The translations under genes and the position numbers were made by a program. Below are positions 1-64,000 of a DNA stretch of 64,000 bases, piece by piece. Positions within the stretch are counted from its first letter, which is position 1; each line of letters starts with the position of its first letter. Under the pieces are notes generated by a model that saw only the letters and a program-made list of their open reading frames with translations, was not told where the DNA came from and did no database searches. The DNA is from an uncultured Bacteroidales bacterium (lineage in GTDB: Bacteria > Bacteroidota > Bacteroidia > Bacteroidales > Paludibacteraceae), in NCBI GenBank assembly GCA_903911085.1, contig CAIWCC010000141.1, forward strand, positions 1 to 64,000, read 5' to 3'.

Positions 1-1042
1 CAATGGCTCTTACCTGAAAGTTGACTACAGGATGTGGAGTGTACCACACGCCACGAGCTTTGCGGAGTTTAGGATCATATTCACTCAGAAATGTTTCGTA
101 AAAATGGATAATTGGTTCTTCCGTTTTTGTGCTTTTGCCATAGTTTTTCAGAATTTCTTCCACGTTACAAGCCAAGAATATATTTACCAAATCGTCAACA
201 ATCCAGCGTATGCGGTCGTCAACTTCTAAACCAGCTATGTATCCAAAAAGCTTTTTCAGAAATGGATTAGATTTCGGAATCAATTCATACGCTTCCTGAC
301 GGCTAAAAGTGGGTAAAGTTGAATCATGAAGTCGAGCGGCAAACATACCATACGCAATGGTTTGTGCATACACATCGGCAAAACTTTTGGGCGTAATGTC
401 GTGGATAAGAATTTGTTTGAAAGCGTACATTTGGTCTTTCAGCGTGCTATCTTCACTATTTTGCTCATCGCTGTTGAGGGCTTTTTCTATTACTTCCGAC
501 AACAAGCGCGCTTTACCAGCCATCATTTCAGCCAACTTTTTTGGACTCTTTATTGTCTGCCCGTGGTGCGAACAAAAGTCTTTGATGAAGTTTTCGAAAC
601 TAGCGAAATTTTCAGAAATGGGGACAATGATACCACCCCGCCCATCGGGCACCCCTCCAGAGGGGAATTGGATGCGGGCAATGGCAATTTTAGTTACAAA
701 TTGTCCATCACGATAAAGCAGAAAGTTGAGATAGTCGGTAAATATAAGGTTACCGAGCGAAGCTTTGTAGCGGTCGAATTGTTCTTTATTTCCCGTTTTC
801 TTTGCACCTTCTAGGTCTTTATCGCCAATATCTTTCGCTTCAATAAAACCCACCGGAATATCTTTCTTTGTCAAAATGTAGTCGGGGGCACCACACTTTT
901 GTCGTTTTGGTTCATTGGTTGCTCTAATTGTTGGCACAATGCTTTCAATGAGTTGCTCCAAACTGCCACGAAAAGTATGTTCGGTTGCATTTCCAAGTTT
1001 ATAACGTTGGTTTATGTTGTCGATATATTGGTCTAAAGTCAT
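1..1042 (-). CDS. Type ISP/IIG restriction-modification enzyme, N-terminal part (runs off left edge)
   Basis: The reading frame starts at an ATG at 1042 and stays open to the window edge, giving 347 residues without a stop. The N-terminal third has a PD-(D/E)XK-like nuclease pattern (GAPDYIL followed by GFIEAK). The visible end has ARGVWYTPHPVVNF, the segment that opens the N6-adenine methylase domain in type ISP and IIG enzymes. The catalytic methylase motifs and the specificity domain would lie outside the window. The expected role is a single-chain enzyme that methylates host DNA and cleaves unmodified DNA. Residues near 126-136 (PSGGVPDGRGG) look like an in-frame repeat insertion (see 633-665). 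It could instead be a plain N6-methylase with a helicase part; the left flank would decide. Confidence 0.75.
   Translation of the reverse strand, partial: MTLDQYIDNINQRYKLGNATEHTFRGSLEQLIESIVPTIRATNEPKRQKCGAPDYILTKKDIPVGFIEAKDIGDKDLEGAKKTGNKEQFDRYKASLGNLIFTDYLNFLLYRDGQFVTKIAIARIQFPSGGVPDGRGGIIVPISENFASFENFIKDFCSHHGQTIKSPKKLAEMMAGKARLLSEVIEKALNSDEQNSEDSTLKDQMYAFKQILIHDITPKSFADVYAQTIAYGMFAARLHDSTLPTFSRQEAYELIPKSNPFLKKLFGYIAGLEVDDRIRWIVDDLVNIFLACNVEEILKNYGKSTKTEEPIIHFYETFLSEYDPKLRKARGVWYTPHPVVNFQVRAI
633..665. repeat. GC-rich dispersed repeat read in frame inside the restriction gene
   Basis: This GC-rich block has cacccctccagagggg at its right end and cacccc-gcccatcgggc to its left. It resembles a short repeat commonly scattered in Bacteroidota genomes. 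On the minus strand it reads through without a stop as PSGGVPDGRGG, between two hydrophobic strands of the host protein. Only one copy is in this window, so calling it a repeat rests on family knowledge rather than internal comparison. Confidence 0.45.
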
Positions 1043-1099
1043 GGTATTATAGTTTCAATTTCTGCTGATATTACCGCAGTCTTTTTTTTTTGCTTGTCG

Positions 1100-1420
1100 T
1101 TAAAATGTTACTGTTTTGTCAGCCCAAATAACCACATTTACACAGTCAATCATATTCGAGATAGGACAAGCTTCAGTAGTGTCTAATTGTCTCGATTTTA
1201 AACAAGTTCCGCATGCCAGGATTTCACCACCAACTTCTACGAATTTTTTTAATTGTTCGTCAACATTATATTTCTCATGCGTTAAGCCTTCACATTCTAC
1301 GGCTTCGCCCATAAGAAATAGTTTTACTTCGTGTCCTTGTTTTTTTGCAGTTACTGCAAAACGAAAAGCATTCCATGCTTTTTCGTACTCTTTTGTTTCG
1401 AGAATAATTCCGATTTTCAT
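1100..1420 (-). CDS. DsrE/DsrF-like family protein
   Basis: This 106-residue protein is predicted to be cytosolic and has the DsrE-like fold pattern. It starts with a hydrophobic strand (MKIGIILET), has a helix rich in Ala and Lys, then VKLFLMGEAVE, and ends with CGTCLKSR and VIWADKTVTF. The CxxC-type pair (CGTC, near residue 70) sits where many DsrE relatives carry a sulfur-handling Cys. The family takes part in sulfur relay or peroxiredoxin-like chemistry, but the substrate here is unknown. It lies 5 bases downstream of the methyltransferase stop on the same strand, so the two are probably co-transcribed. Confidence 0.8.
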   Translation of the reverse strand: MKIGIILETKEYEKAWNAFRFAVTAKKQGHEVKLFLMGEAVECEGLTHEKYNVDEQLKKFVEVGGEILACGTCLKSRQLDTTEACPISNMIDCVNVVIWADKTVTF

Positions 1421-1425
1421 GCTGT

Positions 1426-1995
1426 TTAAATTTTTGAAATGATTAATCCAAAATGATATGGTTCAATTATAAATGGTTTCTTGTCAATATGAAATTTGTG
1501 CTTGTCAAACCAGTTCACAATTTGTTCTGGTTTTGGTCTTATATTTAAGTCGGGACCTCGTGGAGTTGAAACGTCGCTTCTCCAATGAATGATTCCTATT
1601 TTTCCTTTTGGTTTTAAAATTCGATAGGCTTCATTAATAAAGTCTAAGGGCAAGTCGTGGTGTAAAATGTTGAATAACATCACGTAGTCAATTGAATTTT
1701 CAGGAAGTTCGGTTGTATGAGCAAGAATGTCTCTTTTCTCTAATACTATGTTGTCAATTTGTTGGTTTCGGATTTTCTGATTGAGATTCTCAATCATTTC
1801 ATCCTCAATGTCGAAAGCGTATAATTTTCCTTGAATTAGTTTTGCTGTCGGAATTGTGAAAGTTCCGTATCCACTTCCAATTTCTACTAAGTCAACTATT
1901 TGTGAATCAATATTCAATTCAGACAACAGTAAATCTGTATTAAAAAAGTCATTCCATTTCGTTTCTTCGGGCATTCCGCTGTCTCGTACTTTCAT
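1426..1995 (-). CDS. Class I SAM-dependent methyltransferase
   Basis: This 189-residue protein has a Methyltransf_11/25-type Rossmann fold. The SAM-binding motif I is VEIGSGYGTFTIP near residues 37-49. An acidic end of strand 2 (YAFDIEDEM) follows, then a motif IV-like VMLFNILHH and the post-motif YRILKPKGKIGIIHW. The methyl acceptor cannot be inferred. Similar small proteins are often annotated as arsenite- or ubiquinone-type methyltransferases, but the Cys set of ArsM is absent, so I do not make that call. It is the first gene of a likely two-gene unit with the DsrE-like gene. Confidence 0.85.
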   Translation of the reverse strand: MKVRDSGMPEETKWNDFFNTDLLLSELNIDSQIVDLVEIGSGYGTFTIPTAKLIQGKLYAFDIEDEMIENLNQKIRNQQIDNIVLEKRDILAHTTELPENSIDYVMLFNILHHDLPLDFINEAYRILKPKGKIGIIHWRSDVSTPRGPDLNIRPKPEQIVNWFDKHKFHIDKKPFIIEPYHFGLIISKI

Positions 1996-2133
1996 TTTCT
2001 GTCTTCAATTTTCATGGATATTTTCTTCTTTCTGTTGTTATTAAATTACCGTAATCGTTCCTCACGCTGTCGCGGCACTGTGAACCGTGCCAATGAAAGT
2101 AGAGATACAATGCTTTATTCTGAAAGTTGGATA

Positions 2134-2162
2134 TGGCACAGTCGCAGACCTGCACCAACGAG
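2134..2162. repeat. Diverged copy of the ggcacag...ctgcgcc hairpin; gap 1996-2330
   Basis: The 335-base gap between the methyltransferase start and the Fic gene end holds no convincing gene. Within it, ggcacagtcgcagacctgc matches the second hairpin of the 75-bp repeat found at 3579, 5085 and 6577, with about three quarters identity over 20 bases. A small separate hairpin (aacgagt-gac-aactcgtt) follows at 2158-2175. The gap is best read as decayed repeat DNA. Confidence 0.5.
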
Positions 2163-2330
2163 TGACAACTCGTTAAAACTGGACGCTTTCTCCACAACTA
2201 CTTTTTTTCCTCCACATTCGTTGAATGAAGCTCCTGCAATCGGGAATACGCTTCAACCGACGCTTCCTTGCTGGGTCGTGCCGACCGCAAGAAACATAAG
2301 TATAATGCCCACGTTCATTTTTTAGTTGTT

Positions 2331-3368
2331 TTAAAAATATGTCTTAACGGCAAATTCAAACTGGTTGATAAATATCTCTTTAAATCTCGATATGTTGTTT
2401 TGTTCGTAAAACAGTAACATTGCTTTCTTGTAGTCTACGGAGTCAACTGTCCTGAATGAAATGGGACAATGTTTGTAATTCATTAGAATTGAATTACTTA
2501 CAATTCTTGCTGTTCTCTTGTTTCCGTCCATAAATGGTTGAATGTATGAAATCAATACTAAAATCAGCAGTGCCTTCTCAAATATATTTTCTTTATTATT
2601 CACAAGTTTACAGGCGGATTCCAATGCTTCACGTATTTGAAATTCATTGTCGAGTGGACGATAATTTGTTCCAGAAATACCAATTCTGCGTTTTCTTAAG
2701 TTTTTGTCAACCGCCAATTCTTTAATAAGCAAACTATGAATATCTTCTACTTTTGAAATTTTCAACGGAATTAAGTAGTCTGGATTTTCGACAATGAAAT
2801 CTAGTGCATCTTTGTGATTCAGAAGCATTATTGCTTCTTCTTTTGTTTTTCCGGCAGCAGTTTCTTTGTCTTTAAGTAGTCTTTCAGTTTCTAGTAACGA
2901 ATATGTGTTTCCCTCAATCTGTGACGATTTCCAACTTAAGTCAATGGCAAGTCGTTCAAGTTCTTTTTTATATTCAGAATCTGATAATTGCGAAATGTTC
3001 TCAGTGTATTTTGCTTGTAAGTCAGCTAGTTTTGAAAGTTCAGTTTCATTCAGAATCTCAGTCTTGTTCAATAATTCAAAAATATCTAAGTTGAATTCTT
3101 CTTTAATCAGCCTTTCGTCAATTTCCTTTTCGTAATAACTGTCTAAGTCAATCGAATACAATAATTCGTAAGACGGTGAAATAAAATATCTTGTTCCTTT
3201 CCCTTTTCCTTCTGAGATTATATATTTCTCTGCCAGTAGTTGAGTTAGAATTCGTTTAACTGTCGCATAGCTTATTGAAGTCGCAAATTCTTTATGAATC
3301 TCGCCTGAGGAGCAGTTAGCGTGGTTTTGAATGAAATTTAAAATTTCTATTTGTCTCGTTTCTGTCAT
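2331..3368 (-). CDS. Fic domain protein with N-terminal winged helix
   Basis: I place the start at the ATG at 3368 (MTETRQIEIL), because the upstream in-frame extension is not family-like. The protein is then 345 residues. Residues 1-75 form a winged-helix DNA-binding domain. The inhibitory-helix motif of Fic proteins, [ST]xxxE[GN], is seen as SSQIEGN with Glu near residue 152. The Fic core is QPFMDGNKRTAR near 277-288. Fic enzymes transfer AMP or similar groups to hydroxyl side chains using the His of HPFx(D/E)GN(G/K)R. Here that His is Gln (codon CAA), so normal AMP transfer is doubtful. Relatives often sit in type I restriction islands, which fits these neighbours. Confidence 0.85.
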   Translation of the reverse strand: MTETRQIEILNFIQNHANCSSGEIHKEFATSISYATVKRILTQLLAEKYIISEGKGKGTRYFISPSYELLYSIDLDSYYEKEIDERLIKEEFNLDIFELLNKTEILNETELSKLADLQAKYTENISQLSDSEYKKELERLAIDLSWKSSQIEGNTYSLLETERLLKDKETAAGKTKEEAIMLLNHKDALDFIVENPDYLIPLKISKVEDIHSLLIKELAVDKNLRKRRIGISGTNYRPLDNEFQIREALESACKLVNNKENIFEKALLILVLISYIQPFMDGNKRTARIVSNSILMNYKHCPISFRTVDSVDYKKAMLLFYEQNNISRFKEIFINQFEFAVKTYF

Positions 3369-3578
3369 AATTCTATGTTTTAGCTCACAAATATATGAAA
3401 TACGGCTCAATTTTCATAGCATATGAGCTTTATTTTTTTTATAATGAGCCATAACGACCGATACTTTGGGCATTTGGCGGTTTGCGTGAATATTCACAGT
3501 CGCACTGCGACAAGGTGAATTGCAAATCAGCGCAGCTAATGCGGGAGCAAAACCAGCTGAATGCACGTCAACCAGCCC

Positions 3579-3653
3579 CCTGCTAGCGCGGGTTTGCAAC
3601 CCGTGCTTTTCCTTATCTTTTATTGGCACAGATTACAAATCTGCGCCAGCGGG
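3579..3653. repeat. 75-bp two-hairpin repeat, copy 1
   Basis: The unit runs from cctgctagcgcggg to gcgccagcggg and is 75 bp in all three copies (also 5085-5159 and 6577-6651), in the same orientation. Hairpin 1 is gcgcgggtt-tgc-aacccgtgc. Hairpin 2 is ggcacagatt-acaa-atctgcgcc. Both stems tolerate a G:U pair. This copy has attac where the others have attgc, which creates the stop codon of the minus-strand gene 3633-4046. The stretch 3414-3578 beside it holds only weak repeat-like sequence. Confidence 0.85.
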
Positions 3654-4046
3654 TGTTTTGTCATCAATAATTAACTTTCCTTTTTTGTTTGTCAGAACTG
3701 GTAAAAGGGTTTTTAATTCGGCAAATTCCTTTTCAGTCGGTTGAATTGAAATTTCAATAATTTCTGTTGGAAACTTCAAAACTAAAAATTGTCTTGATAA
3801 TTCCAATTCAAAATCGTCAAAGTCACCAAATAGATTTTCGTCATGAGTTTCATAGTATGAATTCCCAGATTCGTAATCATCTTCCGAGTAAGAACGTTGT
3901 ATAAGTAAATACTTTTCAGTTGACTCCATTGTCTCGTTAATGGATATTTTATCAGATTCAGAACCACTTTCTGCATTTTCAGTAAAAAGAATTTGACACC
4001 CAAAATCTTCATCGTTAATTGATATTTCTTTACAGTTAAATTTCAT
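3633..4046 (-). CDS. Hypothetical acidic protein ending inside a repeat
   Basis: This 137-residue protein is of unknown function. I choose the ATG at 4046 (MKFNCKEISI) because ggagga lies 10 bases upstream, inside the last codons of the preceding gene, and the longer version would overlap that gene by 29 bases. The protein is rich in Glu, Asp and Ser, with alternating strands such as FLVLKFPTEIIEISIQP. It has no signal peptide or membrane segment. The last residues, TPAGADL plus the stop, are encoded by repeat copy 1, so the natural C-terminus may have been lost. It is co-transcribed with the NucS-like/DUF5655 gene, 7 bases apart. A partner or immunity role is conceivable but not shown. Confidence 0.55.
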   Translation of the reverse strand: MKFNCKEISINDEDFGCQILFTENAESGSESDKISINETMESTEKYLLIQRSYSEDDYESGNSYYETHDENLFGDFDDFELELSRQFLVLKFPTEIIEISIQPTEKEFAELKTLLPVLTNKKGKLIIDDKTPAGADL

Positions 4047-4053
4047 AATTAGT

Positions 4054-4995
4054 TTATCCTCCAATATTTTTGTAAGCTTCATTTATCAGTAATTTTGTTT
4101 CTTCAAAGTCATTTAAATCCTTAATTGTCAGTTCAAAGTCGCCAGTTCCAAAATGTCCAACAGTTTTTACATCTCTCCCTTGTTTTGGCATTTGTCGAAC
4201 TTCGTCAGCGTTAAGTTTCAAATAGAGAGTTATTTTTTTCTTATATGTCTGCATACAAACAAAGTTCTGACTTGTTTTATAAGCTACATAATTCTTCTTT
4301 GGTGATTCTTCAATTGAACTGTCCAAAGAAATTATAAAATCCCGAATGTTGTTGAATACTTCAAGCATATTTTCGTCAAGGTTCTCAAAATGCTCTTCAA
4401 GACTATAAATTCCTGTTTTTCTTGTTATTGCAGCTTTTTTTCCTGCTTCAACCATTATAGGATTTTTAGTATTTGAGTCAACCGTTTCTTGGTTTGTATT
4501 TATATTTGTTTTCTTATATACTTCGTCAATACTTAAAATTCCGTTTTCATAAACTTTGTACTGCCATAATTCTATATTTGCACCCATTACCTGAACAGCA
4601 TGTAAGTCATATTTTTTGTATTCCGGTGCAATACAAATCACACGAATGTCTGACCAATCCACTTCAATTTCTCTCCCCAATTTCTTGTTGACTGCAATTT
4701 GAAAATCTCCTTTGTGGTCTCTAATCCAATGCAAATAATAAAGACTTTGATTTATTAAGTCAGAGGAGGCAACTTTTTTGTATTCGATTATTACAGGGTT
4801 CAAATCCTCTGAAATTGCTAAAGAATCTATTCGACCAGAATGTATATTTCCAGTCGAAAATTCAGTCGCAACCAGTCGACAATTGAATATTATTTCAATA
4901 TTTTCTTCAATTAGTTGTTGAAGGTCTTTTTCGAGCTTAAATTCACTTAAACGTACTCGTTTTGCTTTTCCTTTCTCGATTTCAAATATTGCCAT
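4054..4995 (-). CDS. NucS-like PD-(D/E)XK domain plus DUF5655 protein
   Basis: This 313-residue protein has an N-terminal half resembling NucS/DUF91 endonuclease-like domains. It includes GRIDSLAI, the Asp of the PD-like element, followed by PVIIEYKK, the ExK element, near residues 54-74. The C-terminal part (about 205-313) matches the DUF5655 type, with NYVAYKTSQNFVCMQ, ITLYLKLN and VGHFGTGDFEL. The predicted role is a DNA-end or branched-DNA binding or cleaving protein; members are sometimes wrongly labelled transporters. The stop overlaps the ribosome binding site of the following gene, so the two are coupled. It lies just downstream of the broken hsdM. Confidence 0.75.
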   Translation of the reverse strand: MAIFEIEKGKAKRVRLSEFKLEKDLQQLIEENIEIIFNCRLVATEFSTGNIHSGRIDSLAISEDLNPVIIEYKKVASSDLINQSLYYLHWIRDHKGDFQIAVNKKLGREIEVDWSDIRVICIAPEYKKYDLHAVQVMGANIELWQYKVYENGILSIDEVYKKTNINTNQETVDSNTKNPIMVEAGKKAAITRKTGIYSLEEHFENLDENMLEVFNNIRDFIISLDSSIEESPKKNYVAYKTSQNFVCMQTYKKKITLYLKLNADEVRQMPKQGRDVKTVGHFGTGDFELTIKDLNDFEETKLLINEAYKNIGG

Positions 4996-5057
4996 TTCAG
5001 TTAGTTGTTTTAGTGAGCTAATTTTAGTCTTTTCTTTTTTTTATACACTGCTGACTT

Positions 5058-5083
5058 ACGACCAAGTCTGCGAACTCAAATTC
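5058..5083. repeat. 26-bp repeat shared with 7288-7313
   Basis: The segment begins acgaccaagtctgcgaactc and matches 7288-7313 at 24 of 26 positions in the same orientation. Both copies lie just upstream (minus-strand sense) of a gene start, next to a hairpin repeat at this copy. They look like pieces of a larger dispersed element. Confidence 0.6.
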
Positions 5084-5363
5084 TCCTGATAGCGCGGGTT
5101 TGCAACCCGTGCTTTTCTTTATATATTATTGGCACAGATTGCAAATCTGCGCCAGCGGGGGATAAGGTTTGCCAGTCGTAGGTTTCTGCATTGGGTAGTT
5201 CTTCGCCCTCTGCATTATTAAGTTTTGGAAAAGGTAACCCTTTATTGTAGTGCGGTTTATTGAGTTCATCTACCATTTTAAGGAACAGCAAATAGGTAAA
5301 TTGCTTTAAATAATCGCCATAACCCACGCCATCATCTCTTAATACATTGGCGAAATTCCACAC
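5076..5363 (-). pseudogene. hsdM: Truncated type I restriction methylase subunit (hsdM fragment)
   Basis: The N-terminal 65 or so residues match HsdM: VWNFANVLRDDGVGYGDY, then LTYLLFLKM-like QFTYLLFLKMVDELN. The frame then runs into repeat copy 2 (SPAGADLQSVP and on) and stops. A full HsdM has roughly 500 residues, and the SAM-binding and NPPF motifs are absent. No ATG is available: the only start in the conserved part is a GTG at 5363, while the frame is open back to 5399 and overlaps the RhuM gene end. The rest of hsdM, and any hsdS or hsdR, is missing from the following sequence. This is a dead remnant of a type I system. Confidence 0.8.
5085..5159. repeat. 75-bp two-hairpin repeat, copy 2
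   Basis: This copy is nearly identical to copy 3 and has the full hairpin 1 (gcgcgggtttgcaacccgtgc) and hairpin 2. It sits exactly at the point where HsdM similarity ends. Read on the minus strand it encodes PAGADLQSVP and KHGLQTRA, a peptide that commonly marks this repeat type in Bacteroidota proteins. Confidence 0.85.
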
Positions 5364-5391
5364 TTTTGATACTATTGCACTTTCTGACTTA

Positions 5392-6420
5392 TTATTTCTT
5401 TAGTAGTTTTTTTATTTCTTTATCAAAATCGCTTTCAAACATTTTATCTTGAATTGGTTTGTATTTTTCATATTCTTTTTCGGCAAATTCTTTTGCTATT
5501 GCAGCAGTTACCTTGCCTGAGTTTTGCAAAATATCCTTTTGGTTAAATTGTAGGAATGCATTCAATTTTTCAGCCCAATCTGTCATTGTCATTACGTTTC
5601 CTTGCTCTGCTTGATCTTCAGCATAATCCAAATACATGGAAACAATTCGGTTCAATGGCTTTAATTCCTCTTCGGTAAGATAGTTTTTAGCAATAGATAC
5701 ATCCGATTTTCTTATTTTTCCTTCGGGCGAGTTTTTCCAACTGGTTAAACCCATTTTCTCTTTTTCGTGATTTGCCCTCGAAACAATTATTTCGGCAGCA
5801 GTTTGCTTCGTAATTGCCCAATGCAGTTTATTTTGCACAGTGGCGAAAAATTCTTTTGTTATTTCCGAATTGTAATCATAATCAATACTGCATTCGGCAT
5901 AAATATCAGTAATTTGCTGATAAAACCTACGTTCAGAGCTTCTTATATCTCTGATTTTTTCGAGCTGCTCTTTAAAATAATCTTGCCCAAAAATGGGTAG
6001 TGGGTTTTTCAAACGCTCCACGTCCATTGTATAGCCTTTTATTATAAATTCTTTCAATACGGCAGTTGCCCAAATTCTGAATTGCGTAGCACGATGAGAG
6101 TTTACCCGATAACCCACTGCAATAATGGCATCAAGATTATAAAATTTAGTTGGTGAAGTTTGCGTTTTATCTGCTATAGCACCGTGTGGAGTGGTTAGTT
6201 CCAAAATGGAACATGCCACTTTTTCGTCCAATTCACCGCTTTCAAAAATATTGTTCAGGTGTTTTGTAATGGCGGGTCTTTGTACATCAAACAGTTCGGC
6301 TATTTTGCTTTGAGGCATCCATATCGTTTCGTTTTGCAACAAAACATCAACCTTTACATCGCCTTTATCGGTTTTGTAAAGTAAAAACTGCCTATTAGGG
6401 TTGTATTTCGACAAATCCAT
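5392..6420 (-). CDS. rhuM: RhuM-family protein
   Basis: This 342-residue protein matches the virulence RhuM family over its length. Residues 15-110 include the KilA-N/Bro-like DNA-binding region: WMPQSKIAELFDVQ, then NLDAIIAVGYRVNS and RATQFRIWAT. The long C-terminal helical part ends in repeated Lys and Leu. RhuM genes are typically found inside type I restriction operons between hsdM and hsdS, and here the gene stands just before the hsdM fragment. The exact biochemical role is unknown, with a regulatory or toxin-like function proposed for relatives. The stop overlaps the open frame of the hsdM fragment. Confidence 0.88.
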   Translation of the reverse strand: MDLSKYNPNRQFLLYKTDKGDVKVDVLLQNETIWMPQSKIAELFDVQRPAITKHLNNIFESGELDEKVACSILELTTPHGAIADKTQTSPTKFYNLDAIIAVGYRVNSHRATQFRIWATAVLKEFIIKGYTMDVERLKNPLPIFGQDYFKEQLEKIRDIRSSERRFYQQITDIYAECSIDYDYNSEITKEFFATVQNKLHWAITKQTAAEIIVSRANHEKEKMGLTSWKNSPEGKIRKSDVSIAKNYLTEEELKPLNRIVSMYLDYAEDQAEQGNVMTMTDWAEKLNAFLQFNQKDILQNSGKVTAAIAKEFAEKEYEKYKPIQDKMFESDFDKEIKKLLKK

Positions 6421-6576
6421 GTTTTTTTGCTTTTCGTTTTAGTGGTTACTTTGTTTCGAGACGCAATGCCTTGCGTGTTTACCTTCTCGGTTTTATTTTT
6501 TTGAGCAATACGCTTGCTGGCTCGTGATCGGCTGCTACTTTGAATTCCCCCGTTCCCCCGTAGCGTACCACACTCT

Positions 6577-6651
6577 CCTGCTAGCGCGGGTTTGCAACCC
6601 GTGCTTTTCTTTATATATTATTGGCACAGATTGCAAATCTGCGCCAGCGGG
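6577..6651. repeat. 75-bp two-hairpin repeat, copy 3
   Basis: This copy is intact and nearly identical to copy 2, between the end of the 6675-7259 gene and the start of rhuM. It may act as a terminator-like structure here. The remaining DNA of 6421-6674 shows no gene. Confidence 0.85.
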
Positions 6652-6674
6652 GGGCGTGTTATGCACTGTAAATT

Positions 6675-7259
6675 TCATTTTGCAAAGTCGTCATGGATAA
6701 TTGGCAGTCCAGTCCAAATTTCAATCATTCCTTGAAGATAATACTTTATGAAAGTCGTACTTGATTTATAATATTCTTTGTAAACTCTTGCTTTTATGAT
6801 TTTTTCCTGTGTTTTTTTATTTGAGGAAATTCTAAATTCACCGTCGTCTAACAATTCACTACAAATCTCGTAAATGAATCCGTGTTGATTAGTAGAAAGT
6901 TTTTTACCATTCTTCTCAACAATTACATTTGGATTTTCAAAGTCATTAACATTAAATTCCCATTTTTCTTGCTTTTTAAATTTGTCTAATCCGACTTTAA
7001 GTTCATTTATGTCTTTTTCTCTCCAGTCGCTTCTATCTTCTCTATAAATTGAATCCAACTCTTGTATATTCTTTTTCCAACGTCTAATAATTGCGTTTTT
7101 GTCGAAATATATGTCACATTTCTTTTGGTGAAAATGGACAGAAACTTCTTTTGGATTTTTCGAGAAAATGACAGTTAAAGTGTCTATTTTAATTTTTGTC
7201 TCTTTTGAATAAATCGCAAAAGGGAGAATCATGAATAAAATTGTCAGTCTGATTTTCAT
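6675..7259 (-). CDS. Hypothetical secreted or periplasmic protein
   Basis: This 194-residue protein is not recognised. I choose the ATG at 7259 because it begins a clear signal peptide (MKIRLTILFMILPFAIYS), whereas the longer version puts 12 charged residues in front of it. The mature part is rich in Lys, Glu and Asp and has no known motif. It contains VHFHQKKCDIYF, and a C-terminal stretch with WTGLPIIHDD. The predicted location is the periplasm. It stands alone between repeat DNA and the large restriction gene, with no operon partner that would hint at a role. Confidence 0.6.
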   Translation of the reverse strand: MKIRLTILFMILPFAIYSKETKIKIDTLTVIFSKNPKEVSVHFHQKKCDIYFDKNAIIRRWKKNIQELDSIYREDRSDWREKDINELKVGLDKFKKQEKWEFNVNDFENPNVIVEKNGKKLSTNQHGFIYEICSELLDDGEFRISSNKKTQEKIIKARVYKEYYKSSTTFIKYYLQGMIEIWTGLPIIHDDFAK

Positions 7260-7287
7260 TTTTTCATTTTTTAATTTATAGTGCCTA

Positions 7288-7313
7288 ACGACCAAGTATA
7301 CGAACTCAAATTC
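7288..7313. repeat. 26-bp repeat, second copy; gap 7260-7601
   Basis: This matches 5058-5083 at 24 of 26 positions. The rest of the 342-base gap up to 7601 is very AT-rich and shows no gene or strong hairpin. Confidence 0.6.
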
Positions 7314-7601
7314 CGCTAAACGAACTCCTTGTTCGCATATATCCGCCTTATTTGTATTTACTATTTATGCTATAATTCCGATTGTCTGCACAATGATGCA
7401 ATGTTTGTTTTTTAAGAGTTGCTCGCTTATAGAATTCTTAAATTTCAGTTATAATGCACTATTTTTTAGTTGGAAATTTAATTTGCAAAGTTATAATAAT
7501 TATTCGTCTAACAATACGTTTTTTAAATATTTAAATTAACCAACAGACCTTTTATTTAGTCGAATCCTTTGGTAATATGCGAATATATTTCAGTGGTTTT
7601 G

Positions 7602-10600
7602 CTATTCCCCCACTCCCACTTCCGTCAACCCATACAATTCATACACCAGCATATCAATTTTCTTGTCGGTGGTGTCAATTTGTTTTTTTATTTCGAGCAC
7701 TTTTGTTTGTTCGGCTGTGAAGTAATCTTCCCATTCTGCTTCCTGAGGCAGAGTGAGTTTCACTTTTTTCTTGCCGAGTTCTGCTACAAACTCTTTATAA
7801 GTGAGCGAATACCAGTTTTGAAGTTTGCCTGGCAACTCTTCCAAATCAAACTTCCGCTGAAGCATGCGCTGGAATTTCCCAACAATGGGTTGCAACTCAT
7901 TGTTGAAGGCAATCCTGTCGCGGGCAAACTGTTCCAGCAAACTTATCTGTTCTGCATTTGCCTGTGGTACTGGGAAATGCTCAAAATATACTTTGCTAAT
8001 TTCACGCGTTCCGCCCTGCAATTCGGGACAGTTGTACCAAATCCAAAGTTTGGATAATGATGAGTTAAACACTGCTGTAAGATATAGCAATGATACGGAG
8101 CTGTCTAATGCTGTTAGAATAAAACATTTCTGATTTCCCAACATTCCGCTTTCGTCGTACATAAACGGAAAAACAGAAGTCATATTTGGATAAATGATTT
8201 TGGGCTTGGCAAATTCCTTATAATACCCTATACTATCCTGAGTTTCAAACCACTTACCACTAGTCTTTTTACGTGCCCCATTAACTCCTGTTTGGTTTAA
8301 GCGATCAAATCCAAACGATAATAAGTGTTCTTTTATAGCAGGATAATCATCAATGTCTAGTTTCAATGCTGGGAAAGTTCCAATTAGATATTCAAAATCT
8401 GTTATTTCATAAGCAGTTATATCTCTACCCCGCACCATTGGTTTAATAATTTCTTCGCTTTTGGGGTCGGAGGCTATTAATTGTTGTTTGGTTGCTTCGT
8501 TGATATAAAATGCATCGTTATAGCCTGTCAGAATTCCTCGATATATTGATACGGCCAAATTTTTCAATTCCGTACCATTAAGTTTCATTTTATTCAGTTT
8601 TACAGCATCTTCGTAGGGTTGAATGCTCCATTCGCTATCCGAAAAATTGTCCGATGGATAATCGTAAGTATTATTCTGTACCTCGCTCAGGAAATCACCA
8701 TTATAGGTTTTCTGATTTAGCGATAGTACTTTTACTTTCTCTGGCTTATTAATTTTTTGTGTTACAAAAATACATACATAAGTTGTGGCTTCCTGAAAAA
8801 ACTGTATATCGCCAAAGTTCAATATTTGTTGCAATCCAGTGCCAGACAGAAACTTACGCAATGGCTTACCATAAGCTACCAACATCCACTTATTGGGCAT
8901 AATAAACGACTGAATACCACCTTTTTTAAGTAGTTTATAACCCCTTTCGGTAAAAAGACAATATAGGTCGGCTCCTTTTTCGTAGGTCTCGAACCCACAG
9001 CTTTTCAGTATTTCGCTCATCTCACCCATAGTTTGCAACTGTACATACGGCGGATTACCTATTACCACATCAAACCCACCTTTGTATTCGGTGCGGAAAG
9101 CGACGAGGGGAGAAACGGTTCGGGGAAAGTCGAGGGGAGAACCGAGAGGAGAACCGACGAGGGGAAAGACAAGGGGGCATGCCCCCTTGTTCGATGCTCC
9201 CTCGGTAGATGTCCCCTCGGTAGATAGTTCGGGCAGCCCATGTTTCACACGGTTGTTTCGGATATAGTTTATCGTATTCTGCAGTTGCTCGTCGCTGGTT
9301 ATTTCTTTACAACCGAACTTCTGCGTCCATAGTGCCGTCTGTGTTTCTCCTCTTTCTCCTCTACCGGTAGAGGACGAGGGGGAAACCGACGAGGAGGTAT
9401 CTGACAAGGGGGCATGCCCCCTTGTTGTCCGTCCCATTGCCACATTTACCGCACGCGCCGACATCGACTTTATTTTTCCTACAATGGAAGATAATTCTTT
9501 TTCGTCACAAACCAACGCAATATGTAAATGGTCACCACAGACATTGTAGGCAAGCACATTAAGTTTGTCATTCTCTACAATTTCGGCAATGGTTTTGGTA
9601 ACAATCACCTCTTCCTTTCCCGATAACCAAACCGGTTCACCAAGTTTTACATAGTTATCGAACATTCGTTGCGAGTATCTCGAATTATGTGTGGCAGTGG
9701 TAACATGCCAAGCTTTTTTCTCTTTTCGGCGAAATACCTGCGGAAACTCAACCTGCCAATTAAACGCCTTTTCACCCGCAACTGCTGGGTTATCAATTAG
9801 CGAGTTACCACACTTAATATTATTGTTGAGGTCGTTCAGTTTGCGGTTGGGTTGTGCAGTACGCAGCCACAACGAGAGTTTAGCTATTTCTACACTTTCC
9901 TCGTTAATATCCACCCCGAAAAGATTGTTTTCCAGAATACTTTTCTCTACATCGCTCAATACCAAAGCGTCACCAAAAAGTTTTGCTTGCAATTCGTCGA
10001 TAAATCGATGTTCACGAATCAAAAAATCCAATGCCTCTACCAAAAATGCACCCGACCCACATGCCGGATCGCATATTGTAATATGCAATAGCCACTCACG
10101 GTAAGCAGTTAATTTTTCGAGCAATGGTTTTCTACTTTCGTTGAGTGCTTTTATTTCTACCTTCGACAACTTACCTTCTTTGACATTTAGAGTATAATCT
10201 TCCTCATTTATCCCCAGTTCGGTTCGCTTTTCGGAGCAAAGTTTTCCTACAGTATTGTCCACTATATACTTAGTAGTGAATTTTGGAGTATAAAACACAC
10301 CATCCTTTTTGCGTTTGGTGGTATTTTTATCCACCTTTTCGCCACTAAGCTGTGCATTTATTTCGTCGAGTTCATTCAGCGAATTTTCGAATATATGACC
10401 CAGTATATTTACATCCACTTCGCTGGCAAAATCATATTCCGATAATTTCAGTGTATGACGGTACAACAATTCATCGTCAATTATTACAGCATCTAATACA
10501 TCATCAAGCTTAAACAATCCTCCATTGTAAGCAAACACATCGTGATATTTTCCTTTATGGCCAGAATTCAAGTATACAAAATACATTTTAAACCGATTGT

Positions 10601-11444
10601 AAAGCGGAGCATAAGCATCCATATCTTTCAATTCATTCCATTGGTTCAGAATGGCACGCACCGAATTGGGTGGCAACAAATGACGGTCTTCAGCAAAAAA
10701 CAGGAACAAAAAACGGTCGAGGAGTTTTTGCGATTTTTTAAATAGCAATAGCGCGTCCAAATTTGGGTTGAGTGCTACTAGATTCTGGTGCAATTCGCGT
10801 TTGAATAACGAATAATCCTTGTATAGCTTTTTGGTAATGGTATCTTCTTCGCTCAACGAAGCATTTTTTATCTTTTTGGGTAGGTCGGCAGCAATACTTT
10901 CGTAAGACAAGCATATCCAGAGTAATTCAAACTCTTTTTCGGTAAGTGTAAACAGATTAAATTCTATATATTCGATGGCATTGTCGATATAGAATCGAAG
11001 TTTTTCGAAATTGGAAATAATAACATAAGTACACTCGGGCTGGTTGTTTTTATAGCCAAATGCTTGTGCCTCTATTTTATCTAAATCTGTGGTGCTGGTC
11101 CCTTTTAGTTCTATAACAGCTTTTATCTTTTGCAAGGGGGCATGCCCCCTTGTCGAGAAAGAAGATATAACTATAGCGCCATCGGCTTTTTTACTATCCT
11201 TTACGTTTTTATATTCAGTAGTAAGGTTAAAATCTTGGTTGGGGTTTAGCGTATAGCCTAGAACTTCTACAAACAAATCGCGAAAAAAACCTTCTTGATA
11301 TTGCTCTTCCTTACTGGCACGGATATTTTGTTGAACTAGCGGATTATGAAAATGTGCTTTGAATTGGCTGTAAGCTAATTGAATTTTTTGTGCATCAATT
11401 ACCTGCAAATATTTATTGAGTACAGTACTTTGATAAAATCCCAT
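7602..11444 (-). CDS. Eco57I-type restriction-methylase with an embedded Y1 transposase domain
   Basis: This 1280-residue single-chain restriction-modification enzyme starts with a PD-(D/E)XK nuclease region (ADGAIVI then VIELKG, near 87-115). A helical linker follows, then GVFYTPKFTTKYIV near 395. Methylase motif I, DPACGSGAFL, is at about 459 and motif IV, NPPY, at about 796. The TaqI-like target-recognition part runs from about 900 to 1150. In relatives motifs I and IV are much closer. Here about 210 extra residues (573-787) separate EFPQVF from GGFDVVIGNPPY and contain a complete HUH/Y1 domain. The frame is open throughout. Three copies of one palindrome lie in the gene. Whether restriction, transposition or both survive is unknown. 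Confidence 0.85.
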   Translation of the reverse strand: MGFYQSTVLNKYLQVIDAQKIQLAYSQFKAHFHNPLVQQNIRASKEEQYQEGFFRDLFVEVLGYTLNPNQDFNLTTEYKNVKDSKKADGAIVISSFSTRGHAPLQKIKAVIELKGTSTTDLDKIEAQAFGYKNNQPECTYVIISNFEKLRFYIDNAIEYIEFNLFTLTEKEFELLWICLSYESIAADLPKKIKNASLSEEDTITKKLYKDYSLFKRELHQNLVALNPNLDALLLFKKSQKLLDRFLFLFFAEDRHLLPPNSVRAILNQWNELKDMDAYAPLYNRFKMYFVYLNSGHKGKYHDVFAYNGGLFKLDDVLDAVIIDDELLYRHTLKLSEYDFASEVDVNILGHIFENSLNELDEINAQLSGEKVDKNTTKRKKDGVFYTPKFTTKYIVDNTVGKLCSEKRTELGINEEDYTLNVKEGKLSKVEIKALNESRKPLLEKLTAYREWLLHITICDPACGSGAFLVEALDFLIREHRFIDELQAKLFGDALVLSDVEKSILENNLFGVDINEESVEIAKLSLWLRTAQPNRKLNDLNNNIKCGNSLIDNPAVAGEKAFNWQVEFPQVFRRKEKKAWHVTTATHNSRYSQRMFDNYVKLGEPVWLSGKEEVIVTKTIAEIVENDKLNVLAYNVCGDHLHIALVCDEKELSSIVGKIKSMSARAVNVAMGRTTRGHAPLSDTSSSVSPSSSTGRGERGETQTALWTQKFGCKEITSDEQLQNTINYIRNNRVKHGLPELSTEGTSTEGASNKGACPLVFPLVGSPLGSPLDFPRTVSPLVAFRTEYKGGFDVVIGNPPYVQLQTMGEMSEILKSCGFETYEKGADLYCLFTERGYKLLKKGGIQSFIMPNKWMLVAYGKPLRKFLSGTGLQQILNFGDIQFFQEATTYVCIFVTQKINKPEKVKVLSLNQKTYNGDFLSEVQNNTYDYPSDNFSDSEWSIQPYEDAVKLNKMKLNGTELKNLAVSIYRGILTGYNDAFYINEATKQQLIASDPKSEEIIKPMVRGRDITAYEITDFEYLIGTFPALKLDIDDYPAIKEHLLSFGFDRLNQTGVNGARKKTSGKWFETQDSIGYYKEFAKPKIIYPNMTSVFPFMYDESGMLGNQKCFILTALDSSVSLLYLTAVFNSSLSKLWIWYNCPELQGGTREISKVYFEHFPVPQANAEQISLLEQFARDRIAFNNELQPIVGKFQRMLQRKFDLEELPGKLQNWYSLTYKEFVAELGKKKVKLTLPQEAEWEDYFTAEQTKVLEIKKQIDTTDKKIDMLVYELYGLTEVGVGE
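9169..9190. repeat. REP-like perfect palindrome, copy 1
   Basis: CAAGGGGGCATGCCCCCTTG with one more matching base pair on each side gives 22 bp in all. It is read in frame on the minus strand as NKGACPL, just after the transposase Tyr region. The neighbouring 9085-9165 holds imperfect short repeats of the type cgaggggagaac. Confidence 0.9.
9231..9716 (-). mobile_element. Embedded REP-associated tyrosine transposase (Y1/HUH) domain
   Basis: These are residues about 577-738 of the host protein. The domain opens with WHVTTATHNSRY. It has the HUH metal-binding pair in GDHLHIALV near 635-643. A vWq-type LWTQKFGCKEI follows, then the catalytic Tyr in NTINYIRNNRVKHGL near 727, equivalent to YIxxNPVKAGL of RAYTs. 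Such enzymes nick single-stranded DNA at REP hairpins. The domain has no start or stop of its own. Confidence 0.85.
9404..9425. repeat. REP-like perfect palindrome, copy 2
   Basis: The same 20-base core as copy 1, again with one extra matching pair on each side. It is read as TRGHAPL on the minus strand, inside a low-complexity Ser/Gly loop of the transposase domain. Copies 1 and 2 are centred 235 bp apart and bracket the catalytic Tyr segment. Confidence 0.9.
11133..11152. repeat. REP-like perfect palindrome, copy 3
   Basis: The same 20-base palindrome, read as TRGHAPL in the nuclease domain of the same gene, between the ADGAIVI and VIELKG strands. No further base pairs match outside the 20 bases. 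Confidence 0.9.
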
Positions 11445-11683
11445 GTATCATTTTTTTCAGATAGGTTAATATTAATTTCGCGCTACAAAACTACACAAAA
11501 CATTCGACAATTGGTTATAATTGTTAATCTAATTTTAGTCGAAATTAAAAATTTATTTTTCAATACTTATTGATGGAACAATCAGTCAATTGCGAATATA
11601 AATTTAGCATCTAGTATTATCGTAAAATTGAGTTTCTGTAAAAAAATCATGCTGTATATCTTATCTTTATCACATTGCTAAAT

Positions 11684-12028
11684 AGTGTCTGCTGAAAAAC
11701 TATAATTCTATTGATATTCAATAAAATAGTTATATGTTTTTTGATTAATGTGCATAGTATTTGAAAATAATCGTTCATTTTACTTGTACGTGCATTTCCT
11801 ATTACAATCTAAAAATCCCGAAGGGATTTAATGTGAATAGCCACCAGTGAAACTGGAGGTAAATTACAACGAATAAATTCAGAACCCTGAATGGGTTCAA
11901 TTACTGCATCATATATGTTGAACCCTTTCCGGGTTCTGTTATTTTTGTAAATCATCAACCCCGAATTTCATTCGGGGCTATTCAAATTTAACCACTTTGT
12001 GGTTATTCATAGTTTTTCAGCAGACTCT
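11684..12028. mobile_element. MITE-like hairpin element A (345 bp)
   Basis: The left end agtgtctgctgaaaaactat and the right end atagtttttcagcagactct are inverted repeats matching at 19 of 20 positions. Four bases (aaat) flank both ends, and a longer 13-base direct repeat, ctaaatagtgtct, is found at 11678 and 12027. Inside are at least five short hairpins, among them 11882-11898, 11920-11936 and ccccgaat-ttc-attcgggg at 11959-11977. There is no open frame. It is inverted relative to elements B and C: its reverse complement matches the first 70 bases of C closely. Confidence 0.8.
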
Positions 12029-12226
12029 AAATAGTGTCTATCGATATATTTGAATGTTTAATACTGCATTAGGATTGTTACATAATACATTTATCTCTAA
12101 TTTTGATATAATACTTATACAACATTTATACTATATTTATTTATAACTTATCTGAAACATATCTATAGAGAAAAGACTTATATAAATAATTAATATGATA
12201 TGTAATTAGATTACAGAAAAATTTGC

Positions 12227-12234
12227 TATTTTTG
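12227..12234 (+). promoter_or_regulatory. Bacteroidota-type -7 element TATTTTTG
   Basis: This fits TAnnTTTG and lies in the plus orientation between elements A and B. It could be the promoter of the gene at 12757, with element B inserted in the leader. No clear -33 element was checked beyond AT-richness. The gap 11445-12756 otherwise contains only elements A and B and AT-rich DNA. Confidence 0.35.
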
Positions 12235-12354
12235 TATCCTATTTTTATTATACACATAGCATAACACTTTGCAAATGCGTTTTTGTGCATCCCTATAGCA
12301 AATAACGATTTAGTAATATTGAAATAATGGTTATAGCAATAGTAGAGTTATATT

Positions 12355-12695
12355 AGGATCAGCTGAAAAACTCCAGGGGAGTTACCTGTGCATAACCCCC
12401 AAATTTATTTGGGGGATGTTAGAGTAATACGAACTTAACTCCAGAGGAGTTAACCTTTGATTATCTGACATTTGCGTATATTGGAGAACTCCTCTGGAGT
12501 TCAATTTAGTTTTTTTATTTTACCCCCAAATAAATTTTGGGGTTATGCATAGGCTATCCCTACGGGATTTTAAAACTTTAACCGAAAGATTAGTGCATGA
12601 TATTTGAATATAAACGTTCAAATACCTTGCACAAATCAATTTAATTATTCTAATCATTTGTTAATCAGCAATATTACTGTTTTTCAGCAGACCCT
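12355..12695. mobile_element. MITE-like hairpin element B (341 bp)
   Basis: The left end is aggatcagctgaaaaac and the right end gtttttcagcagaccct, with atatt flanking both sides as a likely target duplication. Internal hairpins include aactccaggggagtt, cccccaaatttatttggggg, aactccagaggagtt (12437-12451) and aactcctctggagtt. A subterminal near-palindrome around 12595-12645 (tgcatgatatttgaa... ttgcac) is shared with A in opposite orientation. Confidence 0.8.
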
Positions 12696-12756
12696 ATATT
12701 AAACCCATTGAGCAAAAAAACAGGAAACGTTATCTAATTAAATATCAAACATATAA

Positions 12757-13566
12757 ATGGCAATAGTAAAAGGACCAATAGTATTTACGGGCAGTTTTGG
12801 CAATGCAAGTTTTTACACGCGACGCGGAAGCGATAAAGTGATAGTGCGCACTAAAGGCGGCGCATCGAAAGAAAAGATTAAATCGTCGCCAAAATTTGCA
12901 GGATTACGATTGCAGCAAAAGGAATGGAAAGGATGTACGGGTTTTGCATCTATATTGCGCTATGCTTTTGGTGGTTTGCACCGATTGGCGGATTATAACT
13001 TAACACCAGTTTTGAATGGATTTGCTAAAAACCTGCAAAAAACGGATATTGTAAATGAAATTGGAAAAAGGGATATTTGCCTTTCGGGATTGCAATACAC
13101 GCTCGAAAATTTTAATTTCAACAGACAATATCCATTTAATACTGTGTTGCGGGTATCTGTGCATGGAAATATAGACAGAGAAACAGGCATGGCTTCGGTA
13201 CAAGTGCCACGCATCAATACCGAAATGGATGTGCAAAATGTGCAACGCCTCCCCTACTTCCGACTAATAGTAGCTTTGGGTGTGGTGTCGGATGTAAAAT
13301 GGGATGAAGTAGGAAGTGAATTCAAAGCCGTAGTGCCTGAGGTACATGGCATAAGCATAGTAAATACTGGCAATTGGCTCCCAGCAGAAAACGTACTTAT
13401 TCCTCAAACAATAACAGTTCAATTAGATGAATCTTCACTACAACAAATCACCAGCGACTGTACATTGGTGTTGAGTATGGCTATCGAATTCGGGAAAGTC
13501 GGTTTTACAGGTGCTCCACAAGAAGTTAAGTATGCAGGATGTGGAAGGGTAGTAAAAGTGGCGTGA
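12757..13566 (+). CDS. Conserved Bacteroidota protein of unknown function
   Basis: This 269-residue protein begins MAIVKGPIVFTGSFGNASFY, then TRRGSDKVIVRTKGGASKEK. I know this N-terminal pattern from a multi-copy family in Bacteroidota genomes, but no function is assigned to it. It has no signal peptide, membrane segment or known catalytic motif. The second half is rich in beta strands (FRLIVALGVVSDV, LVLSMAIEFGKVGFTG), which may suggest a structural or phage-tail-like fold, but this is inference. The N-terminus loosely recalls DUF6266 proteins. It follows element B by 61 bases and is convergent with the SDR gene. Confidence 0.75.
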   Translation: MAIVKGPIVFTGSFGNASFYTRRGSDKVIVRTKGGASKEKIKSSPKFAGLRLQQKEWKGCTGFASILRYAFGGLHRLADYNLTPVLNGFAKNLQKTDIVNEIGKRDICLSGLQYTLENFNFNRQYPFNTVLRVSVHGNIDRETGMASVQVPRINTEMDVQNVQRLPYFRLIVALGVVSDVKWDEVGSEFKAVVPEVHGISIVNTGNWLPAENVLIPQTITVQLDESSLQQITSDCTLVLSMAIEFGKVGFTGAPQEVKYAGCGRVVKVA

Positions 13567-13651
13567 ATTGGGAATAAAAATTTTAATCCTCAATAAATAA
13601 TAAGTCAAAAAACAAAAGTAGTAGGTATTATATTATGTACCATTTTTTTAG

Positions 13652-13677
13652 CAACAAGGGGTTGCAACCCCTTGTTG
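13652..13677. terminator. Perfect 26-bp palindrome between convergent genes
   Basis: The core CAAGGGGTTGCAACCCCTTG, extended by three matching pairs on each side, lies between the end of the 12757 gene and the end of the SDR gene. It is a likely bidirectional terminator. It has the same 20-base length and the same outer seven bases as the palindrome in the restriction gene, with a different centre. Confidence 0.65.
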
Positions 13678-13721
13678 ATTCGTTTTCTATTGCTAAGTAT
13701 AGATTTATGAACTCTAATCAC

Positions 13722-14588
13722 TTATTTTTTTGATAATGCAACCACCATTTCCCAAATAGTTTTTCTATTTTCGATATTTAAAACAGCAGTAGGCCAAGGT
13801 GTTTGCTTCACTTTTTTATCAAAATACAATTGAGTTTTATCTTCCACGTTTGGCGATGAAGCCAAAAATACTGATGATCTTGACGCTTTTTCAGCCGATT
13901 TTCCGTTATCAGGGCGGACAAAGTATTTGAATATTGGAAATAACAAACGAAATGGAAAAGGTAACATTTCTGCTGTAACACCTTGAGTCATATTAGTGCT
14001 TGCTTGCCCTGGATAACAAACATTTAAGGTAATTTTCTGTCCTTTAAATCGCTCAGCATATTCATACATCATTGCCATCATAACTAGCTTTGATTGTGAA
14101 TAATAATTTAAACCATTAAAGTATTTTTGGGCTTGAAGATTGTCCATTTCGATTTCTTTTGGCAAATCCCCACCCATTAAAGTAATAATTCTAGGCGAAG
14201 TACTTTTTTGCAATAAAGGCAATAGCAACGTTATTAACTTAAAGGGAGCAAGTACATTGGTTGCAAAGTTCATTTCTACACCTTCTGGGTTCAACTTTCG
14301 TTCGGAAGCTGCCAATCCCGCATTATTTATGAGTACATCAAGATGATCGAATTTGGTTTCGAACTGCTTTACAAGCTCAGTAATTCCAGCTGAAAACGAT
14401 ATATCAGCCAGAAGCAGTTCCACTTTAGGGTTACCTGTTTGTTGTTTTATTTCTGTTAATGCTGCTTCGCCGCTTTGTTTGTTTCGACCTGTAATAATAA
14501 CTGTAGCGCCCATTTTGGCTAACGAGATAGCAGTTTGTTTACCAATTCCACTAGTAGCACCAGTGATAAGCACAATTTTATTTTTCAT
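13722..14588 (-). CDS. Short-chain dehydrogenase/reductase (SDR)
   Basis: This 288-residue NAD(P)-dependent oxidoreductase has a Rossmann fold. The cofactor loop is TGATSGIG (residues 8-15), with TGRNK after strand 2, which favours NADP(H). LINNAG is near 87-92 and the catalytic YxxxK is Y163-SQS-K167. The length and the C-terminal region resemble retinol dehydrogenase/protochlorophyllide reductase-like SDRs, whose substrates vary widely, so none is named here. Its ATG lies inside the end of the TMEM175-like gene (11-base overlap), so translation is coupled and the two are one transcript. Confidence 0.9.
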   Translation of the reverse strand: MKNKIVLITGATSGIGKQTAISLAKMGATVIITGRNKQSGEAALTEIKQQTGNPKVELLLADISFSAGITELVKQFETKFDHLDVLINNAGLAASERKLNPEGVEMNFATNVLAPFKLITLLLPLLQKSTSPRIITLMGGDLPKEIEMDNLQAQKYFNGLNYYSQSKLVMMAMMYEYAERFKGQKITLNVCYPGQASTNMTQGVTAEMLPFPFRLLFPIFKYFVRPDNGKSAEKASRSSVFLASSPNVEDKTQLYFDKKVKQTPWPTAVLNIENRKTIWEMVVALSKK

Positions 14589-15162
14589 TTTTCAATGCTT
14601 TTTCTATATTTTTATCGGGAATAAGCCACATGATAGAGGTAAGAATAAAAATTCCAAAGGAAATAGTTTCATCTACAAATGCCAAAGGTATGGAGGCTGT
14701 GTATGAAATCAATGAAATCATTCCTTTTTGGGTAGACATTTTAAAGGCAATACGCAAAGCATCAATGTCGTGTGAATTCTTTTGAACAACTTGCTGTAAA
14801 ATATAATACGCTGCACCACTTAGCAACAACACTACACCGTAAAGTGCAACTGTATTTGATTCAAAATGGTTTTCGCCCATCCAACCAGTTGCAAATGGAA
14901 TTAGGGATAACCAAAACAGTAAATTTAAGTTGGCCAACATCATTCCCGAAGTCACATTTTTTACTGAATGAAGCAAATGATGATGATTGCCCCAATAAAT
15001 GCCAACGTACGAAAAACTCAACCCATAACTGATAAAAGTAGGCAATAATACTAATAAATTTTTCCATTCACTACCGTGAGGCACCTTGAATTCTAAGACC
15101 ATAATTGTGATGATTATCGCCAATACACCATCACTAAATGCTTCTAATCTATTTTTATTCAT
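14578..15162 (-). CDS. TMEM175-family (DUF1211) potassium channel-like protein
   Basis: This 194-residue integral membrane protein has about six hydrophobic segments. The family signature RLEAFSDGVLAIIIT is at residues 5-19; the FSDG stretch lies in the first pore-lining helix of TMEM175. Other segments are LLPTFISYGLSFSYVGIYW, LLFWLSLIPFATGW, VALYGVVLLLSGAAYYI and SFGIFILTSIMWLIP. Bacterial members form a tetrameric K+-selective leak channel. It is the first gene of a two-gene unit with the SDR. Confidence 0.88.
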   Translation of the reverse strand: MNKNRLEAFSDGVLAIIITIMVLEFKVPHGSEWKNLLVLLPTFISYGLSFSYVGIYWGNHHHLLHSVKNVTSGMMLANLNLLFWLSLIPFATGWMGENHFESNTVALYGVVLLLSGAAYYILQQVVQKNSHDIDALRIAFKMSTQKGMISLISYTASIPLAFVDETISFGIFILTSIMWLIPDKNIEKALKNEK

Positions 15163-15260
15163 ATATTTTTTAGTTTATAGTTACAAGTTGCGTGCGCCAT
15201 GTACTTGTATAACAGTAAAAAAGAAATCTTGTTTTTAGAACTCTTCAAGTATTTGAAAAA

Positions 15261-15302
15261 AAATGGAGTTGCTCAAGAATCAAATCTTGTACAACTCCAT
15301 TT
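15261..15302 (-). terminator. Terminator of the ETF operon
   Basis: A perfect 11-base stem, aaatggagttg with caactccattt, has a 20-base loop and a run of T on the minus strand (15254-15260). It lies just past the etfBA stop. Confidence 0.8.
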
Positions 15303-15324
15303 AGAATTTTAGAAAATAAACAAT

Positions 15325-17268
15325 TTATCCTTTTGCTGGCTCAATTCCAAATGTGAAACCACCTTTTACTCGTTCAATTAGCTCAGGCAGAATGTCTTGA
15401 TATTCACCTACGATACCAAAATCGGCAAAATGGAAAATCGAAGCTTTGGGGTTATGATCAATGGCAATGATTTTTTCGGACTCTTTCATACCTGCAATGT
15501 GCTGAATGGCACCCGAAATACCAACTCCCACATATACCTTTGGACGTACTGTTTTACCAGTTTGCCCTACTTGGCGTGCATATTCCGAAAAACCTTCGTC
15601 CACCACCACACGACTACAAGCCCATTCAGCTTTTACGCCTTTTTCTTTTAAAGCTTCAGCCAGTTTTTTGATTAATTCCAGTCCGTCGCCAGTTGTTCCG
15701 CGACCACCAGCTATTATGATTTCAGCATCAAACAAGTTTACCGAATTACCTTCGCCACGCACTGTTTTAAGAATTTCTACCGAAAACTCTTTTTTATCCA
15801 ATTTTGGTTTAAATGTAGATATAATTCCTGTACGACCATCCACTTTTGCTGGTACTTCGAAGGTTCCTGCACGAGCAGTTGAAATTTGCGGATAAACGAA
15901 ACCAAGGATTGTAGCCAATTTACTTTCGCCATAAGTTGGACGGCGTGAGTGAAGTATTGGTTTATTAATTACCTTTTCTTTGCGGTTTACATATTCGCCA
16001 ATTTCCAGTCCGGTACAGTCGGCCGTAACACCACTACCTGTTTTAACGCCAATACGAGGTGCAAGTTCGCGACCAGCTGTAGTGGCAGCAAAAAGTGCAA
16101 TTTCGGGGTTGCGTTCTTTAATTACTTGAGCAAAAATTGATGAAAACGGAAGTACTAAATATTCTTCCAATTTTTCGTCGTCGACCACTATCACTTCGTC
16201 AGAACCATGTTCAAAAAGTGTTTGAGACAATTCCTGTACATTTTTACCAATCAGCAATGTCATTATTTTGGTGTCATTTCCCAACTGATCGGCCAAATGG
16301 CGAGCCGGTGTAAGCAGCTCAATAGATGGACGAGAAACTTTTCCATTGGTAACTTCCGCCCAAGTAATAATTCCTTTAGCTCCGTTGCGATTGTCGTAAA
16401 GTGGAAATTCAGGTTTCTCCGAAGTTTTCTTTTCTGCCTTTTCCTTTTTCTCAAGTACGTTGGCACCTTTATTGAAATTAGACACCAAACTAGTTACAAG
16501 AGTAGATTCATTGTGACCGTCCGACATAATAATTGGTGCACGTTCGCTCACAATATTTACCACATTGGCAACAATTGTTGGCGAGCCACCCAATCCAATC
16601 TTCTCAGTACCAAGACCAATATCGTCAATACCAAATACAGTAATTTTACTATTTCTAGCTTTTATTGCACCTACTAACGAAGGTTTGCGTGGTGGAATTC
16701 CAGTTGGGGTCAACGAAATAGCACATGGCATTGGTAGTTTCATCATTTGATAACCACCTTCAATAATACGCTTTGCAATAGCATTGCCTTCGCCATCGGC
16801 TTTTACTGTTTCTACAAAAGTAGCTTGTGGAATACCCAAGTTTTCGGCCACTTGCGAAGGCACGTGTGCAGTATCACCATCGCTAGTTTGACGACCAGCC
16901 AATATTATAAAAGGCTCTTTTGCATCTTTTGTATAGCCTAAATGTTTTAGCATTGTGGAAATTGCCAAACCAGTAGCGTAAGTATCACTACCACCTAATT
17001 TCCTATCGGACAATAGATATGCTTCGTCATAACCCATCGAAATAGCAGTTTTTAGAGCCACTTCAAAAGAAGGAGGTCCCATGGAGCAAACTACCATTTT
17101 TGCATCGGGATATTGTTTTTTGAGTTGCAATCCGGCTTCAAGACCAAATTGACAGTCGATATTTATAATTGATTTTGCTTTTGTTCTATCCATCAATCCA
17201 TCATCTCCCATGCGCATTTCGGTAGGGAGTGGAACTTGTTTTATTAAACTTATAATTGTAAGAGCCAT
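15325..17268 (-). CDS. etfBA: Fused electron transfer flavoprotein, beta plus alpha subunits
   Basis: This 647-residue protein has EtfB homology at about 1-255, including the AMP-binding-side segment AGRQTSDGDTAHVP and VEGGYQMMKLP-like IEGGYQMMKLPMPC. A charged linker (KKEKAEKKTSEKPE) follows, then EtfA homology at about 290-647. The FAD-binding part has GGRGTTGDG near 518, VGQTGKTVRP near 565, and VGISGAIQHIAGM and AIDHNPKA beyond. It passes electrons from flavin dehydrogenases to ETF:quinone oxidoreductase. Most bacteria encode two separate subunits; a single fused chain is the notable point. It is second in the operon after the quinone oxidoreductase, 62 bases apart, with AT-rich aattaataatt repeats between. 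Confidence 0.93.
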   Translation of the reverse strand: MALTIISLIKQVPLPTEMRMGDDGLMDRTKAKSIINIDCQFGLEAGLQLKKQYPDAKMVVCSMGPPSFEVALKTAISMGYDEAYLLSDRKLGGSDTYATGLAISTMLKHLGYTKDAKEPFIILAGRQTSDGDTAHVPSQVAENLGIPQATFVETVKADGEGNAIAKRIIEGGYQMMKLPMPCAISLTPTGIPPRKPSLVGAIKARNSKITVFGIDDIGLGTEKIGLGGSPTIVANVVNIVSERAPIIMSDGHNESTLVTSLVSNFNKGANVLEKKEKAEKKTSEKPEFPLYDNRNGAKGIITWAEVTNGKVSRPSIELLTPARHLADQLGNDTKIMTLLIGKNVQELSQTLFEHGSDEVIVVDDEKLEEYLVLPFSSIFAQVIKERNPEIALFAATTAGRELAPRIGVKTGSGVTADCTGLEIGEYVNRKEKVINKPILHSRRPTYGESKLATILGFVYPQISTARAGTFEVPAKVDGRTGIISTFKPKLDKKEFSVEILKTVRGEGNSVNLFDAEIIIAGGRGTTGDGLELIKKLAEALKEKGVKAEWACSRVVVDEGFSEYARQVGQTGKTVRPKVYVGVGISGAIQHIAGMKESEKIIAIDHNPKASIFHFADFGIVGEYQDILPELIERVKGGFTFGIEPAKG

Positions 17269-17330
17269 TTTTTTTAATTAAGAATTAATAATTAACAATT
17301 AATAATCATGCATTATGAAATATGCATTAC

Positions 17331-18989
17331 CTACATGTTTTGAAATTCAGGACCATTGCCACCGTTTGGCACCGACCAAGTAATGCCGTCGCCAGGTGTT
17401 TTAATATCGCAAGTTTTGCAATGCATACAGTTTTCGGCATGAATACGCAATTCCTGATGTCCGTTTTTATCGGTATGCAATTCATAAACTTCCGACGAGC
17501 AAAAGTACTGACATGGAGCACCATATTGCTTGATATTAATTGCTTCAAACGATGCAGGATTATTTATTTTAACGTGTGCAACCTGTTGTTCATCATGGTT
17601 TACACCCGAAAAATACACATCGGTAACTTTATCGAATGTAAGTACTTTATCAAATTCCAATTTCCCTTTAAATCTTTCTTTGAAAGGTTTTCCTTTAAAT
17701 TCCGCAAGTGTTTTAGTTGCATCTTTATCGGGGTGAGCTATTAATTTTCCGCAGAAACCAGCCCCACCAGTAATAAGTTGAGTACCAAAATTGATTCCTC
17801 CCATAATTAAACCTTTGGAGAATCCTTGTCTGAAATTGCGAACAGGATATAAATCTTTATAAATCTGACTATCATTTACATACGATTCGTATGCAGAAAG
17901 TGTTTTTTCAGAAAAATCATTTTTGCTCAATGCCAATGCAGCAGTTTTTGCAGCCAATATACCCGAAGTAATAGCTAAATGCACACCTTTAAGAGCAGGC
18001 ATTGCCACCAAACCAGCGCTATCGCCAACAATAAGTGCATTGTTGGTATAAAGCTTTGGTATTGAATACCATCCACCTTCGGGCAATGTTTTAGCACCAT
18101 ATTCCACCAATTTACCACCTTTTAGGAATTTTGCAATAAATGGATTTGTTTTCCAAGCCTGAAATGCATCATGAGCATCAAAAGTTGGGTCTTCGTATTC
18201 CAGACCAACTACCAATCCAACAGCTACTTTATTATCCTTCAATCCATATACAAATCCACCACCGAACTCTTTCAAATTCAATGGATAACCCATTGTATGA
18301 TACACTTCGCCAGGTTTGATATTACCTTCGGGAACACTCCATAATTCTTTAACGCCCAATGAATAAATTTGGCAGTTTTTATCTTTTTCTAAATCGAATT
18401 TTTGAATCAATTGTTTTGCTAAACTACCACGCGTACCCTCAGCAAAAATTGTAAGTTTGGCTTCAATGCTGGTTCCTTCCTGAAAATTCTCCATTTGATG
18501 TCCATGATGGTCAATGCCAGTATCTTTGGTTTTTGCACCTATTACTTTACCATCTTTGTACAGAATTTCGTCAACAGCAAATCCTGTATAGATTTCCACG
18601 CCTTTTTCTTCGGCTTTTGTTGCCAAAAATCGACAAACTTGCCCCAACGAAGCTGTGTAATTTCCGGCATTACTCATATAAGGAGCATGAAATGGTAATT
18701 TAAACGACCCGTTTTCGCTCAATAAAACTGTAGCATCAGTTTTAACTTGCGCATTGAAAGGTATTTCGCTGAAGTCTACATCAGGCAATAGCGTTTTAAA
18801 AACATCGGTTTTGATAACCGCCCCCGACAAAATATGGCTACCAATAGAACTTCCCTTTTCGATAAGCAAAATTCTGTGATTCAGCCCTTTTTGTTTCAAG
18901 GTATCAGCCAAATGAATGGAAGTTGCTAAACCCGAAGGTCCGCCACCAATAATTAAAATATCCGTCGAAACGGTATTAGCATTACTCAT
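17331..18989 (-). CDS. etfD: Electron transfer flavoprotein-ubiquinone oxidoreductase
   Basis: This 552-residue FAD and iron-sulfur protein has DILIIGGGPSGLATSI (about 10-25) as the FAD-binding loop. The middle has the FixC/ETF-QO features GTRGSLAKQL and GDSAGLVAMPALKGVHLA. The C-terminal 4Fe-4S domain has CQYFCSSEVYE and NCMHCKTCDIKTPGDGI. It takes electrons from the EtfBA fusion encoded directly downstream and reduces the membrane quinone (menaquinone in this phylum). A ggag motif lies just upstream of the ATG. The monotopic membrane contact known for the family is plausible near the MGGINFGTQL region. Confidence 0.93.
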   Translation of the reverse strand: MSNANTVSTDILIIGGGPSGLATSIHLADTLKQKGLNHRILLIEKGSSIGSHILSGAVIKTDVFKTLLPDVDFSEIPFNAQVKTDATVLLSENGSFKLPFHAPYMSNAGNYTASLGQVCRFLATKAEEKGVEIYTGFAVDEILYKDGKVIGAKTKDTGIDHHGHQMENFQEGTSIEAKLTIFAEGTRGSLAKQLIQKFDLEKDKNCQIYSLGVKELWSVPEGNIKPGEVYHTMGYPLNLKEFGGGFVYGLKDNKVAVGLVVGLEYEDPTFDAHDAFQAWKTNPFIAKFLKGGKLVEYGAKTLPEGGWYSIPKLYTNNALIVGDSAGLVAMPALKGVHLAITSGILAAKTAALALSKNDFSEKTLSAYESYVNDSQIYKDLYPVRNFRQGFSKGLIMGGINFGTQLITGGAGFCGKLIAHPDKDATKTLAEFKGKPFKERFKGKLEFDKVLTFDKVTDVYFSGVNHDEQQVAHVKINNPASFEAINIKQYGAPCQYFCSSEVYELHTDKNGHQELRIHAENCMHCKTCDIKTPGDGITWSVPNGGNGPEFQNM

Positions 18990-19720
18990 TATTATTCTCC
19001 TTTTTAGATGTGATTATATATAGTGAATTATATGTTGTTATATGAAGTCATTTTACAAAAGCAATAAAAACGAACAAGTTAACTTGTCAATTCACACTTT
19101 TGTAAATTGTTATAATATAATGAATCAAGTAAATTGATTGTAAAATTTTCCCGAACCAAAAATGATGGAATAGGTGCTGGAGTTTCACGAAGACGTATTT
19201 ATTCGAACACGAATATACGTTTCATTATTGAAAATAATGGATGGACAATTTGTTTTCAAATGATTCAAGGTTTTTAAATTTTTCATTTTCAATAAAAGAC
19301 AAAAAAAATTACTACGTTTTTTATCCTTTTTTGTTGAAAAGTCTTTAAATAGATGATGCAAAAGTAAGCAATATAATTGGTCGACCAACTTGTTTTTAGG
19401 AATTTATTGTTTAAAAAAACTAAATATATTGATTTAGAACAAAATATATGCAAAATATGGTTTTAAATATTTCCTTCTACACAAAAAGAAAAGTTATACT
19501 GATTAAAAAAAAGGCATAATTTAACTATACAGTCGTAGTTATCCGTTAGCTTAAACATAATATTTGGATTAAACTTCTATAGAAAACAGATTGATAAATT
19601 GAACTTTAGAAAAGCTTATTAGGAAAAAACTCAAACTATAATGTGCTGATTATAAATTAAAAACACTTTTAAAACAGACATAAAGAATAATTTATTGATT
19701 TACATTATATTTATCCAATA
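18990..19720. other. AT-rich intergenic region between divergent operons
   Basis: No gene is supported in these roughly 730 bases. The sequence is strongly AT-rich. It must carry the promoter of the ETF operon on the minus strand, but I could not single out one element with confidence. Confidence 0.5.
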
Positions 19721-19723
19721 ATT

Positions 19724-19751
19724 GTTCGTACTTTTGCGAACTACGAACAAT
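19724..19751 (+). promoter_or_regulatory. ArsR operator overlapping the arsR promoter
   Basis: GTTCGT-actttt-g-CGAAC (18 bp, 19724-19741) is followed by a further acgaac half-site at 19743-19748. The outer arms attgttcgta and tacgaacaat form a 10-base inverted repeat. TACTTTTG at 19729-19736 fits the Bacteroidota -7 element TAnnTTTG and lies inside the operator, so a bound repressor would block the promoter. Confidence 0.7.
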
Positions 19752-19766
19752 ATCAAATTTGTAAAA

Positions 19767-20099
19767 ATGGAAAACGCCAGAAACAAGGATTATACTATTG
19801 ACAACGAACAACTTGCACGATTTGCTAAAGCAATGGGGCATCCAGCTCGAATCACCATTCTAAATTTTTTGGCATCGATGGACAGCTGTTATTTTGGGGA
19901 TATACACAACGAATTACCAATTGCAAAAGCCACTGTATCACAACATTTGAAAGAATTAAAAGAAGCAGGACTTATTCAAGGAGAAATAGAAACTCCCAAA
20001 GTAAAATACTGTATAAACGTCGAAAATTGGAATAAAGCACAGTTATATTTCGAAACATTCTTTGCAATCAAAACAGAAAAAGCAAGCTGTTGCAACTAA
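19767..20099 (+). CDS. arsR: ArsR/SmtB-family transcriptional repressor
   Basis: I choose the ATG at 19767 ([11 protein letters not shown]), because the longer frame would translate the operator. The protein is then 110 residues. It has a winged helix with [14 protein letters not shown] and the recognition helix [16 protein letters not shown]. The standard ELCVCDL arsenic site is absent. Possible ligands are Cys41 (DSCYFGD) and the C-terminal Cys-Cys (108-109). It probably represses itself and the downstream genes, releasing DNA when a metalloid binds. It is the first gene of the cluster. Confidence 0.88.
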
Positions 20100-20163
20100 T
20101 TTATTTATAAATAAATGAACTTAAATAATTCCCTTTCAGGGGTTAAGGGTTCTTAAAATTAAA

Positions 20164-20418
20164 ATGATTATGAACATTCAAGTATTAGGGACTGGCTGTC
20201 CCAAGTGCAAGTCACTCGAAAAAGCCACACGCGAAGTAGTAGCTCAAAATAATATTGATGCCACAATTACCAAAGTTGATGACATAATGGAAATTATGAA
20301 ATTTAATATTATGACAACACCTGCCCTAGTGATAGATGGAAAAGTTGTAGTTAAAGGACGTGTTCCATCGATGGACGAATTAAAACAATTACTAACCAAC
20401 AAAATTTATTTTTTATGA
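20164..20418 (+). CDS. arsE: Small thioredoxin-like protein, ArsE-like
   Basis: This 84-residue single thioredoxin-fold protein belongs to the redox-active disulfide protein 2 type. GTGCPKCKSL contains the CxxC pair at residues 12 and 15, and MTTPALVIDGK carries the cis-Pro. A second in-frame ATG at 20170 is equally possible. The stop overlaps the ATG of the next gene by 4 bases. In arsEFG clusters the small thioredoxin partners ArsF in reduction of nitroaromatic arsenicals. The symbol rests on context plus size, not on a diagnostic motif. Confidence 0.7.
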   Translation: MIMNIQVLGTGCPKCKSLEKATREVVAQNNIDATITKVDDIMEIMKFNIMTTPALVIDGKVVVKGRVPSMDELKQLLTNKIYFL

Positions 20419-20840
20419 AAAAACTTCTTTCATTATCCCTATTAGTTCTTTTAATTGTATCATTTTTTGGCACAAATAGCTTCGCTGATAATAAAATAAA
20501 ACAGCCGACAGTTTCCAAATCAACCAAAATTGAAGTGTATTATTTCCATTACACACGTAGATGTATGACTTGCAACGCAGTTGAAAATGAATCTAAAGCC
20601 TCAATTGCAGCACTTTACCCAAATTATTACAAAAAAGGTCAAATCACTTTTACCTCGATTAATTTAGATGAAAAAGGAAGTGAAGTGCTAGCAAAAAAAT
20701 GCCAAGCCGAAGGTCAAGCACTACTCATAATTAGCGGCAACAAACGTATTGATTTGACCGACAAAGGATTTATGTATGCCAAAAGCAGCCCCGAAAAATT
20801 AAAAGCTGAATTGAAGAAGACGATTGATGCTATGTTTTAA
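20415..20840 (+). CDS. arsF: ArsF-family nitroreductase-associated thioredoxin-like protein
   Basis: This 141-residue protein is exported by an N-terminal signal peptide (KKLLSLSLLVLLIVSFFG). The mature part starts with IEVYYFHYTRRCMTCNAVE, which carries a CxxC at residues 50 and 53. FTSINLDEKGSE and ALLIISGNKRIDLTDKGFMY follow, the typical pattern of the ArsF family (nitrophenyl nitroreductase subunit). It is predicted to face the periplasm and exchange disulfide electrons with the CcdA-like ArsG. Its start overlaps the arsE stop, so it is translationally coupled. Confidence 0.8.
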   Translation: MKKLLSLSLLVLLIVSFFGTNSFADNKIKQPTVSKSTKIEVYYFHYTRRCMTCNAVENESKASIAALYPNYYKKGQITFTSINLDEKGSEVLAKKCQAEGQALLIISGNKRIDLTDKGFMYAKSSPEKLKAELKKTIDAMF

Positions 20841-20877
20841 TTTACAATTTTCTCATTTACAATTTACAATTTGAAAG

Positions 20878-21579
20878 ATGGAAGTACTGCAAAGTATTTT
20901 AGAGAACACACAATATTCGTTTATTACCGCCATTATTTTGGGGTTGATGACAGCAATTAGTCCTTGCCCACTGGCTACAAATATATCGGCTATTGGGTTT
21001 ATTAGTCGCGACTTAAAAGATAGTAAACGCGTGTTTTTAAGTGGATTGGTTTATACACTCGGCAGAGCCATAAGTTACACAGGCTTGGCACTTCTCATTT
21101 TTTTTGGTGCTAGCAAAATGAACGTTTCTATGCTTTTTCAGGGCTGGGGCGAAAAGCTTTTGGGACCAGTAATGATATTGATAGGACTTTTTATGCTAGA
21201 TGTGATAAAACTTAAACTCCCTGGTTTATCTGGTTTAACCAACAAAATAGGTGAAAATAGCAAAGGCAGTTATTGGAGCACACTTTTATTGGGAATGGTT
21301 TTCGCATTGGCATTTTGTCCGTACAGTGGCGTTCTTTATTTTGTTATGCTTATTCCAATAACTGTTGCAAGCGCGAGTGGTTTGTATCTGCCTGTTTTGT
21401 TTGCAATTGCCACAGGTTTACCTGTAATTGTTTTCGCATGGCTTTTGGCCTATGCAGTTGGCAACGTTGGTAAACTTTACAATCAAATTAAAACTTTTGA
21501 ACTGTGGTTCAGACGCATAGTTTCAGTTATTTTTATTGTAGTAGGAATTTATTATATAATAATCTTTTTTGTTCCCTAA
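20878..21579 (+). CDS. arsG: ArsG-family permease (CcdA/DsbD-like membrane protein)
   Basis: This 233-residue protein has six hydrophobic segments in the LysE/DsbD-transmembrane fold. It has paired Cys-Pro motifs at SPCPLATN (near 25) and FALAFCPYSG (near 150), which are the redox Cys positions of CcdA/DsbD proteins. The family is named for efflux of aromatic aminobenzyl arsenicals. The Cys-Pro motifs also permit electron transfer across the membrane to ArsF. It lies 37 bases after arsF, within repeated atttacaatttacaattt sequence. Resistance to organoarsenicals is the expected role; a general periplasmic thiol relay is the alternative. Confidence 0.8.
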   Translation: MEVLQSILENTQYSFITAIILGLMTAISPCPLATNISAIGFISRDLKDSKRVFLSGLVYTLGRAISYTGLALLIFFGASKMNVSMLFQGWGEKLLGPVMILIGLFMLDVIKLKLPGLSGLTNKIGENSKGSYWSTLLLGMVFALAFCPYSGVLYFVMLIPITVASASGLYLPVLFAIATGLPVIVFAWLLAYAVGNVGKLYNQIKTFELWFRRIVSVIFIVVGIYYIIIFFVP

Positions 21580-21664
21580 GCTAATCACAAACCTCCAAGG
21601 GGAAATAAGAGAAAATAGCCACATTTGAGTTTGTAGATAAATGTGGTTTTTTTAAACTTAAATT

Positions 21665-21682
21665 GTTCGTCTTATTACGAAC
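21665..21682 (+). promoter_or_regulatory. Second ArsR operator
   Basis: GTTCGT-cttatt-ACGAAC has the same 18-base length and half-sites as the operator before arsR. It lies 43 bases before the permease start and suggests that a second transcript of the same regulon begins here. Confidence 0.65.
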
Positions 21683-21724
21683 ATAATTTTCAAATTGTCT
21701 CATTTTCAAATTATAATTATTATT

Positions 21725-22756
21725 ATGAATTTTCAAATTTTCAAATCGCGCAATTTTCAAACTGCATTAATATTATTACCTGTATGGTATATAATTTATA
21801 TTAATCTCCAACCTCTTACAGACTGGTTCATCGACTCACTTTTGGGAATGGACAAAGGGGCACATTTTACAGCTGCCTTGCGCTTTTTCATCTTTGAATT
21901 TCCAAAAGTAATTCTTTTATTGGTACTTATAATATTTTTTGTGGGTATACTTCGTAGCTATTTTACTGCCGAAAGAACACGAAAAGCTTTGGAGGGAAAG
22001 AAAACATTTACTGGAAACATTATGGCTTCTTTGTTAGGTATTGTTACTCCATTTTGCTCTTGCTCAGCTATTCCACTGTTCCTTGGTTTTGTAGAATCGG
22101 GTGTTCCACTGGGCGTTACGTTTTCGTTTTTAATTGCAGCACCTATGATTAACGAAGTGGCAGTGATACTGTTATACGGCATGTTTGGATGGAAAGTGGC
22201 AGCAATATACATTGGCACAGGATTATCGATTGCCATTATAGCTGGATGGATAATTGGAAAATTGAAACTTGAAAAATGGGTGGAAGAATGGGTGTATGCT
22301 ACCAAATTGGGTGAAAGTGATTGTGAAGAAGAAAAAATCACTTTCTCGCAACGAATTACCATGGGTTATGATGCCGTGAAAGAAATTGTCGGTAAAGTAT
22401 GGATTTATGTAGCAATAGGTATTGCAGTTGGAGCAGGTGCGCATGGTTATGTTCCACAAGAATTTATGGCTTCACTAATGGGTAAATCTGCTTGGTATTC
22501 TGTTCCACTTTCAGTGTTGATTGGTATTCCGCTATATTCGAATGCAGCTGGAATTGTACCTATCGTTTCGGTATTAATTGAAAAAGGAGCTTCGCTGGGA
22601 ACGGCTTTGGCATTTATGATGTCGGTGATAGCATTGTCATTACCCGAAATGATTATACTCCGAAAAGTATTAAAAATGCCACTTATATTGACATTTGTTG
22701 GTATTGTTGGTGGTGGAATAATGCTGGTTGGCTTTTTATTTAATTGGATATTTTAG
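21725..22756 (+). CDS. ArsP/DUF318-family permease
   Basis: This 343-residue inner-membrane protein is read from the ATG at 21725; a longer in-frame start at 21695 falls in repeat-like DNA close to the operator. It has about eight to ten membrane segments. The family signature TPFCSCSAIPLFLGF is near residues 108-122 and IGIPLYSNAAGIVP near 270. A soluble loop holds GESDCEEEKITF. ArsP proteins expel trivalent methyl- and aryl-arsenicals; other members of this family are general permeases. The shared operator supports the arsenical role. The first residues (MNFQIFKSRNFQ) are encoded by an attttcaaa repeat. Confidence 0.82.
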   Translation: MNFQIFKSRNFQTALILLPVWYIIYINLQPLTDWFIDSLLGMDKGAHFTAALRFFIFEFPKVILLLVLIIFFVGILRSYFTAERTRKALEGKKTFTGNIMASLLGIVTPFCSCSAIPLFLGFVESGVPLGVTFSFLIAAPMINEVAVILLYGMFGWKVAAIYIGTGLSIAIIAGWIIGKLKLEKWVEEWVYATKLGESDCEEEKITFSQRITMGYDAVKEIVGKVWIYVAIGIAVGAGAHGYVPQEFMASLMGKSAWYSVPLSVLIGIPLYSNAAGIVPIVSVLIEKGASLGTALAFMMSVIALSLPEMIILRKVLKMPLILTFVGIVGGGIMLVGFLFNWIF

Positions 22757-23046
22757 ACCAAATGGAGATTTAGAAAAAAGAAGTCAAAATTATCACTAGT
22801 ATTTTGATAACAAGGATTATTAGCTTGTTGCATACATTGAAGAACATAGTAATTGAACCCGATTTTTGTTTCGACGGCAAATTATCTTGGTTGTTGCAGC
22901 GCAGTTTACTGGAAAATGCAAAATAATGAATCGGCAAAAGTATTCATTAATTAAATGGCTTAATGCAATACAACAGTTATTTATATATTTTGTAAAAATT
23001 AAACTGACAAAAAATCACAATTATTGATAATTTATAAATATTGTAT

Positions 23047-23054
23047 TATCTTTG
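23047..23054 (+). promoter_or_regulatory. Promoter -7 element TATCTTTG of the LRR gene; gap 22757-23160
   Basis: This fits TAnnTTTG, with a TTG 20 bases upstream (23024-23026) at the -33 distance. It lies 107 bases before the ATG. The remaining 404-base gap shows nothing else. Confidence 0.55.
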
Positions 23055-23160
23055 ACACTTAATTTAGTCAACTCACATACAGCACTTTGTAAATTTTTCA
23101 CACCGCATTAGCCGAAAAGCGGACAAATAGTAGGCAAAAATTTCCTCTAATTTTACATTT

Positions 23161-26100
23161 ATGAAACAGGATTCAATTATAGCCCGATTGAAAAGTGTTA
23201 TTTTCATTATGTTGTTTTCATTTGCTGGAGCGTATGCTCAAACCACCTTTAAAGTGAATGGAATTATGTATGTTACAACCAGTAACAATGCTGTTGCAGT
23301 AATATCGGGTGGCGATTACACAGGGAAAATTGTAATTCCTGAAACTGTAAAGTACAATTCGAAACAATCGTACAACGTAACTTCCGTTTATGAGTATGCA
23401 TTCACGGCTTCGGTGGGGTTAACAAGTGTTACAATGCCTAATTCGGTAGATTCGATAGGTGACTTTGCTTTCTCCAATTGTAGCACATTAACTGCGGTGT
23501 CTTTTCCCGACTCGGTAAAAACTATTGGGAAATATGCATTCCAAAATTCTCCAGCTTTAACCTCTATCACCATTCCAAACACAATTAGTAAAATTAGTGA
23601 AGGAATGTTTTACAGCTGCTCTGGTTTAAACGAAATCAGTATCCCTGCATCAATAACCTCCATTGCCGATTATAGTTTTACCTTTTGCACAGGATTGAAA
23701 AAAATCTATTTTACAGGCAACAAACTCAATTCTATGGGCAATAGCAGTTTTGCAGGTTGCACTGGACTTACCGAAATACATGATTATTCAGGAGCTCCTG
23801 CAGCCATTTTATCTACTACATTTAGTAATGTAGATAAAATAAATTGCACTTTATATGTGCCTGTTGGCTCTCAAAACCAATATAAAACCGCTACCGGTTG
23901 GATGGATTTTACTAAAATTGAGGAGCAAGGTGGTGTGGTGGGAACTAAGTTTAACGTAGATGGTATTTATTATGAAGTAACCGGACCGAATACCGTTGCT
24001 GTAACTTACGGAGAAAGATACTTTGTTGGAGTTTACTCGGGTGATGTTTCAATACCTACTCAGGTTTTAAATAATGCTTTAGTATATACAGTTACTTCAA
24101 TAGGTTATGGCACTTTTGCTAATTGTAGAAGTGTAAATTCAATAATTATCCCAATAAGTGTTACTTCAATTGGTTCTGCTGCTTTTCTAAAATGTGACAG
24201 TTTAACATCAATAAATATTCCCACAAATATTATTTCAATTGGTGACCGTGCTTTTCAAGACTGTGGCAGTTTAACTTCAATAAATATCCCAACTGGGGTT
24301 ACTACAATAGGAGATTATACTTTTTATGGTTGTAACAATTTAACCTCAATAAATATCCCAACGGGGGCTACTTCAATAGGAAGTGGTGCATTTTATAGTT
24401 GTAGCAGTTTAACTTCAATTAAAATTCCATCAGGAGTTACTTCTATAGGAACTTTTGCTTTCCAAAATTGTAGTAATTTGACATCTATAGATATTCCACA
24501 AACACTAACTTCAATTCACTATTCGGCTTTTAAGAATTGTCGTAGTTTAGATTCTATAGTAATCCCAAGTGGCGTTACAGCTATTGAGAGTGAAACATTT
24601 AGTGGTTGTAATAATTTTAAAAACATTATAATTCCCAATACTATAAATTCAATTGGAAATTATGCTTTTGGTTATTGTGTCAGTTTAATGTCAATAGTTT
24701 TGCCTGACAAAATTGAAGCAATTGGAAGTTATGCATTTATTGGATGTGAAAATTTAAAAGAGATTAACATACCCAGCACTGTCAATTATATTAGTGAATA
24801 CTCTTTTGCTGGTTGTAATAGTTTAACTTCATTATCAATTCCTGAGGGTGTAGACTCAATTGGTTCTGCTGCTTTTGAGAACTGTAGAGGTTTAACAACG
24901 ATTAAATTTCCAACTACTATTACTTACATTGCTTCATCCGCATTTAAGAATTGTATAAGTTTAACCTCACTAAATATTCCAAAAAGTATTACAACGATTA
25001 AGTTTGGTACTTTTATGGGTTGCAGCAGTTTGACCACAATTAATATTCCTTTTGGCATTATTTCAATTGAATCAAATGCTTTTAGAAATTGTAAAAAACT
25101 GAATTCTTTAGTTTTTCCAGAGAGCATTACTTCAATTGCTGAATATTCTTTTACTGGATGTACCAACCTAACGTCTATAACCTTTCCTAAAAATCTTATA
25201 ACAATTAGTTATCTTGCTTTTGAAAATTGTAATGGACTCACTAGCATCACTTTACCTGCTAGTTTACAAAAATTAGATTCTTCATCATTCTTAAATTGTT
25301 CTTCTATACAAAAGATATATAATTACTGTGCAAATCCGAAAATTCTAAATTCATATTTAAATGGTATTGATTCTACCACTTGCACTTTATACGTGAGGGC
25401 AAAATCACTTCATCGTTACCGAATGGCAAAAGGTTGGAAAAGCTTTCAAAATATTCAACCTTTGTCATACGAAATTAGTACGCCGGATATAAAAGTGCTG
25501 ACAAACAATGATTTCACAATTCCTGTAAGCAGTTCTGCCATTTTTGCAAACGATTCTGTATCAGCATTCCAAATGGAATTAAAATATGATTCAACTCGCA
25601 TGATTTTTAAGAGCTACGATGCTGACACCACATTTACAAACCATGGAAGCTTATTAATAAACAGCGATACAAAGGGAGTTCTTAAAATGGGTTATATATC
25701 CGATAAGTATTTTGATTTTGAAGGAAATATGCTAAACCTGCATTTCAAATCGCAGAAGTCGGGGGTACGTGTTACCGATTTTACTAAATTTTTGTTTAAC
25801 ACCGAAGATGCGTTAAATACACAAAAGGGAAAAGTGGAAATTATGGGTTATGGCGATGTGGATTACAATCAAGATGTGCAGTCTTATGATGCTTCGCTAG
25901 CGCTTATCAAATCGGTAGGTTTAAATCCCATGCCAGATGTAGACGCACTTCCGTGGGAAGAATTGAGAATGGATGTAGCTGATGTAGATGGCAACAAATC
26001 GGTTACTGCTTACGATGCAGGTTTAATTCTGAAAAAATCGATTGATTTAATTGCCGTTTTTCCAATTGAAGAAAGTTTAAATACTCCCCAAAATTTAAAT

Positions 26101-26697
26101 GCTCCTCAAAAAGCGAACGTAAGTAATACGGCTGATGTGACAGTAATAAAAGAAGGTAAAAACTTGGTATTCCGTTCGTATGGTAATCTAACAGGATTGA
26201 ACTTGTCATTTAATGGTGAAATCGGGTTACTGTCAAGTCCTTTATTTTCAGCTTATTTAAAAAACTTTATTCAAGCCAAAAACATAAATGACCTGACGTA
26301 TAATGTAGGAATAGCTTTTAGTTCATCACCCGCGGAGGGATCGGTTATTATGTCTATTCCTTTGAAATCGGAATTAATAAGCGATTTATCTCTTCAAATT
26401 ACTGTTAATCAGCAACAAAAAGTTGTTTCTTTGAACACGAATACTTCAGGAGTAACGTCCAATACCGATAACCAAAACTCAGTTTATTTAAACTCACAAT
26501 CAAACGAAATTCACTTTAACACACCAAATGAATTAAGTTTGGTAACAATTACCGATTTAACAGGTAGAACAATCTATAAAAGTCTGGTTGACACAAGTAA
26601 AAACTTATATATTGGCAATTTAATTTCAGGTATTTATCTTGTAACTGTAGAACAAATAAATGGAAATTTGATTAAATCTAAAATTTTAAAGCGTTAA
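23161..26697 (+). CDS. BspA-like leucine-rich-repeat surface protein with cohesin-like, dockerin-like and T9SS domains
   Basis: This 1178-residue protein has a signal peptide at 1-26. Two repeat blocks each open with F-V-GI-Y (residues near 31 and 263) and are followed by about 23-residue LRR_5 repeats of the form SLTSINIPTGVTSIGxxAF. Near 770-895 there is a cohesin-like beta domain (FTIPVSSSAIFANDSVSAFQ). A dockerin-like pair follows: GDVDYNQDVQSYDASLAL and ADVDGNKSVTAYDAGLIL, both with Asp/Asn calcium-loop spacing. The C-terminal 70 residues are a type A T9SS sorting domain (VTITDLTGRTIYKS ... GIYLVTVEQ). It is expected to be exported and anchored on the cell surface, for adhesion or protein scaffolding. 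Confidence 0.88.
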   Translation: MKQDSIIARLKSVIFIMLFSFAGAYAQTTFKVNGIMYVTTSNNAVAVISGGDYTGKIVIPETVKYNSKQSYNVTSVYEYAFTASVGLTSVTMPNSVDSIGDFAFSNCSTLTAVSFPDSVKTIGKYAFQNSPALTSITIPNTISKISEGMFYSCSGLNEISIPASITSIADYSFTFCTGLKKIYFTGNKLNSMGNSSFAGCTGLTEIHDYSGAPAAILSTTFSNVDKINCTLYVPVGSQNQYKTATGWMDFTKIEEQGGVVGTKFNVDGIYYEVTGPNTVAVTYGERYFVGVYSGDVSIPTQVLNNALVYTVTSIGYGTFANCRSVNSIIIPISVTSIGSAAFLKCDSLTSINIPTNIISIGDRAFQDCGSLTSINIPTGVTTIGDYTFYGCNNLTSINIPTGATSIGSGAFYSCSSLTSIKIPSGVTSIGTFAFQNCSNLTSIDIPQTLTSIHYSAFKNCRSLDSIVIPSGVTAIESETFSGCNNFKNIIIPNTINSIGNYAFGYCVSLMSIVLPDKIEAIGSYAFIGCENLKEINIPSTVNYISEYSFAGCNSLTSLSIPEGVDSIGSAAFENCRGLTTIKFPTTITYIASSAFKNCISLTSLNIPKSITTIKFGTFMGCSSLTTINIPFGIISIESNAFRNCKKLNSLVFPESITSIAEYSFTGCTNLTSITFPKNLITISYLAFENCNGLTSITLPASLQKLDSSSFLNCSSIQKIYNYCANPKILNSYLNGIDSTTCTLYVRAKSLHRYRMAKGWKSFQNIQPLSYEISTPDIKVLTNNDFTIPVSSSAIFANDSVSAFQMELKYDSTRMIFKSYDADTTFTNHGSLLINSDTKGVLKMGYISDKYFDFEGNMLNLHFKSQKSGVRVTDFTKFLFNTEDALNTQKGKVEIMGYGDVDYNQDVQSYDASLALIKSVGLNPMPDVDALPWEELRMDVADVDGNKSVTAYDAGLILKKSIDLIAVFPIEESLNTPQNLNAPQKANVSNTADVTVIKEGKNLVFRSYGNLTGLNLSFNGEIGLLSSPLFSAYLKNFIQAKNINDLTYNVGIAFSSSPAEGSVIMSIPLKSELISDLSLQITVNQQQKVVSLNTNTSGVTSNTDNQNSVYLNSQSNEIHFNTPNELSLVTITDLTGRTIYKSLVDTSKNLYIGNLISGIYLVTVEQINGNLIKSKILKR

Positions 26698-26790
26698 AAT
26701 TATTTTGTTTTTTTCTTGCAAATGTTTTTTGCCTTTGAAAGGATGGATTATAGCCTTACAATTTTTGCACTTTTTCATAACTTACTCATT

Positions 26791-26819
26791 GAGGAGGACA
26801 TAGAGTTTTTGTCCTCCTT
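26791..26819 (+). terminator. Hairpin after the LRR gene
   Basis: gaggaggac and gtcctcctt form a nine-base stem (last pair G:T) around an 11-base loop, 93 bases past the stop. It has no strong T-run afterwards, so it is a moderate terminator call. Confidence 0.5.
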
Positions 26820-27218
26820 ATTGATAAGTTTATCTGAACTTTTTAGAAATACAGTTGGTCTGTTCAATAAGTTTCTAGTGTTATGTTAGGTTTATTATGA
26901 CGCATATTATTTAATGTAAATCATTACTAAACAGTATTTTCAAATTTTTCCTTCTCAATATCTTTATATGCTTAAAGTACCATAAAAAACTTTTACCATA
27001 CCTAATACAAATTCAATCTTCATTGACAAAGCCAGATTCTTCTCAGTTTACCTTTTGTAATAGTGGAAATGGTTTGAGAAAACTCATGGATAGAATTCGC
27101 AAAACATCCTTTTGCTAATAATTCAAAGAAACATTCATTCAACGCTCAAAGAAGTGCGGTATTTAAATTTTCCATATTATACTTTTTATAGTGCTACTTT
27201 ACTAAAATTGATTTAATT

Positions 27219-27324
27219 AATGCCAGAGGCATTTTATATTTAAAGAAAACGTTTTTTATCCATATTCGACTCCGATAGGGGTCGTATATATCTTTTTATT
27301 AAATATCTGAAACCGATGGGTTCC
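27219..27324. repeat. Three tandem short hairpins in the 26698-27450 gap
   Basis: aatgccagaggcatt, cgactccgataggggtcg (27267-27284) and gaaaccgatgggttcc (27309-27324) are spaced hairpins of the same style as those inside elements A, B and C. No gctgaaaaac ends were found around them. The rest of the 753-base gap has no gene. Confidence 0.55.
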
Positions 27325-27390
27325 ATATCTTAGGTTCAATTTTATTTTAGCAAAGTAGAAATAGGAATTCCAAAAATAAAACTAAATAGC

Positions 27391-27429
27391 AACAAAGCCA
27401 ACTATCACAATGGATAATTGGCCTCGTTT
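27391..27429 (-). terminator. Terminator of the GH88 gene
   Basis: aacaaagccaactat pairs with ataattggcctcgtt (12 of 15 positions, plus G:U), just past the stop of the minus-strand GH88 gene and followed on that strand by T-rich DNA. Confidence 0.65.
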
Positions 27430-27450
27430 ACTATTATATCTTCTTAATCT

Positions 27451-28683
27451 CTACTTTTTTGTTATTTGCGTCAAATAATTCATATTTAAACCATCACGCT
27501 TCCGAACCAATGCTTCCAGAAAATAATAGTCGGCATAATTGAGCGGTACATCAATCTCATTGTTATGGGGAATACTACCCACTGAATGTTTTAGAATAAA
27601 GTTGCCATTTGTGCCAATTTCTGCCCTATAAGCTGGAGTACTTAATGTTGCAATGATTTTATCGGCAGTAAGTTTGTATTTTTTCTCAGGCAAATACATG
27701 CTCATTTCGTACAATGCGGATGCAGAAACTGTAGCAGCAGACACATCGCGTGGCTCGTTGGGTATATTGGGGGCATTATAATCCCAATAGGGAATTAAAT
27801 CTTTTGGTAGAGTTTTTTCGGTAAAAATATAGTCATAAATCTTTTTTGCTTGCTCAAGGTAAATTGGATTTTTGGTGTAACGATAACAAACAGTGTATCC
27901 ATACAAACCCCAAGCCTGACCACGTGCCCACGATGATTCATTGTCATAGCCTTGCGCTGTCTCTTTCGACCTTACTTCACCTGTTTCAGGGTCGTAATCA
28001 ACCACATGGTAGCAACTATTGTTGTCTCTGTAATGATTAGCGAGTGTTTTATTGGCATGACTAACAGCAATTTTATAGAAACTCGAATCGCCTGAAAATT
28101 TAGTAGCTTCAAACAGTATTTCCAGATTCATCATATTATCAATGATAACAGGGCATTTCCAACCTCTTTTACTTTGCCAATCTTTATCTACATTCCACGA
28201 TTGTAATATGCCAGCATTCGGTCTAAATCGTGTAGAAAGTGATTTTGCTGTTTCAACAATTACCTCTTTGTATTTCTCATTGCCAGTTTGTCGGTATCCG
28301 TTCAGATAACTGCTCCCAATCATAAAACCAACATCGTGATGACATTTTAAGTATTTCACTGAATCAAGTCTTTCAGTATATTTTTCGGCCAAAGGAAGCC
28401 ATTTATTATTATTGCTTAATTTATAGGTAAACCAAATACTACCTGCAAAAAAACCACTAGTCCAATCATCGATAGGCACATACACAATTTTTCCATCTTT
28501 ATCTAAAGTGCGTGGAATTAAAACCTTGGTAGTTTTTTCAATAATATTTGACTGCAACTCATATTGACCTTCTGCAATGGTTGTATTTTCTGCAATTACA
28601 TCAATATCTGATGTTTTTTGAGTACTACAACTTATGGAGGCTGATAGTAATAGTAGTCCAAATAGTTTAATTGTTGTTTTCAT
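27451..28683 (-). CDS. ugl: GH88 unsaturated glucuronyl hydrolase, lipoprotein
   Basis: This 410-residue protein has a lipoprotein signal with Cys19 (SASISCS), so it is membrane-anchored, probably facing the periplasm. It has an alpha/alpha-barrel fold. The two acidic residues expected for the hydration mechanism are Asp117 in HHDVGFM and Asp182 in IDNMMNLEIL. WARGQAWGLYGY is the other family hallmark. The enzyme removes 4,5-unsaturated uronic acid from the non-reducing end of oligosaccharides made by polysaccharide lyases, the expected step after the PL8 enzymes encoded downstream. It is transcribed divergently from the hybrid regulator gene. Confidence 0.9.
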   Translation of the reverse strand: MKTTIKLFGLLLLSASISCSTQKTSDIDVIAENTTIAEGQYELQSNIIEKTTKVLIPRTLDKDGKIVYVPIDDWTSGFFAGSIWFTYKLSNNNKWLPLAEKYTERLDSVKYLKCHHDVGFMIGSSYLNGYRQTGNEKYKEVIVETAKSLSTRFRPNAGILQSWNVDKDWQSKRGWKCPVIIDNMMNLEILFEATKFSGDSSFYKIAVSHANKTLANHYRDNNSCYHVVDYDPETGEVRSKETAQGYDNESSWARGQAWGLYGYTVCYRYTKNPIYLEQAKKIYDYIFTEKTLPKDLIPYWDYNAPNIPNEPRDVSAATVSASALYEMSMYLPEKKYKLTADKIIATLSTPAYRAEIGTNGNFILKHSVGSIPHNNEIDVPLNYADYYFLEALVRKRDGLNMNYLTQITKK

Positions 28684-28803
28684 TCTAAAGTATGTATTTT
28701 TTTTGTATGCAATAATTTGGTCATTAAATTATCGCATCCTATGATGTTGCTTTTAAGAGTTTGAGCAAAAAAATATTCTATGCCGAGAATTTAAAATCGG
28801 TTA

Positions 28804-28811
28804 CAAAATTA
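28804..28811 (-). promoter_or_regulatory. Candidate -7 element of the GH88 gene
   Basis: On the minus strand this reads TAATTTTG, fitting TAnnTTTG, 121 bases before the GH88 start. It is tentative. Confidence 0.35.
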
Positions 28812-28939
28812 GATGTAACTTCAGTTTTCTTGGTGATACAATAGTACAGAAAAACTCAAAAATAGTACTAAATGAATGTTTTAATTGTACAAAATGGCAG
28901 AAATGGTTTTATGGATAGACAAAGTCTCAATAAAAAAAC

Positions 28940-28947
28940 TATTTTTG
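28940..28947 (+). promoter_or_regulatory. -7 element TATTTTTG of the hybrid regulator gene
   Basis: This fits TAnnTTTG and lies 51 bases before the ATG at 28998. The 314-base divergent gap 28684-28997 therefore holds candidate promoters on both strands. Confidence 0.55.
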
Positions 28948-28997
28948 TATCGAAATTCCATTTTGGCTAATAGTTAAAATCACGTTAAATTTCGGAA

Positions 28998-31900
28998 ATG
29001 AAAAAGTATTATTTTAGTCTAATCATTTTTGCTGTCTTTTTAAACACAAAAACTTATTGTATTAGATTTAACCATTTGACAACCGATGAGGGCTTGTCCC
29101 AAATATCCGTAAAACCACTTTATGAGGATGAAAGAGGTTTTATATGGGCAGGTACGCGCGATGGTCTCAATTTATACAACGGCAATAACGTTCAGTTTTT
29201 CAAGCACGAAAAAAACTCTTCAAATACCATTATTTCAAATAGAGTAGATAAAATAGTAGGTAATAAAAATGGGAAAATCTTTTTGAAATGTGCAATGGAT
29301 GTAGTGGAGTATGATTTTAGAACTGAAAAATTCACCACCTTACTATTGGGCGATGTTTCCACCATTTATTATAACCGGCATCTATTTGTGGCCCGCAACA
29401 ATAGAATATTGATAAAAGAAGATGAAAAAGTGGGCTTTAAACCTTATTTCTCATTGCCAAACAAGCAAGCAAAGGTGTCTTGTATATTCATATCTGAAAA
29501 TTCACTTTGGATAGGTACTAGTAATATGGGGCTTTTTAGACTAAAAAATAAGGTGCTATCCTTGTTTTTACCAAATACAAACATTAGCAATATATATCAA
29601 GATACCAAAGGATTGATGTGGATCTGCAGCGATGGAAATGGATTGTTTCAGATTGATGGCAAAACAATTTTTAACTATAGAAACACACCCAAAAATCCAC
29701 AAAGTTTATCTTCTGATATTGTGCGCGATTGTTGTGAAGATAGGCTAGGAAATATCTGGATTTCTACCTTTAATGGATTAAATAAATTTGAACGAAGGAA
29801 AGGAACTTTTATTAACTATAAAGCCAATTCAAATCCGGATGGACTAACTCATTCTTCCATCTTTTCAGTTATAAAAGACCATCAAGGCAGTATTTGGTTG
29901 GGTACTTTTTTTGGCGGAATAAATTACTTTAATCCAGAATATGAGATATATACATTCTATAAACCTTCGGAAGTGGAAAGTCAGGGTTTAAGTTTTCCTG
30001 TGGTGGGCAAAATGATTGAAGATAAGTATAATAATTTGTGGATAGCTACCGAAGGTGGAGGTCTAAATATGTATAATCCAAGAAAAGGTACTTTCAAATG
30101 GTATAAACATGACATTGGCAATAACACTATAAAAGGTAATAATGTAAAAGCACTATATTATGACTCTCAGGCAGAAATTATGTGGATTGGACTACATCTG
30201 GGTGGATTGGATAGATTGGATATAAAAACCAATAAATTTACGCATTATCCGGCCATTATAAATAATCCCAACACATTACCCAATAGTATTGTAAGGGATA
30301 TTGTGCCATACAAAAACCAACTAATTATTGCTACAGAAAATGGTGTTTGTATGTTCAATCCAATGACAGGGCAGTGTCAACTGTTATTCAAAAATACCAA
30401 AGGTGGTCAGGTTATTAGAGTCGTTTCCGATTTAGTATTTGATCACAATGGGTTATTGTGGCTAACCGTAGAAGGCGAGGGGGCATTTTCGTACAATTTT
30501 GAGACCCAAAAACTCAAAAATTATAAGCACAATCAAGCCGTAGAAAGCAGCATTAGCTATAACGATATCAACAGTATATTTGAAGACAGCAAACATAACC
30601 TTTGGTTTTGCACTTCGGGCAGCGGACTAGAACTTTACCGCCCTGCAACAGATGATTTTGAACATTTTGATAACCAAAATAGTAATTTAAAAAGCAATTG
30701 TATATTTCAGGTATGCGAATCGAGTCCGGGAGTTTTGCTAGTTATTACCAATCAGGACTTTGCACGATTTGATTATGCAAAAAAGCGTTTCTATAATTTC
30801 AACAAAAAAAATGGCTTTCCTTTGAGTGCGGTTATTACAAGTTCACTCTATAAATCTCGTTCTGGGAGTATCTATTTAGGTGGTATTCATGGGCTTGTAT
30901 CTTTTAAAGAAAAGGATTTGTTTAAGCAGATGAAGTCCTATTCAATTTATCCGTCACGCCTATTGGTTAATGACAGGGAAGTGAAAGTAAATGACGAAAC
31001 AGGCATTCTTGAAAAGGCTTTGTATGCCACTTCCAAAATTGTGTTGCCTAGTAAATACAATGTTTTTAGTGTCGAATTTGCCACTTCTAATAATATTGCT
31101 GCCAATAGAAGTGAAATAGTTTACAAGCTTGAGGGGTTTTCGGATACTTGGAACAACTCGCGCGACCAACACACCATCACTTACACTAACTTGAGTTCTG
31201 GTAAATATACGCTTGTAATAAAAGCGGATGAATCGAAAGGAATGATATGCCCAGAAAGTAGGTTGCAGATTGAGATATTACCGCCTTTTTATCGTTCCAC
31301 ATTGGCTTACTTATTCTATATCATATTGATAGGATTTATAATCAATTATTTTCTTCGTGCCAATAATAGTAAAATCAAGCTGGAAGCATCCTTGAAATAC
31401 GAACAAAAACACATTCAGGATGTGGAAATGCTCAATCAAGCTAAATTGCGATTCTTCACAAATATATCGCATGAATTCCGTACACCATTGACGCTAATTA
31501 TTGGAAAAACAGAAATGTTACTTCAAAATCAATCGTTTACGCCTAATGTTTACAATTTGATTTTGGGAGTGTATAAAAATGGTCTTCAGCTTCGTGAATT
31601 GATAACTGAGTTGCTGGACTTCAGAAAACAAGAGCAAGGACACATGAAAATTAGTGTAAAGGAACATAATATTGTGGATTTCCTCTACGAAAACTTTCTT
31701 TTGTTTGAAGAATATGCCAATGCAAGGAAAGTGAATTTTATATTCAATAAAGAAATAGAATCCTTGACGGTTTGGTATGATTCAAAACAGTTGCAGAAGG
31801 TGATTAATAACTTGTTATCCAACGCTTTTAAACATACGAAAGAAGGTAATTCCATTACCATATCGGTAAATGAAGTGGATAACAATGCTGTATTTGAGGT

Positions 31901-33038
31901 GACAGATAATGGCAGTGGTATACTGCCCGAAGCCATCAACAATATATTTGACCGTTTTTACCAAGCGGAACAAGAAAATTCTGTATCAAACTCCGGAACG
32001 GGTATTGGTCTAGCATTGGCCAAGGGAATTGTAGATTTACATCATGGCAACATCAACGTAATAAGTGAGCCAAACATTGGTACAACATTTACAGTACAAC
32101 TAAAATTGGGGAACAAACACTTTGATGGCGATGAGTTGACCACGGGGCAAGAACCTAATACACAACCCCTAGAAATCAGCAAAATAGCTAACGATTTACA
32201 TTTTGAACAAAAAAAAATAGAGGGCATTGGTAAAAACAAATCCACCAAGATGTTGATTGTGGAAGACAATGATTCGTTACGAGAAATGCTCGTTACGATA
32301 TTTGAAAATCTCTATGAAGTAGTAACTGCCAATGATGGCGAAGAAGGCTGGCAGAAAGTGAAAGCCGAAGCCCCTAATATCGTGTTGAGCGATGTTTTAA
32401 TGCCGAAAATGTCGGGCACTGAACTTTGCAAACTGATAAAAAATGACATTGAGACTTGCCACATTCCAGTGTTGCTACTTACGGCGCGAACTGCTTTGGA
32501 GCACAACTTGGAAGGGTTGCGCATTGGTGCCGATGATTATATTACTAAGCCTTTCAACACCAGCATTTTGGTGTCACGCTGCAATAATTTGGTGAATAGC
32601 CGCATTATTTTGCTCGAAAAATTCAGTAGGCAACCTCAAGTTTCACCTCAAATGCTGGCTACCAATAATCTGGACAAGGCTTTGTTGGATAAAATTTTAG
32701 TGATTATTGACAAGTATATCAACGATACCGATTTCAATATAAACACTTTTGCCATTGAAATGGGAATGTCGCGAACCAATTTATTTGCCAAAATAAAAGG
32801 ATTAACCGGCCAGACGCCCAACGATTTTGTTACCAATATCCGATTAAAAAAAGCAGCCGTCATGATTTTGAACCACCCCGAAATGAATATCACCGAAATT
32901 TCGGAGCAATTGGGTTTTAATTCGTCACGATACTTTAGCAAATGTTTCAAAAGTCAATATCATGTTAGTCCATTATCGTACAGAAAAGGACTAACTTATG
33001 ATGAAGCGGAGGAGCAAGAAGACAATACCATTGAATAA
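28998..33038 (+). CDS. Hybrid two-component system regulator (HTCS) of the polysaccharide locus
   Basis: This 1346-residue protein has a signal peptide or anchor at 1-22. Two beta-propeller sets of Reg_prop repeats (for example FIWAGTRDGLNLY, IWISTFNGLNKF) run to about 680, then a Y_Y_Y domain to about 755 and a membrane segment at about 765-784. The histidine kinase has ISHEFRTP with His near 824, and its ATPase part has GTGIGLALAKGIVDLHHG. The receiver domain has phospho-acceptor Asp near 1132 (LSDVLMPKMSG). An AraC helix-turn-helix lies at about 1230-1330. It senses an oligosaccharide in the periplasm and activates the locus. Its position between GH88 and SusC supports control of both. Confidence 0.95.
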   Translation: MKKYYFSLIIFAVFLNTKTYCIRFNHLTTDEGLSQISVKPLYEDERGFIWAGTRDGLNLYNGNNVQFFKHEKNSSNTIISNRVDKIVGNKNGKIFLKCAMDVVEYDFRTEKFTTLLLGDVSTIYYNRHLFVARNNRILIKEDEKVGFKPYFSLPNKQAKVSCIFISENSLWIGTSNMGLFRLKNKVLSLFLPNTNISNIYQDTKGLMWICSDGNGLFQIDGKTIFNYRNTPKNPQSLSSDIVRDCCEDRLGNIWISTFNGLNKFERRKGTFINYKANSNPDGLTHSSIFSVIKDHQGSIWLGTFFGGINYFNPEYEIYTFYKPSEVESQGLSFPVVGKMIEDKYNNLWIATEGGGLNMYNPRKGTFKWYKHDIGNNTIKGNNVKALYYDSQAEIMWIGLHLGGLDRLDIKTNKFTHYPAIINNPNTLPNSIVRDIVPYKNQLIIATENGVCMFNPMTGQCQLLFKNTKGGQVIRVVSDLVFDHNGLLWLTVEGEGAFSYNFETQKLKNYKHNQAVESSISYNDINSIFEDSKHNLWFCTSGSGLELYRPATDDFEHFDNQNSNLKSNCIFQVCESSPGVLLVITNQDFARFDYAKKRFYNFNKKNGFPLSAVITSSLYKSRSGSIYLGGIHGLVSFKEKDLFKQMKSYSIYPSRLLVNDREVKVNDETGILEKALYATSKIVLPSKYNVFSVEFATSNNIAANRSEIVYKLEGFSDTWNNSRDQHTITYTNLSSGKYTLVIKADESKGMICPESRLQIEILPPFYRSTLAYLFYIILIGFIINYFLRANNSKIKLEASLKYEQKHIQDVEMLNQAKLRFFTNISHEFRTPLTLIIGKTEMLLQNQSFTPNVYNLILGVYKNGLQLRELITELLDFRKQEQGHMKISVKEHNIVDFLYENFLLFEEYANARKVNFIFNKEIESLTVWYDSKQLQKVINNLLSNAFKHTKEGNSITISVNEVDNNAVFEVTDNGSGILPEAINNIFDRFYQAEQENSVSNSGTGIGLALAKGIVDLHHGNINVISEPNIGTTFTVQLKLGNKHFDGDELTTGQEPNTQPLEISKIANDLHFEQKKIEGIGKNKSTKMLIVEDNDSLREMLVTIFENLYEVVTANDGEEGWQKVKAEAPNIVLSDVLMPKMSGTELCKLIKNDIETCHIPVLLLTARTALEHNLEGLRIGADDYITKPFNTSILVSRCNNLVNSRIILLEKFSRQPQVSPQMLATNNLDKALLDKILVIIDKYINDTDFNINTFAIEMGMSRTNLFAKIKGLTGQTPNDFVTNIRLKKAAVMILNHPEMNITEISEQLGFNSSRYFSKCFKSQYHVSPLSYRKGLTYDEAEEQEDNTIE

Positions 33039-33117
33039 CTAAAAGGATTGAATGTCAATGAATAGATGCGAAACTTATATAAGGTTTCGCATTTATTATA
33101 AAGTTATTTGTTAAGTT

Positions 33118-33463
33118 AGGATCTGCTGAAAAACTATTTACAACCACGAAGTGGTTTAATTTGATTAGCCCCGAATGAAATTCGGGGATGAAATGTATTC
33201 ATAAGGCAGAACTCTGAAGGAGTTCAATATCATCAATCAATTGAAATTAAACTCCTTCAGAGTTTTTATGCGCATACATTTTAATCCATGGGTTAGTACC
33301 CATGGTTAATCATATTAAACTCCTTCAGAGTTCTTTGTAGAGTAAATATTCAATTTAATGAATGGATATTATTATATAGGTTGAAAATTGCTTGCATAAA
33401 AATTTAAAAAAATATATTTATATTGTTGTTATTGAGCATAATAATGGTTTTTATGCAGACCCT
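33118..33463. mobile_element. MITE-like hairpin element C (346 bp)
   Basis: The left end aggatctgctgaaaaac pairs with the right end (reverse complement agggtctgcataaaaacc); agtt flanks both sides. It contains accacgaagtggt, ccccgaat-gaa-attcgggg (33169-33187), gaactctgaaggagttc (33209-33225), ccatgggttagtacccatgg and two more ctccttcagag-type hairpins. It lies between the HTCS stop and the SusC promoter. The first 70 bases match the reverse complement of element A closely. Confidence 0.8.
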
Positions 33464-33623
33464 AGTTATAAGTGTTTTAAAATGGTAATCTGTATTATAT
33501 GTTTTTTTAATCAGCCAATAACTAGCATTCTTGCCAATCATAAAATACTTGCCAAAACTACAATTTGAACTATTAAGTACAAATACTGTATTATTGTATC
33601 ACATCTATTCTGAAAAACAACAC

Positions 33624-33631
33624 TATTTTTG
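33624..33631 (+). promoter_or_regulatory. -7 element TATTTTTG upstream of susC
   Basis: This fits TAnnTTTG, 29 bases before the SusC ATG. It is the likely HTCS-controlled promoter of the SusC-SusD-DUF5017 operon. Confidence 0.5.
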
Positions 33632-33659
33632 CAGCATAATAAATCTAATTATTTGAACA

Positions 33660-36600
33660 ATGATGAAATTAAAGAAATTATTGAATGTTGTTGCGCTGCT
33701 TTTTGTAGGAATAGTATTTGCAAATGCTGAAACAACTGTAATGGGTACTGTGACCGATGCGAGCGGAGAAGCTTTGATTGGTGTGAGTGTAAAAATTAAA
33801 GGAACCCCAAAAGGAACGATTACTGACATAAACGGTAAATTTGGCTTATCTGTTCCTGGTACCTACTCGGTACTTGCTTTCAGCTATATTGGTTATGAGT
33901 CGCAAGAAGTGAAAGTGGGCATTCAAAAAGTATTTACAGTTATTATGCAGTCGAACTCCAAAAACTTGGATGAAGTAGTGGTAATGGGTTATGGTGAAAT
34001 CAAAAAACGTGATTTAACGGGTTCGGTGGCCAAAGCCGACTTGGAAAGCATGCTCAAAATGCCAGTAGCCAATCTCGATCAGGCCTTGGCTGGTCGTGTT
34101 GCCGGTGTGCAGGTTTCTTCCAGCGAAGGCACACCAGGTGGTGAAATGAACATTGTGGTACGCGGCACCAATTCCATTACCGGTTCCAATGCCCCACTTT
34201 ATGTTATCGATGGTTTCCCTATGGAAGATGGCTCAGCCTCCAATATCAATCCAAATGATGTGGAATCGATGGAGGTGCTTAAAGATGCTTCAGCAACCGC
34301 CATTTATGGTGCCCGTGGTGCCAATGGCGTAATTATTATTACTACCAAAAAAGGAAAAGTGGGAGCGCCCATGATTTCGTACGATGGTTCTTTTGGTGTA
34401 CAACGTGCCTCAAATAGGATGCCGACTTTGGATGCTTATGAATTTGTAAAATTACAAAGTGAAACAACTGCCGCAACGGAAATGAAAAATCGTTATTTTT
34501 CAACCGATCCAAGCGGTAAAACTTGGACATTAGAGGACTATATAAATGCAAAAACTATTAATTGGGAGGATATGGTGCTGAGGGATGCACCCATGCAAAA
34601 TCATTCCCTTGGCATCACAGGTGGTAAAGATGATTCCCGTTATGCAGCTTCACTTTCATATTTTAATCAGGATGGAATTCTTGTGAATACCAATTATAAT
34701 AGGTTACAAGGAAAAATTACTAACACCATCAAGAAAAAAAATCTGACCATTTATTTGAATGCAAACTATTCAAAAACAACCCAGTTTGGTGCCCGACCCT
34801 CTGAAAATTCATGGGCTGCTGCCAATAATCTATTTTCTAATGTTTGGGGTTATAGACCAGCTCTTTACCCAAACCAAACAGATGAATCGTTGATAGAAAA
34901 CTCACTAGATGAAACTATGATAACTGATTATCGTGTAAACCCGCTCCTATCGTTAAAAGAAGAGTACAACAAATCCAATAGAGCTGTTTTAATGACCAAT
35001 GGTTTTTTGGAATATGAGTTTATCAAAGGGTTGAAGTTAAAAACTTCGATGGGATACACCGAAGATAATCTTCTCAAAGAGGCATATAATAACTCTAAAT
35101 CACGCTACGGAAATCCACGTACCAATATCAATGGCGTGAATGCAACTGTGGCAACCGCTTCGCGTCAGACATGGTTGAACGAAAACACGCTTTCTTATAT
35201 CAAATCGTTAAATAAAGTTCATAATTTCAATGCTCTGTTGGGATATACCATGCAGGCTTCGGATGCAAAAAATTTCTCAAGTCAAACCATTCAAATTCCA
35301 TCGCAATACGAGATATTTGGAATAGACCAAATGGGTGCAGGAACTCCATTTACAATGGGTTCTTCTGCATCACGCTGGACTATGATGTCCTATTTAGGTA
35401 GACTAAATTACAATTTCAAAAACAGATATTATGTAACTGCCTCTTACCGTGCGGATGGTTCTTCCCGTTTTAAAGGCGATAATCAATTTGGTTATTTCCC
35501 TTCGGGTTCGTTGGCGTGGAATTTTACGGAAGAACGTTTTATGAAACCCATCTCAAGCATGATTTCATCCGGAAAACTTAGACTAAGCTGGGGTGTTACA
35601 GGTAATAATCGTGTGGGCGATTATGATACTTATGCAATATTGTCGAAGATAGATGGTGGAAGTTATGCGGGCGTATATCCATTTGACAATGTGGTAAATT
35701 CGGTTGGACTTGTGCCCACTTCTATGGCAAACAAAGTACTACGATGGGAATCAACGGCACAATGGAATGCAGGAATGGATGTGTCATTTCTGAATCAAAG
35801 TATTTTCTTAACGGTAGATATTTACAAAAAGAATACTTCAGATTTGTTACTTAACGCCAAACTTCCTTATAGCTCGGGTTATCCAGAAGGCTACAAAAAT
35901 ATTGGTGAAACTGAAAACAAGGGCATCGAATTTACCATAAACACCAAAAATGTAAAAACAAAAAACTTTACATGGTCCACTAACTTTAATATATCATTTA
36001 ACCAAAATAAAGTGCTTGCACTAACCGACAATCAAAAAACATTGTTGGTAAATGCTGCTTTTGACCAGGGTTACAATGGTATGCCAAACTATTTTACCCA
36101 AATTGGTTATCCACTAGGACTTATGTATGGTTATATTTATGAGGGCACCTACAAATATGAGGATTTTAATTATGATCCTTCATCGAATATTTATACAATA
36201 AAAACAGGTGTGCCTACATTTACAGCCGAAGCAAAAACTGGTCCAGGATATCCGAAATATAGTGACTTAAACGGTGATGGAAAAATTGATTCGAATGATC
36301 AAACTGTTATTGGCAGAGGAACTCCTACTCATATTGGTGGTATCAACAATACATTTACTTACAAAGGATTTGATTTTAGTTTCTTCTTCCAATGGTCGTA
36401 TGGTAACAATATATTGAGTGCCAATCAATTGTTGTATGGAGTATACAATGGTAAAACATTGACTAACCTTTTTGATACATACAAAGACCGTTGGTCGCCA
36501 ACAAATCCTACTAGCGACATTCCTGCAGCAGCAGTTTTGAATGCAACTGCTGGTAATCCCACATTAACTTACTCGAGTTCATTATCTGTGTTTTCGAGTA

Positions 36601-36860
36601 GAGTAATTGAAGATGGTTCGTTTCTAAGGTTAAAGAATATCAACTTTGGCTACAACTTGAACCCTAAAGTGCTTAAAATATTAAAGTTAAATAAAGTCAG
36701 GCTTTTTGTCAATGCAAATGACATTTGGGTGCTCACTGGGTACAAAGGTGGATATGACCCCGAAGTATCAGTTAGAAACAGCGCATTAACTCCTGGATTT
36801 GATTTTTCGGCTTATCCACGAGCCCTTTCAATAAATGGTGGTGTAAATATCATTTTTTAA
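33660..36860 (+). CDS. susC: SusC/RagA-family TonB-linked outer membrane transporter
   Basis: This 1066-residue protein has a signal peptide at 1-23 (LLNVVALLFVGIVFANA). A carboxypeptidase-regulatory-like domain (about 25-105) has GTVTDASGEALIGVSVKIKG. The TonB-dependent plug (about 110-230) has the SusC hallmark LDEVVVMGYG and YVIDGFPMEDG, AIYGARGANGVIIITTKKG. The rest is the beta barrel. It imports large oligosaccharides across the outer membrane using TonB energy, capped by the SusD protein encoded 28 bases downstream. Confidence 0.96.
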   Translation: MMKLKKLLNVVALLFVGIVFANAETTVMGTVTDASGEALIGVSVKIKGTPKGTITDINGKFGLSVPGTYSVLAFSYIGYESQEVKVGIQKVFTVIMQSNSKNLDEVVVMGYGEIKKRDLTGSVAKADLESMLKMPVANLDQALAGRVAGVQVSSSEGTPGGEMNIVVRGTNSITGSNAPLYVIDGFPMEDGSASNINPNDVESMEVLKDASATAIYGARGANGVIIITTKKGKVGAPMISYDGSFGVQRASNRMPTLDAYEFVKLQSETTAATEMKNRYFSTDPSGKTWTLEDYINAKTINWEDMVLRDAPMQNHSLGITGGKDDSRYAASLSYFNQDGILVNTNYNRLQGKITNTIKKKNLTIYLNANYSKTTQFGARPSENSWAAANNLFSNVWGYRPALYPNQTDESLIENSLDETMITDYRVNPLLSLKEEYNKSNRAVLMTNGFLEYEFIKGLKLKTSMGYTEDNLLKEAYNNSKSRYGNPRTNINGVNATVATASRQTWLNENTLSYIKSLNKVHNFNALLGYTMQASDAKNFSSQTIQIPSQYEIFGIDQMGAGTPFTMGSSASRWTMMSYLGRLNYNFKNRYYVTASYRADGSSRFKGDNQFGYFPSGSLAWNFTEERFMKPISSMISSGKLRLSWGVTGNNRVGDYDTYAILSKIDGGSYAGVYPFDNVVNSVGLVPTSMANKVLRWESTAQWNAGMDVSFLNQSIFLTVDIYKKNTSDLLLNAKLPYSSGYPEGYKNIGETENKGIEFTINTKNVKTKNFTWSTNFNISFNQNKVLALTDNQKTLLVNAAFDQGYNGMPNYFTQIGYPLGLMYGYIYEGTYKYEDFNYDPSSNIYTIKTGVPTFTAEAKTGPGYPKYSDLNGDGKIDSNDQTVIGRGTPTHIGGINNTFTYKGFDFSFFFQWSYGNNILSANQLLYGVYNGKTLTNLFDTYKDRWSPTNPTSDIPAAAVLNATAGNPTLTYSSSLSVFSSRVIEDGSFLRLKNINFGYNLNPKVLKILKLNKVRLFVNANDIWVLTGYKGGYDPEVSVRNSALTPGFDFSAYPRALSINGGVNIIF

Positions 36861-36888
36861 ACAAATAAGCATTTCAAATTAAAAAAAC

Positions 36889-38634
36889 ATGAAAACAACA
36901 ATAAAAATATTCCTAACGCTGCAATTGATTTTTTGCTTTGCTTCCTGTAGCGATTTTCTGGATACAACGCCAACTTCAGTAACTCCAGAAACATATTTTA
37001 ATAACAAAGAGGAGATAAAATCTTTCTTAACATCGGTTTATGCCCCTATGATGGCGGAATCATTCTATGGCGGGAGTTATGCAATGTCAGTTGCTGCCGA
37101 AGATTTGGGTTATTATGCACGTACTGCTGCTACTGGTTCTGTGATTTCTGGTTCTACAAGTATATCAGATGGTGGGTTGCAGGCAATATGGCGTATATTG
37201 TACGATGGAATAAACCGTGCCAATATGATGTTGGAAAACATCGACCGTGCCATTCCCTCGGCTGCCGATTCTGTTGTACGTGAACAATACAGATCCGAAG
37301 CACGCTTTTTGAGGGCGTTTTATTACTTTACGTTGATAGAGAATTTTGGCGATGTTCCTTTCAGAACTAACACACCAACCGATATAAATAGTTTATCGTT
37401 AGCGCGAACCAATAAGGAACAAATTTACGACTTTATCATTTCAGAAATGATTGCTTCTGAACCCTATTTGCTCACTGCATCTCAAGTAAATCCGGGTCAT
37501 GTTACCAAATCTGCTTTGCAAGGCATTTTGGCACGAGTTTATCTTTTTAGGGCTGGCGAAGGTTATCGTGATGCTGCTGCGGCACCAGGGGTGAATGCCC
37601 AAACTTATTTTGCAGAAGCCAAGAAATGGGCTTTGAAAGTAAAAGATAGTGGTTTGCATGGCTTGGTAAGTCCTTATAACCAGATTTTTATCGATTTGGC
37701 TGCCGATAAATACAACAGCACCGGAGTAAAAGAAAGTATTTGGGAGGTAGAAGAGGCTGGAAACCGCAGTACGACTATTTTGGCCGCTGGACGACTTGGC
37801 AATACATTGGGTTTTGGCGGACCCGATTTGAGTGCAGCCAGTGGCTCGCCTTATGCCAATGCAACCGGATTGGCTAATCCAGGAATGAGCTATAATTATG
37901 TTTATTGTACACTGAAATTATTTGATATGTATGAATCCGAAAAAGATACAGTGCGTGGTAATTGGAATATAACACACTTTGCCTACACCACAACCGGAAG
38001 TGCGGCGACCTTAAAAATAACTGGTCGGAAATACTACTACAATAAAAAACCGGCAAGCATGTCCACATTTACATTTCCATACACCGATGCAAATGGATTT
38101 ATATATACTTATGGCAGTGCTACTGACACTTTGAACACGTCTCGTTGTATTGCCAAATACCGCAGGGAATACGAGCAGGTATTGCCAAAAAACAAAAACT
38201 ACACACCTATAAATTTCCCGCTACTCAGGTATTCGGATGTGCTATTAATGATAGCCGAAGCTGATAATGAAATAAACGCTGATCCTACAGCACTAGCTTA
38301 CGAATGCCTTGATGCAGTACGAAACCGTGCTAAAATTACGCCTTTAACTGGTTCTGGTCTTACAAAAGACCAATTCAGAGAAGTGATTAAAAAGGAACGT
38401 GGAATGGAATTATGTTACGAAGGCACTCGCAGGTTCGATTTAATTCGATGGGGAGATTATGTGAAAGCAATGACAGATTTATCTACTTTATTGGAAACGA
38501 GCCCACGCTGGCCCAACGGAGTTAAATATGCTGCCAACTATTTTAAAATCTCGCCAGCCTATTTATATCTACCTATTCCGGCTTATGAACTGAGTGTGAA
38601 TAAATTGATTCTTTTCAATAATCCAGGTTGGTAA
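36889..38634 (+). CDS. susD: SusD/RagB-family surface lipoprotein
   Basis: This 581-residue protein has a lipoprotein signal with Cys20 (CFASCSDFLD), directly followed by the DFLDTTPTS start typical of SusD. Tetratricopeptide-like helices follow (RSEARFLRAFYYFTLIENFGDVP). The C-terminus has ERGMELCYEGTRRFDLIRWG and ends LIPAYELS-like LPIPAYELSVNKL. It binds glycan on the cell surface and closes over SusC. No length anomaly is seen. Confidence 0.95.
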   Translation: MKTTIKIFLTLQLIFCFASCSDFLDTTPTSVTPETYFNNKEEIKSFLTSVYAPMMAESFYGGSYAMSVAAEDLGYYARTAATGSVISGSTSISDGGLQAIWRILYDGINRANMMLENIDRAIPSAADSVVREQYRSEARFLRAFYYFTLIENFGDVPFRTNTPTDINSLSLARTNKEQIYDFIISEMIASEPYLLTASQVNPGHVTKSALQGILARVYLFRAGEGYRDAAAAPGVNAQTYFAEAKKWALKVKDSGLHGLVSPYNQIFIDLAADKYNSTGVKESIWEVEEAGNRSTTILAAGRLGNTLGFGGPDLSAASGSPYANATGLANPGMSYNYVYCTLKLFDMYESEKDTVRGNWNITHFAYTTTGSAATLKITGRKYYYNKKPASMSTFTFPYTDANGFIYTYGSATDTLNTSRCIAKYRREYEQVLPKNKNYTPINFPLLRYSDVLLMIAEADNEINADPTALAYECLDAVRNRAKITPLTGSGLTKDQFREVIKKERGMELCYEGTRRFDLIRWGDYVKAMTDLSTLLETSPRWPNGVKYAANYFKISPAYLYLPIPAYELSVNKLILFNNPGW

Positions 38635-38711
38635 TTCATCTTACTAAGGTTTTACCGAATAAAATTACAATAACAGTCTGAAATTCAAATTCAGATAAAA
38701 AAGATATAAAA

Positions 38712-39704
38712 ATGAAAAAATACAATATAATCTTCATCTTAGCTGTAGGGCTTGTCTTTAATTCCTGCAGCAATGAACTTACAGCACCACTGGTATTTGA
38801 TGTAAAAGCAGATGCTGCAACAACCATAATTAACGACACCATAGTGGTAAAAAAGGCGACTACGCTGAATTTTAATTTTGAGGGAAATCCCCAGTTCATT
38901 TCTTTTTTCAGTGGTGAAGCTGGAAAGGAATTCATGTATTTCAATGTGTCAAGTATTCCAGCAAGTGAATTTGACTCTTGCTTCCTGAAATTTGATGTTA
39001 CACCTACAGGCATTGACGGAGCTATAGAAAATACCTTGTCTTTACTTATTTCGGATAAATTTCCTGGAATAGTTGGTATTGCAGCTTCTCCTTTATTTGC
39101 AAAAGATTCCGCAAATATCCGTAATAAACAGGATTACAGTTGGACTGATTTAACTTCGGCTTGCCTGTTTCCAACAACAACTGCCACTAAAAAATCGGTT
39201 AAGTTGGATATGATGCCCTATTTGAGTAAAAATATTGCCTTGCAATTCAAATACCAAACCTCCAGAAACGATGTGGATCAGCCAAAATGGACCATCGCCA
39301 ACCTGAAATTTGTACGCTACCAAAAAAGAAAAGCTGCAGTGGAAGTTATTGCTTCTACACTCGCCTTTAAGCCCTTCGACATATTGAATTCAACCACTGC
39401 CTACGCAGTATCAGGTGCAGGAGTATGGTCAAAAAGTAATCCGGTAAATCTGTTTATTAATACTACGCTTGCAGGAAATCCTCTGAACGAAGATTATCTG
39501 ATAAGTACGCCTACCCTAATAAACCCAGTGACAACAGCAAGTACTGGCGCATTGGTGAAGAATTTGTCGGTTGACGTAACAACATTTTCAACTAGTTATG
39601 CCGCCAAAGGGATTTATACAGCTACTTTTTCTGCCTCAAATAGAAATTATCTAGATAGCGGTCAATACAAACAAGTGTCCTTTATCGTTAAAGTGATTGA
39701 TTAA
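38712..39704 (+). CDS. DUF5017-like surface lipoprotein of the SusCD operon
   Basis: This 330-residue protein has a lipoprotein signal with Cys19 (VFNSCSNE). The N-terminal strand set TLNFNFEGNPQFISFFSGEAG is the DUF5017 pattern; the middle part (VKLDMMPYLSKNIALQFKY) looks like a jelly-roll. The position straight after SusD is where surface glycan-binding proteins (SusE/F-like) are encoded, so glycan binding is the likely role. It is the last gene before a strong terminator, 77 bases after susD. Confidence 0.78.
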   Translation: MKKYNIIFILAVGLVFNSCSNELTAPLVFDVKADAATTIINDTIVVKKATTLNFNFEGNPQFISFFSGEAGKEFMYFNVSSIPASEFDSCFLKFDVTPTGIDGAIENTLSLLISDKFPGIVGIAASPLFAKDSANIRNKQDYSWTDLTSACLFPTTTATKKSVKLDMMPYLSKNIALQFKYQTSRNDVDQPKWTIANLKFVRYQKRKAAVEVIASTLAFKPFDILNSTTAYAVSGAGVWSKSNPVNLFINTTLAGNPLNEDYLISTPTLINPVTTASTGALVKNLSVDVTTFSTSYAAKGIYTATFSASNRNYLDSGQYKQVSFIVKVID

Positions 39705-39727
39705 GTCAATCCGATTTTCATTTTTCA

Positions 39728-39771
39728 AAATGTCAGCCTCTAGCATTTACATGTTGGAGAGCTGACATTTT
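39728..39771 (+). terminator. Terminator of the SusCD operon
   Basis: aatgtcagcctct pairs with agagctgacatt and is followed by ttttctttt. It lies 24 bases after the DUF5017 gene stop. Confidence 0.8.
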
Positions 39772-39953
39772 TCTTTTGGGAAATGAGCGGTAATTATGTT
39801 GCTAAATCTCAATAAAAGTATGACATACTGTGTCTTTCCTTCCAATCAACATTTCTCAATTCTAACCATTACATCTTCAGTGCCTGCTACAATTTTGTAC
39901 TATAATGTACATAATATGTATTTTTAAATCACATTGATTACAAATATACCCCC

Positions 39954-39961
39954 TATTTTTG
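39954..39961 (+). promoter_or_regulatory. -7 element TATTTTTG of the 2400-residue protein gene
   Basis: This fits TAnnTTTG, with a TTG near 39934 at about the -33 distance and 74 bases before the ATG. The gap 39705-40035 holds only this and the terminator. Confidence 0.55.
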
Positions 39962-40035
39962 CGCGTAAAATATTCACTTAGGTACAAATCAATACAATTC
40001 GAAGTGATTTGATAATCTTTTAAATTTATACTATC

Positions 40036-43000
40036 ATGAAAAAAATTACAATCTTGGTGCTTTGCGCCACCGTATTTTTATCAATGGCGAATGCCAAAAA
40101 TATTTTTGTGGACCCCACAAATGGTTCTGATGCTGCGAGTAGAGGTACAACTTGGGAACTTGCAGTAAAAACGCTTGCTGGTGCAGTAAATGCCACTTAC
40201 GTTGGCACTTTAACTGCTGGCGATAACATTTATGTAAAAGGTGGTTCATTAACTACGCTTACAGGAGCTTTTACTACAAATACTACTGTCAATTATTATG
40301 GCGGTTACGATTTATCGAATATTGGAACCACTACTACCCGAACAACTAACGATAATGACGGAAACGGTATTATAGAACCATGGGAGTTTTTGAATCCAAC
40401 CACTTTTACCTCGACAGCAAACGCTAATGGCTCTGTAGCAATTAAAATAAACAATGCTGGTTACACATTTGATGGTTTTACACTGACTCATAATGCAACT
40501 GCTGCTGCAAGTAACTATATAAGGTCAATCGAAATATCAGGTACAAATACAAATTTCTGCAACTGTATTATTAAAAACACCGCTGTAACGTACAGCATAA
40601 GTGGTTTCGGTGGAACTCCTTATAATATGTTATTTTCTGCCGGTTCAGGTGCTATAGTAAATAATTGTTTGTTCGAGAAAAACAATGTAAGCTATACTAC
40701 TACAACTATCAATGCAGCTTACCCGTTTATAAATATTAGCAGTGCAAGCTTCACGAATTGTATTGTTAGAAACAACTTGGTAACCGTTAATGCAAGTGCT
40801 GCAAATGCAGTTCGAAGCATGTTGATTTGTTTATATGCTTCTTCCACAACTATCTCTACGATAAAAAACTGCGTGATACATAACAATGAAATGGTGTATA
40901 ATGGCACTGGTGGCACTACTTCCGACGTGGGCGCAGCAATCAATGTTTTTGGCGTTGATGGGAGTGAATCCATTATCAATTGTACCATAGCCAATAATAA
41001 ATCCACCAATGTGCCAATTGCAGGAATGAAAACTACGAGCAGAACAGGTATGAATAATACTATACTTAATAATGTATTATGGAACAATATTTCTGGTGCT
41101 TCAACCATAGCCAATTTCACAATTGGTGCAAATATGATTGCTACTTCATCGATAAGTAAGAATGTGATGAATGGAGGACAAACAGTTACCGAAAATGGCA
41201 CAACCATAAAATACAACGATTTTGCGCTATCGACTGCGAATGCTACTGGTGTCAATCAAGCACTATTCAAAACCCCAACTACCATTGTTGGTTCTTCATT
41301 GGGTTCTTTAGCGGTAACCGACTCAACCACCATCAAACAATCCGTATGGCAAATTAAACCAGGCTCGTACTTAGCTGCTAAAGGGGTTTCTGTATCTACT
41401 AATCCCACCGACAAAAGTGGAACTAACTTTTCTGCTTCACCTGCCATTGGTGCGTACGAAGGTTTAAGTGCTCCAGTTGTAAGCGCCATTACTCCAACCA
41501 GTACTCAGCTTTCGGTAGCTTTCACAGCTGGAAATAATGGAGGTTCGTCTATAACCAATTACAAATACTCTACCGACGGCGGTGTCAACTTTACAGCCTG
41601 CGCACCTACCCAAACCACCAGCCCGATAAATATTACCGGGCTAGCAAATGGTACAAGTTACAATGTTCAGATTAAAGCCACCAATGAACTTGGCGATGGT
41701 GTAGCAACTTCAAGTGTAGCAGCCAGCCCATCGGCAAGTACCGCTGTACCGGCAGCTCCAACCATCAATTCTATAACATCAGGGAATGCGAAACTTACCG
41801 TTGCATTTACACCTGCGTCCGATAATGGTTCAGCTATAACCAATTACAAATATTCAACCGATGGTACTAACTTTACGGACTGTTCGCCAGCACAAACTAC
41901 CAGTCCGATAGTCATCAACGGATTAACCAACGGTACGGCATGCACCGTAAAAATTCAGGCTGTAAATGCTATTGGTGATGGAATTGCCACGGCTAGTATT
42001 ACAGCAACTCCATACACCGTGCCTGATGCGCCTACAGGTTTGGTGGCAACCGCCGGAAATGCTCAAGTGTCAGTAGCATTTACGATTCCAACGAACACAG
42101 GTGGTTCGCCTATCACATCGTATGTACTAACCAGTAGCGGTGGTTCTTCAACTGTTGGTACAGGAAGCCCTATTCTTTTTACAAGTTTAACCAACGATAA
42201 AGCATATACTTTTACTGTAACTGCTATTAATGCAGCAGGAGCAGGTGTAGCAAGTTCTGGTGTATCTGCTACTCCTTCGGTAGTAGCAATACCAAATGCG
42301 CCAACCCTCGGAGCGGCTACAATAACGAATGGACAAGTCTCATTTGTATTGACTGCACCAGCAATTTTGGGTGGTCAAACTATAACAAGCTATAAATATT
42401 CAATTGATGGCGGTGCGACTTATAATAACCGACAGACTGGTACAACCGGCACACCTTTATTAATAACAGGATTAACCAACGGAACAACCTATAGCATTTC
42501 GGTAAAAGCGGCTTACGGAACTTCACCTTTTTCTGATGGATTGGCTTGCTCAGCAGTTGCAACTACAATATTTAGCGCTCCAAATGCACCTAACATTACG
42601 GGCATTACAGCAAGTAGTGGTTCGCTTTCGGTTGCGTTTACTACAGTCACAAATGGTTCCACTATCAGTAATTATAAATACTCCTTAAATGGCGGTGCTT
42701 TTACTGCATTAGGAACAGCAAAAGCTACTAGTCCAATTACAATTCCCGGATTAACAAATGGTACATTGTACAATGTACAAATAAAAGCAGTTAGTAATAA
42801 TGGCGATGGAGCAGCATCCGCAATCTATACAGCCCCAATTTACTCTACTACCCCAGCTGCTCCAACAATTTCAGGAATAACTGCTGCTGCAGGTCAACTC
42901 TCAGTAGCATTTACGGCTGGTAGCAATGGAGGTTCAACAATAACCAATTATAAATATTCTACCGATGGTGGAACAAGTTTTGCCTTGGCATCATCTACCA

Positions 43001-46000
43001 GCAGTCCATTGGAAATTACAACCTTATCGACCGATGGCACTACATTATTGACGAACGGTACAGCTTATAACGTGCAAATAAAAGCGGTAAATGCAAATGG
43101 AGATGGTACAGCTACAGGAAGTACTGCAGTAACACCAATTTTTGCAGCACCAACTTCTACTGCTGCAAGTGCTTTATCTTCTACTGGTTTTACAGCAAAC
43201 TGGACAGCTGCTTCGCAAGGTCCTTCGGCCACTTATACTTACACGGTTCAATATGGTACGGTTGCCGATTTGTCATCAGGTACAACTAGTATTTCAAGCA
43301 TTGGTAGTTCAACGTTTAGTCAGGTGATTGGAAGTTTGTCTGAAACTACACCTTACTATTACCGGGTAATGGTAACCAATGGAACTGTATCAAGTGCTTG
43401 GTCAACAATACAACCAGCAACAACATTGGGAACACAAACACTTACATGGTCTCAAAGCCTTACCGGTTTAAAATTAGGCGATAGCTCTGTAACATTGACA
43501 GCCACTTCAAGTGCGGTTACCAATGCTGCTCCTATCACTTATGTATCAAGTAATACCTCTGTTGTAAATGTAAGTGGTAGCACATTGACCGTTGTTGGTC
43601 CCGGCACGGCTACAGTTACAGCCCAACAAGCTGCCAATACTTATTACGAAGCGGCAGTGGATGTAATTCAAAATGTTACAGTTTCACTTATTAATGCTGG
43701 TTTTGAAGATGCTACAAGTGGTTATACTTTTTCCGAGAGTAGTATAAATGTACTTAGGCGTGTTGATTATATCTATGATGTAACAACTCAAACATCAGCA
43801 CCAGCATCAACACCCGCAACTTCAATAACTAACGGTATGTGGATAAAAAAAGCGACAAATACTTCTTATATTAAGGGAGCAATTGTAACCACCGACCCAC
43901 ATGCCGGATCAAGTTGTTTGAACCTTAAAATTACAGTTGGCACACCAACAAACACATTAGATAATTGGAATAGTGTCATAGCGTTACAAAAACTAAGCTT
44001 ATCAAACACACAGAAATACACAGTAAGTTTCTGGGCAAAAATAGATGCTACGGCATCGAATGTAGCTTCAACAGTTACTGCTTTTATAATGGATAATACC
44101 AAAAGAACATCATTGTCGTGTGCAATACCTTTAACTGGTGGAACTACATGGACACAATATACGGCTATATTTGATATTCCAACCTTTAAAGCAGCCAATG
44201 CCACGGCTGATTTCTCTACTGCTTTTATGGGCATTGGATTAACCGGCACTTACGATGCTGCTACTTTAAAAACAAATTATTCGGGCGTGTTATTGGACGA
44301 TTTTTCGGTAACTCCAACTACAGCCACCACATTTGCAGTTACATCAACGGCAGGCACGGGTGGAACAGTTACAAACGGTGGTGTTTATACGTCTGGAACC
44401 AATGCTACTGTAGTAGCTGCACCAAGTTACGGGTATAAATTTGTAAATTGGACACTCAATACAAGTGGGGGAACTGTGCAATCAACTTCGCCTACTTATA
44501 CATTTAATGTTACTGAAGCTACAACTTTGGTGGCTAATTTTGAAGCAACGAATACAACCTGCACACTTTCAACTTCAACATTAACGGGCTTTACGTATAA
44601 TAATGGCGCTGGACCTTCCGCTGAACAATCGTTTACAGTAACAGGTACCAATTTGTTATCAAATGTTGTAATAAGTCCAACATCCAATTATCAGATTTCT
44701 ACAGCGAGTGGAGCTTCCTTTGTTTCAACAAATCCAATTTTGTTGACCAATACTGGAACTCTGGCTTCTACAACTATTTATGTGCGATTAAAAGCAGGTT
44801 TGGCTGTAAATAATTTTAATTCTGAGAATATAAATATTTCTACTTTATCGTTGCAAAACAAATCTGTAACTAGCTCAGGAAATGTAACAACCAATCCGAA
44901 TCTGGCTTTTGCTACTCCAACCTCAGTGAGTAAAAACTATGGAGATGCAGCGTTTACAAATTCAGCTTCTAGTAGTCTTTCGTCCGGTGCTGTTACTTAC
45001 GCTAGTGGAAGCACTGCTGTGGCAACTATTGACGCAAACTCAGGGTTGGTTAGCATTGTGGGAGCAGGTTCATCTATAATAACTGCCACCATTGCTGCAA
45101 ATGGAACGTATGGTGCAGCAACCAAAACTTATACATTAAACGTGGCAGTCAAAGCATTAACCGTAACAGCAGTATCGTCAACCAAAACTTATGATGGTAA
45201 TACTTCATCTTTAGGAACTCCAACTGTTGGAGCCTTAGCAAGTGGTGATGTAATAAACGTTGCAGCCATTCAAACTTATGACAATAAGAATTATGGAACA
45301 ACTCACGTATTGACACCATTAGGTTTAACTATCAAAGATGGTAGCAATGCAGATAAGACTGCAAATTACAGCATTACCTATACTCCATCACCTGCTACAG
45401 GGGTAATTGATAAATTAGGCTTAACCATAGGTGCTGCTTCTATAGCCTCCAAAATGTATGATGACAGTGCCACTTCTGGAATAGTAACTCCTGGAACATT
45501 ATCAGGTTTTGTAAGTTCTGAAACTGTAACCGTAAATACCGCAGTTGGAACATACTCCGATGCAACAGTTGGTACAGATAAATCGGCTACAATTGTTTAT
45601 ACATTGGCAAATGGTGAGAACGGCGGTTTAGCAATAAATTATAGTCTAGCAAACGGTTCGGCAAATGGTGATATAACTTCTGCCACCATTATTGGCACAA
45701 AAACAGCATCTGTTCTTACATCACCAACTGCTGATGTAACTATTGCTGGAACAAGTACCGTTCTAACTATGGACAATTCCAAAACAGTGAAGAATCTGAC
45801 TCTCTCGGAAGGAGCAGAAATTAAATTATCGGGCGCTAATACGCTTACGGTAAATGGAAACTTAGACCTGAAAGCTGATTTGACTACTTCGTTTAGTTTG
45901 AACTTGGGAAGCAGTAGCGTATCAGTTCCAACTGGCACAGTTCGTTATATTAAAACCATTGATGATCAGAAATGGTATTTTATAGCTTTCCCTTGCGACA

Positions 46001-47238
46001 TTGCAATTTCTGGCATACGAAAAGCGGATGGTAGTTCAATGGGTGTACTAGGAACCGATTGGTATATCAAGTACTACGATGGAAGTAGACGCGCAACACA
46101 GGGAACTACTAACGGAGTAAACTGGTTCGGTTTGAGCAGTGTGGATTATACAGCTGAACTTAGCACCTTTAAATTGAATGCCAATCAAGGATATATTATC
46201 GGCTTAGCAGGTAACACTCATGCTACTGTTGATATTGCCTTCCCAATAGACAAAAGTTATTTGGCAAACGAAACCGATGCAGCACGCACTAAAGTACCGG
46301 TAACTGCATTTACAGGACCAAAGTCAAATGACAATGGTTGGAATTTGATAGGACAACCTTATTTGAGTAAATTCAAAGGAATTGATGCTGTAGATGTAAA
46401 CTACATGTTGTTCTCGGATGGAACAAGCTCATACAGCACATGTTCTGTATTCGATGGCACACTTGCTGCTAAGATTATTGATCCGTTCACAGCTTACTTT
46501 GTTCAGGCAGGAAGTACTACTGATATTGCATTTTCCACTACAGGTCGCCAAGGCGTAAAGAGCATGGTGGAACAATCATTGACGCAACTTGTACAACTGA
46601 ACATGACTACTCCAACTGGAACTGATTATACTTCATTGATACTTGACGATACTCAAAGTACTGAGTATCAGATTGGACAAGATATGGAGAAATGGATAGG
46701 AATAGGCACTGCTAAACCGCAAGTATATACAGTTTTGGGTGGCATCAATTATGCTTTCAATGCACTTCCAATTAGTAGTGTAACCAATTTGCCATTGGGC
46801 ATTTATACCCAAACAGCCAGTAGTACTACCATCAGTGTGGATGCGACAAAAGCAACAAGTTTAACGAGATTGTTACTGATAGACAATGGCACAAGTCCTG
46901 CAACTGTTACCGACTTGTTGAGTTCGAACTACACATTTATTGCCGCAACTGGAACAAATAACACTCGTTTCCAAATCACTGCACAACGTGTGGCAACTGA
47001 AAACATTGCTATGGGGAATGAACTTGGCGAAATTCAATTGATAATTAATAATTCAAAATTAGTAATTAATAATTTAGACGCTAAAGCAAATGTTCGTGTT
47101 TTTGATGCTATTGGTAGAATGGTTATCAATAAAACAGTAAGAAATAATTCATTAGAAGTTAATCTTTCGGCAAAAGGAATGTACACTGTGCAGATTGAAG
47201 TTGGAGGAAAAAATTGGGTAAAGAAGATTGTGAATTAG
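40036..47238 (+). CDS. Giant modular T9SS surface protein (beta-helix, FN3 and Ig-like domains)
   Basis: This 2400-residue protein has a signal peptide at 1-20. A right-handed beta-helix (about 21-475) closes with SASPAIGAYEG. Seven fibronectin type III domains (about 478-1131) follow, six of them sharing ITNYKYSTDGG and LTNGTxYNVQIKA. Then come an Ig-like domain (to about 1215), a jelly-roll carbohydrate-binding-like domain (about 1218-1428, NAGFEDATSGY), an InlB-type B-repeat (GYKFVNWTLN) and further Ig and MBG/YDG domains (KTYDGNT, MYDDSAT). A C-terminal region ends in a T9SS sorting domain (VRVFDAIGRMVINK). No catalytic motif is recognised. The predicted role is cell-surface adhesion to, or capture of, the polysaccharide. 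It forms its own transcript. Confidence 0.85.
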   Translation: MKKITILVLCATVFLSMANAKNIFVDPTNGSDAASRGTTWELAVKTLAGAVNATYVGTLTAGDNIYVKGGSLTTLTGAFTTNTTVNYYGGYDLSNIGTTTTRTTNDNDGNGIIEPWEFLNPTTFTSTANANGSVAIKINNAGYTFDGFTLTHNATAAASNYIRSIEISGTNTNFCNCIIKNTAVTYSISGFGGTPYNMLFSAGSGAIVNNCLFEKNNVSYTTTTINAAYPFINISSASFTNCIVRNNLVTVNASAANAVRSMLICLYASSTTISTIKNCVIHNNEMVYNGTGGTTSDVGAAINVFGVDGSESIINCTIANNKSTNVPIAGMKTTSRTGMNNTILNNVLWNNISGASTIANFTIGANMIATSSISKNVMNGGQTVTENGTTIKYNDFALSTANATGVNQALFKTPTTIVGSSLGSLAVTDSTTIKQSVWQIKPGSYLAAKGVSVSTNPTDKSGTNFSASPAIGAYEGLSAPVVSAITPTSTQLSVAFTAGNNGGSSITNYKYSTDGGVNFTACAPTQTTSPINITGLANGTSYNVQIKATNELGDGVATSSVAASPSASTAVPAAPTINSITSGNAKLTVAFTPASDNGSAITNYKYSTDGTNFTDCSPAQTTSPIVINGLTNGTACTVKIQAVNAIGDGIATASITATPYTVPDAPTGLVATAGNAQVSVAFTIPTNTGGSPITSYVLTSSGGSSTVGTGSPILFTSLTNDKAYTFTVTAINAAGAGVASSGVSATPSVVAIPNAPTLGAATITNGQVSFVLTAPAILGGQTITSYKYSIDGGATYNNRQTGTTGTPLLITGLTNGTTYSISVKAAYGTSPFSDGLACSAVATTIFSAPNAPNITGITASSGSLSVAFTTVTNGSTISNYKYSLNGGAFTALGTAKATSPITIPGLTNGTLYNVQIKAVSNNGDGAASAIYTAPIYSTTPAAPTISGITAAAGQLSVAFTAGSNGGSTITNYKYSTDGGTSFALASSTSSPLEITTLSTDGTTLLTNGTAYNVQIKAVNANGDGTATGSTAVTPIFAAPTSTAASALSSTGFTANWTAASQGPSATYTYTVQYGTVADLSSGTTSISSIGSSTFSQVIGSLSETTPYYYRVMVTNGTVSSAWSTIQPATTLGTQTLTWSQSLTGLKLGDSSVTLTATSSAVTNAAPITYVSSNTSVVNVSGSTLTVVGPGTATVTAQQAANTYYEAAVDVIQNVTVSLINAGFEDATSGYTFSESSINVLRRVDYIYDVTTQTSAPASTPATSITNGMWIKKATNTSYIKGAIVTTDPHAGSSCLNLKITVGTPTNTLDNWNSVIALQKLSLSNTQKYTVSFWAKIDATASNVASTVTAFIMDNTKRTSLSCAIPLTGGTTWTQYTAIFDIPTFKAANATADFSTAFMGIGLTGTYDAATLKTNYSGVLLDDFSVTPTTATTFAVTSTAGTGGTVTNGGVYTSGTNATVVAAPSYGYKFVNWTLNTSGGTVQSTSPTYTFNVTEATTLVANFEATNTTCTLSTSTLTGFTYNNGAGPSAEQSFTVTGTNLLSNVVISPTSNYQISTASGASFVSTNPILLTNTGTLASTTIYVRLKAGLAVNNFNSENINISTLSLQNKSVTSSGNVTTNPNLAFATPTSVSKNYGDAAFTNSASSSLSSGAVTYASGSTAVATIDANSGLVSIVGAGSSIITATIAANGTYGAATKTYTLNVAVKALTVTAVSSTKTYDGNTSSLGTPTVGALASGDVINVAAIQTYDNKNYGTTHVLTPLGLTIKDGSNADKTANYSITYTPSPATGVIDKLGLTIGAASIASKMYDDSATSGIVTPGTLSGFVSSETVTVNTAVGTYSDATVGTDKSATIVYTLANGENGGLAINYSLANGSANGDITSATIIGTKTASVLTSPTADVTIAGTSTVLTMDNSKTVKNLTLSEGAEIKLSGANTLTVNGNLDLKADLTTSFSLNLGSSSVSVPTGTVRYIKTIDDQKWYFIAFPCDIAISGIRKADGSSMGVLGTDWYIKYYDGSRRATQGTTNGVNWFGLSSVDYTAELSTFKLNANQGYIIGLAGNTHATVDIAFPIDKSYLANETDAARTKVPVTAFTGPKSNDNGWNLIGQPYLSKFKGIDAVDVNYMLFSDGTSSYSTCSVFDGTLAAKIIDPFTAYFVQAGSTTDIAFSTTGRQGVKSMVEQSLTQLVQLNMTTPTGTDYTSLILDDTQSTEYQIGQDMEKWIGIGTAKPQVYTVLGGINYAFNALPISSVTNLPLGIYTQTASSTTISVDATKATSLTRLLLIDNGTSPATVTDLLSSNYTFIAATGTNNTRFQITAQRVATENIAMGNELGEIQLIINNSKLVINNLDAKANVRVFDAIGRMVINKTVRNNSLEVNLSAKGMYTVQIEVGGKNWVKKIVN

Positions 47239-47264
47239 TTGGTAGTTTGTATTCGGTAGAAAGA

Positions 47265-47312
47265 AAAATCTTCATAGTGTCAGTTATTTGCTGACCTTTG
47301 AGGATTTTTTTT
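47265..47312 (+). terminator. Terminator after the giant protein gene
   Basis: aatcttcatagtgtcag pairs with ctgacctttgaggatt around a short loop and is followed by a run of eight T. Confidence 0.8.
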
Positions 47313-47414
47313 CGGTGATAACACATCTACTATAATAATCAAATGATGCAAATCAGCAGACAAGATGTCATTTTATTGTATGCAAAATAGATTTTTTTGA
47401 ACGCCTGATTCAGA

Positions 47415-47576
47415 TAATACCAATAGCACATATAAAATGACCCAAAGTCATTTTTATGTCTCTGTTGTTAATACCGATCGAATATTTCGAGATTCTGGAT
47501 ACGGAAGGCATAAAAACAAATAGGACAATGAGACGCAGTCGAAATTGGGCAATATTGTTTGTGCAATCGGTATTAC
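47415..47576. repeat. Inverted-repeat-bounded 160-bp element
   Basis: taataccaatagcac at the left and gtgcaatcggtatta at the right are inverted copies (13 of 15). Inside is the hairpin aaaatgacccaaagtcatttt (47434-47454). No gene is supported. It resembles a small non-autonomous element. The gap 47239-47778 holds this, the terminator and a promoter. Confidence 0.45.
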
Positions 47577-47702
47577 TTATTATCTCTCCCATTTCACTGC
47601 AACTACTAGATATTTATGTTAATTAATCGCATTTCTAAGTCGTTTGAACTATATTGTACAAATAAAGTACTATTCAACCACATCAAGCAGTCAAGAATCA
47701 TC

Positions 47703-47710
47703 TATTTTTG
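47703..47710 (+). promoter_or_regulatory. -7 element TATTTTTG of the first beta-helix gene
   Basis: This fits TAnnTTTG, 69 bases before the chosen ATG at 47779. Its position argues against the longer in-frame start at 47644. Confidence 0.5.
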
Positions 47711-47778
47711 CGTATCAAATCAAACAATCAAATCCTTATTTAATAACATGTTCCCTAAGGAACAAAAAAAACATCTTT

Positions 47779-49983
47779 ATGAAAAAACTTTTTACATTGA
47801 TGCTAAGCATCGGATTATTATTTAGCACATCAACTTTTGCTACCACTTATCTTGTGCAGTTGGGCACTGTAGGAGCTGCCACTTGGGATGGAAGTATTTC
47901 TGGTACTGTAGTAAATTTAGCTACTGTCAATGCTGGTAATCCCGCTTCCTTAAATGCGTGGTTTACCGATAAGATATTGACAACACCACTTTTCTCTGGT
48001 ACCCCCGCATTAACTGGTGGTGACCAGATTTGGATTATCAAAGGCACTTACTATCTCACAGGACCTGTAGGCATTAAAAGTGGTGTGAAAATGTATGGCG
48101 GTTTTGCGGGAACAGCCGGAGAAACTGTAGCTTCAAGAGCCAAGAACTCCATCGATGCATGGGATTTTACTAACGTAACAGCTTTCGACGGTTCTGTAGG
48201 TGGTGTAAAAACTTATATCGGGTTAAGTGGAGGTTCTACTGATACGCGTACGCTCATTGATGGTATAACCATTCAAAACTGTAACAATGCTAGTACAAGC
48301 GGCTCGGGTGGTGGTGCTAAAGTTACTTCTTCGGGCACTACAATACAAAACTGTATTATCACTGCTTGTACCTCTGCAATTAGTACATCAGGAGCAAGTG
48401 CAGGTATTACTATACAGACAGGAGCAACTTTGAAAGATTCTTATATTCATGACAATACTAATTCTTCTGCAGGCGGAGGCGTAGCAGTTACAGGTGTGTC
48501 TTGTACTGTAACTGGTTGTAAAATAGACAACAATACTGCTGGAGAAGGTGGCGGTATCTATATTTATTCAGCAACCAGTGGTTCAAATATTACGAATTGT
48601 ATAATTTCGAACAATACGGCAAATGGTAGTGCTAATGGAGGCGGAGGTATCGGAGGCTATGTGGCGACTACCAATGCCAGTGCAGTTACTGTAAGCGGAT
48701 GTATATTTACGTCCAATATCGCTTCTCAAAGTGGAGGTGCTATTTTCTTTTCTAATTTTGGTTCAGGTTTTCAAGCAAACGCATATAATATTACAAATTG
48801 TACTTTTACAAGTAATAAGTCGAATGCGCCAGCAGCCTCAGCTAAAGGTGGTGGTGCCATATATTTAGGAACATGTACTTTTTCAATTGACAAATGTACA
48901 TTTACCGGAAATCAGGCAACTCTTTCTGGTGGTGGTGCAATTCTTTTGAAAAGCAGTAATGGTACAACCATTAGCAATTCTAAATTTACTGAAAACACTT
49001 GTGCCAGCTGGGGTGGTTCTGCCATTTTTTCTTCAGCAAACTATACTGCAAACAACTGTTTATTTGCTAATAATACTGGTAGTGCACCAATTACATTTTA
49101 TGCTTCAACAGCGGTAAGCACCTTTCAAAACTGTACGTTTGCGTCTAATTTAACAAGTTTAGGAGCTAATGCACCAATTGGACTTTTAAATATTGGTTCA
49201 TCGCCATATCCTCAATATACATTTGCCAATTGCTTATTTTATCAGGTATCTGCCTTTACAGGTCAAACTGGTCCTACTCTTACCACTTGCGCATCTGATA
49301 TATCATTATCAACTGTAAGTATTAATACCATTACTTCTGCCGATTTTGTGGATGCGACAAATGCTACGATTGCAAGCAGGAATTATCAGTTGTCACCCTC
49401 GTCACTCGCATTGAATAAAGGAACTGATTTAACTCAGGCAACATCGCCTGTAACCAAAGATATTATAGATGTAACACGTCCACAAGGTGGTGCGTATGAT
49501 ATTGGAGCGTATGAACTTCCTTTTTTCAATACAACTGTTACTTTTAATGCCAATGGAATTGTAAATAACTATACAACAGGTGCAGTTGATGCTAAACCTC
49601 AGGGAACACAACTAGCATTTACCATTACACCAAATTCTGGTTACAAAATAACATCAGTACTTTATAACGGTACCGAAGTAAAAGGCGATATCGTAGAAGG
49701 GGTATTTACAACTCCCGCTTTGGTGGCTAATGCAACTTTGGTTGTTCAGTTCGATTTTGCAACAGGTCTGTCAACAACACAAGGTGATTTTCAATGTTTC
49801 TCTACAAATCAAAATCTTATAGTGCGCGGCGCAAAAGTGGGTGACGAACTTAGCATTTTTACTATTAGCGGAACAAAAATCAAATCAACAAGAGTTAATT
49901 CAAGTAATATGTCAATAGCTTTAGCTCAAGGAATGTATTTTGTAAAAATAGCTAATAGTGTTCAAAAAGTGGCTGTTAAATAA
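47779..49983 (+). CDS. Right-handed beta-helix T9SS surface protein
   Basis: The protein is 734 residues from the ATG at 47779, which begins a clear signal peptide (KKLFTLMLSIGLLFSTSTFA). The mature start TTYLVQLGTVGAATW is shared with the next gene. Residues about 120-480 have parallel beta-helix repeats with NCxF/SNNTA ladders (CIISNNTANGSANGGGGIGG). DVTRPQGGAYDIGAYEL is a choice-of-anchor type end of the helix. A Big-like domain and a T9SS sorting domain (ELSIFTISGTKIKSTR) follow. The fold is that of pectate and chondroitin B lyases, but no lyase residues can be assigned, so enzyme or binding roles remain open. Confidence 0.8.
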   Translation: MKKLFTLMLSIGLLFSTSTFATTYLVQLGTVGAATWDGSISGTVVNLATVNAGNPASLNAWFTDKILTTPLFSGTPALTGGDQIWIIKGTYYLTGPVGIKSGVKMYGGFAGTAGETVASRAKNSIDAWDFTNVTAFDGSVGGVKTYIGLSGGSTDTRTLIDGITIQNCNNASTSGSGGGAKVTSSGTTIQNCIITACTSAISTSGASAGITIQTGATLKDSYIHDNTNSSAGGGVAVTGVSCTVTGCKIDNNTAGEGGGIYIYSATSGSNITNCIISNNTANGSANGGGGIGGYVATTNASAVTVSGCIFTSNIASQSGGAIFFSNFGSGFQANAYNITNCTFTSNKSNAPAASAKGGGAIYLGTCTFSIDKCTFTGNQATLSGGGAILLKSSNGTTISNSKFTENTCASWGGSAIFSSANYTANNCLFANNTGSAPITFYASTAVSTFQNCTFASNLTSLGANAPIGLLNIGSSPYPQYTFANCLFYQVSAFTGQTGPTLTTCASDISLSTVSINTITSADFVDATNATIASRNYQLSPSSLALNKGTDLTQATSPVTKDIIDVTRPQGGAYDIGAYELPFFNTTVTFNANGIVNNYTTGAVDAKPQGTQLAFTITPNSGYKITSVLYNGTEVKGDIVEGVFTTPALVANATLVVQFDFATGLSTTQGDFQCFSTNQNLIVRGAKVGDELSIFTISGTKIKSTRVNSSNMSIALAQGMYFVKIANSVQKVAVK

Positions 49984-50000
49984 CCATTAATAAATAGACA

Positions 50001-50031
50001 ACTTTCCCAAGGTTTAAAACTTTGGGAAAGT
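50001..50031 (+). terminator. Hairpin between the two beta-helix genes
   Basis: actttcccaa pairs with tttgggaaagt, 18 bases after the stop. There is no clear T-run, so this may be an attenuator or a processing hairpin rather than a full terminator. Confidence 0.5.
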
Positions 50032-50069
50032 ATGTTTCAAAACAATTAACTTTTAAAATAAATACAAAC

Positions 50070-52028
50070 ATGAAAAAACTAATTACTTTGATGTTTAGCA
50101 TCACCTTTATGTTAAGCATATCCGCTTATGCTGCCAAAACATATTTGGTACAATTAGGAACCAGCGGGGCAGCTACATGGCGTGCTCCCGGTGTAGGCGA
50201 TACCATAATAAACTTACAGGTGGTAGGTGCAGCAGGTGCAGCAGTAACTTTAAACGAATGGCTTAACGACAAAATTTTGGTTACTCCTGTTTTCTCGGGA
50301 CACCCATTTGCCTCTGGCGACCAAATTTGGTTAGCAAAAGGAACTTACACAATTAACGGACGCGACAGTTTAACTGCCGGTGTAAGTATGTATGGTGGTT
50401 TTGCAGGTACGGAATTATCTGTTACCGAAAGGTTAAAAGCCTCATCTTTACCGTGGGATTATACAAATGCCACTATCGTTGATGGTGCAAATGCTTACAT
50501 TGGCATCATGACCACCAGTAGTGCTACTTTAACTTCAATTATTGATGGCATTACCTTCCAGAATTGTGCCAACAGCATCCGAAACAGCTCTGGCGGTGGT
50601 GCAAAGATACAAGGAGCAAAAACAATCATGCAAAATTGTATTGTTACAGGATGTAAAGCTACAGGTACTGTTGGTACTGGAGCAAGTGCCGGAGTTTCTG
50701 TATTAACCAAAGGTACATTGAAGGACAGCTATATTCATCACAACATAGGAACCTCAAACGGAACGGCAAGTGGTGGCGTAACTATCTATGGTGATACATG
50801 TTTGGTTTCTGGTTGTAAAATTGACAATAACTCAAATGGCAGTGGAGCTGGAATGTACCTTTATAGTAAAACAAGTGGTGCGAAAGTGTTGAATTGTAGT
50901 TTTTCTAATAACACCGCAATTACTGGTGCTGGTGGTGGTATAGCTTGTTACATCACTGCAACCAATAATGCTCCAATTACTATCGAAAATTGTACGTTTA
51001 CCGCCAATACCGCTGCCACAAATGGCGGTGGAGCTTATTTAACTCAAAATGTGGTTACCAATGTATTTAAGGTGATTGGCTGTACATTTACATCCAATAT
51101 TTCCAATGCTCCTACGGGCAATTCATCTTACGGTGGTGGTGGATTAAACGTCTTGACATGTAAATACGAAATTGATAAATGTACTTTCACAAGCAATTCA
51201 GCAACCTTTGCTGGCGGTGGCGGCTTGTTGATTGCAAGTTCTAGTTCATGTCTGATTACAAATTGTAAATTTAATGCTAATACAATGGCAAGTTACGGTG
51301 GTTCAGCCATCTATTGTAAGTCAAATTTAACTGCCAATAACTGTCTTTTTGCCAATAATACTGGAACAACCGTTGTTCATTTTTATGGAAGTACTGTATC
51401 TAGTTCATTCAATAACTGTACATTTGCCAATAACTTGAGCAGTGCAGCAGCACCTGCTAATATTCAATTATTAGCATTATTGCCTAAGTATTCATTTACC
51501 AATTGCTTACTCAATAAAGTTGGCACCTACTCGGGTCAAATTCCTTTGTTTACAAATTGCGGTTTTGAATTAACCGTACCAGGGGGTGGAGTAAACTGTG
51601 TAACAGATATTACTGATGCCTCTTTCAAAAATGCTGCAAACGGTGACTGGAGTCTAGCTGATGGTTCTCCTGCTATTGATACAGGACTGAATTTGGCCGA
51701 TTCAATTGGAAGCAAGAAAATCACTACTGATATTTTAGGAGCTGCTCGTCCTGCTGGAACTGCCTATGATATGGGATGTTATGAATTTGGAGGAGTTCTT
51801 CCCAATGCCTTGAAATCAGTAAGTGTAAAAACTGATTTATTTGCAAAAACTTCAAATGGTATTGTCTCAAAAACAAATGGAATGTTGGATATTATTAATC
51901 TCAATGGGCAAGTAATCAATACACGTAATATAGAAATTGGAAGTACTGTGCCTCTACAATCTGGTATTTATATTTTGCGCATAAAAAATGCAACGGGAGT
52001 TTCTGTACAGAAATTTATTATGCAATAA
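50070..52028 (+). CDS. Right-handed beta-helix T9SS surface protein, paralogue
   Basis: The protein is 652 residues from the ATG at 50070, with signal peptide KKLITLMFSITFMLSISAYA. The mature start KTYLVQLGTSGAATW and the whole beta-helix layout follow the preceding gene, so the pair arose by tandem duplication. Helix repeats include CSFSNNTAITGAGGGIACY and CTFTSNSATFAGGGGLLI. The helix ends DILGAARPAGTAYDMGCYEF. A short T9SS sorting domain (LDIINLNGQVINTRN) closes it, without the Big-like domain of the first copy. The role is presumably at the cell surface in glycan binding or cleavage, with no catalytic residue identified. Confidence 0.8.
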   Translation: MKKLITLMFSITFMLSISAYAAKTYLVQLGTSGAATWRAPGVGDTIINLQVVGAAGAAVTLNEWLNDKILVTPVFSGHPFASGDQIWLAKGTYTINGRDSLTAGVSMYGGFAGTELSVTERLKASSLPWDYTNATIVDGANAYIGIMTTSSATLTSIIDGITFQNCANSIRNSSGGGAKIQGAKTIMQNCIVTGCKATGTVGTGASAGVSVLTKGTLKDSYIHHNIGTSNGTASGGVTIYGDTCLVSGCKIDNNSNGSGAGMYLYSKTSGAKVLNCSFSNNTAITGAGGGIACYITATNNAPITIENCTFTANTAATNGGGAYLTQNVVTNVFKVIGCTFTSNISNAPTGNSSYGGGGLNVLTCKYEIDKCTFTSNSATFAGGGGLLIASSSSCLITNCKFNANTMASYGGSAIYCKSNLTANNCLFANNTGTTVVHFYGSTVSSSFNNCTFANNLSSAAAPANIQLLALLPKYSFTNCLLNKVGTYSGQIPLFTNCGFELTVPGGGVNCVTDITDASFKNAANGDWSLADGSPAIDTGLNLADSIGSKKITTDILGAARPAGTAYDMGCYEFGGVLPNALKSVSVKTDLFAKTSNGIVSKTNGMLDIINLNGQVINTRNIEIGSTVPLQSGIYILRIKNATGVSVQKFIMQ

Positions 52029-52043
52029 ATTATTTTAATGTAG

Positions 52044-52185
52044 AACCACAATAGGCACAATAGAAAAATTTTAAGTCGAAGTAAAAGTTCATAATAGCAG
52101 AATACTTATTAAGGAATTTATTAAATTTGACTCCATTTTTAAATAAAAAGGTTTGTCAATATAACCTATTGTTCCTATTGTGGTT
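52044..52185. other. Long-range 20-bp inverted repeat in the intergenic region
   Basis: AACCACAATAGGCACAATAG at 52044-52063 pairs with CTATTGTTCCTATTGTGGTT at 52166-52185 (19 of 20), enclosing about 102 AT-rich bases, just before the small carbohydrate-binding-like gene. It could fold in the mRNA as one long stem, or be the ends of a very small element. Confidence 0.65.
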
Positions 52186-52230
52186 AAAAAAAAATCATTA
52201 TTATTCAAATCAATAAATCAATTATTTATT

Positions 52231-52830
52231 ATGAAAAAAGCAATTATTTTAGCATTCGTATTATTTTCAGGCTTCACAGCCTTTGCACAAAGTTACACAT
52301 TAAAAAACGGTGGTTTTGAAAATGGAAATTTAGTGAAAGGTGTAAAAAATGGAGTAGAGGGCAATGACTGGTATTGGAACGCAGACCAGAGTAAAGTACC
52401 TGGAAGTGCCATAGAATTGAGCTCTACCGAAAAAAACAAGGGAAAAAATTCATTGAAAATGACCGCAATTGGTGAAGTATTGGCACGTTACAATGTGGCA
52501 ATAACCAAAAAACTGGGTATTATGTCAAAGATTAATTATTCTTTGACATTCTGGGCAAAATCAAATATTGATGTAAAACTGAATTGCAACTTCGATGGTT
52601 TTATCATCAAAGAAGGTGCACAAGTAAAAACAGGTTCACCTGGCGACGTAATAAAAATAGCAGGAACCAATAAATGGGAAAAATACACCCTTCAGCTGAA
52701 AGCTAAATTATTTTCAGGTGGTGGCACTTGGGATTTAACTCAACCAATTAATTTTAATTTGGGTCTTGAAAAACAAACTTTGTCGGATAATTTAGAATTG
52801 TATATAGACGATTTAGAATTGTTGGATTAA
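52231..52830 (+). CDS. Small secreted carbohydrate-binding-like protein
   Basis: The protein is 199 residues from the ATG at 52231, which starts a signal peptide ending FTAFAQ. The mature part has the jelly-roll pattern of carbohydrate-binding modules such as CBM4/9-like: NGGFENGN, NWYWN-like DWYWNADQSK, KNSLKMTAIG, YSLTFWAKSN and the closing LELYIDDLELLD. No T9SS sorting domain is present, so it is probably periplasmic. A similar module occurs inside the 2400-residue protein. Its place in front of the lyase operon suggests binding of the same glycan. Confidence 0.7.
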   Translation: MKKAIILAFVLFSGFTAFAQSYTLKNGGFENGNLVKGVKNGVEGNDWYWNADQSKVPGSAIELSSTEKNKGKNSLKMTAIGEVLARYNVAITKKLGIMSKINYSLTFWAKSNIDVKLNCNFDGFIIKEGAQVKTGSPGDVIKIAGTNKWEKYTLQLKAKLFSGGGTWDLTQPINFNLGLEKQTLSDNLELYIDDLELLD

Positions 52831-52852
52831 ATTTATATTTTACACTTCTATG

Positions 52853-52883
52853 TCGGGCAGTATCAGCAAATGAAGCTGCCCGA
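52853..52883 (+). terminator. Terminator before the lyase operon
   Basis: A perfect eight-base stem, tcgggcag with ctgcccga, lies 23 bases after the preceding stop and is followed by tatttatta. Confidence 0.7.
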
Positions 52884-52943
52884 TATTTATTATGGCACAT
52901 AAAAACAACTCTCAACATTCATAAGGAGAATAAATGAACTTAA

Positions 52944-55586
52944 ATGAAAAAAATCGCACTCCTTTTATTTTTTGCAACAATCATTTCTATTTTATTTAGC
53001 CAAACTCCGGCTGAATTAGCTGCTATTAACACTTTGCGGACTAATTATTCAAAATCAATGTACCGTTCACAGGATTTGGTGGCAGATACTTATACTATTT
53101 GTCTTGCCCAACTTCAAAGTAATGGGCAGTTTGCGGACTATGTTGTTGCTGAGAACACATTGAAAAATAGCAATTCTTTTTTATCCGTCTATTCTGCTCC
53201 ACAAAGCGATGCTGGTGATTTTTTGTTGACCTGCTTTACTCGGATTTGGCGCATTGCCGAAAATTTCAGGGGAAAAACCATACCCGATGATATTCGTATC
53301 AAACTTTATAATTCCATTTTGTATTATGGTAATCTGGAAACCTCACGTCCCAATGTAAGTAGTCGTTTTCACCGTTCGTGTTTTGCCATTCCTAATTGTG
53401 CAGTTAATACCTATTTCTGCTTACTTTCCACCATGGAATTAATTGAAAATGCAACAATTACCGATGTTCTGAGCGTAGCTGCTAATTCCAAGTTGAAAGC
53501 GTTGGGCATGCAAACTTGGACGCAACCCTACCGAAATGATGCTACCGATGCCAATGTGGTTAGTGTAGAGAGATTCAGAAACCATGTGTGGTGGGTAGGT
53601 GGAAATGCCCTTGCTTATAGATGTTTATTGCCCGTAGCGGCTATGCATCGGTCAGCAGCAATGGTAAACGTAATTTCGCAAGTGGCCATAGGTGCGCTTT
53701 CTACTGTTTCGCAAACCACTTATGACACTGCCTTTTGGATTGAAGGATTCACTACCGATGGCGCAGGATGGGGTCATGGAAAACAATGTTTAATATGGGG
53801 TTATCCAGCCGATGGTGCATCTACGGCTTTGGATTTGCTAAACACACTTTCGTTTACACCATGGCTTCAAAAGCTCGACAGAGGAAATACCGATGCTGTT
53901 CTGAATTACATCCGCAGGTCTGCATTTTACTACCACAATGGTTATGTACCGCCTTTGTTCGACAGAACGAATGCCACAGCAAACAAAGCAGCTGCGAATA
54001 TTAAAACCGCCAACATTGCAGCAAAAATGCTCAACAATTTTTCTTCTGCATTAACAGCAGCCGAAATCTCTGAGCTGAATCAGTTCAAAACGGAAGCCAC
54101 CAGCAACAAAATCAGTATGACTGGTTACCCTAATGGAAGCTACAACGGGTCGCGCTATTTTTTCAATAACGATGACTTGATAAAAAAGAACAAAGATTAC
54201 ATGGTTTTAATCAATATGACTTCCTCGCGTACTTATGGGTTGGAAAGTGCCATTGATGCTGCCAATGGTTTTAATCTATACTCGTGCGATGGAGCAACGC
54301 TTTACCAACGTTCGGGCGATGAATATGTAAAAGCAATAGGTGCCATGAATCAGAGCGCATTGCCAGGCATTACTACCCGTCAAATTAATAATAGTGCTTT
54401 GGTGGGCATCACGCTTTGGGGTGGTTTTAACAGTAAGCATAATTTTGCAGCAGGTGCTACCAGTTTGGGTACTAACTTTGCCAGTGGATTTATTTATGAG
54501 AAACAAGATGCACCAGCTACTGATGCAGGGACAACTCCAAACAATCAGAATCCACTCATTTATGGAGTAAAAGCCTACAAGGGTTATTTTATGTTTGGCG
54601 ATATAATGGTGGCAATGGGTGCGGGAATAACTAATCTGAAAACTGCTCTTGCAGGAAATATTGTTACTTCGGTGGAACAAACCCTGCGAAAATCGGATTT
54701 GGCAGTAAATGGCACAGCTGTAACTGCCACCACTTTCACAGAAGTATTAAAAACTGCTACCGATAATACGGCAGCCACAAAATGGGTTTTGAACAATGGT
54801 TTTGCTTTTGGTGTGTTATCAGCCTATACTACAGGCGAAGTGAAACTGACTGCCGAAACTCGAAATACGATTTGGCAAACATTGGCTCCAGTGGTGAATA
54901 CGGCGGCTGAGACTACCCAACCCATGATGCAGTTACAAATTGACCACGGAAAAACCGTTACAAACGGAACCTATCTATATCTGGTTTCGGCTACAGGAAT
55001 TGTTCCTACGCAATTGCCCATAATTATTTCAAACAGCACTTCACTTCAAGCTGCTGCAGCAGCCGACAGTTCAGTCATTGGTGCAGTTTTCTACGATAAT
55101 TCAAAGGGATTCACTTTTGGAAAATATAGCTATAGCTTGTCATCACCAGTGTCATTATTGATCGAAAATTACAATTCCGATTCCATTTCGATAACTGTTA
55201 CAGATGCCACCATGAACAGTGCTTTACTAAAAACAACATTGACAACTACACTTCCAATTTCGGGAAATAATGTAACCAAAACTGGCAATAATTATAGTCT
55301 GTCCATTGATTTGCCGAAGGGTGAACTTTGTGGGTCGCCTGTGACCGTGAAAGTAAAAAGAATAAAAATATCTACAGATATTCAATCGGTTGTAGATGTC
55401 TTGAACTTGAAAATAAATGGTCGTACAGTCTATTTTCCATCAGTAGTAAATCAACTTTCGGTTTTCAATTTACTTGGTGTTAGCATTGATAATGTTCAAA
55501 ATACAAACTTTTGCGTTTTGCCTAAAAATGGAGTTTACATTCTGAGATTTGATGGCAAAGTAAAAAAAATAAAAATCGGTAAATAA
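52944..55586 (+). CDS. PL8-family polysaccharide lyase with T9SS sorting domain (pair A, exported)
   Basis: This 880-residue protein has signal peptide KKIALLLFFATIISILF. The alpha/alpha-toroid (to about 380) holds FRNHVWWVGGNALAYR and TTDGAGWGHGKQCLIWGYP. His278 and Tyr287 have the nine-residue spacing of the catalytic pair in chondroitin AC and hyaluronate lyases. The beta-sandwich part has YQRSGDEYVKAIG and IDHGKTVTNGTYLYLVSA. A T9SS sorting domain follows (LSVFNLLGVSIDN ... GVYILRFDG). The expected reaction is beta-elimination next to uronic acid, outside the cell. It is first in a five-gene operon. Confidence 0.85.
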   Translation: MKKIALLLFFATIISILFSQTPAELAAINTLRTNYSKSMYRSQDLVADTYTICLAQLQSNGQFADYVVAENTLKNSNSFLSVYSAPQSDAGDFLLTCFTRIWRIAENFRGKTIPDDIRIKLYNSILYYGNLETSRPNVSSRFHRSCFAIPNCAVNTYFCLLSTMELIENATITDVLSVAANSKLKALGMQTWTQPYRNDATDANVVSVERFRNHVWWVGGNALAYRCLLPVAAMHRSAAMVNVISQVAIGALSTVSQTTYDTAFWIEGFTTDGAGWGHGKQCLIWGYPADGASTALDLLNTLSFTPWLQKLDRGNTDAVLNYIRRSAFYYHNGYVPPLFDRTNATANKAAANIKTANIAAKMLNNFSSALTAAEISELNQFKTEATSNKISMTGYPNGSYNGSRYFFNNDDLIKKNKDYMVLINMTSSRTYGLESAIDAANGFNLYSCDGATLYQRSGDEYVKAIGAMNQSALPGITTRQINNSALVGITLWGGFNSKHNFAAGATSLGTNFASGFIYEKQDAPATDAGTTPNNQNPLIYGVKAYKGYFMFGDIMVAMGAGITNLKTALAGNIVTSVEQTLRKSDLAVNGTAVTATTFTEVLKTATDNTAATKWVLNNGFAFGVLSAYTTGEVKLTAETRNTIWQTLAPVVNTAAETTQPMMQLQIDHGKTVTNGTYLYLVSATGIVPTQLPIIISNSTSLQAAAAADSSVIGAVFYDNSKGFTFGKYSYSLSSPVSLLIENYNSDSISITVTDATMNSALLKTTLTTTLPISGNNVTKTGNNYSLSIDLPKGELCGSPVTVKVKRIKISTDIQSVVDVLNLKINGRTVYFPSVVNQLSVFNLLGVSIDNVQNTNFCVLPKNGVYILRFDGKVKKIKIGK

Positions 55587-55610
55587 TTAATCAAATTAAA
55601 AAATACAGCA

Positions 55611-58073
55611 ATGAAATTCATATATTTTCTATTTCTATTTATCTCAATTTCTCTCATCACTTTTGCCCAAAAAGTAGAAACTGAATATGCCATCAACAAT
55701 TATCATCGTTACTATTCCGACGGTCAGAAAGTAAAAGATGTCGTTAAAGAAAAATCCATACAGGAATACCGTCAGTATTATTCCAAGAATGGTTATCGCC
55801 TTAGTCAGCTAAATGCATGTAAATTGAGCTGGCAGGAGTGTGTACAGCAACTTGCCGACGATGGTCAATTTAAAGATTTGATAGCCTTAGAAAATAAAAT
55901 TAAGAATGAAAAGATGTTATTCGCAACTTTTTACGGCACTGAAAATATTGTCGCGAACTTTTTGACAGATGCTCACAACCGTATCTGGCGAATTGCCGAA
56001 GCATATAAAAAAGGAAGTTATAAAGCATCAGACGAAACATACTCATTATTTCTAAAAGCAATTTTGCATTATGGAACCATTGAAATAGGTCGTTCCAACA
56101 CACTACCTCGTTTTCATGCTTCCTGTTTTGCCATTCCTACGGCGGCGGTGAATATTTATTTTTGTATGCTGAAAAAGATGGACGAAGTGGAAGCTGGAAC
56201 AGAAAAAAACGAACAGTTGGTTGCAGTTTGCGACATGCTCAAAACACTCGGTTTACAGGTTTGGACGCAACCGCTGCGTAAAGACGAAACCGATAAAAAC
56301 GTGGTGCAAATTGAACGATTCCGAAACCACGTGTGGTGGGTTGGAGGCAATGCGCTAGCTTATCGCTCGCTTTTGCCGGTATCATTTATGTATAAATCCA
56401 TTCCGATGGTTGATTTGATAGCAGAAGTTAGCCAAAAATGCATCAGTACCACTTCGCAAAATACTTATAATGAAGCCTTTTGGACTGAAGGTTTTACTAC
56501 CGATGGAGCTGGCTGGGGCCATGGCAAACAATGCTTGATTTGGGGTTATCCAATTGATGGCACTTCCAATGCATTGGCAATGCTCAACAGCCTGAAAGGT
56601 TCACCTTGGGCAAAAATACTTTCACGTGGAAATGTGAACGCTCTGTTTAACTTTTTTAGAGGTGCTAACTGGTATTATTACAAAGGCAACACTTTGCCGG
56701 GATTGGATCGTACTTCGATGCGCTACGATTTGGAGTCAAAACCCATTCGATATATGGGGATGATAAGCACATTGATTAATGACTGGAAAGATTCATTTAC
56801 AGCAGAAGAATTATCTGAATTAAAGCAACTTGCACAAGAAGGAGCTAAAAAGAACATCAATATGGGAACGCTAAATGATGGCGTTTTCACCGGTACACGC
56901 TGGTTTTTCAACAATGATGATTTGATGAAGAAAAATGACCGCTATCATATCATGGTTAATATGGCCTCGGTGCGTTGCGATGGACTGGAAAGTGCACCGG
57001 AGTCGGCTGATAAATATAATTTTTTCACTGCCGACGGTGCAACATTGTTTCAAAGAAACGGCGATGAGTATCGAAAAGTTTTTGGTGCTTGGGATGTAAC
57101 CGCAACACCAGGAGTTACAGCACGCCAAGGAATGGAAAAACTCAAACCAGTTACGAATTGGCGTGGCTATTGTAGCAAATTTAATTTTGCCGGTGCGGCT
57201 ACCAATGGAAGCGTAAATGCGGTGGCTGGATTTATTTTCGAAAAAATGAACGGTTCCGACAAAGATAACGTGAACGACAAAGGAACAAACAATGTAAAAA
57301 ACCCTACTTTGTACGGCATAAAAGCTCATAAATCGTATTTTATGTTAGGCGATTATTTTGTGGCATTAGGAGCAGGAATAACTAACCTAAATCCTGAAAT
57401 GGAAGGTGCAATTCGCACTACCATTGACCAAACTGCTAAAACCGAAGATGTACAAATTATCAGCAATGGACAGACAAAACCCGTTAGTGAAGGGATTCAT
57501 AACTTTATACAAAATGGCAAACCTGTTTGGGTAATTCAAAAAGATAAATTTGCCTACAGCATTTTACCCGAATACTCCAAAAATGCCTATTTTGTAAGCG
57601 AAAACATGAAAACTGACTGGGCAAAGATGAATTATGATAATAAAGAAAGAACAGGTCTGCCAGAAAATGTTGATATGCTGCGACTTTGGATTGACCACGG
57701 ACAGAAAGTAGTGAACGGAACTTACGGTTATGTGGTGTATGCAGGTGCAGACGTACCCAACACAAAACTGCCTTTTAGCGTGTTGCAAAATGACACGTTG
57801 GTGCAAGCCATACAATCGACCGACCAAAAAGTTACAGAAGTTGTGTTGTTTAAACAGAATAGTCAGTTAAGAACTAAAAGTATTTTGCTGAGTGCTTCTG
57901 CTCCATGTGTAATTTTGATAGAGACAAAAGGTAATGAAAAGTTACTTTCTGTCAACGACCCACAAATGGATGCCAAATTAAAACAAATTAAAATAGTACT
58001 CAACGGAAAAACCATTACTGTAGAAATGCCACAGGGTGAATTGTGTGGAAAACCAGTTACAATCAAGATATAA
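55611..58073 (+). CDS. PL8-family polysaccharide lyase without sorting domain (pair A, periplasmic)
   Basis: This 820-residue protein is a close paralogue of the preceding one, sharing FRNHVWWVGGNALAYR and WGHGKQCLIWGYP (His304, Tyr313). It has signal peptide KFIYFLFLFISISLITFA and an N-terminal extension of about 50 residues rich in Tyr and Lys. The beta-sandwich has LWIDHGQKVVNGTYGYVVYA. It ends at GELCGKPVTIKI with no T9SS domain, so it should stay in the periplasm and act on imported oligosaccharides. It lies 24 bases after the first lyase. Confidence 0.85.
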   Translation: MKFIYFLFLFISISLITFAQKVETEYAINNYHRYYSDGQKVKDVVKEKSIQEYRQYYSKNGYRLSQLNACKLSWQECVQQLADDGQFKDLIALENKIKNEKMLFATFYGTENIVANFLTDAHNRIWRIAEAYKKGSYKASDETYSLFLKAILHYGTIEIGRSNTLPRFHASCFAIPTAAVNIYFCMLKKMDEVEAGTEKNEQLVAVCDMLKTLGLQVWTQPLRKDETDKNVVQIERFRNHVWWVGGNALAYRSLLPVSFMYKSIPMVDLIAEVSQKCISTTSQNTYNEAFWTEGFTTDGAGWGHGKQCLIWGYPIDGTSNALAMLNSLKGSPWAKILSRGNVNALFNFFRGANWYYYKGNTLPGLDRTSMRYDLESKPIRYMGMISTLINDWKDSFTAEELSELKQLAQEGAKKNINMGTLNDGVFTGTRWFFNNDDLMKKNDRYHIMVNMASVRCDGLESAPESADKYNFFTADGATLFQRNGDEYRKVFGAWDVTATPGVTARQGMEKLKPVTNWRGYCSKFNFAGAATNGSVNAVAGFIFEKMNGSDKDNVNDKGTNNVKNPTLYGIKAHKSYFMLGDYFVALGAGITNLNPEMEGAIRTTIDQTAKTEDVQIISNGQTKPVSEGIHNFIQNGKPVWVIQKDKFAYSILPEYSKNAYFVSENMKTDWAKMNYDNKERTGLPENVDMLRLWIDHGQKVVNGTYGYVVYAGADVPNTKLPFSVLQNDTLVQAIQSTDQKVTEVVLFKQNSQLRTKSILLSASAPCVILIETKGNEKLLSVNDPQMDAKLKQIKIVLNGKTITVEMPQGELCGKPVTIKI

Positions 58074-58076
58074 AAA

Positions 58077-59447
58077 ATGAAAAAGACTCAATTGTTATTA
58101 GTTGCCATTATAGTATTGGCACAAGGGCTTATGGCTCAAGAAACACCTTCCAAAGAGTATCAAGTTCGTTATCAAGAAGTAATGAAACAGACGCAATGGT
58201 TTCGCGAAGCTCGCTTTGGTATGTTTATCCATTTTGGAGCGTATGCCGTTCCGGGGCGTGGCGAATGGGTAAAATCGAATGAAAGACTGACCACCGAAGG
58301 ATACCAAAAATATGTGGATGCGTTTAATCCGATTGATTTTGATGCTAAAAAATGGGCTAAAGCTGCTAAAGCTGCCGGAATGAAATACGCTGTTTTGACG
58401 GCAAAACATCACGATGGATTTTGCTTGTTCGATAGCAAACTGACTGATTACAAACTCAGCAAACAATTTGGCGGTCGCGATGTAGTGCGCGAATTTCTAG
58501 ATGCTTTCCGTGCCGAAGGGCTGAAAGTGGGTTTGTATTATTCTATTATCGACTGGCATCACCCCGATTATCCAAACGTTGGAAATCATCCGCAACGCGG
58601 CGACAAAGAATATGCAAAACGCAACTTCAAATGGGATAATTACTTGAAATACATGCATGGACAGGTGGAAGAATTGACCAAAAACTACGGAAAACTTGAC
58701 ATTATGTGGTTCGATTATTCTTTTCCGGAGTATTACGAAGAAAAATGGAAAGCAAAAGAATTGGTAAAAATGATTCGTACCAATCAACCCACTATCATAC
58801 TGGATAACAGATTGGAAGAAAACACAGGGGTTGTTGGCAGCGTGAGAACAATAAGCGAGTTAGGCGATTTCGACACGCCCGAACAAGGCATTCCCGAAGC
58901 ACCGCTGGTGGATAAATACAATAACCCAATTCCTTGGGAAACTTGCCTGACCATGAATGGCGTTTGGGGTTACAGCGAGCAGGACAAAAACTGGAAATCG
59001 CCAGAGCTGATTATTCATAGTTTGGTGAACTGCGTGAGCAAAAATGGAAATATGTTGCTGAATGTAGGTCCCGATCCACGCGGTAATTTCCCTGCCGATT
59101 GCCTCAATATCTTATCGGAAGTGGGAAAATGGATGGATAAAAATGGCGAAAGTATTTATGGCGCTGGTGCTAGTTCGCTCAAAAGACAAGATTGGGGACG
59201 TTACACGCAAAAAGGAAATTCGATTTATGCACATTGGTTGTATCCGGTTTTGGGCGATATAAACGCAAAAGGGATTAATGTAGAGTCGGTTAAAAATGTA
59301 TTTATGCTCAATTCGGGAGCAGAACTGGAAACCTATAAAACATGGTTTGGAAATAAGGAAACTGATAATCTTTTTATAAAAGTAAGTAAATCGCCACAGA
59401 AACCGGATTTGTTGGATACTGTGATTAAAATTGAAATGAAAAAATAA
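58077..59447 (+). CDS. GH29 alpha-L-fucosidase
   Basis: This 456-residue protein has signal peptide KKTQLLLVAIIVLAQGLMA. It has a TIM barrel with the GH29 opening WFREARFGMFIHFGAYAVPG, then KYAVLTAKHHDGFCLFDS and GLYYSIIDWHHPDYP. The nucleophile Asp is predicted at 213 in DIMWFDYSF. It removes alpha-L-fucose from oligosaccharides, probably in the periplasm since there is no sorting domain. It starts 3 bases after the second lyase stop and so is tightly co-expressed with the PL8 enzymes, which points to a substrate carrying fucose. Confidence 0.93.
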   Translation: MKKTQLLLVAIIVLAQGLMAQETPSKEYQVRYQEVMKQTQWFREARFGMFIHFGAYAVPGRGEWVKSNERLTTEGYQKYVDAFNPIDFDAKKWAKAAKAAGMKYAVLTAKHHDGFCLFDSKLTDYKLSKQFGGRDVVREFLDAFRAEGLKVGLYYSIIDWHHPDYPNVGNHPQRGDKEYAKRNFKWDNYLKYMHGQVEELTKNYGKLDIMWFDYSFPEYYEEKWKAKELVKMIRTNQPTIILDNRLEENTGVVGSVRTISELGDFDTPEQGIPEAPLVDKYNNPIPWETCLTMNGVWGYSEQDKNWKSPELIIHSLVNCVSKNGNMLLNVGPDPRGNFPADCLNILSEVGKWMDKNGESIYGAGASSLKRQDWGRYTQKGNSIYAHWLYPVLGDINAKGINVESVKNVFMLNSGAELETYKTWFGNKETDNLFIKVSKSPQKPDLLDTVIKIEMKK

Positions 59448-59458
59448 ATTTTTAGAAT

Positions 59459-61513
59459 ATGAACTTGAGTTTTGTTAAAATAGTTATTGCTTGGTTATTG
59501 TTGTGTACCAATGTCGGTTTAAAAGCATCTGACTTTTCAATCATTTACGACCGGATGTTTAATGAGTATCTGAGCAATCCGTCAAAGAGCGGAGTGGAAT
59601 CCTTACTCCAAAAAATGGATGACAAGGGAAGATTCAAAGGCATTGATTATCAGGCCAAAGATGGGTCACCACGCAAACATGTTCAGAATCTGATAAATCT
59701 TGCAGCAGCTTACCAAAACTCAGGGAACAGTTTTTATCGTAATGAAGACCTAAAAAAAGCCTATTTGTTATCTCTGAATTTTTGGATTGATACGAATAAT
59801 GAGGCATCTAATTGGTGGTTTCGTTATATTCCTTACCCCAAAGAATTATCCAAAAGTGTCATTTTAATGGCGCAGGAAATAAAAAAAGACAAAGTGCTAT
59901 TTGATAAAACCATCAAATATCTACGTTGGAGTTACGAAAATGCTTCTCCGAGTAGATTGACCGGTGCAAATGGTGCTGATATAATTATGGGCTCTTTGGC
60001 AGCTTCAGTAATGACTGATAACCACGAACAAATGATTGATTTCAGAAATCAAATGGATAGATTATTGTCAATTCAGAATGGTGGTGAAGGAGTAGAACCA
60101 GATTACATGTTCAGTCAACATTCTCAAGGAGGAAAAGCCCGTCAGATTTATTACGGAAATTATGGAAAAGAATTTATCAATTCGGTACTTTTCTACTTTG
60201 AATTTTGCAACAACACGCAGTACAATTCCGTCGGCATTTCGCTGCTCGAAGATATGTATGTGAACGGCGTTCAGTGGATTTTTTTCAACAAAAACTACGA
60301 CCCTAATCAGGCGGGTAGGTACAATACCTCCAATCAGTATTACGGGCAGTTTGAAAGCATGACCAAACGTTTGTTAAACCTCCAAACATCAAGAAAAGAC
60401 GAATTAAAAAAAGTATATGAACGCATAACAGGCGAAAATAGTTTGACAGGCAACCGTATGTTCTGGCGGTTCGACTACATGATTAATCGCCGTGCAGATT
60501 ATATGGTCAGTACCCGTATGTCATCCACCCGCACTGCAGGAAGCGAAGCTGGTTTGGGATTTGGTGAATACAATTATTATTCTGGTAATGGAACAAACTA
60601 TATTTTTGTAAGCGGAAATGAATACAGTGGAGATTATTTTAAAAAGTTCAATCACAGGCAATTTCCAGGCATTACCGCCGAGCAAGACAGTGCCAAACTT
60701 CCCATCCCAAACTGGGGAGAAAATGCCTCGAATGGCAACCCGTTTGCTGGTGGCGTGAGCGACAGCACTTATGGAACTTGCGGCATGATACTGGATCGTA
60801 GAGAATTACAAGCTCACAAATCATGGTTTTATTTCGATGAGGAATTTGTGTGTTTGGGTGCCGGAATCCATCAAACAAATGGGAAAGCTTTAGTATATAC
60901 CACGTTAAACCAATGCAATGCAAACGGTGAAGTTCAATATTCGACCAAAGGAAAGACTTCGAAATTAAAAGACCCGAAAGAGATAATAAATGTAAATTGG
61001 GTGTTACATGGAAAAATTGGATATTTCAATTTGGAACCAACCTCAACTTTTGTGGTAGCTTGCGATAGCATTTTGTTTAGTGCCAATATTAATCATGGTG
61101 TAAATCCGAAAAATGGAACTTACGCATACATCGTAAAACCCAGAATGGAATCCATTTCGGAAGCCAAAAAATACGGAAAAAACATTCCTGTGCAAATTAT
61201 TTCCAATACTGACAAAATACAGGCAGTTAAAAACACAAAACTGAATGTGACGGAAGTTGTTTTTTATGAGGCTGGTTCACTTCAACTTAGCAATGAGAAA
61301 TCGATTGTGGTAGATGCTCCTTGTGCACTTTTGTGGAAAGAAAATACTGGTCAAATAACCTTGGCCAACCCACTTTGCGAAACAAAAAATCCGTCAGTCA
61401 TCATAGTGAAAATTCAAAATAAAGATAAAATAACTGAAATTGCATTTCAAATGCCAACTGGAGTTAAATCGGGAAGTAGTGTAACTAAGAAATTATTATT
61501 TGAGAAGAAATGA
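59459..61513 (+). CDS. PL8-family polysaccharide lyase, short form (pair B, periplasmic)
   Basis: This 684-residue protein is close to the classic PL8 length of about 700. Its signal peptide is LSFVKIVIAWLLLCTNVGLKA. The toroid has SNWWFRYIPYPKEL and VEPDYMFSQHSQGG with GNYGKEF; His221 and Tyr235 match the catalytic pair with a small insertion. MSSTRTAGSEAGLGFGEY holds the Arg/Glu pair, and QFPGITAEQD is the RLPGT-like segment. The C-terminus GVKSGSSVTKKLLF has no T9SS domain. The stop overlaps the next gene by 4 bases. Confidence 0.85.
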   Translation: MNLSFVKIVIAWLLLCTNVGLKASDFSIIYDRMFNEYLSNPSKSGVESLLQKMDDKGRFKGIDYQAKDGSPRKHVQNLINLAAAYQNSGNSFYRNEDLKKAYLLSLNFWIDTNNEASNWWFRYIPYPKELSKSVILMAQEIKKDKVLFDKTIKYLRWSYENASPSRLTGANGADIIMGSLAASVMTDNHEQMIDFRNQMDRLLSIQNGGEGVEPDYMFSQHSQGGKARQIYYGNYGKEFINSVLFYFEFCNNTQYNSVGISLLEDMYVNGVQWIFFNKNYDPNQAGRYNTSNQYYGQFESMTKRLLNLQTSRKDELKKVYERITGENSLTGNRMFWRFDYMINRRADYMVSTRMSSTRTAGSEAGLGFGEYNYYSGNGTNYIFVSGNEYSGDYFKKFNHRQFPGITAEQDSAKLPIPNWGENASNGNPFAGGVSDSTYGTCGMILDRRELQAHKSWFYFDEEFVCLGAGIHQTNGKALVYTTLNQCNANGEVQYSTKGKTSKLKDPKEIINVNWVLHGKIGYFNLEPTSTFVVACDSILFSANINHGVNPKNGTYAYIVKPRMESISEAKKYGKNIPVQIISNTDKIQAVKNTKLNVTEVVFYEAGSLQLSNEKSIVVDAPCALLWKENTGQITLANPLCETKNPSVIIVKIQNKDKITEIAFQMPTGVKSGSSVTKKLLFEKK

Positions 61514-63927
61514 AAAAAATAATCCTAATCATTTACCTGACATTATTTTCATTGATTTTTGTGAATTTAAACGCACAAACAGCAACTGATTACAGTACCA
61601 TGTACACCCGAATATACAATAGCAGTTATGCCAGCGTATCGAGCTATAATCTTAGTAATCAGAATGCTGACGGCACTTTTGTGAATGTAACCACTTATCC
61701 TGTTTCGCAACCTACAGCTAATACCGGTGCGCCACGCGAGCATTTGGATGAAATGCTGAGAATTGCCCGTGCTTACCAGACTTCAGGTGCAAATTACCAT
61801 AGCACAGCATATCTGAATGCCTACATTAAAGCATGGAATTGGTGGAAGAATTTTGACCCAAAAGATACCAACTGGTGGTGGAGGGAAATAGGTTGGACAA
61901 AATCGTTGTACCCATCGTTTGTACTTATGGGAAGGGATTTAAAAGTGCAACTCCCGACAGATTATGCCAACATGATGAAGTATTTTAGAAATGTATGGAC
62001 CACTGCCAATATTGCGACTTACACCAATTCGCCTACCGGCGCTAACACTACCGATGTTTGTAATTATATTATGGCATGTGCAATAGTTGACCAAGATGCC
62101 ACCACCATCAATCAGGTAGCAGATATTATAACCAATGCATTGGCTGTAGTAACGGGAGCAAAAGCCGAAGGGATTCAACCCGATTATGGCTTCTCGCAGC
62201 ACACAGGTTTCGGTCGCCAACTTTATATGGGCAATTACGGAAAAGAATACACTAACGGAATCATCGGCTTTTTAACGCTGACAGCTGGAACGTATTTTCA
62301 ATTTCCAGACAATAAAGTGGCTGTGCTAGAAAATCTTTTCTTGAATGGAGTTAGTTGGAGTTGTTACCGGAATATCTTTGACCAAAATCAGTATGGTAGA
62401 TTTCCAGAAGCAGATGCATACAGCACCTTGACTTCTCAATTGTCGAAAATTTTGACTGCCAATACGGCACAAAAGCCCGCTTTGCAATCTCTTTATAACT
62501 GGATGACACGCAGTGGAGGAACTAATGCACTCAATGTTCAAACTGGCAACCAAATGTTTTGGCGCCACGACTTTATGGTGCAAAAAGGAAAAGATTATAT
62601 GGTCAGTTGCCGCTTGACTTCTACCAGAACCGTGGGTGCTGAGAGTGGAAACAATTCCGGATTGGACAATTATTACACAGGTTCGGGCGTCAATTATTTG
62701 TATGTAACCGGCACCGAACGCTACGATATTCTCAATGACCAAAACTGGCGACGATTACCTGGCATTACTGCTCCTCAAAAGCCAATGACCACTGTTTTAC
62801 CATTGGTAGAATGGGGTGCAAATAGTGCTAATCTGGACGCTTTTGCCGGTGGTGTGTCGGATGGAAAAACTGGTGCCTGCGGTTTTATTTATTCTAAAAA
62901 TCAGTCCGAAACCTACCTTAAAGCTTATAAATCCTATTTTTATTTTAGCGATTATTATGTAGCACTGGGAACCGGAATTACTGCCGGCACAAATTACCTT
63001 GTACCCTATTGTACGACAGTCAATCAAGTGAAATACAATGGCTCATTTGTGGTTGATAACGAAGGTGTTGCCACCACTTTATCGGCTTCTCAAACCCTGA
63101 AACCGATAAGCTCCGATTGGGCATTTATAAATAATGTGGGCTATCATTTTTCGATAAACACGCAATTGAACTATGAAACAGCAACCCTTGGTACAACGCC
63201 GATTGCATGGATTGGACTGAATCATGGAAATCTGCCATCGGGTCAACAATATGCATACTCTGTTTATCCAAATGTAACGCAAGCGGTGTTGCAGACAAAA
63301 GTTGCCAATCCGCCCTTTACGGTTTTCTCCAATACCAACAGCTTTCAGGGGGTTTTGGACAAAAATACTAATACCGCCCAAATCATTTTCTACAAAGCAG
63401 GAAAAATCACCTTACCTAATGGACTTGGCACTTGTCAGGTAAATTATCCGGCAGTGCTGCAACTTCGATGGACAGCTGATTCTGTTTATATTACGGCTTC
63501 CAATCCGTATTGCGAAACCACACCGTTGACTAAATTAACCGTAACCATTTCAGGTGCTTTTTGTAATGCAAGTTCTGTAAACGGGTTAGATACCATAGTG
63601 AATATTGGTATGCCACAAAATGAATATCAGGGAAAATCAGTTACTTTAGGCATGAGAAAACTCACCACAGGGTTGCCCAAAAACATAACTACGGAATTGA
63701 GTTTACAACCTAATATCCTTAAAAAAGGGGAGATGATAAATGTACAACTTCCAGCACCTTTAAGCAGCAACGAAAGCATAAAAATATTTAATGCATCTGG
63801 AAGAATGGTATCGGAAATAGTTTTGCCGATTAACTCTGCAAAATATCAAGTACAAACAGATGGATTAAATGGCGGTGTTTATTTGCTTAAATACAAGGAT
63901 TTAGTGCGAAAATTTGTGGTAAAATAG
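61510..63927 (+). CDS. PL8-family polysaccharide lyase with T9SS sorting domain (pair B, exported)
   Basis: This 805-residue protein has signal peptide KKIILIIYLTLFSLIFVNLNA. The toroid has TNWWWREIGWTKSLYP, the common PL8 NWWxxEIG motif, and QPDYGFSQHTGFGRQLYMGN; His231 and Tyr243 are the likely catalytic pair. RLTSTRTVGAESGNNSG carries the Arg and Glu, followed by RLPGITAPQ. The beta-sandwich has WIGLNHGNLPSGQQYAYSVYP. A T9SS sorting domain closes it (IKIFNASGRMVSEI ... GGVYLLKYKD). It is the last gene in the window; 63928-64000 shows nothing further. Confidence 0.87.
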   Translation: MKKIILIIYLTLFSLIFVNLNAQTATDYSTMYTRIYNSSYASVSSYNLSNQNADGTFVNVTTYPVSQPTANTGAPREHLDEMLRIARAYQTSGANYHSTAYLNAYIKAWNWWKNFDPKDTNWWWREIGWTKSLYPSFVLMGRDLKVQLPTDYANMMKYFRNVWTTANIATYTNSPTGANTTDVCNYIMACAIVDQDATTINQVADIITNALAVVTGAKAEGIQPDYGFSQHTGFGRQLYMGNYGKEYTNGIIGFLTLTAGTYFQFPDNKVAVLENLFLNGVSWSCYRNIFDQNQYGRFPEADAYSTLTSQLSKILTANTAQKPALQSLYNWMTRSGGTNALNVQTGNQMFWRHDFMVQKGKDYMVSCRLTSTRTVGAESGNNSGLDNYYTGSGVNYLYVTGTERYDILNDQNWRRLPGITAPQKPMTTVLPLVEWGANSANLDAFAGGVSDGKTGACGFIYSKNQSETYLKAYKSYFYFSDYYVALGTGITAGTNYLVPYCTTVNQVKYNGSFVVDNEGVATTLSASQTLKPISSDWAFINNVGYHFSINTQLNYETATLGTTPIAWIGLNHGNLPSGQQYAYSVYPNVTQAVLQTKVANPPFTVFSNTNSFQGVLDKNTNTAQIIFYKAGKITLPNGLGTCQVNYPAVLQLRWTADSVYITASNPYCETTPLTKLTVTISGAFCNASSVNGLDTIVNIGMPQNEYQGKSVTLGMRKLTTGLPKNITTELSLQPNILKKGEMINVQLPAPLSSNESIKIFNASGRMVSEIVLPINSAKYQVQTDGLNGGVYLLKYKDLVRKFVVK

Positions 63928-64000
63928 TTCGAATAAAAATTCAGCTGACTATTTGCAGCAATCCAAAACTATTTGTTTCATAATTTCATAGTTTTCCTCC

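Follow-up and report, generated by a model that had tools for sequence, protein, structure and literature searches.

A RAYT-type transposase domain hosted in frame by a Type IIG restriction-methyltransferase, and its REP-like palindromes

The composite gene and its embedded domain

Our analysis concerned a window of 64,000 nucleotides from an uncultured Bacteroidales bacterium, the minus strand of which carries at 7602..11444 a gene for a Type IIG restriction-methyltransferase with an embedded RAYT domain, as assigned from its translation and from Pfam, NCBIfam and PADLOC. The original prediction described an unbroken 1280-residue frame containing two enzymes, and this was borne out: the frame is translated without a stop into 1280 amino acids, Pfam finds Eco57I in two stretches together with a Y1_Tnp match at residues 612-668, the NCBIfam family REP_Tyr_transpos covers residues 610-737 of the whole protein (50.2 bits; the curated cut-off is 80), and the PADLOC Type IIG model PDLC03609 scores 1011.9 bits, likewise in two stretches, the best of which aligns residues 1-574 with model positions 1-556. 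PHROGs matches of this gene were uninformative. Judged by these family matches, the 1280-residue frame is a Type IIG restriction-methyltransferase that hosts a predicted RAYT/TnpA-REP domain just before methylase motif IV.

The N half of the enzyme (residues 1-571; 9732..11444, minus strand) comprises a putative nuclease region, a helical part and methylase motif I, DPACGSGAF (10044-10070), and ends in EFPQVF. Its nuclease is assigned by position and motif only, with a D..ExK-like motif seen by eye near residues 88-114 and a weak Pfam match to MmeI_N (E 0.012). On the other side of the embedded domain lies the conserved right anchor GFDVVIGNPPY (9045..9077, minus strand) with methylase motif IV; the C half (7605..9077, minus strand) carries the target recognition domain, is exchanged independently of the N half and has a TaqI_C match in Pfam (7968-8288). 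Motif I and motif IV (GNPPY) are both invariant in our alignment A2 (53 rows).

The RAYT cassette itself occupies residues 572-789 (9078..9731, minus strand), as delimited by Pfam, NCBIfam, the junction comparison and the fold match. A complete RAYT domain with an HUH pair and a Tyr motif had been predicted here and is indeed present: the HUH motif DHLH is found at residues 638-641 (9522..9533, minus strand) and the catalytic Tyr at residue 727 (9264..9266, minus strand, within NYIRNNRVKH), each of them invariant in alignments A1, A2 and A3, the single catalytic Tyr and the HUH motif thus in all 53 rows of A2 and all 51 rows of A3. Taken alone, the domain scores 54.3 bits against the NCBIfam equivalog, under its 80-bit cut-off, and all 51 members of A3 match REP_Tyr_transpos with E up to 0.01. 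A PDB sequence search with the domain yielded no credible match, whereas the fold search with Foldseek gave relatives; the best PDB match of the predicted fold is the complex of E. coli TnpA-REP with its hairpin (4ER8; E 1.1e-5, moderate TM-scores of 0.41 and 0.53, rmsd 8.2).

The RAYT domain possesses neither a start nor a stop codon of its own and is translated as part of its host. Its dN/dS ranges from 0.056 to 0.36 among the listed pairs with finite values, which corresponds to purifying selection. Since such selection coincides with conserved catalytic residues, these alignments show the RAYT function to be maintained, be it to the benefit of the host or of the element.

Recurrence of the junction and turnover of its inserts

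The RAYT domain is found at the same junction in 95 distinct genes from many lineages, three of them from cultured isolates, so that the arrangement is recurrent, as had been supposed. In a first set, the junction is common to 37 genes (36 and the gene studied here), all 37 with HUH and Tyr; 13 of the 49 stretches considered were left out as standalone, partial, belonging to another methylase family or without a match. The second set of 80 named records, mostly metagenome assemblies, has the same junction in 77 loci, three of which belong to cultured strains, and it retains the HUH motif in 80/80 and the Tyr in 77/80; in the three loci without Tyr, a contig end or a stretch of N truncates the frame. 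Incomplete frames also occur among the 95 genes, several of which run off a contig or are interrupted at another point (e.g., L065, L079 and L095). Because the junction recurs in 36 other genes and in 77 of the 80 named loci, including three cultured strains, an assembly join at this position is, from the sequences compared, very unlikely.

Forty relatives that lack the insert were taken for comparison, and the flanks EFPxVF and GFDVVIGNPPY were found in 39 of them; L135, in which the junction pattern was not found, was left out. Exactly three residues separate the two flanks in 24 of the 39 parsed genes, consistent with the earlier claim that the Eco57I-type halves are adjacent in ordinary relatives, and the remaining 15 carry a different insert at the same place. 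The junction is hence a cassette site: closely related genes differ in having a RAYT there, a helical insert, a short insert or no insert, and the cassette state is largely independent of both flanks. At least 14 changes of this state fall on strongly supported branches (the N tree was built without L059 and L080, which are too short). The helical insert, which contains no transposase, flips about as readily at the same site (9 changes in 11 rows), and cassette mobility therefore need not involve the RAYT. We consequently did not take these frequent changes to prove transposition. For the same reason, the suggested inference from recurrence to selection loses force; what stands of it is that the function of the domain has been kept, as judged by purifying selection and the catalytic residues.

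Given the conserved flanks, recombination between them can spread any cassette. In four pairs, one of them within a single genome, the dS of the RAYT part (0.37-0.50) lies far below that of the N half (1.44-2.70). In some of these pairs the end of the N half shows roughly the same similarity as the cassette, which blurs the left limit of the transferred segment. Two further pairs speak against the reading of a mobile cassette, with N halves 96% alike and RAYT parts 80% alike in L080/L083, and 92% and 78%, respectively, in L066/L077. Among insertless genes, the correlation between N and C halves is 0.13 in 630 pairs, the recognition halves being shuffled freely, and in the pairs inspected similarity ends right after the GFDVVIGNPPY anchor and not at palindromes.

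The domain also occurs in other settings. In the relic L223 most of the methylase is gone and the RAYT frame is kept, and in L258, a standalone relative, the palindrome occurs upstream of, inside and downstream of the gene. In a RAYT tree that lacks a true outgroup, six standalone rows need four changes. Three other restriction genes contain, in frame, a RAYT of a second subfamily. The genome from which the window derives possesses three solo RAYTs besides the embedded one. Among plasmids we found no match carrying the insert, and four phage records match the whole enzyme at 32-35% identity.

REP-like palindromes inside the coding sequence

The palindromes, which the original prediction does not mention, have the REP-like form ACAAGGGG-N6-CCCCTTGT and lie in frame, in loops of the RAYT domain and of the host enzyme. 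In the gene studied here, a ACAAGGGGGCATGCCCCCTTGT palindrome occupies part of the loop that separates the HUH motif from the Tyr (9404..9425), where it is read as TRGHAPL from residue 674. A second ACAAGGGGGCATGCCCCCTTGT palindrome, 3' of the Tyr motif (9169..9190), is read in another frame as NKGACPLV, and a third of the same type (20 nt; 11133..11152) lies in the host part at residues 98-104, within the putative nuclease region. A related palindrome with another type of core, CAAGGGGTTGCAACCCCTTG, is situated at 13655..13674, between the frames 12757-13566 and 13722-14588. The pattern occurs at seven places in the whole 6.25-Mb genome, three of which, exact 20-bp palindromes, lie in gene 7602-11444.

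In total, 186 palindromes were counted in the 95 RAYT-bearing genes versus 4 in 40 insertless genes. The first set contributes 70 in 37 genes (0.0 in five shuffles each), and the second 116 in 58 further genes (0.8 expected), from which L223, L254, L258 and 19 duplicates were left out and in which the near copies L240/L243/L244 and L250/L251 were kept. A palindrome lies within the cassette in 81 of the 95 genes, and by our criterion 13 of the 95 have none. Outside the cassette, palindromes are present in 38/95 genes versus 1/13 insertless paralogues from the same genomes (p 0.03, with few genes). These outside palindromes match the inside ones of the same gene, at 0.898 versus 0.677 in shuffled data for 14 genes, and at 0.800 versus 0.650 for 23 genes of the second set (0/20,000 shuffles in both cases). 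In Mantel comparisons, the type of palindrome goes with RAYT identity (0.61) and not with the N half (0.17) or the C half (-0.02). At least five extra residues are found at 44 of 67 outside palindromes versus 12% of 1065 random places, as measured by local length.

At the genome level, 38 of 84 palindrome places in 20 genomes fall within embedded genes, and the pattern is present in 10/15 genomes with a match to the domain versus 4/134 without. The pattern CAAGGGG-N6-CCCCTTG is missing from 11 of 30 genomes with an embedded gene; the G172 genome has 23 palindrome places, 2 of them in its embedded gene. Other restriction genes (L145, L152, L162, L165 and L166) hold palindromes as well. When ends of the IS200/IS605 kind were looked for, the palindromes proved to be internal and scattered over loop sites, and none was seen at the left cassette border among the gene pairs displayed. 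Palindromes could also multiply inside one gene through local duplication or gene conversion. We regard the in-frame palindromes as the strongest sign of present or past RAYT activity of the domain.

A probable REPtron within a defence gene, and its relation to known systems

Roughly a hundred related genes carry the domain at precisely this position, so that it resembles a mobile element residing within a defence enzyme, and it behaves like the hitch-hiker that had been proposed as one possibility. Our data lend themselves best to an in-frame REPtron that hitch-hikes in a restriction gene, with its cassette spread mainly by homologous recombination and its REPs placed largely in its own gene, a model that we consider reasonably probable. 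The cassette site before motif IV, occupied by a RAYT without its own start or stop, would then represent a REPtron translated as a host domain. This domain would nick its REP hairpins when the DNA is single-stranded; REP copies would often land in that gene itself or in another restriction gene, and would persist in loops able to accommodate some eight additional residues. The cassette would pass between restriction genes mainly through homologous recombination at the conserved flanks, and the defence gene would provide the element with expression and horizontal spread.

A bolder version, to which we concede a minor chance, is a translated transposon. A single-strand transposase made only as a host domain would move into and out of coding positions of restriction-modification genes through precise excision and insertion of the IS200 type; it would also scatter its hairpins over that gene and further restriction genes, the element and the defence gene travelling as a single unit. 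Its nicking may, in addition, control or diversify the restriction gene. It is unlikely that the RAYT is instead a domesticated module serving the restriction enzyme, for instance as a nickase of foreign single strands, or as a feedback regulator that binds REP hairpins in its own gene or transcript, with the palindromes as operator sites. The conserved catalytic residues, the dN/dS values of the listed finite pairs and the concentration of palindromes in the enzyme's own gene, with others in further restriction genes, would fit such a role; the 14 or more flips of cassette state, close relatives without the domain, palindromes in scattered loops, and the relic L223 that keeps its RAYT without most of the methylase argue against it.

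Purifying selection, retained catalytic residues and host-loop palindromes that match the resident RAYT make it quite improbable that the domain is an inactive passenger whose cassettes are shuffled by ordinary recombination with palindromes copied along, even if the site shuffles transposase-free inserts too and insertless genes shuffle their recognition halves as freely. Palindromes recur near residues 361-375 and 1199-1229 (numbered as in the 1280-residue protein) and in the cassette, around the exchanged recognition part, as one would expect if the RAYT cut them and drove the exchange of that half. We rejected this very doubtful mechanism, as N and C halves are equally unlinked in insertless genes and similarity is lost immediately after the anchor in the pairs inspected. 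With 95 distinct genes sharing the junction, three from cultured isolates, an assembly or annotation artefact has a negligible chance, the metagenomic origin of most named records notwithstanding.

How REPs spread and what RAYTs offer their hosts is a long-standing open question. If our preferred model of a hitch-hiking REPtron holds, it would show that a defence enzyme can house a transposase as one of its translated parts. Each gene holds an enzyme together with candidate substrates, and palindrome type varies with enzyme type in 95 genes, which provides a ready panel of pairs. Inteins are in-frame selfish elements that adjoin conserved catalytic motifs, and the RAYT cassette resembles them in this respect; unlike inteins, it brings no splicing domain, none being among the Pfam matches of the whole 1280-residue protein.

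With TnpA-REP/RAYT proteins and REPtrons (Nunvar 2010, PMC2817692; Quentin 2018, PMC6006769; for REP recognition, PMC8266576), the embedded domain shares HUH and Tyr, the fold of 4ER8 as best match, and short palindromes, which flank the standalone L258 on both sides. It differs in having no gene of its own and lying in frame inside a restriction enzyme, and the GTAG foot typical of canonical REPs is missing from its palindromes (GTAG near the 5' side in 2 of 186, CTAC on the 3' side in 2). REPs within RAYT genes are already known. As PMC6006769 describes, TnpA-Y1 subclass 2.4 (RAYT group 4), abundant in Bacteroidetes, carries in-frame REPs generally between HUH and Tyr, and the palindrome starting at residue 674, between HUH (641) and Tyr (727), is placed alike. 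In contrast to the NH[IFV]H and YIxNNP given there for this subclass, the embedded RAYTs have DHxH and YIxNNR, and their palindromes also occur in the host enzyme; motif ends among the subclasses tabulated there are NP, NQ or EQ, unlike the YIxNNRxKH found here. The same study reports that a few unexpectedly long proteins were discarded as fusions or annotation errors. In the literature searched, we did not find a RAYT living inside restriction enzymes.

Intragenic REPs, discussed in PMC3733652 alongside the Rickettsia palindromic elements, insert into reading frames and are tolerated in loops, as are the palindromes described here, which differ from them in matching a transposase domain of the same protein. 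The host belongs to the known Type IIG restriction-methyltransferases, for which movement of recognition domains is documented (PMC3077401), and its recognition half is likewise exchanged freely. Unlike those enzymes, it has an extra site before motif IV, filled by alternative inserts that include a transposase, and this position in the present Type IIG enzymes is thereby marked as an exchangeable cassette site.

Anatomy and spread of an in-frame RAYT

Translation of positions 7602-11444 (minus strand) gives a protein of 1280 residues with no break in the frame, as the original prediction held. Its further claim that a RAYT-type domain with HUH and Tyr motifs is lodged inside an Eco57I-type enzyme is borne out by Pfam matches to Eco57I, TaqI_C and Y1_Tnp, by a match of 1011.9 bits to the PADLOC Type IIG restriction enzyme-methyltransferase model (best stretch: residues 1-574 onto model positions 1-556), and by a match to the NCBIfam REP-associated tyrosine transposase model that scores under that family's cut-off. 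The HUH motif DHLH lies at residues 638-641 and the catalytic-motif Tyr at residue 727; the RAYT cassette spans residues 572-789, and the right anchor GFDVVIGNPPY starts at residue 790. Structural modeling, which had been suggested alongside the prediction, yielded an AlphaFold2 model of the RAYT domain (mean pLDDT 81) whose top PDB match is 4ER8, the E. coli TnpA-REP with a REP hairpin (E 1.1e-5); the TM-scores are moderate. For residues 332-1169, a second model (mean pLDDT 78, pTM 0.56) has CamA, M.BseCI, BrxX, BpuSI, MmeI and TaqI among its matches. Its segments with pLDDT <50 include 344-370 and 412-443, equivalent to residues 675-701 and 743-774 of the full protein, and both palindrome-coded stretches of the cassette fall into these two segments.

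Elsewhere in the window, an 85-nt repeat that forms a further REP-like family occurs three times (3571-3655, 5077-5161 and 6569-6653); one copy ends a short frame (5076-5363) whose product resembles, by eye, the beginning of a Type I methylase subunit. Directly upstream of the gene, positions 11678-12697 hold several inverted repeats (26-41 nt), perhaps the remains of a degraded mobile element. Positions 27451-63927 look by eye like a polysaccharide-utilization region with SusC/SusD-like genes, a hybrid sensor and several lyase-like genes.

The RAYT-in-restriction-enzyme arrangement is real and widespread. The RAYT domain alone is matched in 8/200 genomes of the family, 28/344 of the order and 8/395 of the phylum, each draw counting the genome that holds the window; the matches are mostly in frames of more than 1000 codons, and two of the eight phylum matches are short frames of low identity. 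In 36 of the 49 stretches fetched from genome searches, as in the window gene, the RAYT begins where the N half of the enzyme ends, always at one fixed residue; HUH and Tyr are present in 37/37 of these embedded genes. The remaining 13 are standalone, partial, matchless (L107) or belong to another methylase family (L063, L064). In the latter two loci, a RAYT-like domain sits at the corresponding position of a different methylase; L064 carries tandem THDSTHGS repeats in a loop, and L063 has GNLHC where GNPPY is expected.

A one-genome-per-species scan with a single peptide pattern taken from embedded domains, and thus biased toward these, passed 99 stretches. The domain occupies this junction in 77 of the best 80, while two of the others are standalone forms and the third is a relic; HUH is found in 80/80 and Tyr in 77/80, the three misses being shortened frames. 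Tangfeifania diversioriginum DSM 27063, Flavobacterium psychrotolerans RB1R5 and Flavobacterium restrictum LB1R34 are the cultured strains among these 80. The relic (L223) runs from residues that by eye resemble the beginning of related enzymes through the junction into a RAYT with HUH and Tyr, and its motif IV stretch remains in another frame. Removal of 19 duplicates left 58 further genes, so that the RAYT occupies the same junction in 95 genes including that of the window, several of which are truncated at contig ends or interrupted elsewhere; the arrangement is recurrent, as had been supposed.

The junction as a site of cassette exchange

Relatives without the RAYT do align across the junction, in agreement with the original prediction: of 40 collected, 39 could be parsed, and they carry just three residues (24 genes), a helical insert of 66-80 residues (11) or a short insert of 41-55 residues (4) at this position. 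The helical insert replaces the RAYT in L108-L110, L116, L118, L134, L140, L142-L144 and L147, the first three being the RAYT-less paralogues present in the window's own genome.

On a quick N-half tree of 74 rows (RAYT in 35, helical insert in 11, short insert in 4, no insert in 24), which has two long branches, the RAYT label changes 21 times, 14 of these changes being forced by strong branches, vs. 24.9 times for shuffled labels (33/500 shuffles as low), so on this tree inserts turn over at close to the rate of randomly assigned labels. With all four states, 29 changes stand against 33.0 in shuffles (6/200 as low), and the junction states are therefore slightly clustered. The helical label changes nine times among only 11 rows; cassette turnover therefore does not require a transposase. 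The identities of the N and C halves are themselves unrelated (0.055 for 2211 pairs from 67 genes; 0.13 for 630 insertless pairs), and RAYT identity, over 465 RAYT pairs, shows a weak relation to N-half identity (0.26) and none to C-half identity (-0.01).

Exchange of the cassette is visible in individual gene pairs. Synonymous distances of RAYT vs. N half are 0.44 vs. 2.09 for L078/L079, both in one genome, 0.37 vs. 2.65 for L073/L083, 0.40 vs. 1.44 for L077/L226 and 0.50 vs. 2.70 for L072/L225. Nucleotide identity in these four pairs is 84-88% within the cassette, 61-75% in the preceding 200 codons and 40-44% in the second 45-base block past the cassette. The left border is not sharp, since the final N-half blocks of L073/L083 and L078/L079 are 73-87% alike. 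Pairs whose RAYTs show no excess closeness also exist, for example L066/L077 (0.98 vs. 0.97). Among listed pairs with finite values, RAYT dN/dS is 0.056-0.36, by a method that saturates at high distance.

REP-like palindromes and their tie to the RAYT

The window gene contains a perfect palindrome three times, spread over two reading frames. Applying a criterion of arms of at least 9 bases and a G+C content of at least half, we found 70 palindromes in 37 embedded genes vs. a mean of 0.0 in five dinucleotide shuffles each, and four, confined to two genes, in 40 insertless genes. The replicate set of 58 genes has 116 vs. 0.8 expected, located in 50 genes. Altogether, 82/95 embedded genes bear palindromes, 81/95 within the cassette and 38/95 outside it. 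Their consensus is AACAAGGGG-N6-CCCCTTGTC, with many cores, and GTAG occurs near 2/186. As the palindromes are read in two common frames and a rarer third, the unit is DNA and not a peptide. The 67 palindromes outside the cassette fall at few sites of the host protein, mainly around residues 91-98, 225, 361-375, 423, 551-560 and 1199-1229 (window numbering), and 44 of them add at least five residues relative to insertless rows (median 8), compared with 12% for random places.

Palindromes outside the cassette resemble those inside the same gene: 0.898 of positions match vs. 0.677 after shuffling across genes (14 genes; 0/20,000 shuffles), and 0.800 vs. 0.650 in the replicate set (23 genes; 0/20,000). 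Palindrome similarity likewise follows RAYT identity (0.61; 0/5000), vs. 0.17 for the N half (439/5000) and -0.02 for the C half (2972/5000); this correlation is partly built in because most palindromes sit in the cassette, and the own-gene test is therefore the cleaner one. The form CAAGGGG-N6-CCCCTTG is present in 19 of the 30 genomes with embedded genes, where, together with the window's own genome, 38 of its 84 places lie inside embedded genes. Among 149 genomes of the order it occurs in 10/15 with a RAYT-domain match, two of the 15 being standalone only (G225, G244), vs. 4/134 without.

Outside the cassette, 38/95 embedded genes carry palindromes vs. 1/13 insertless paralogues in genomes with embedded genes (p 0.03). 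Genome G172, however, has 23 CAAGGGG-N6-CCCCTTG places, just two of them within its embedded gene, and palindromes lie inside an insertless paralogue (L145), a further Eco57I/TaqI_C enzyme (L162), L165 and L166 (both MmeI-type enzymes encoded in a single genome) and the Type ISP enzyme L152. Such occurrences make strictly cis action of the RAYT less likely; palindromes are not found in cis only. Further palindromes are intergenic or lie in frames that by eye are non-restriction genes; L157 has one at the matching position of two near-identical adjacent frames, nuclease-like by eye.

Most likely, the window gene works as an in-frame REPtron living in a restriction gene. The data establish the anatomy of the arrangement, its conservation, the exchange of cassettes and the link of RAYT to palindromes; nicking by the RAYT, REP insertion and any influence on restriction are inferred from these.

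Other RAYT settings and known systems

Among the listed matches of an NCBIfam RAYT search of 149 genomes, 13 lie in frames of more than 400 codons, nine of which are of the window gene's type. The other four (L175-L178) belong by eye to a different subfamily, each with NHVH or NHIH and with NNP or QNP after the Tyr (4/4). This second RAYT lies within Type IIG enzymes at places other than the window junction in L175 and L177, both running off their contigs, within a Type I restriction subunit in L176 (its family match stops short of the transposase, at residue 616 out of 881), and behind a diaminopimelate epimerase in L178. L175 also has an 18-base unit with five repeats. The cases in restriction genes (L175-L177) support the general pattern and suggest that in-frame RAYTs in such genes have more than one origin.

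Standalone forms occur as well. The RAYT domain is a separate gene adjoining a gene that by eye is thymidylate-synthase-like in L098 and L174, L258 has the exact palindrome upstream of, within and downstream of its RAYT gene, and L101 is a frame without the Tyr-bearing stretch. In the RAYT tree, built without a true outgroup, standalone rows are interspersed among embedded ones.

A RAYT, Y1 or HUH transposase within a restriction-modification enzyme was not found in the titles or abstract openings of papers listed by searches of open-licence literature. Passages of PMC3733652 indicate that intragenic REPs in other genes were already known. Quentin et al. report having discarded a few unexpectedly long proteins as fusions or errors, and the main text of that paper has no words beginning with methyl, restriction or fused (PMC6006769). 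According to the same text, in-frame REPs between HUH and Tyr are found in their subclass 2.4.
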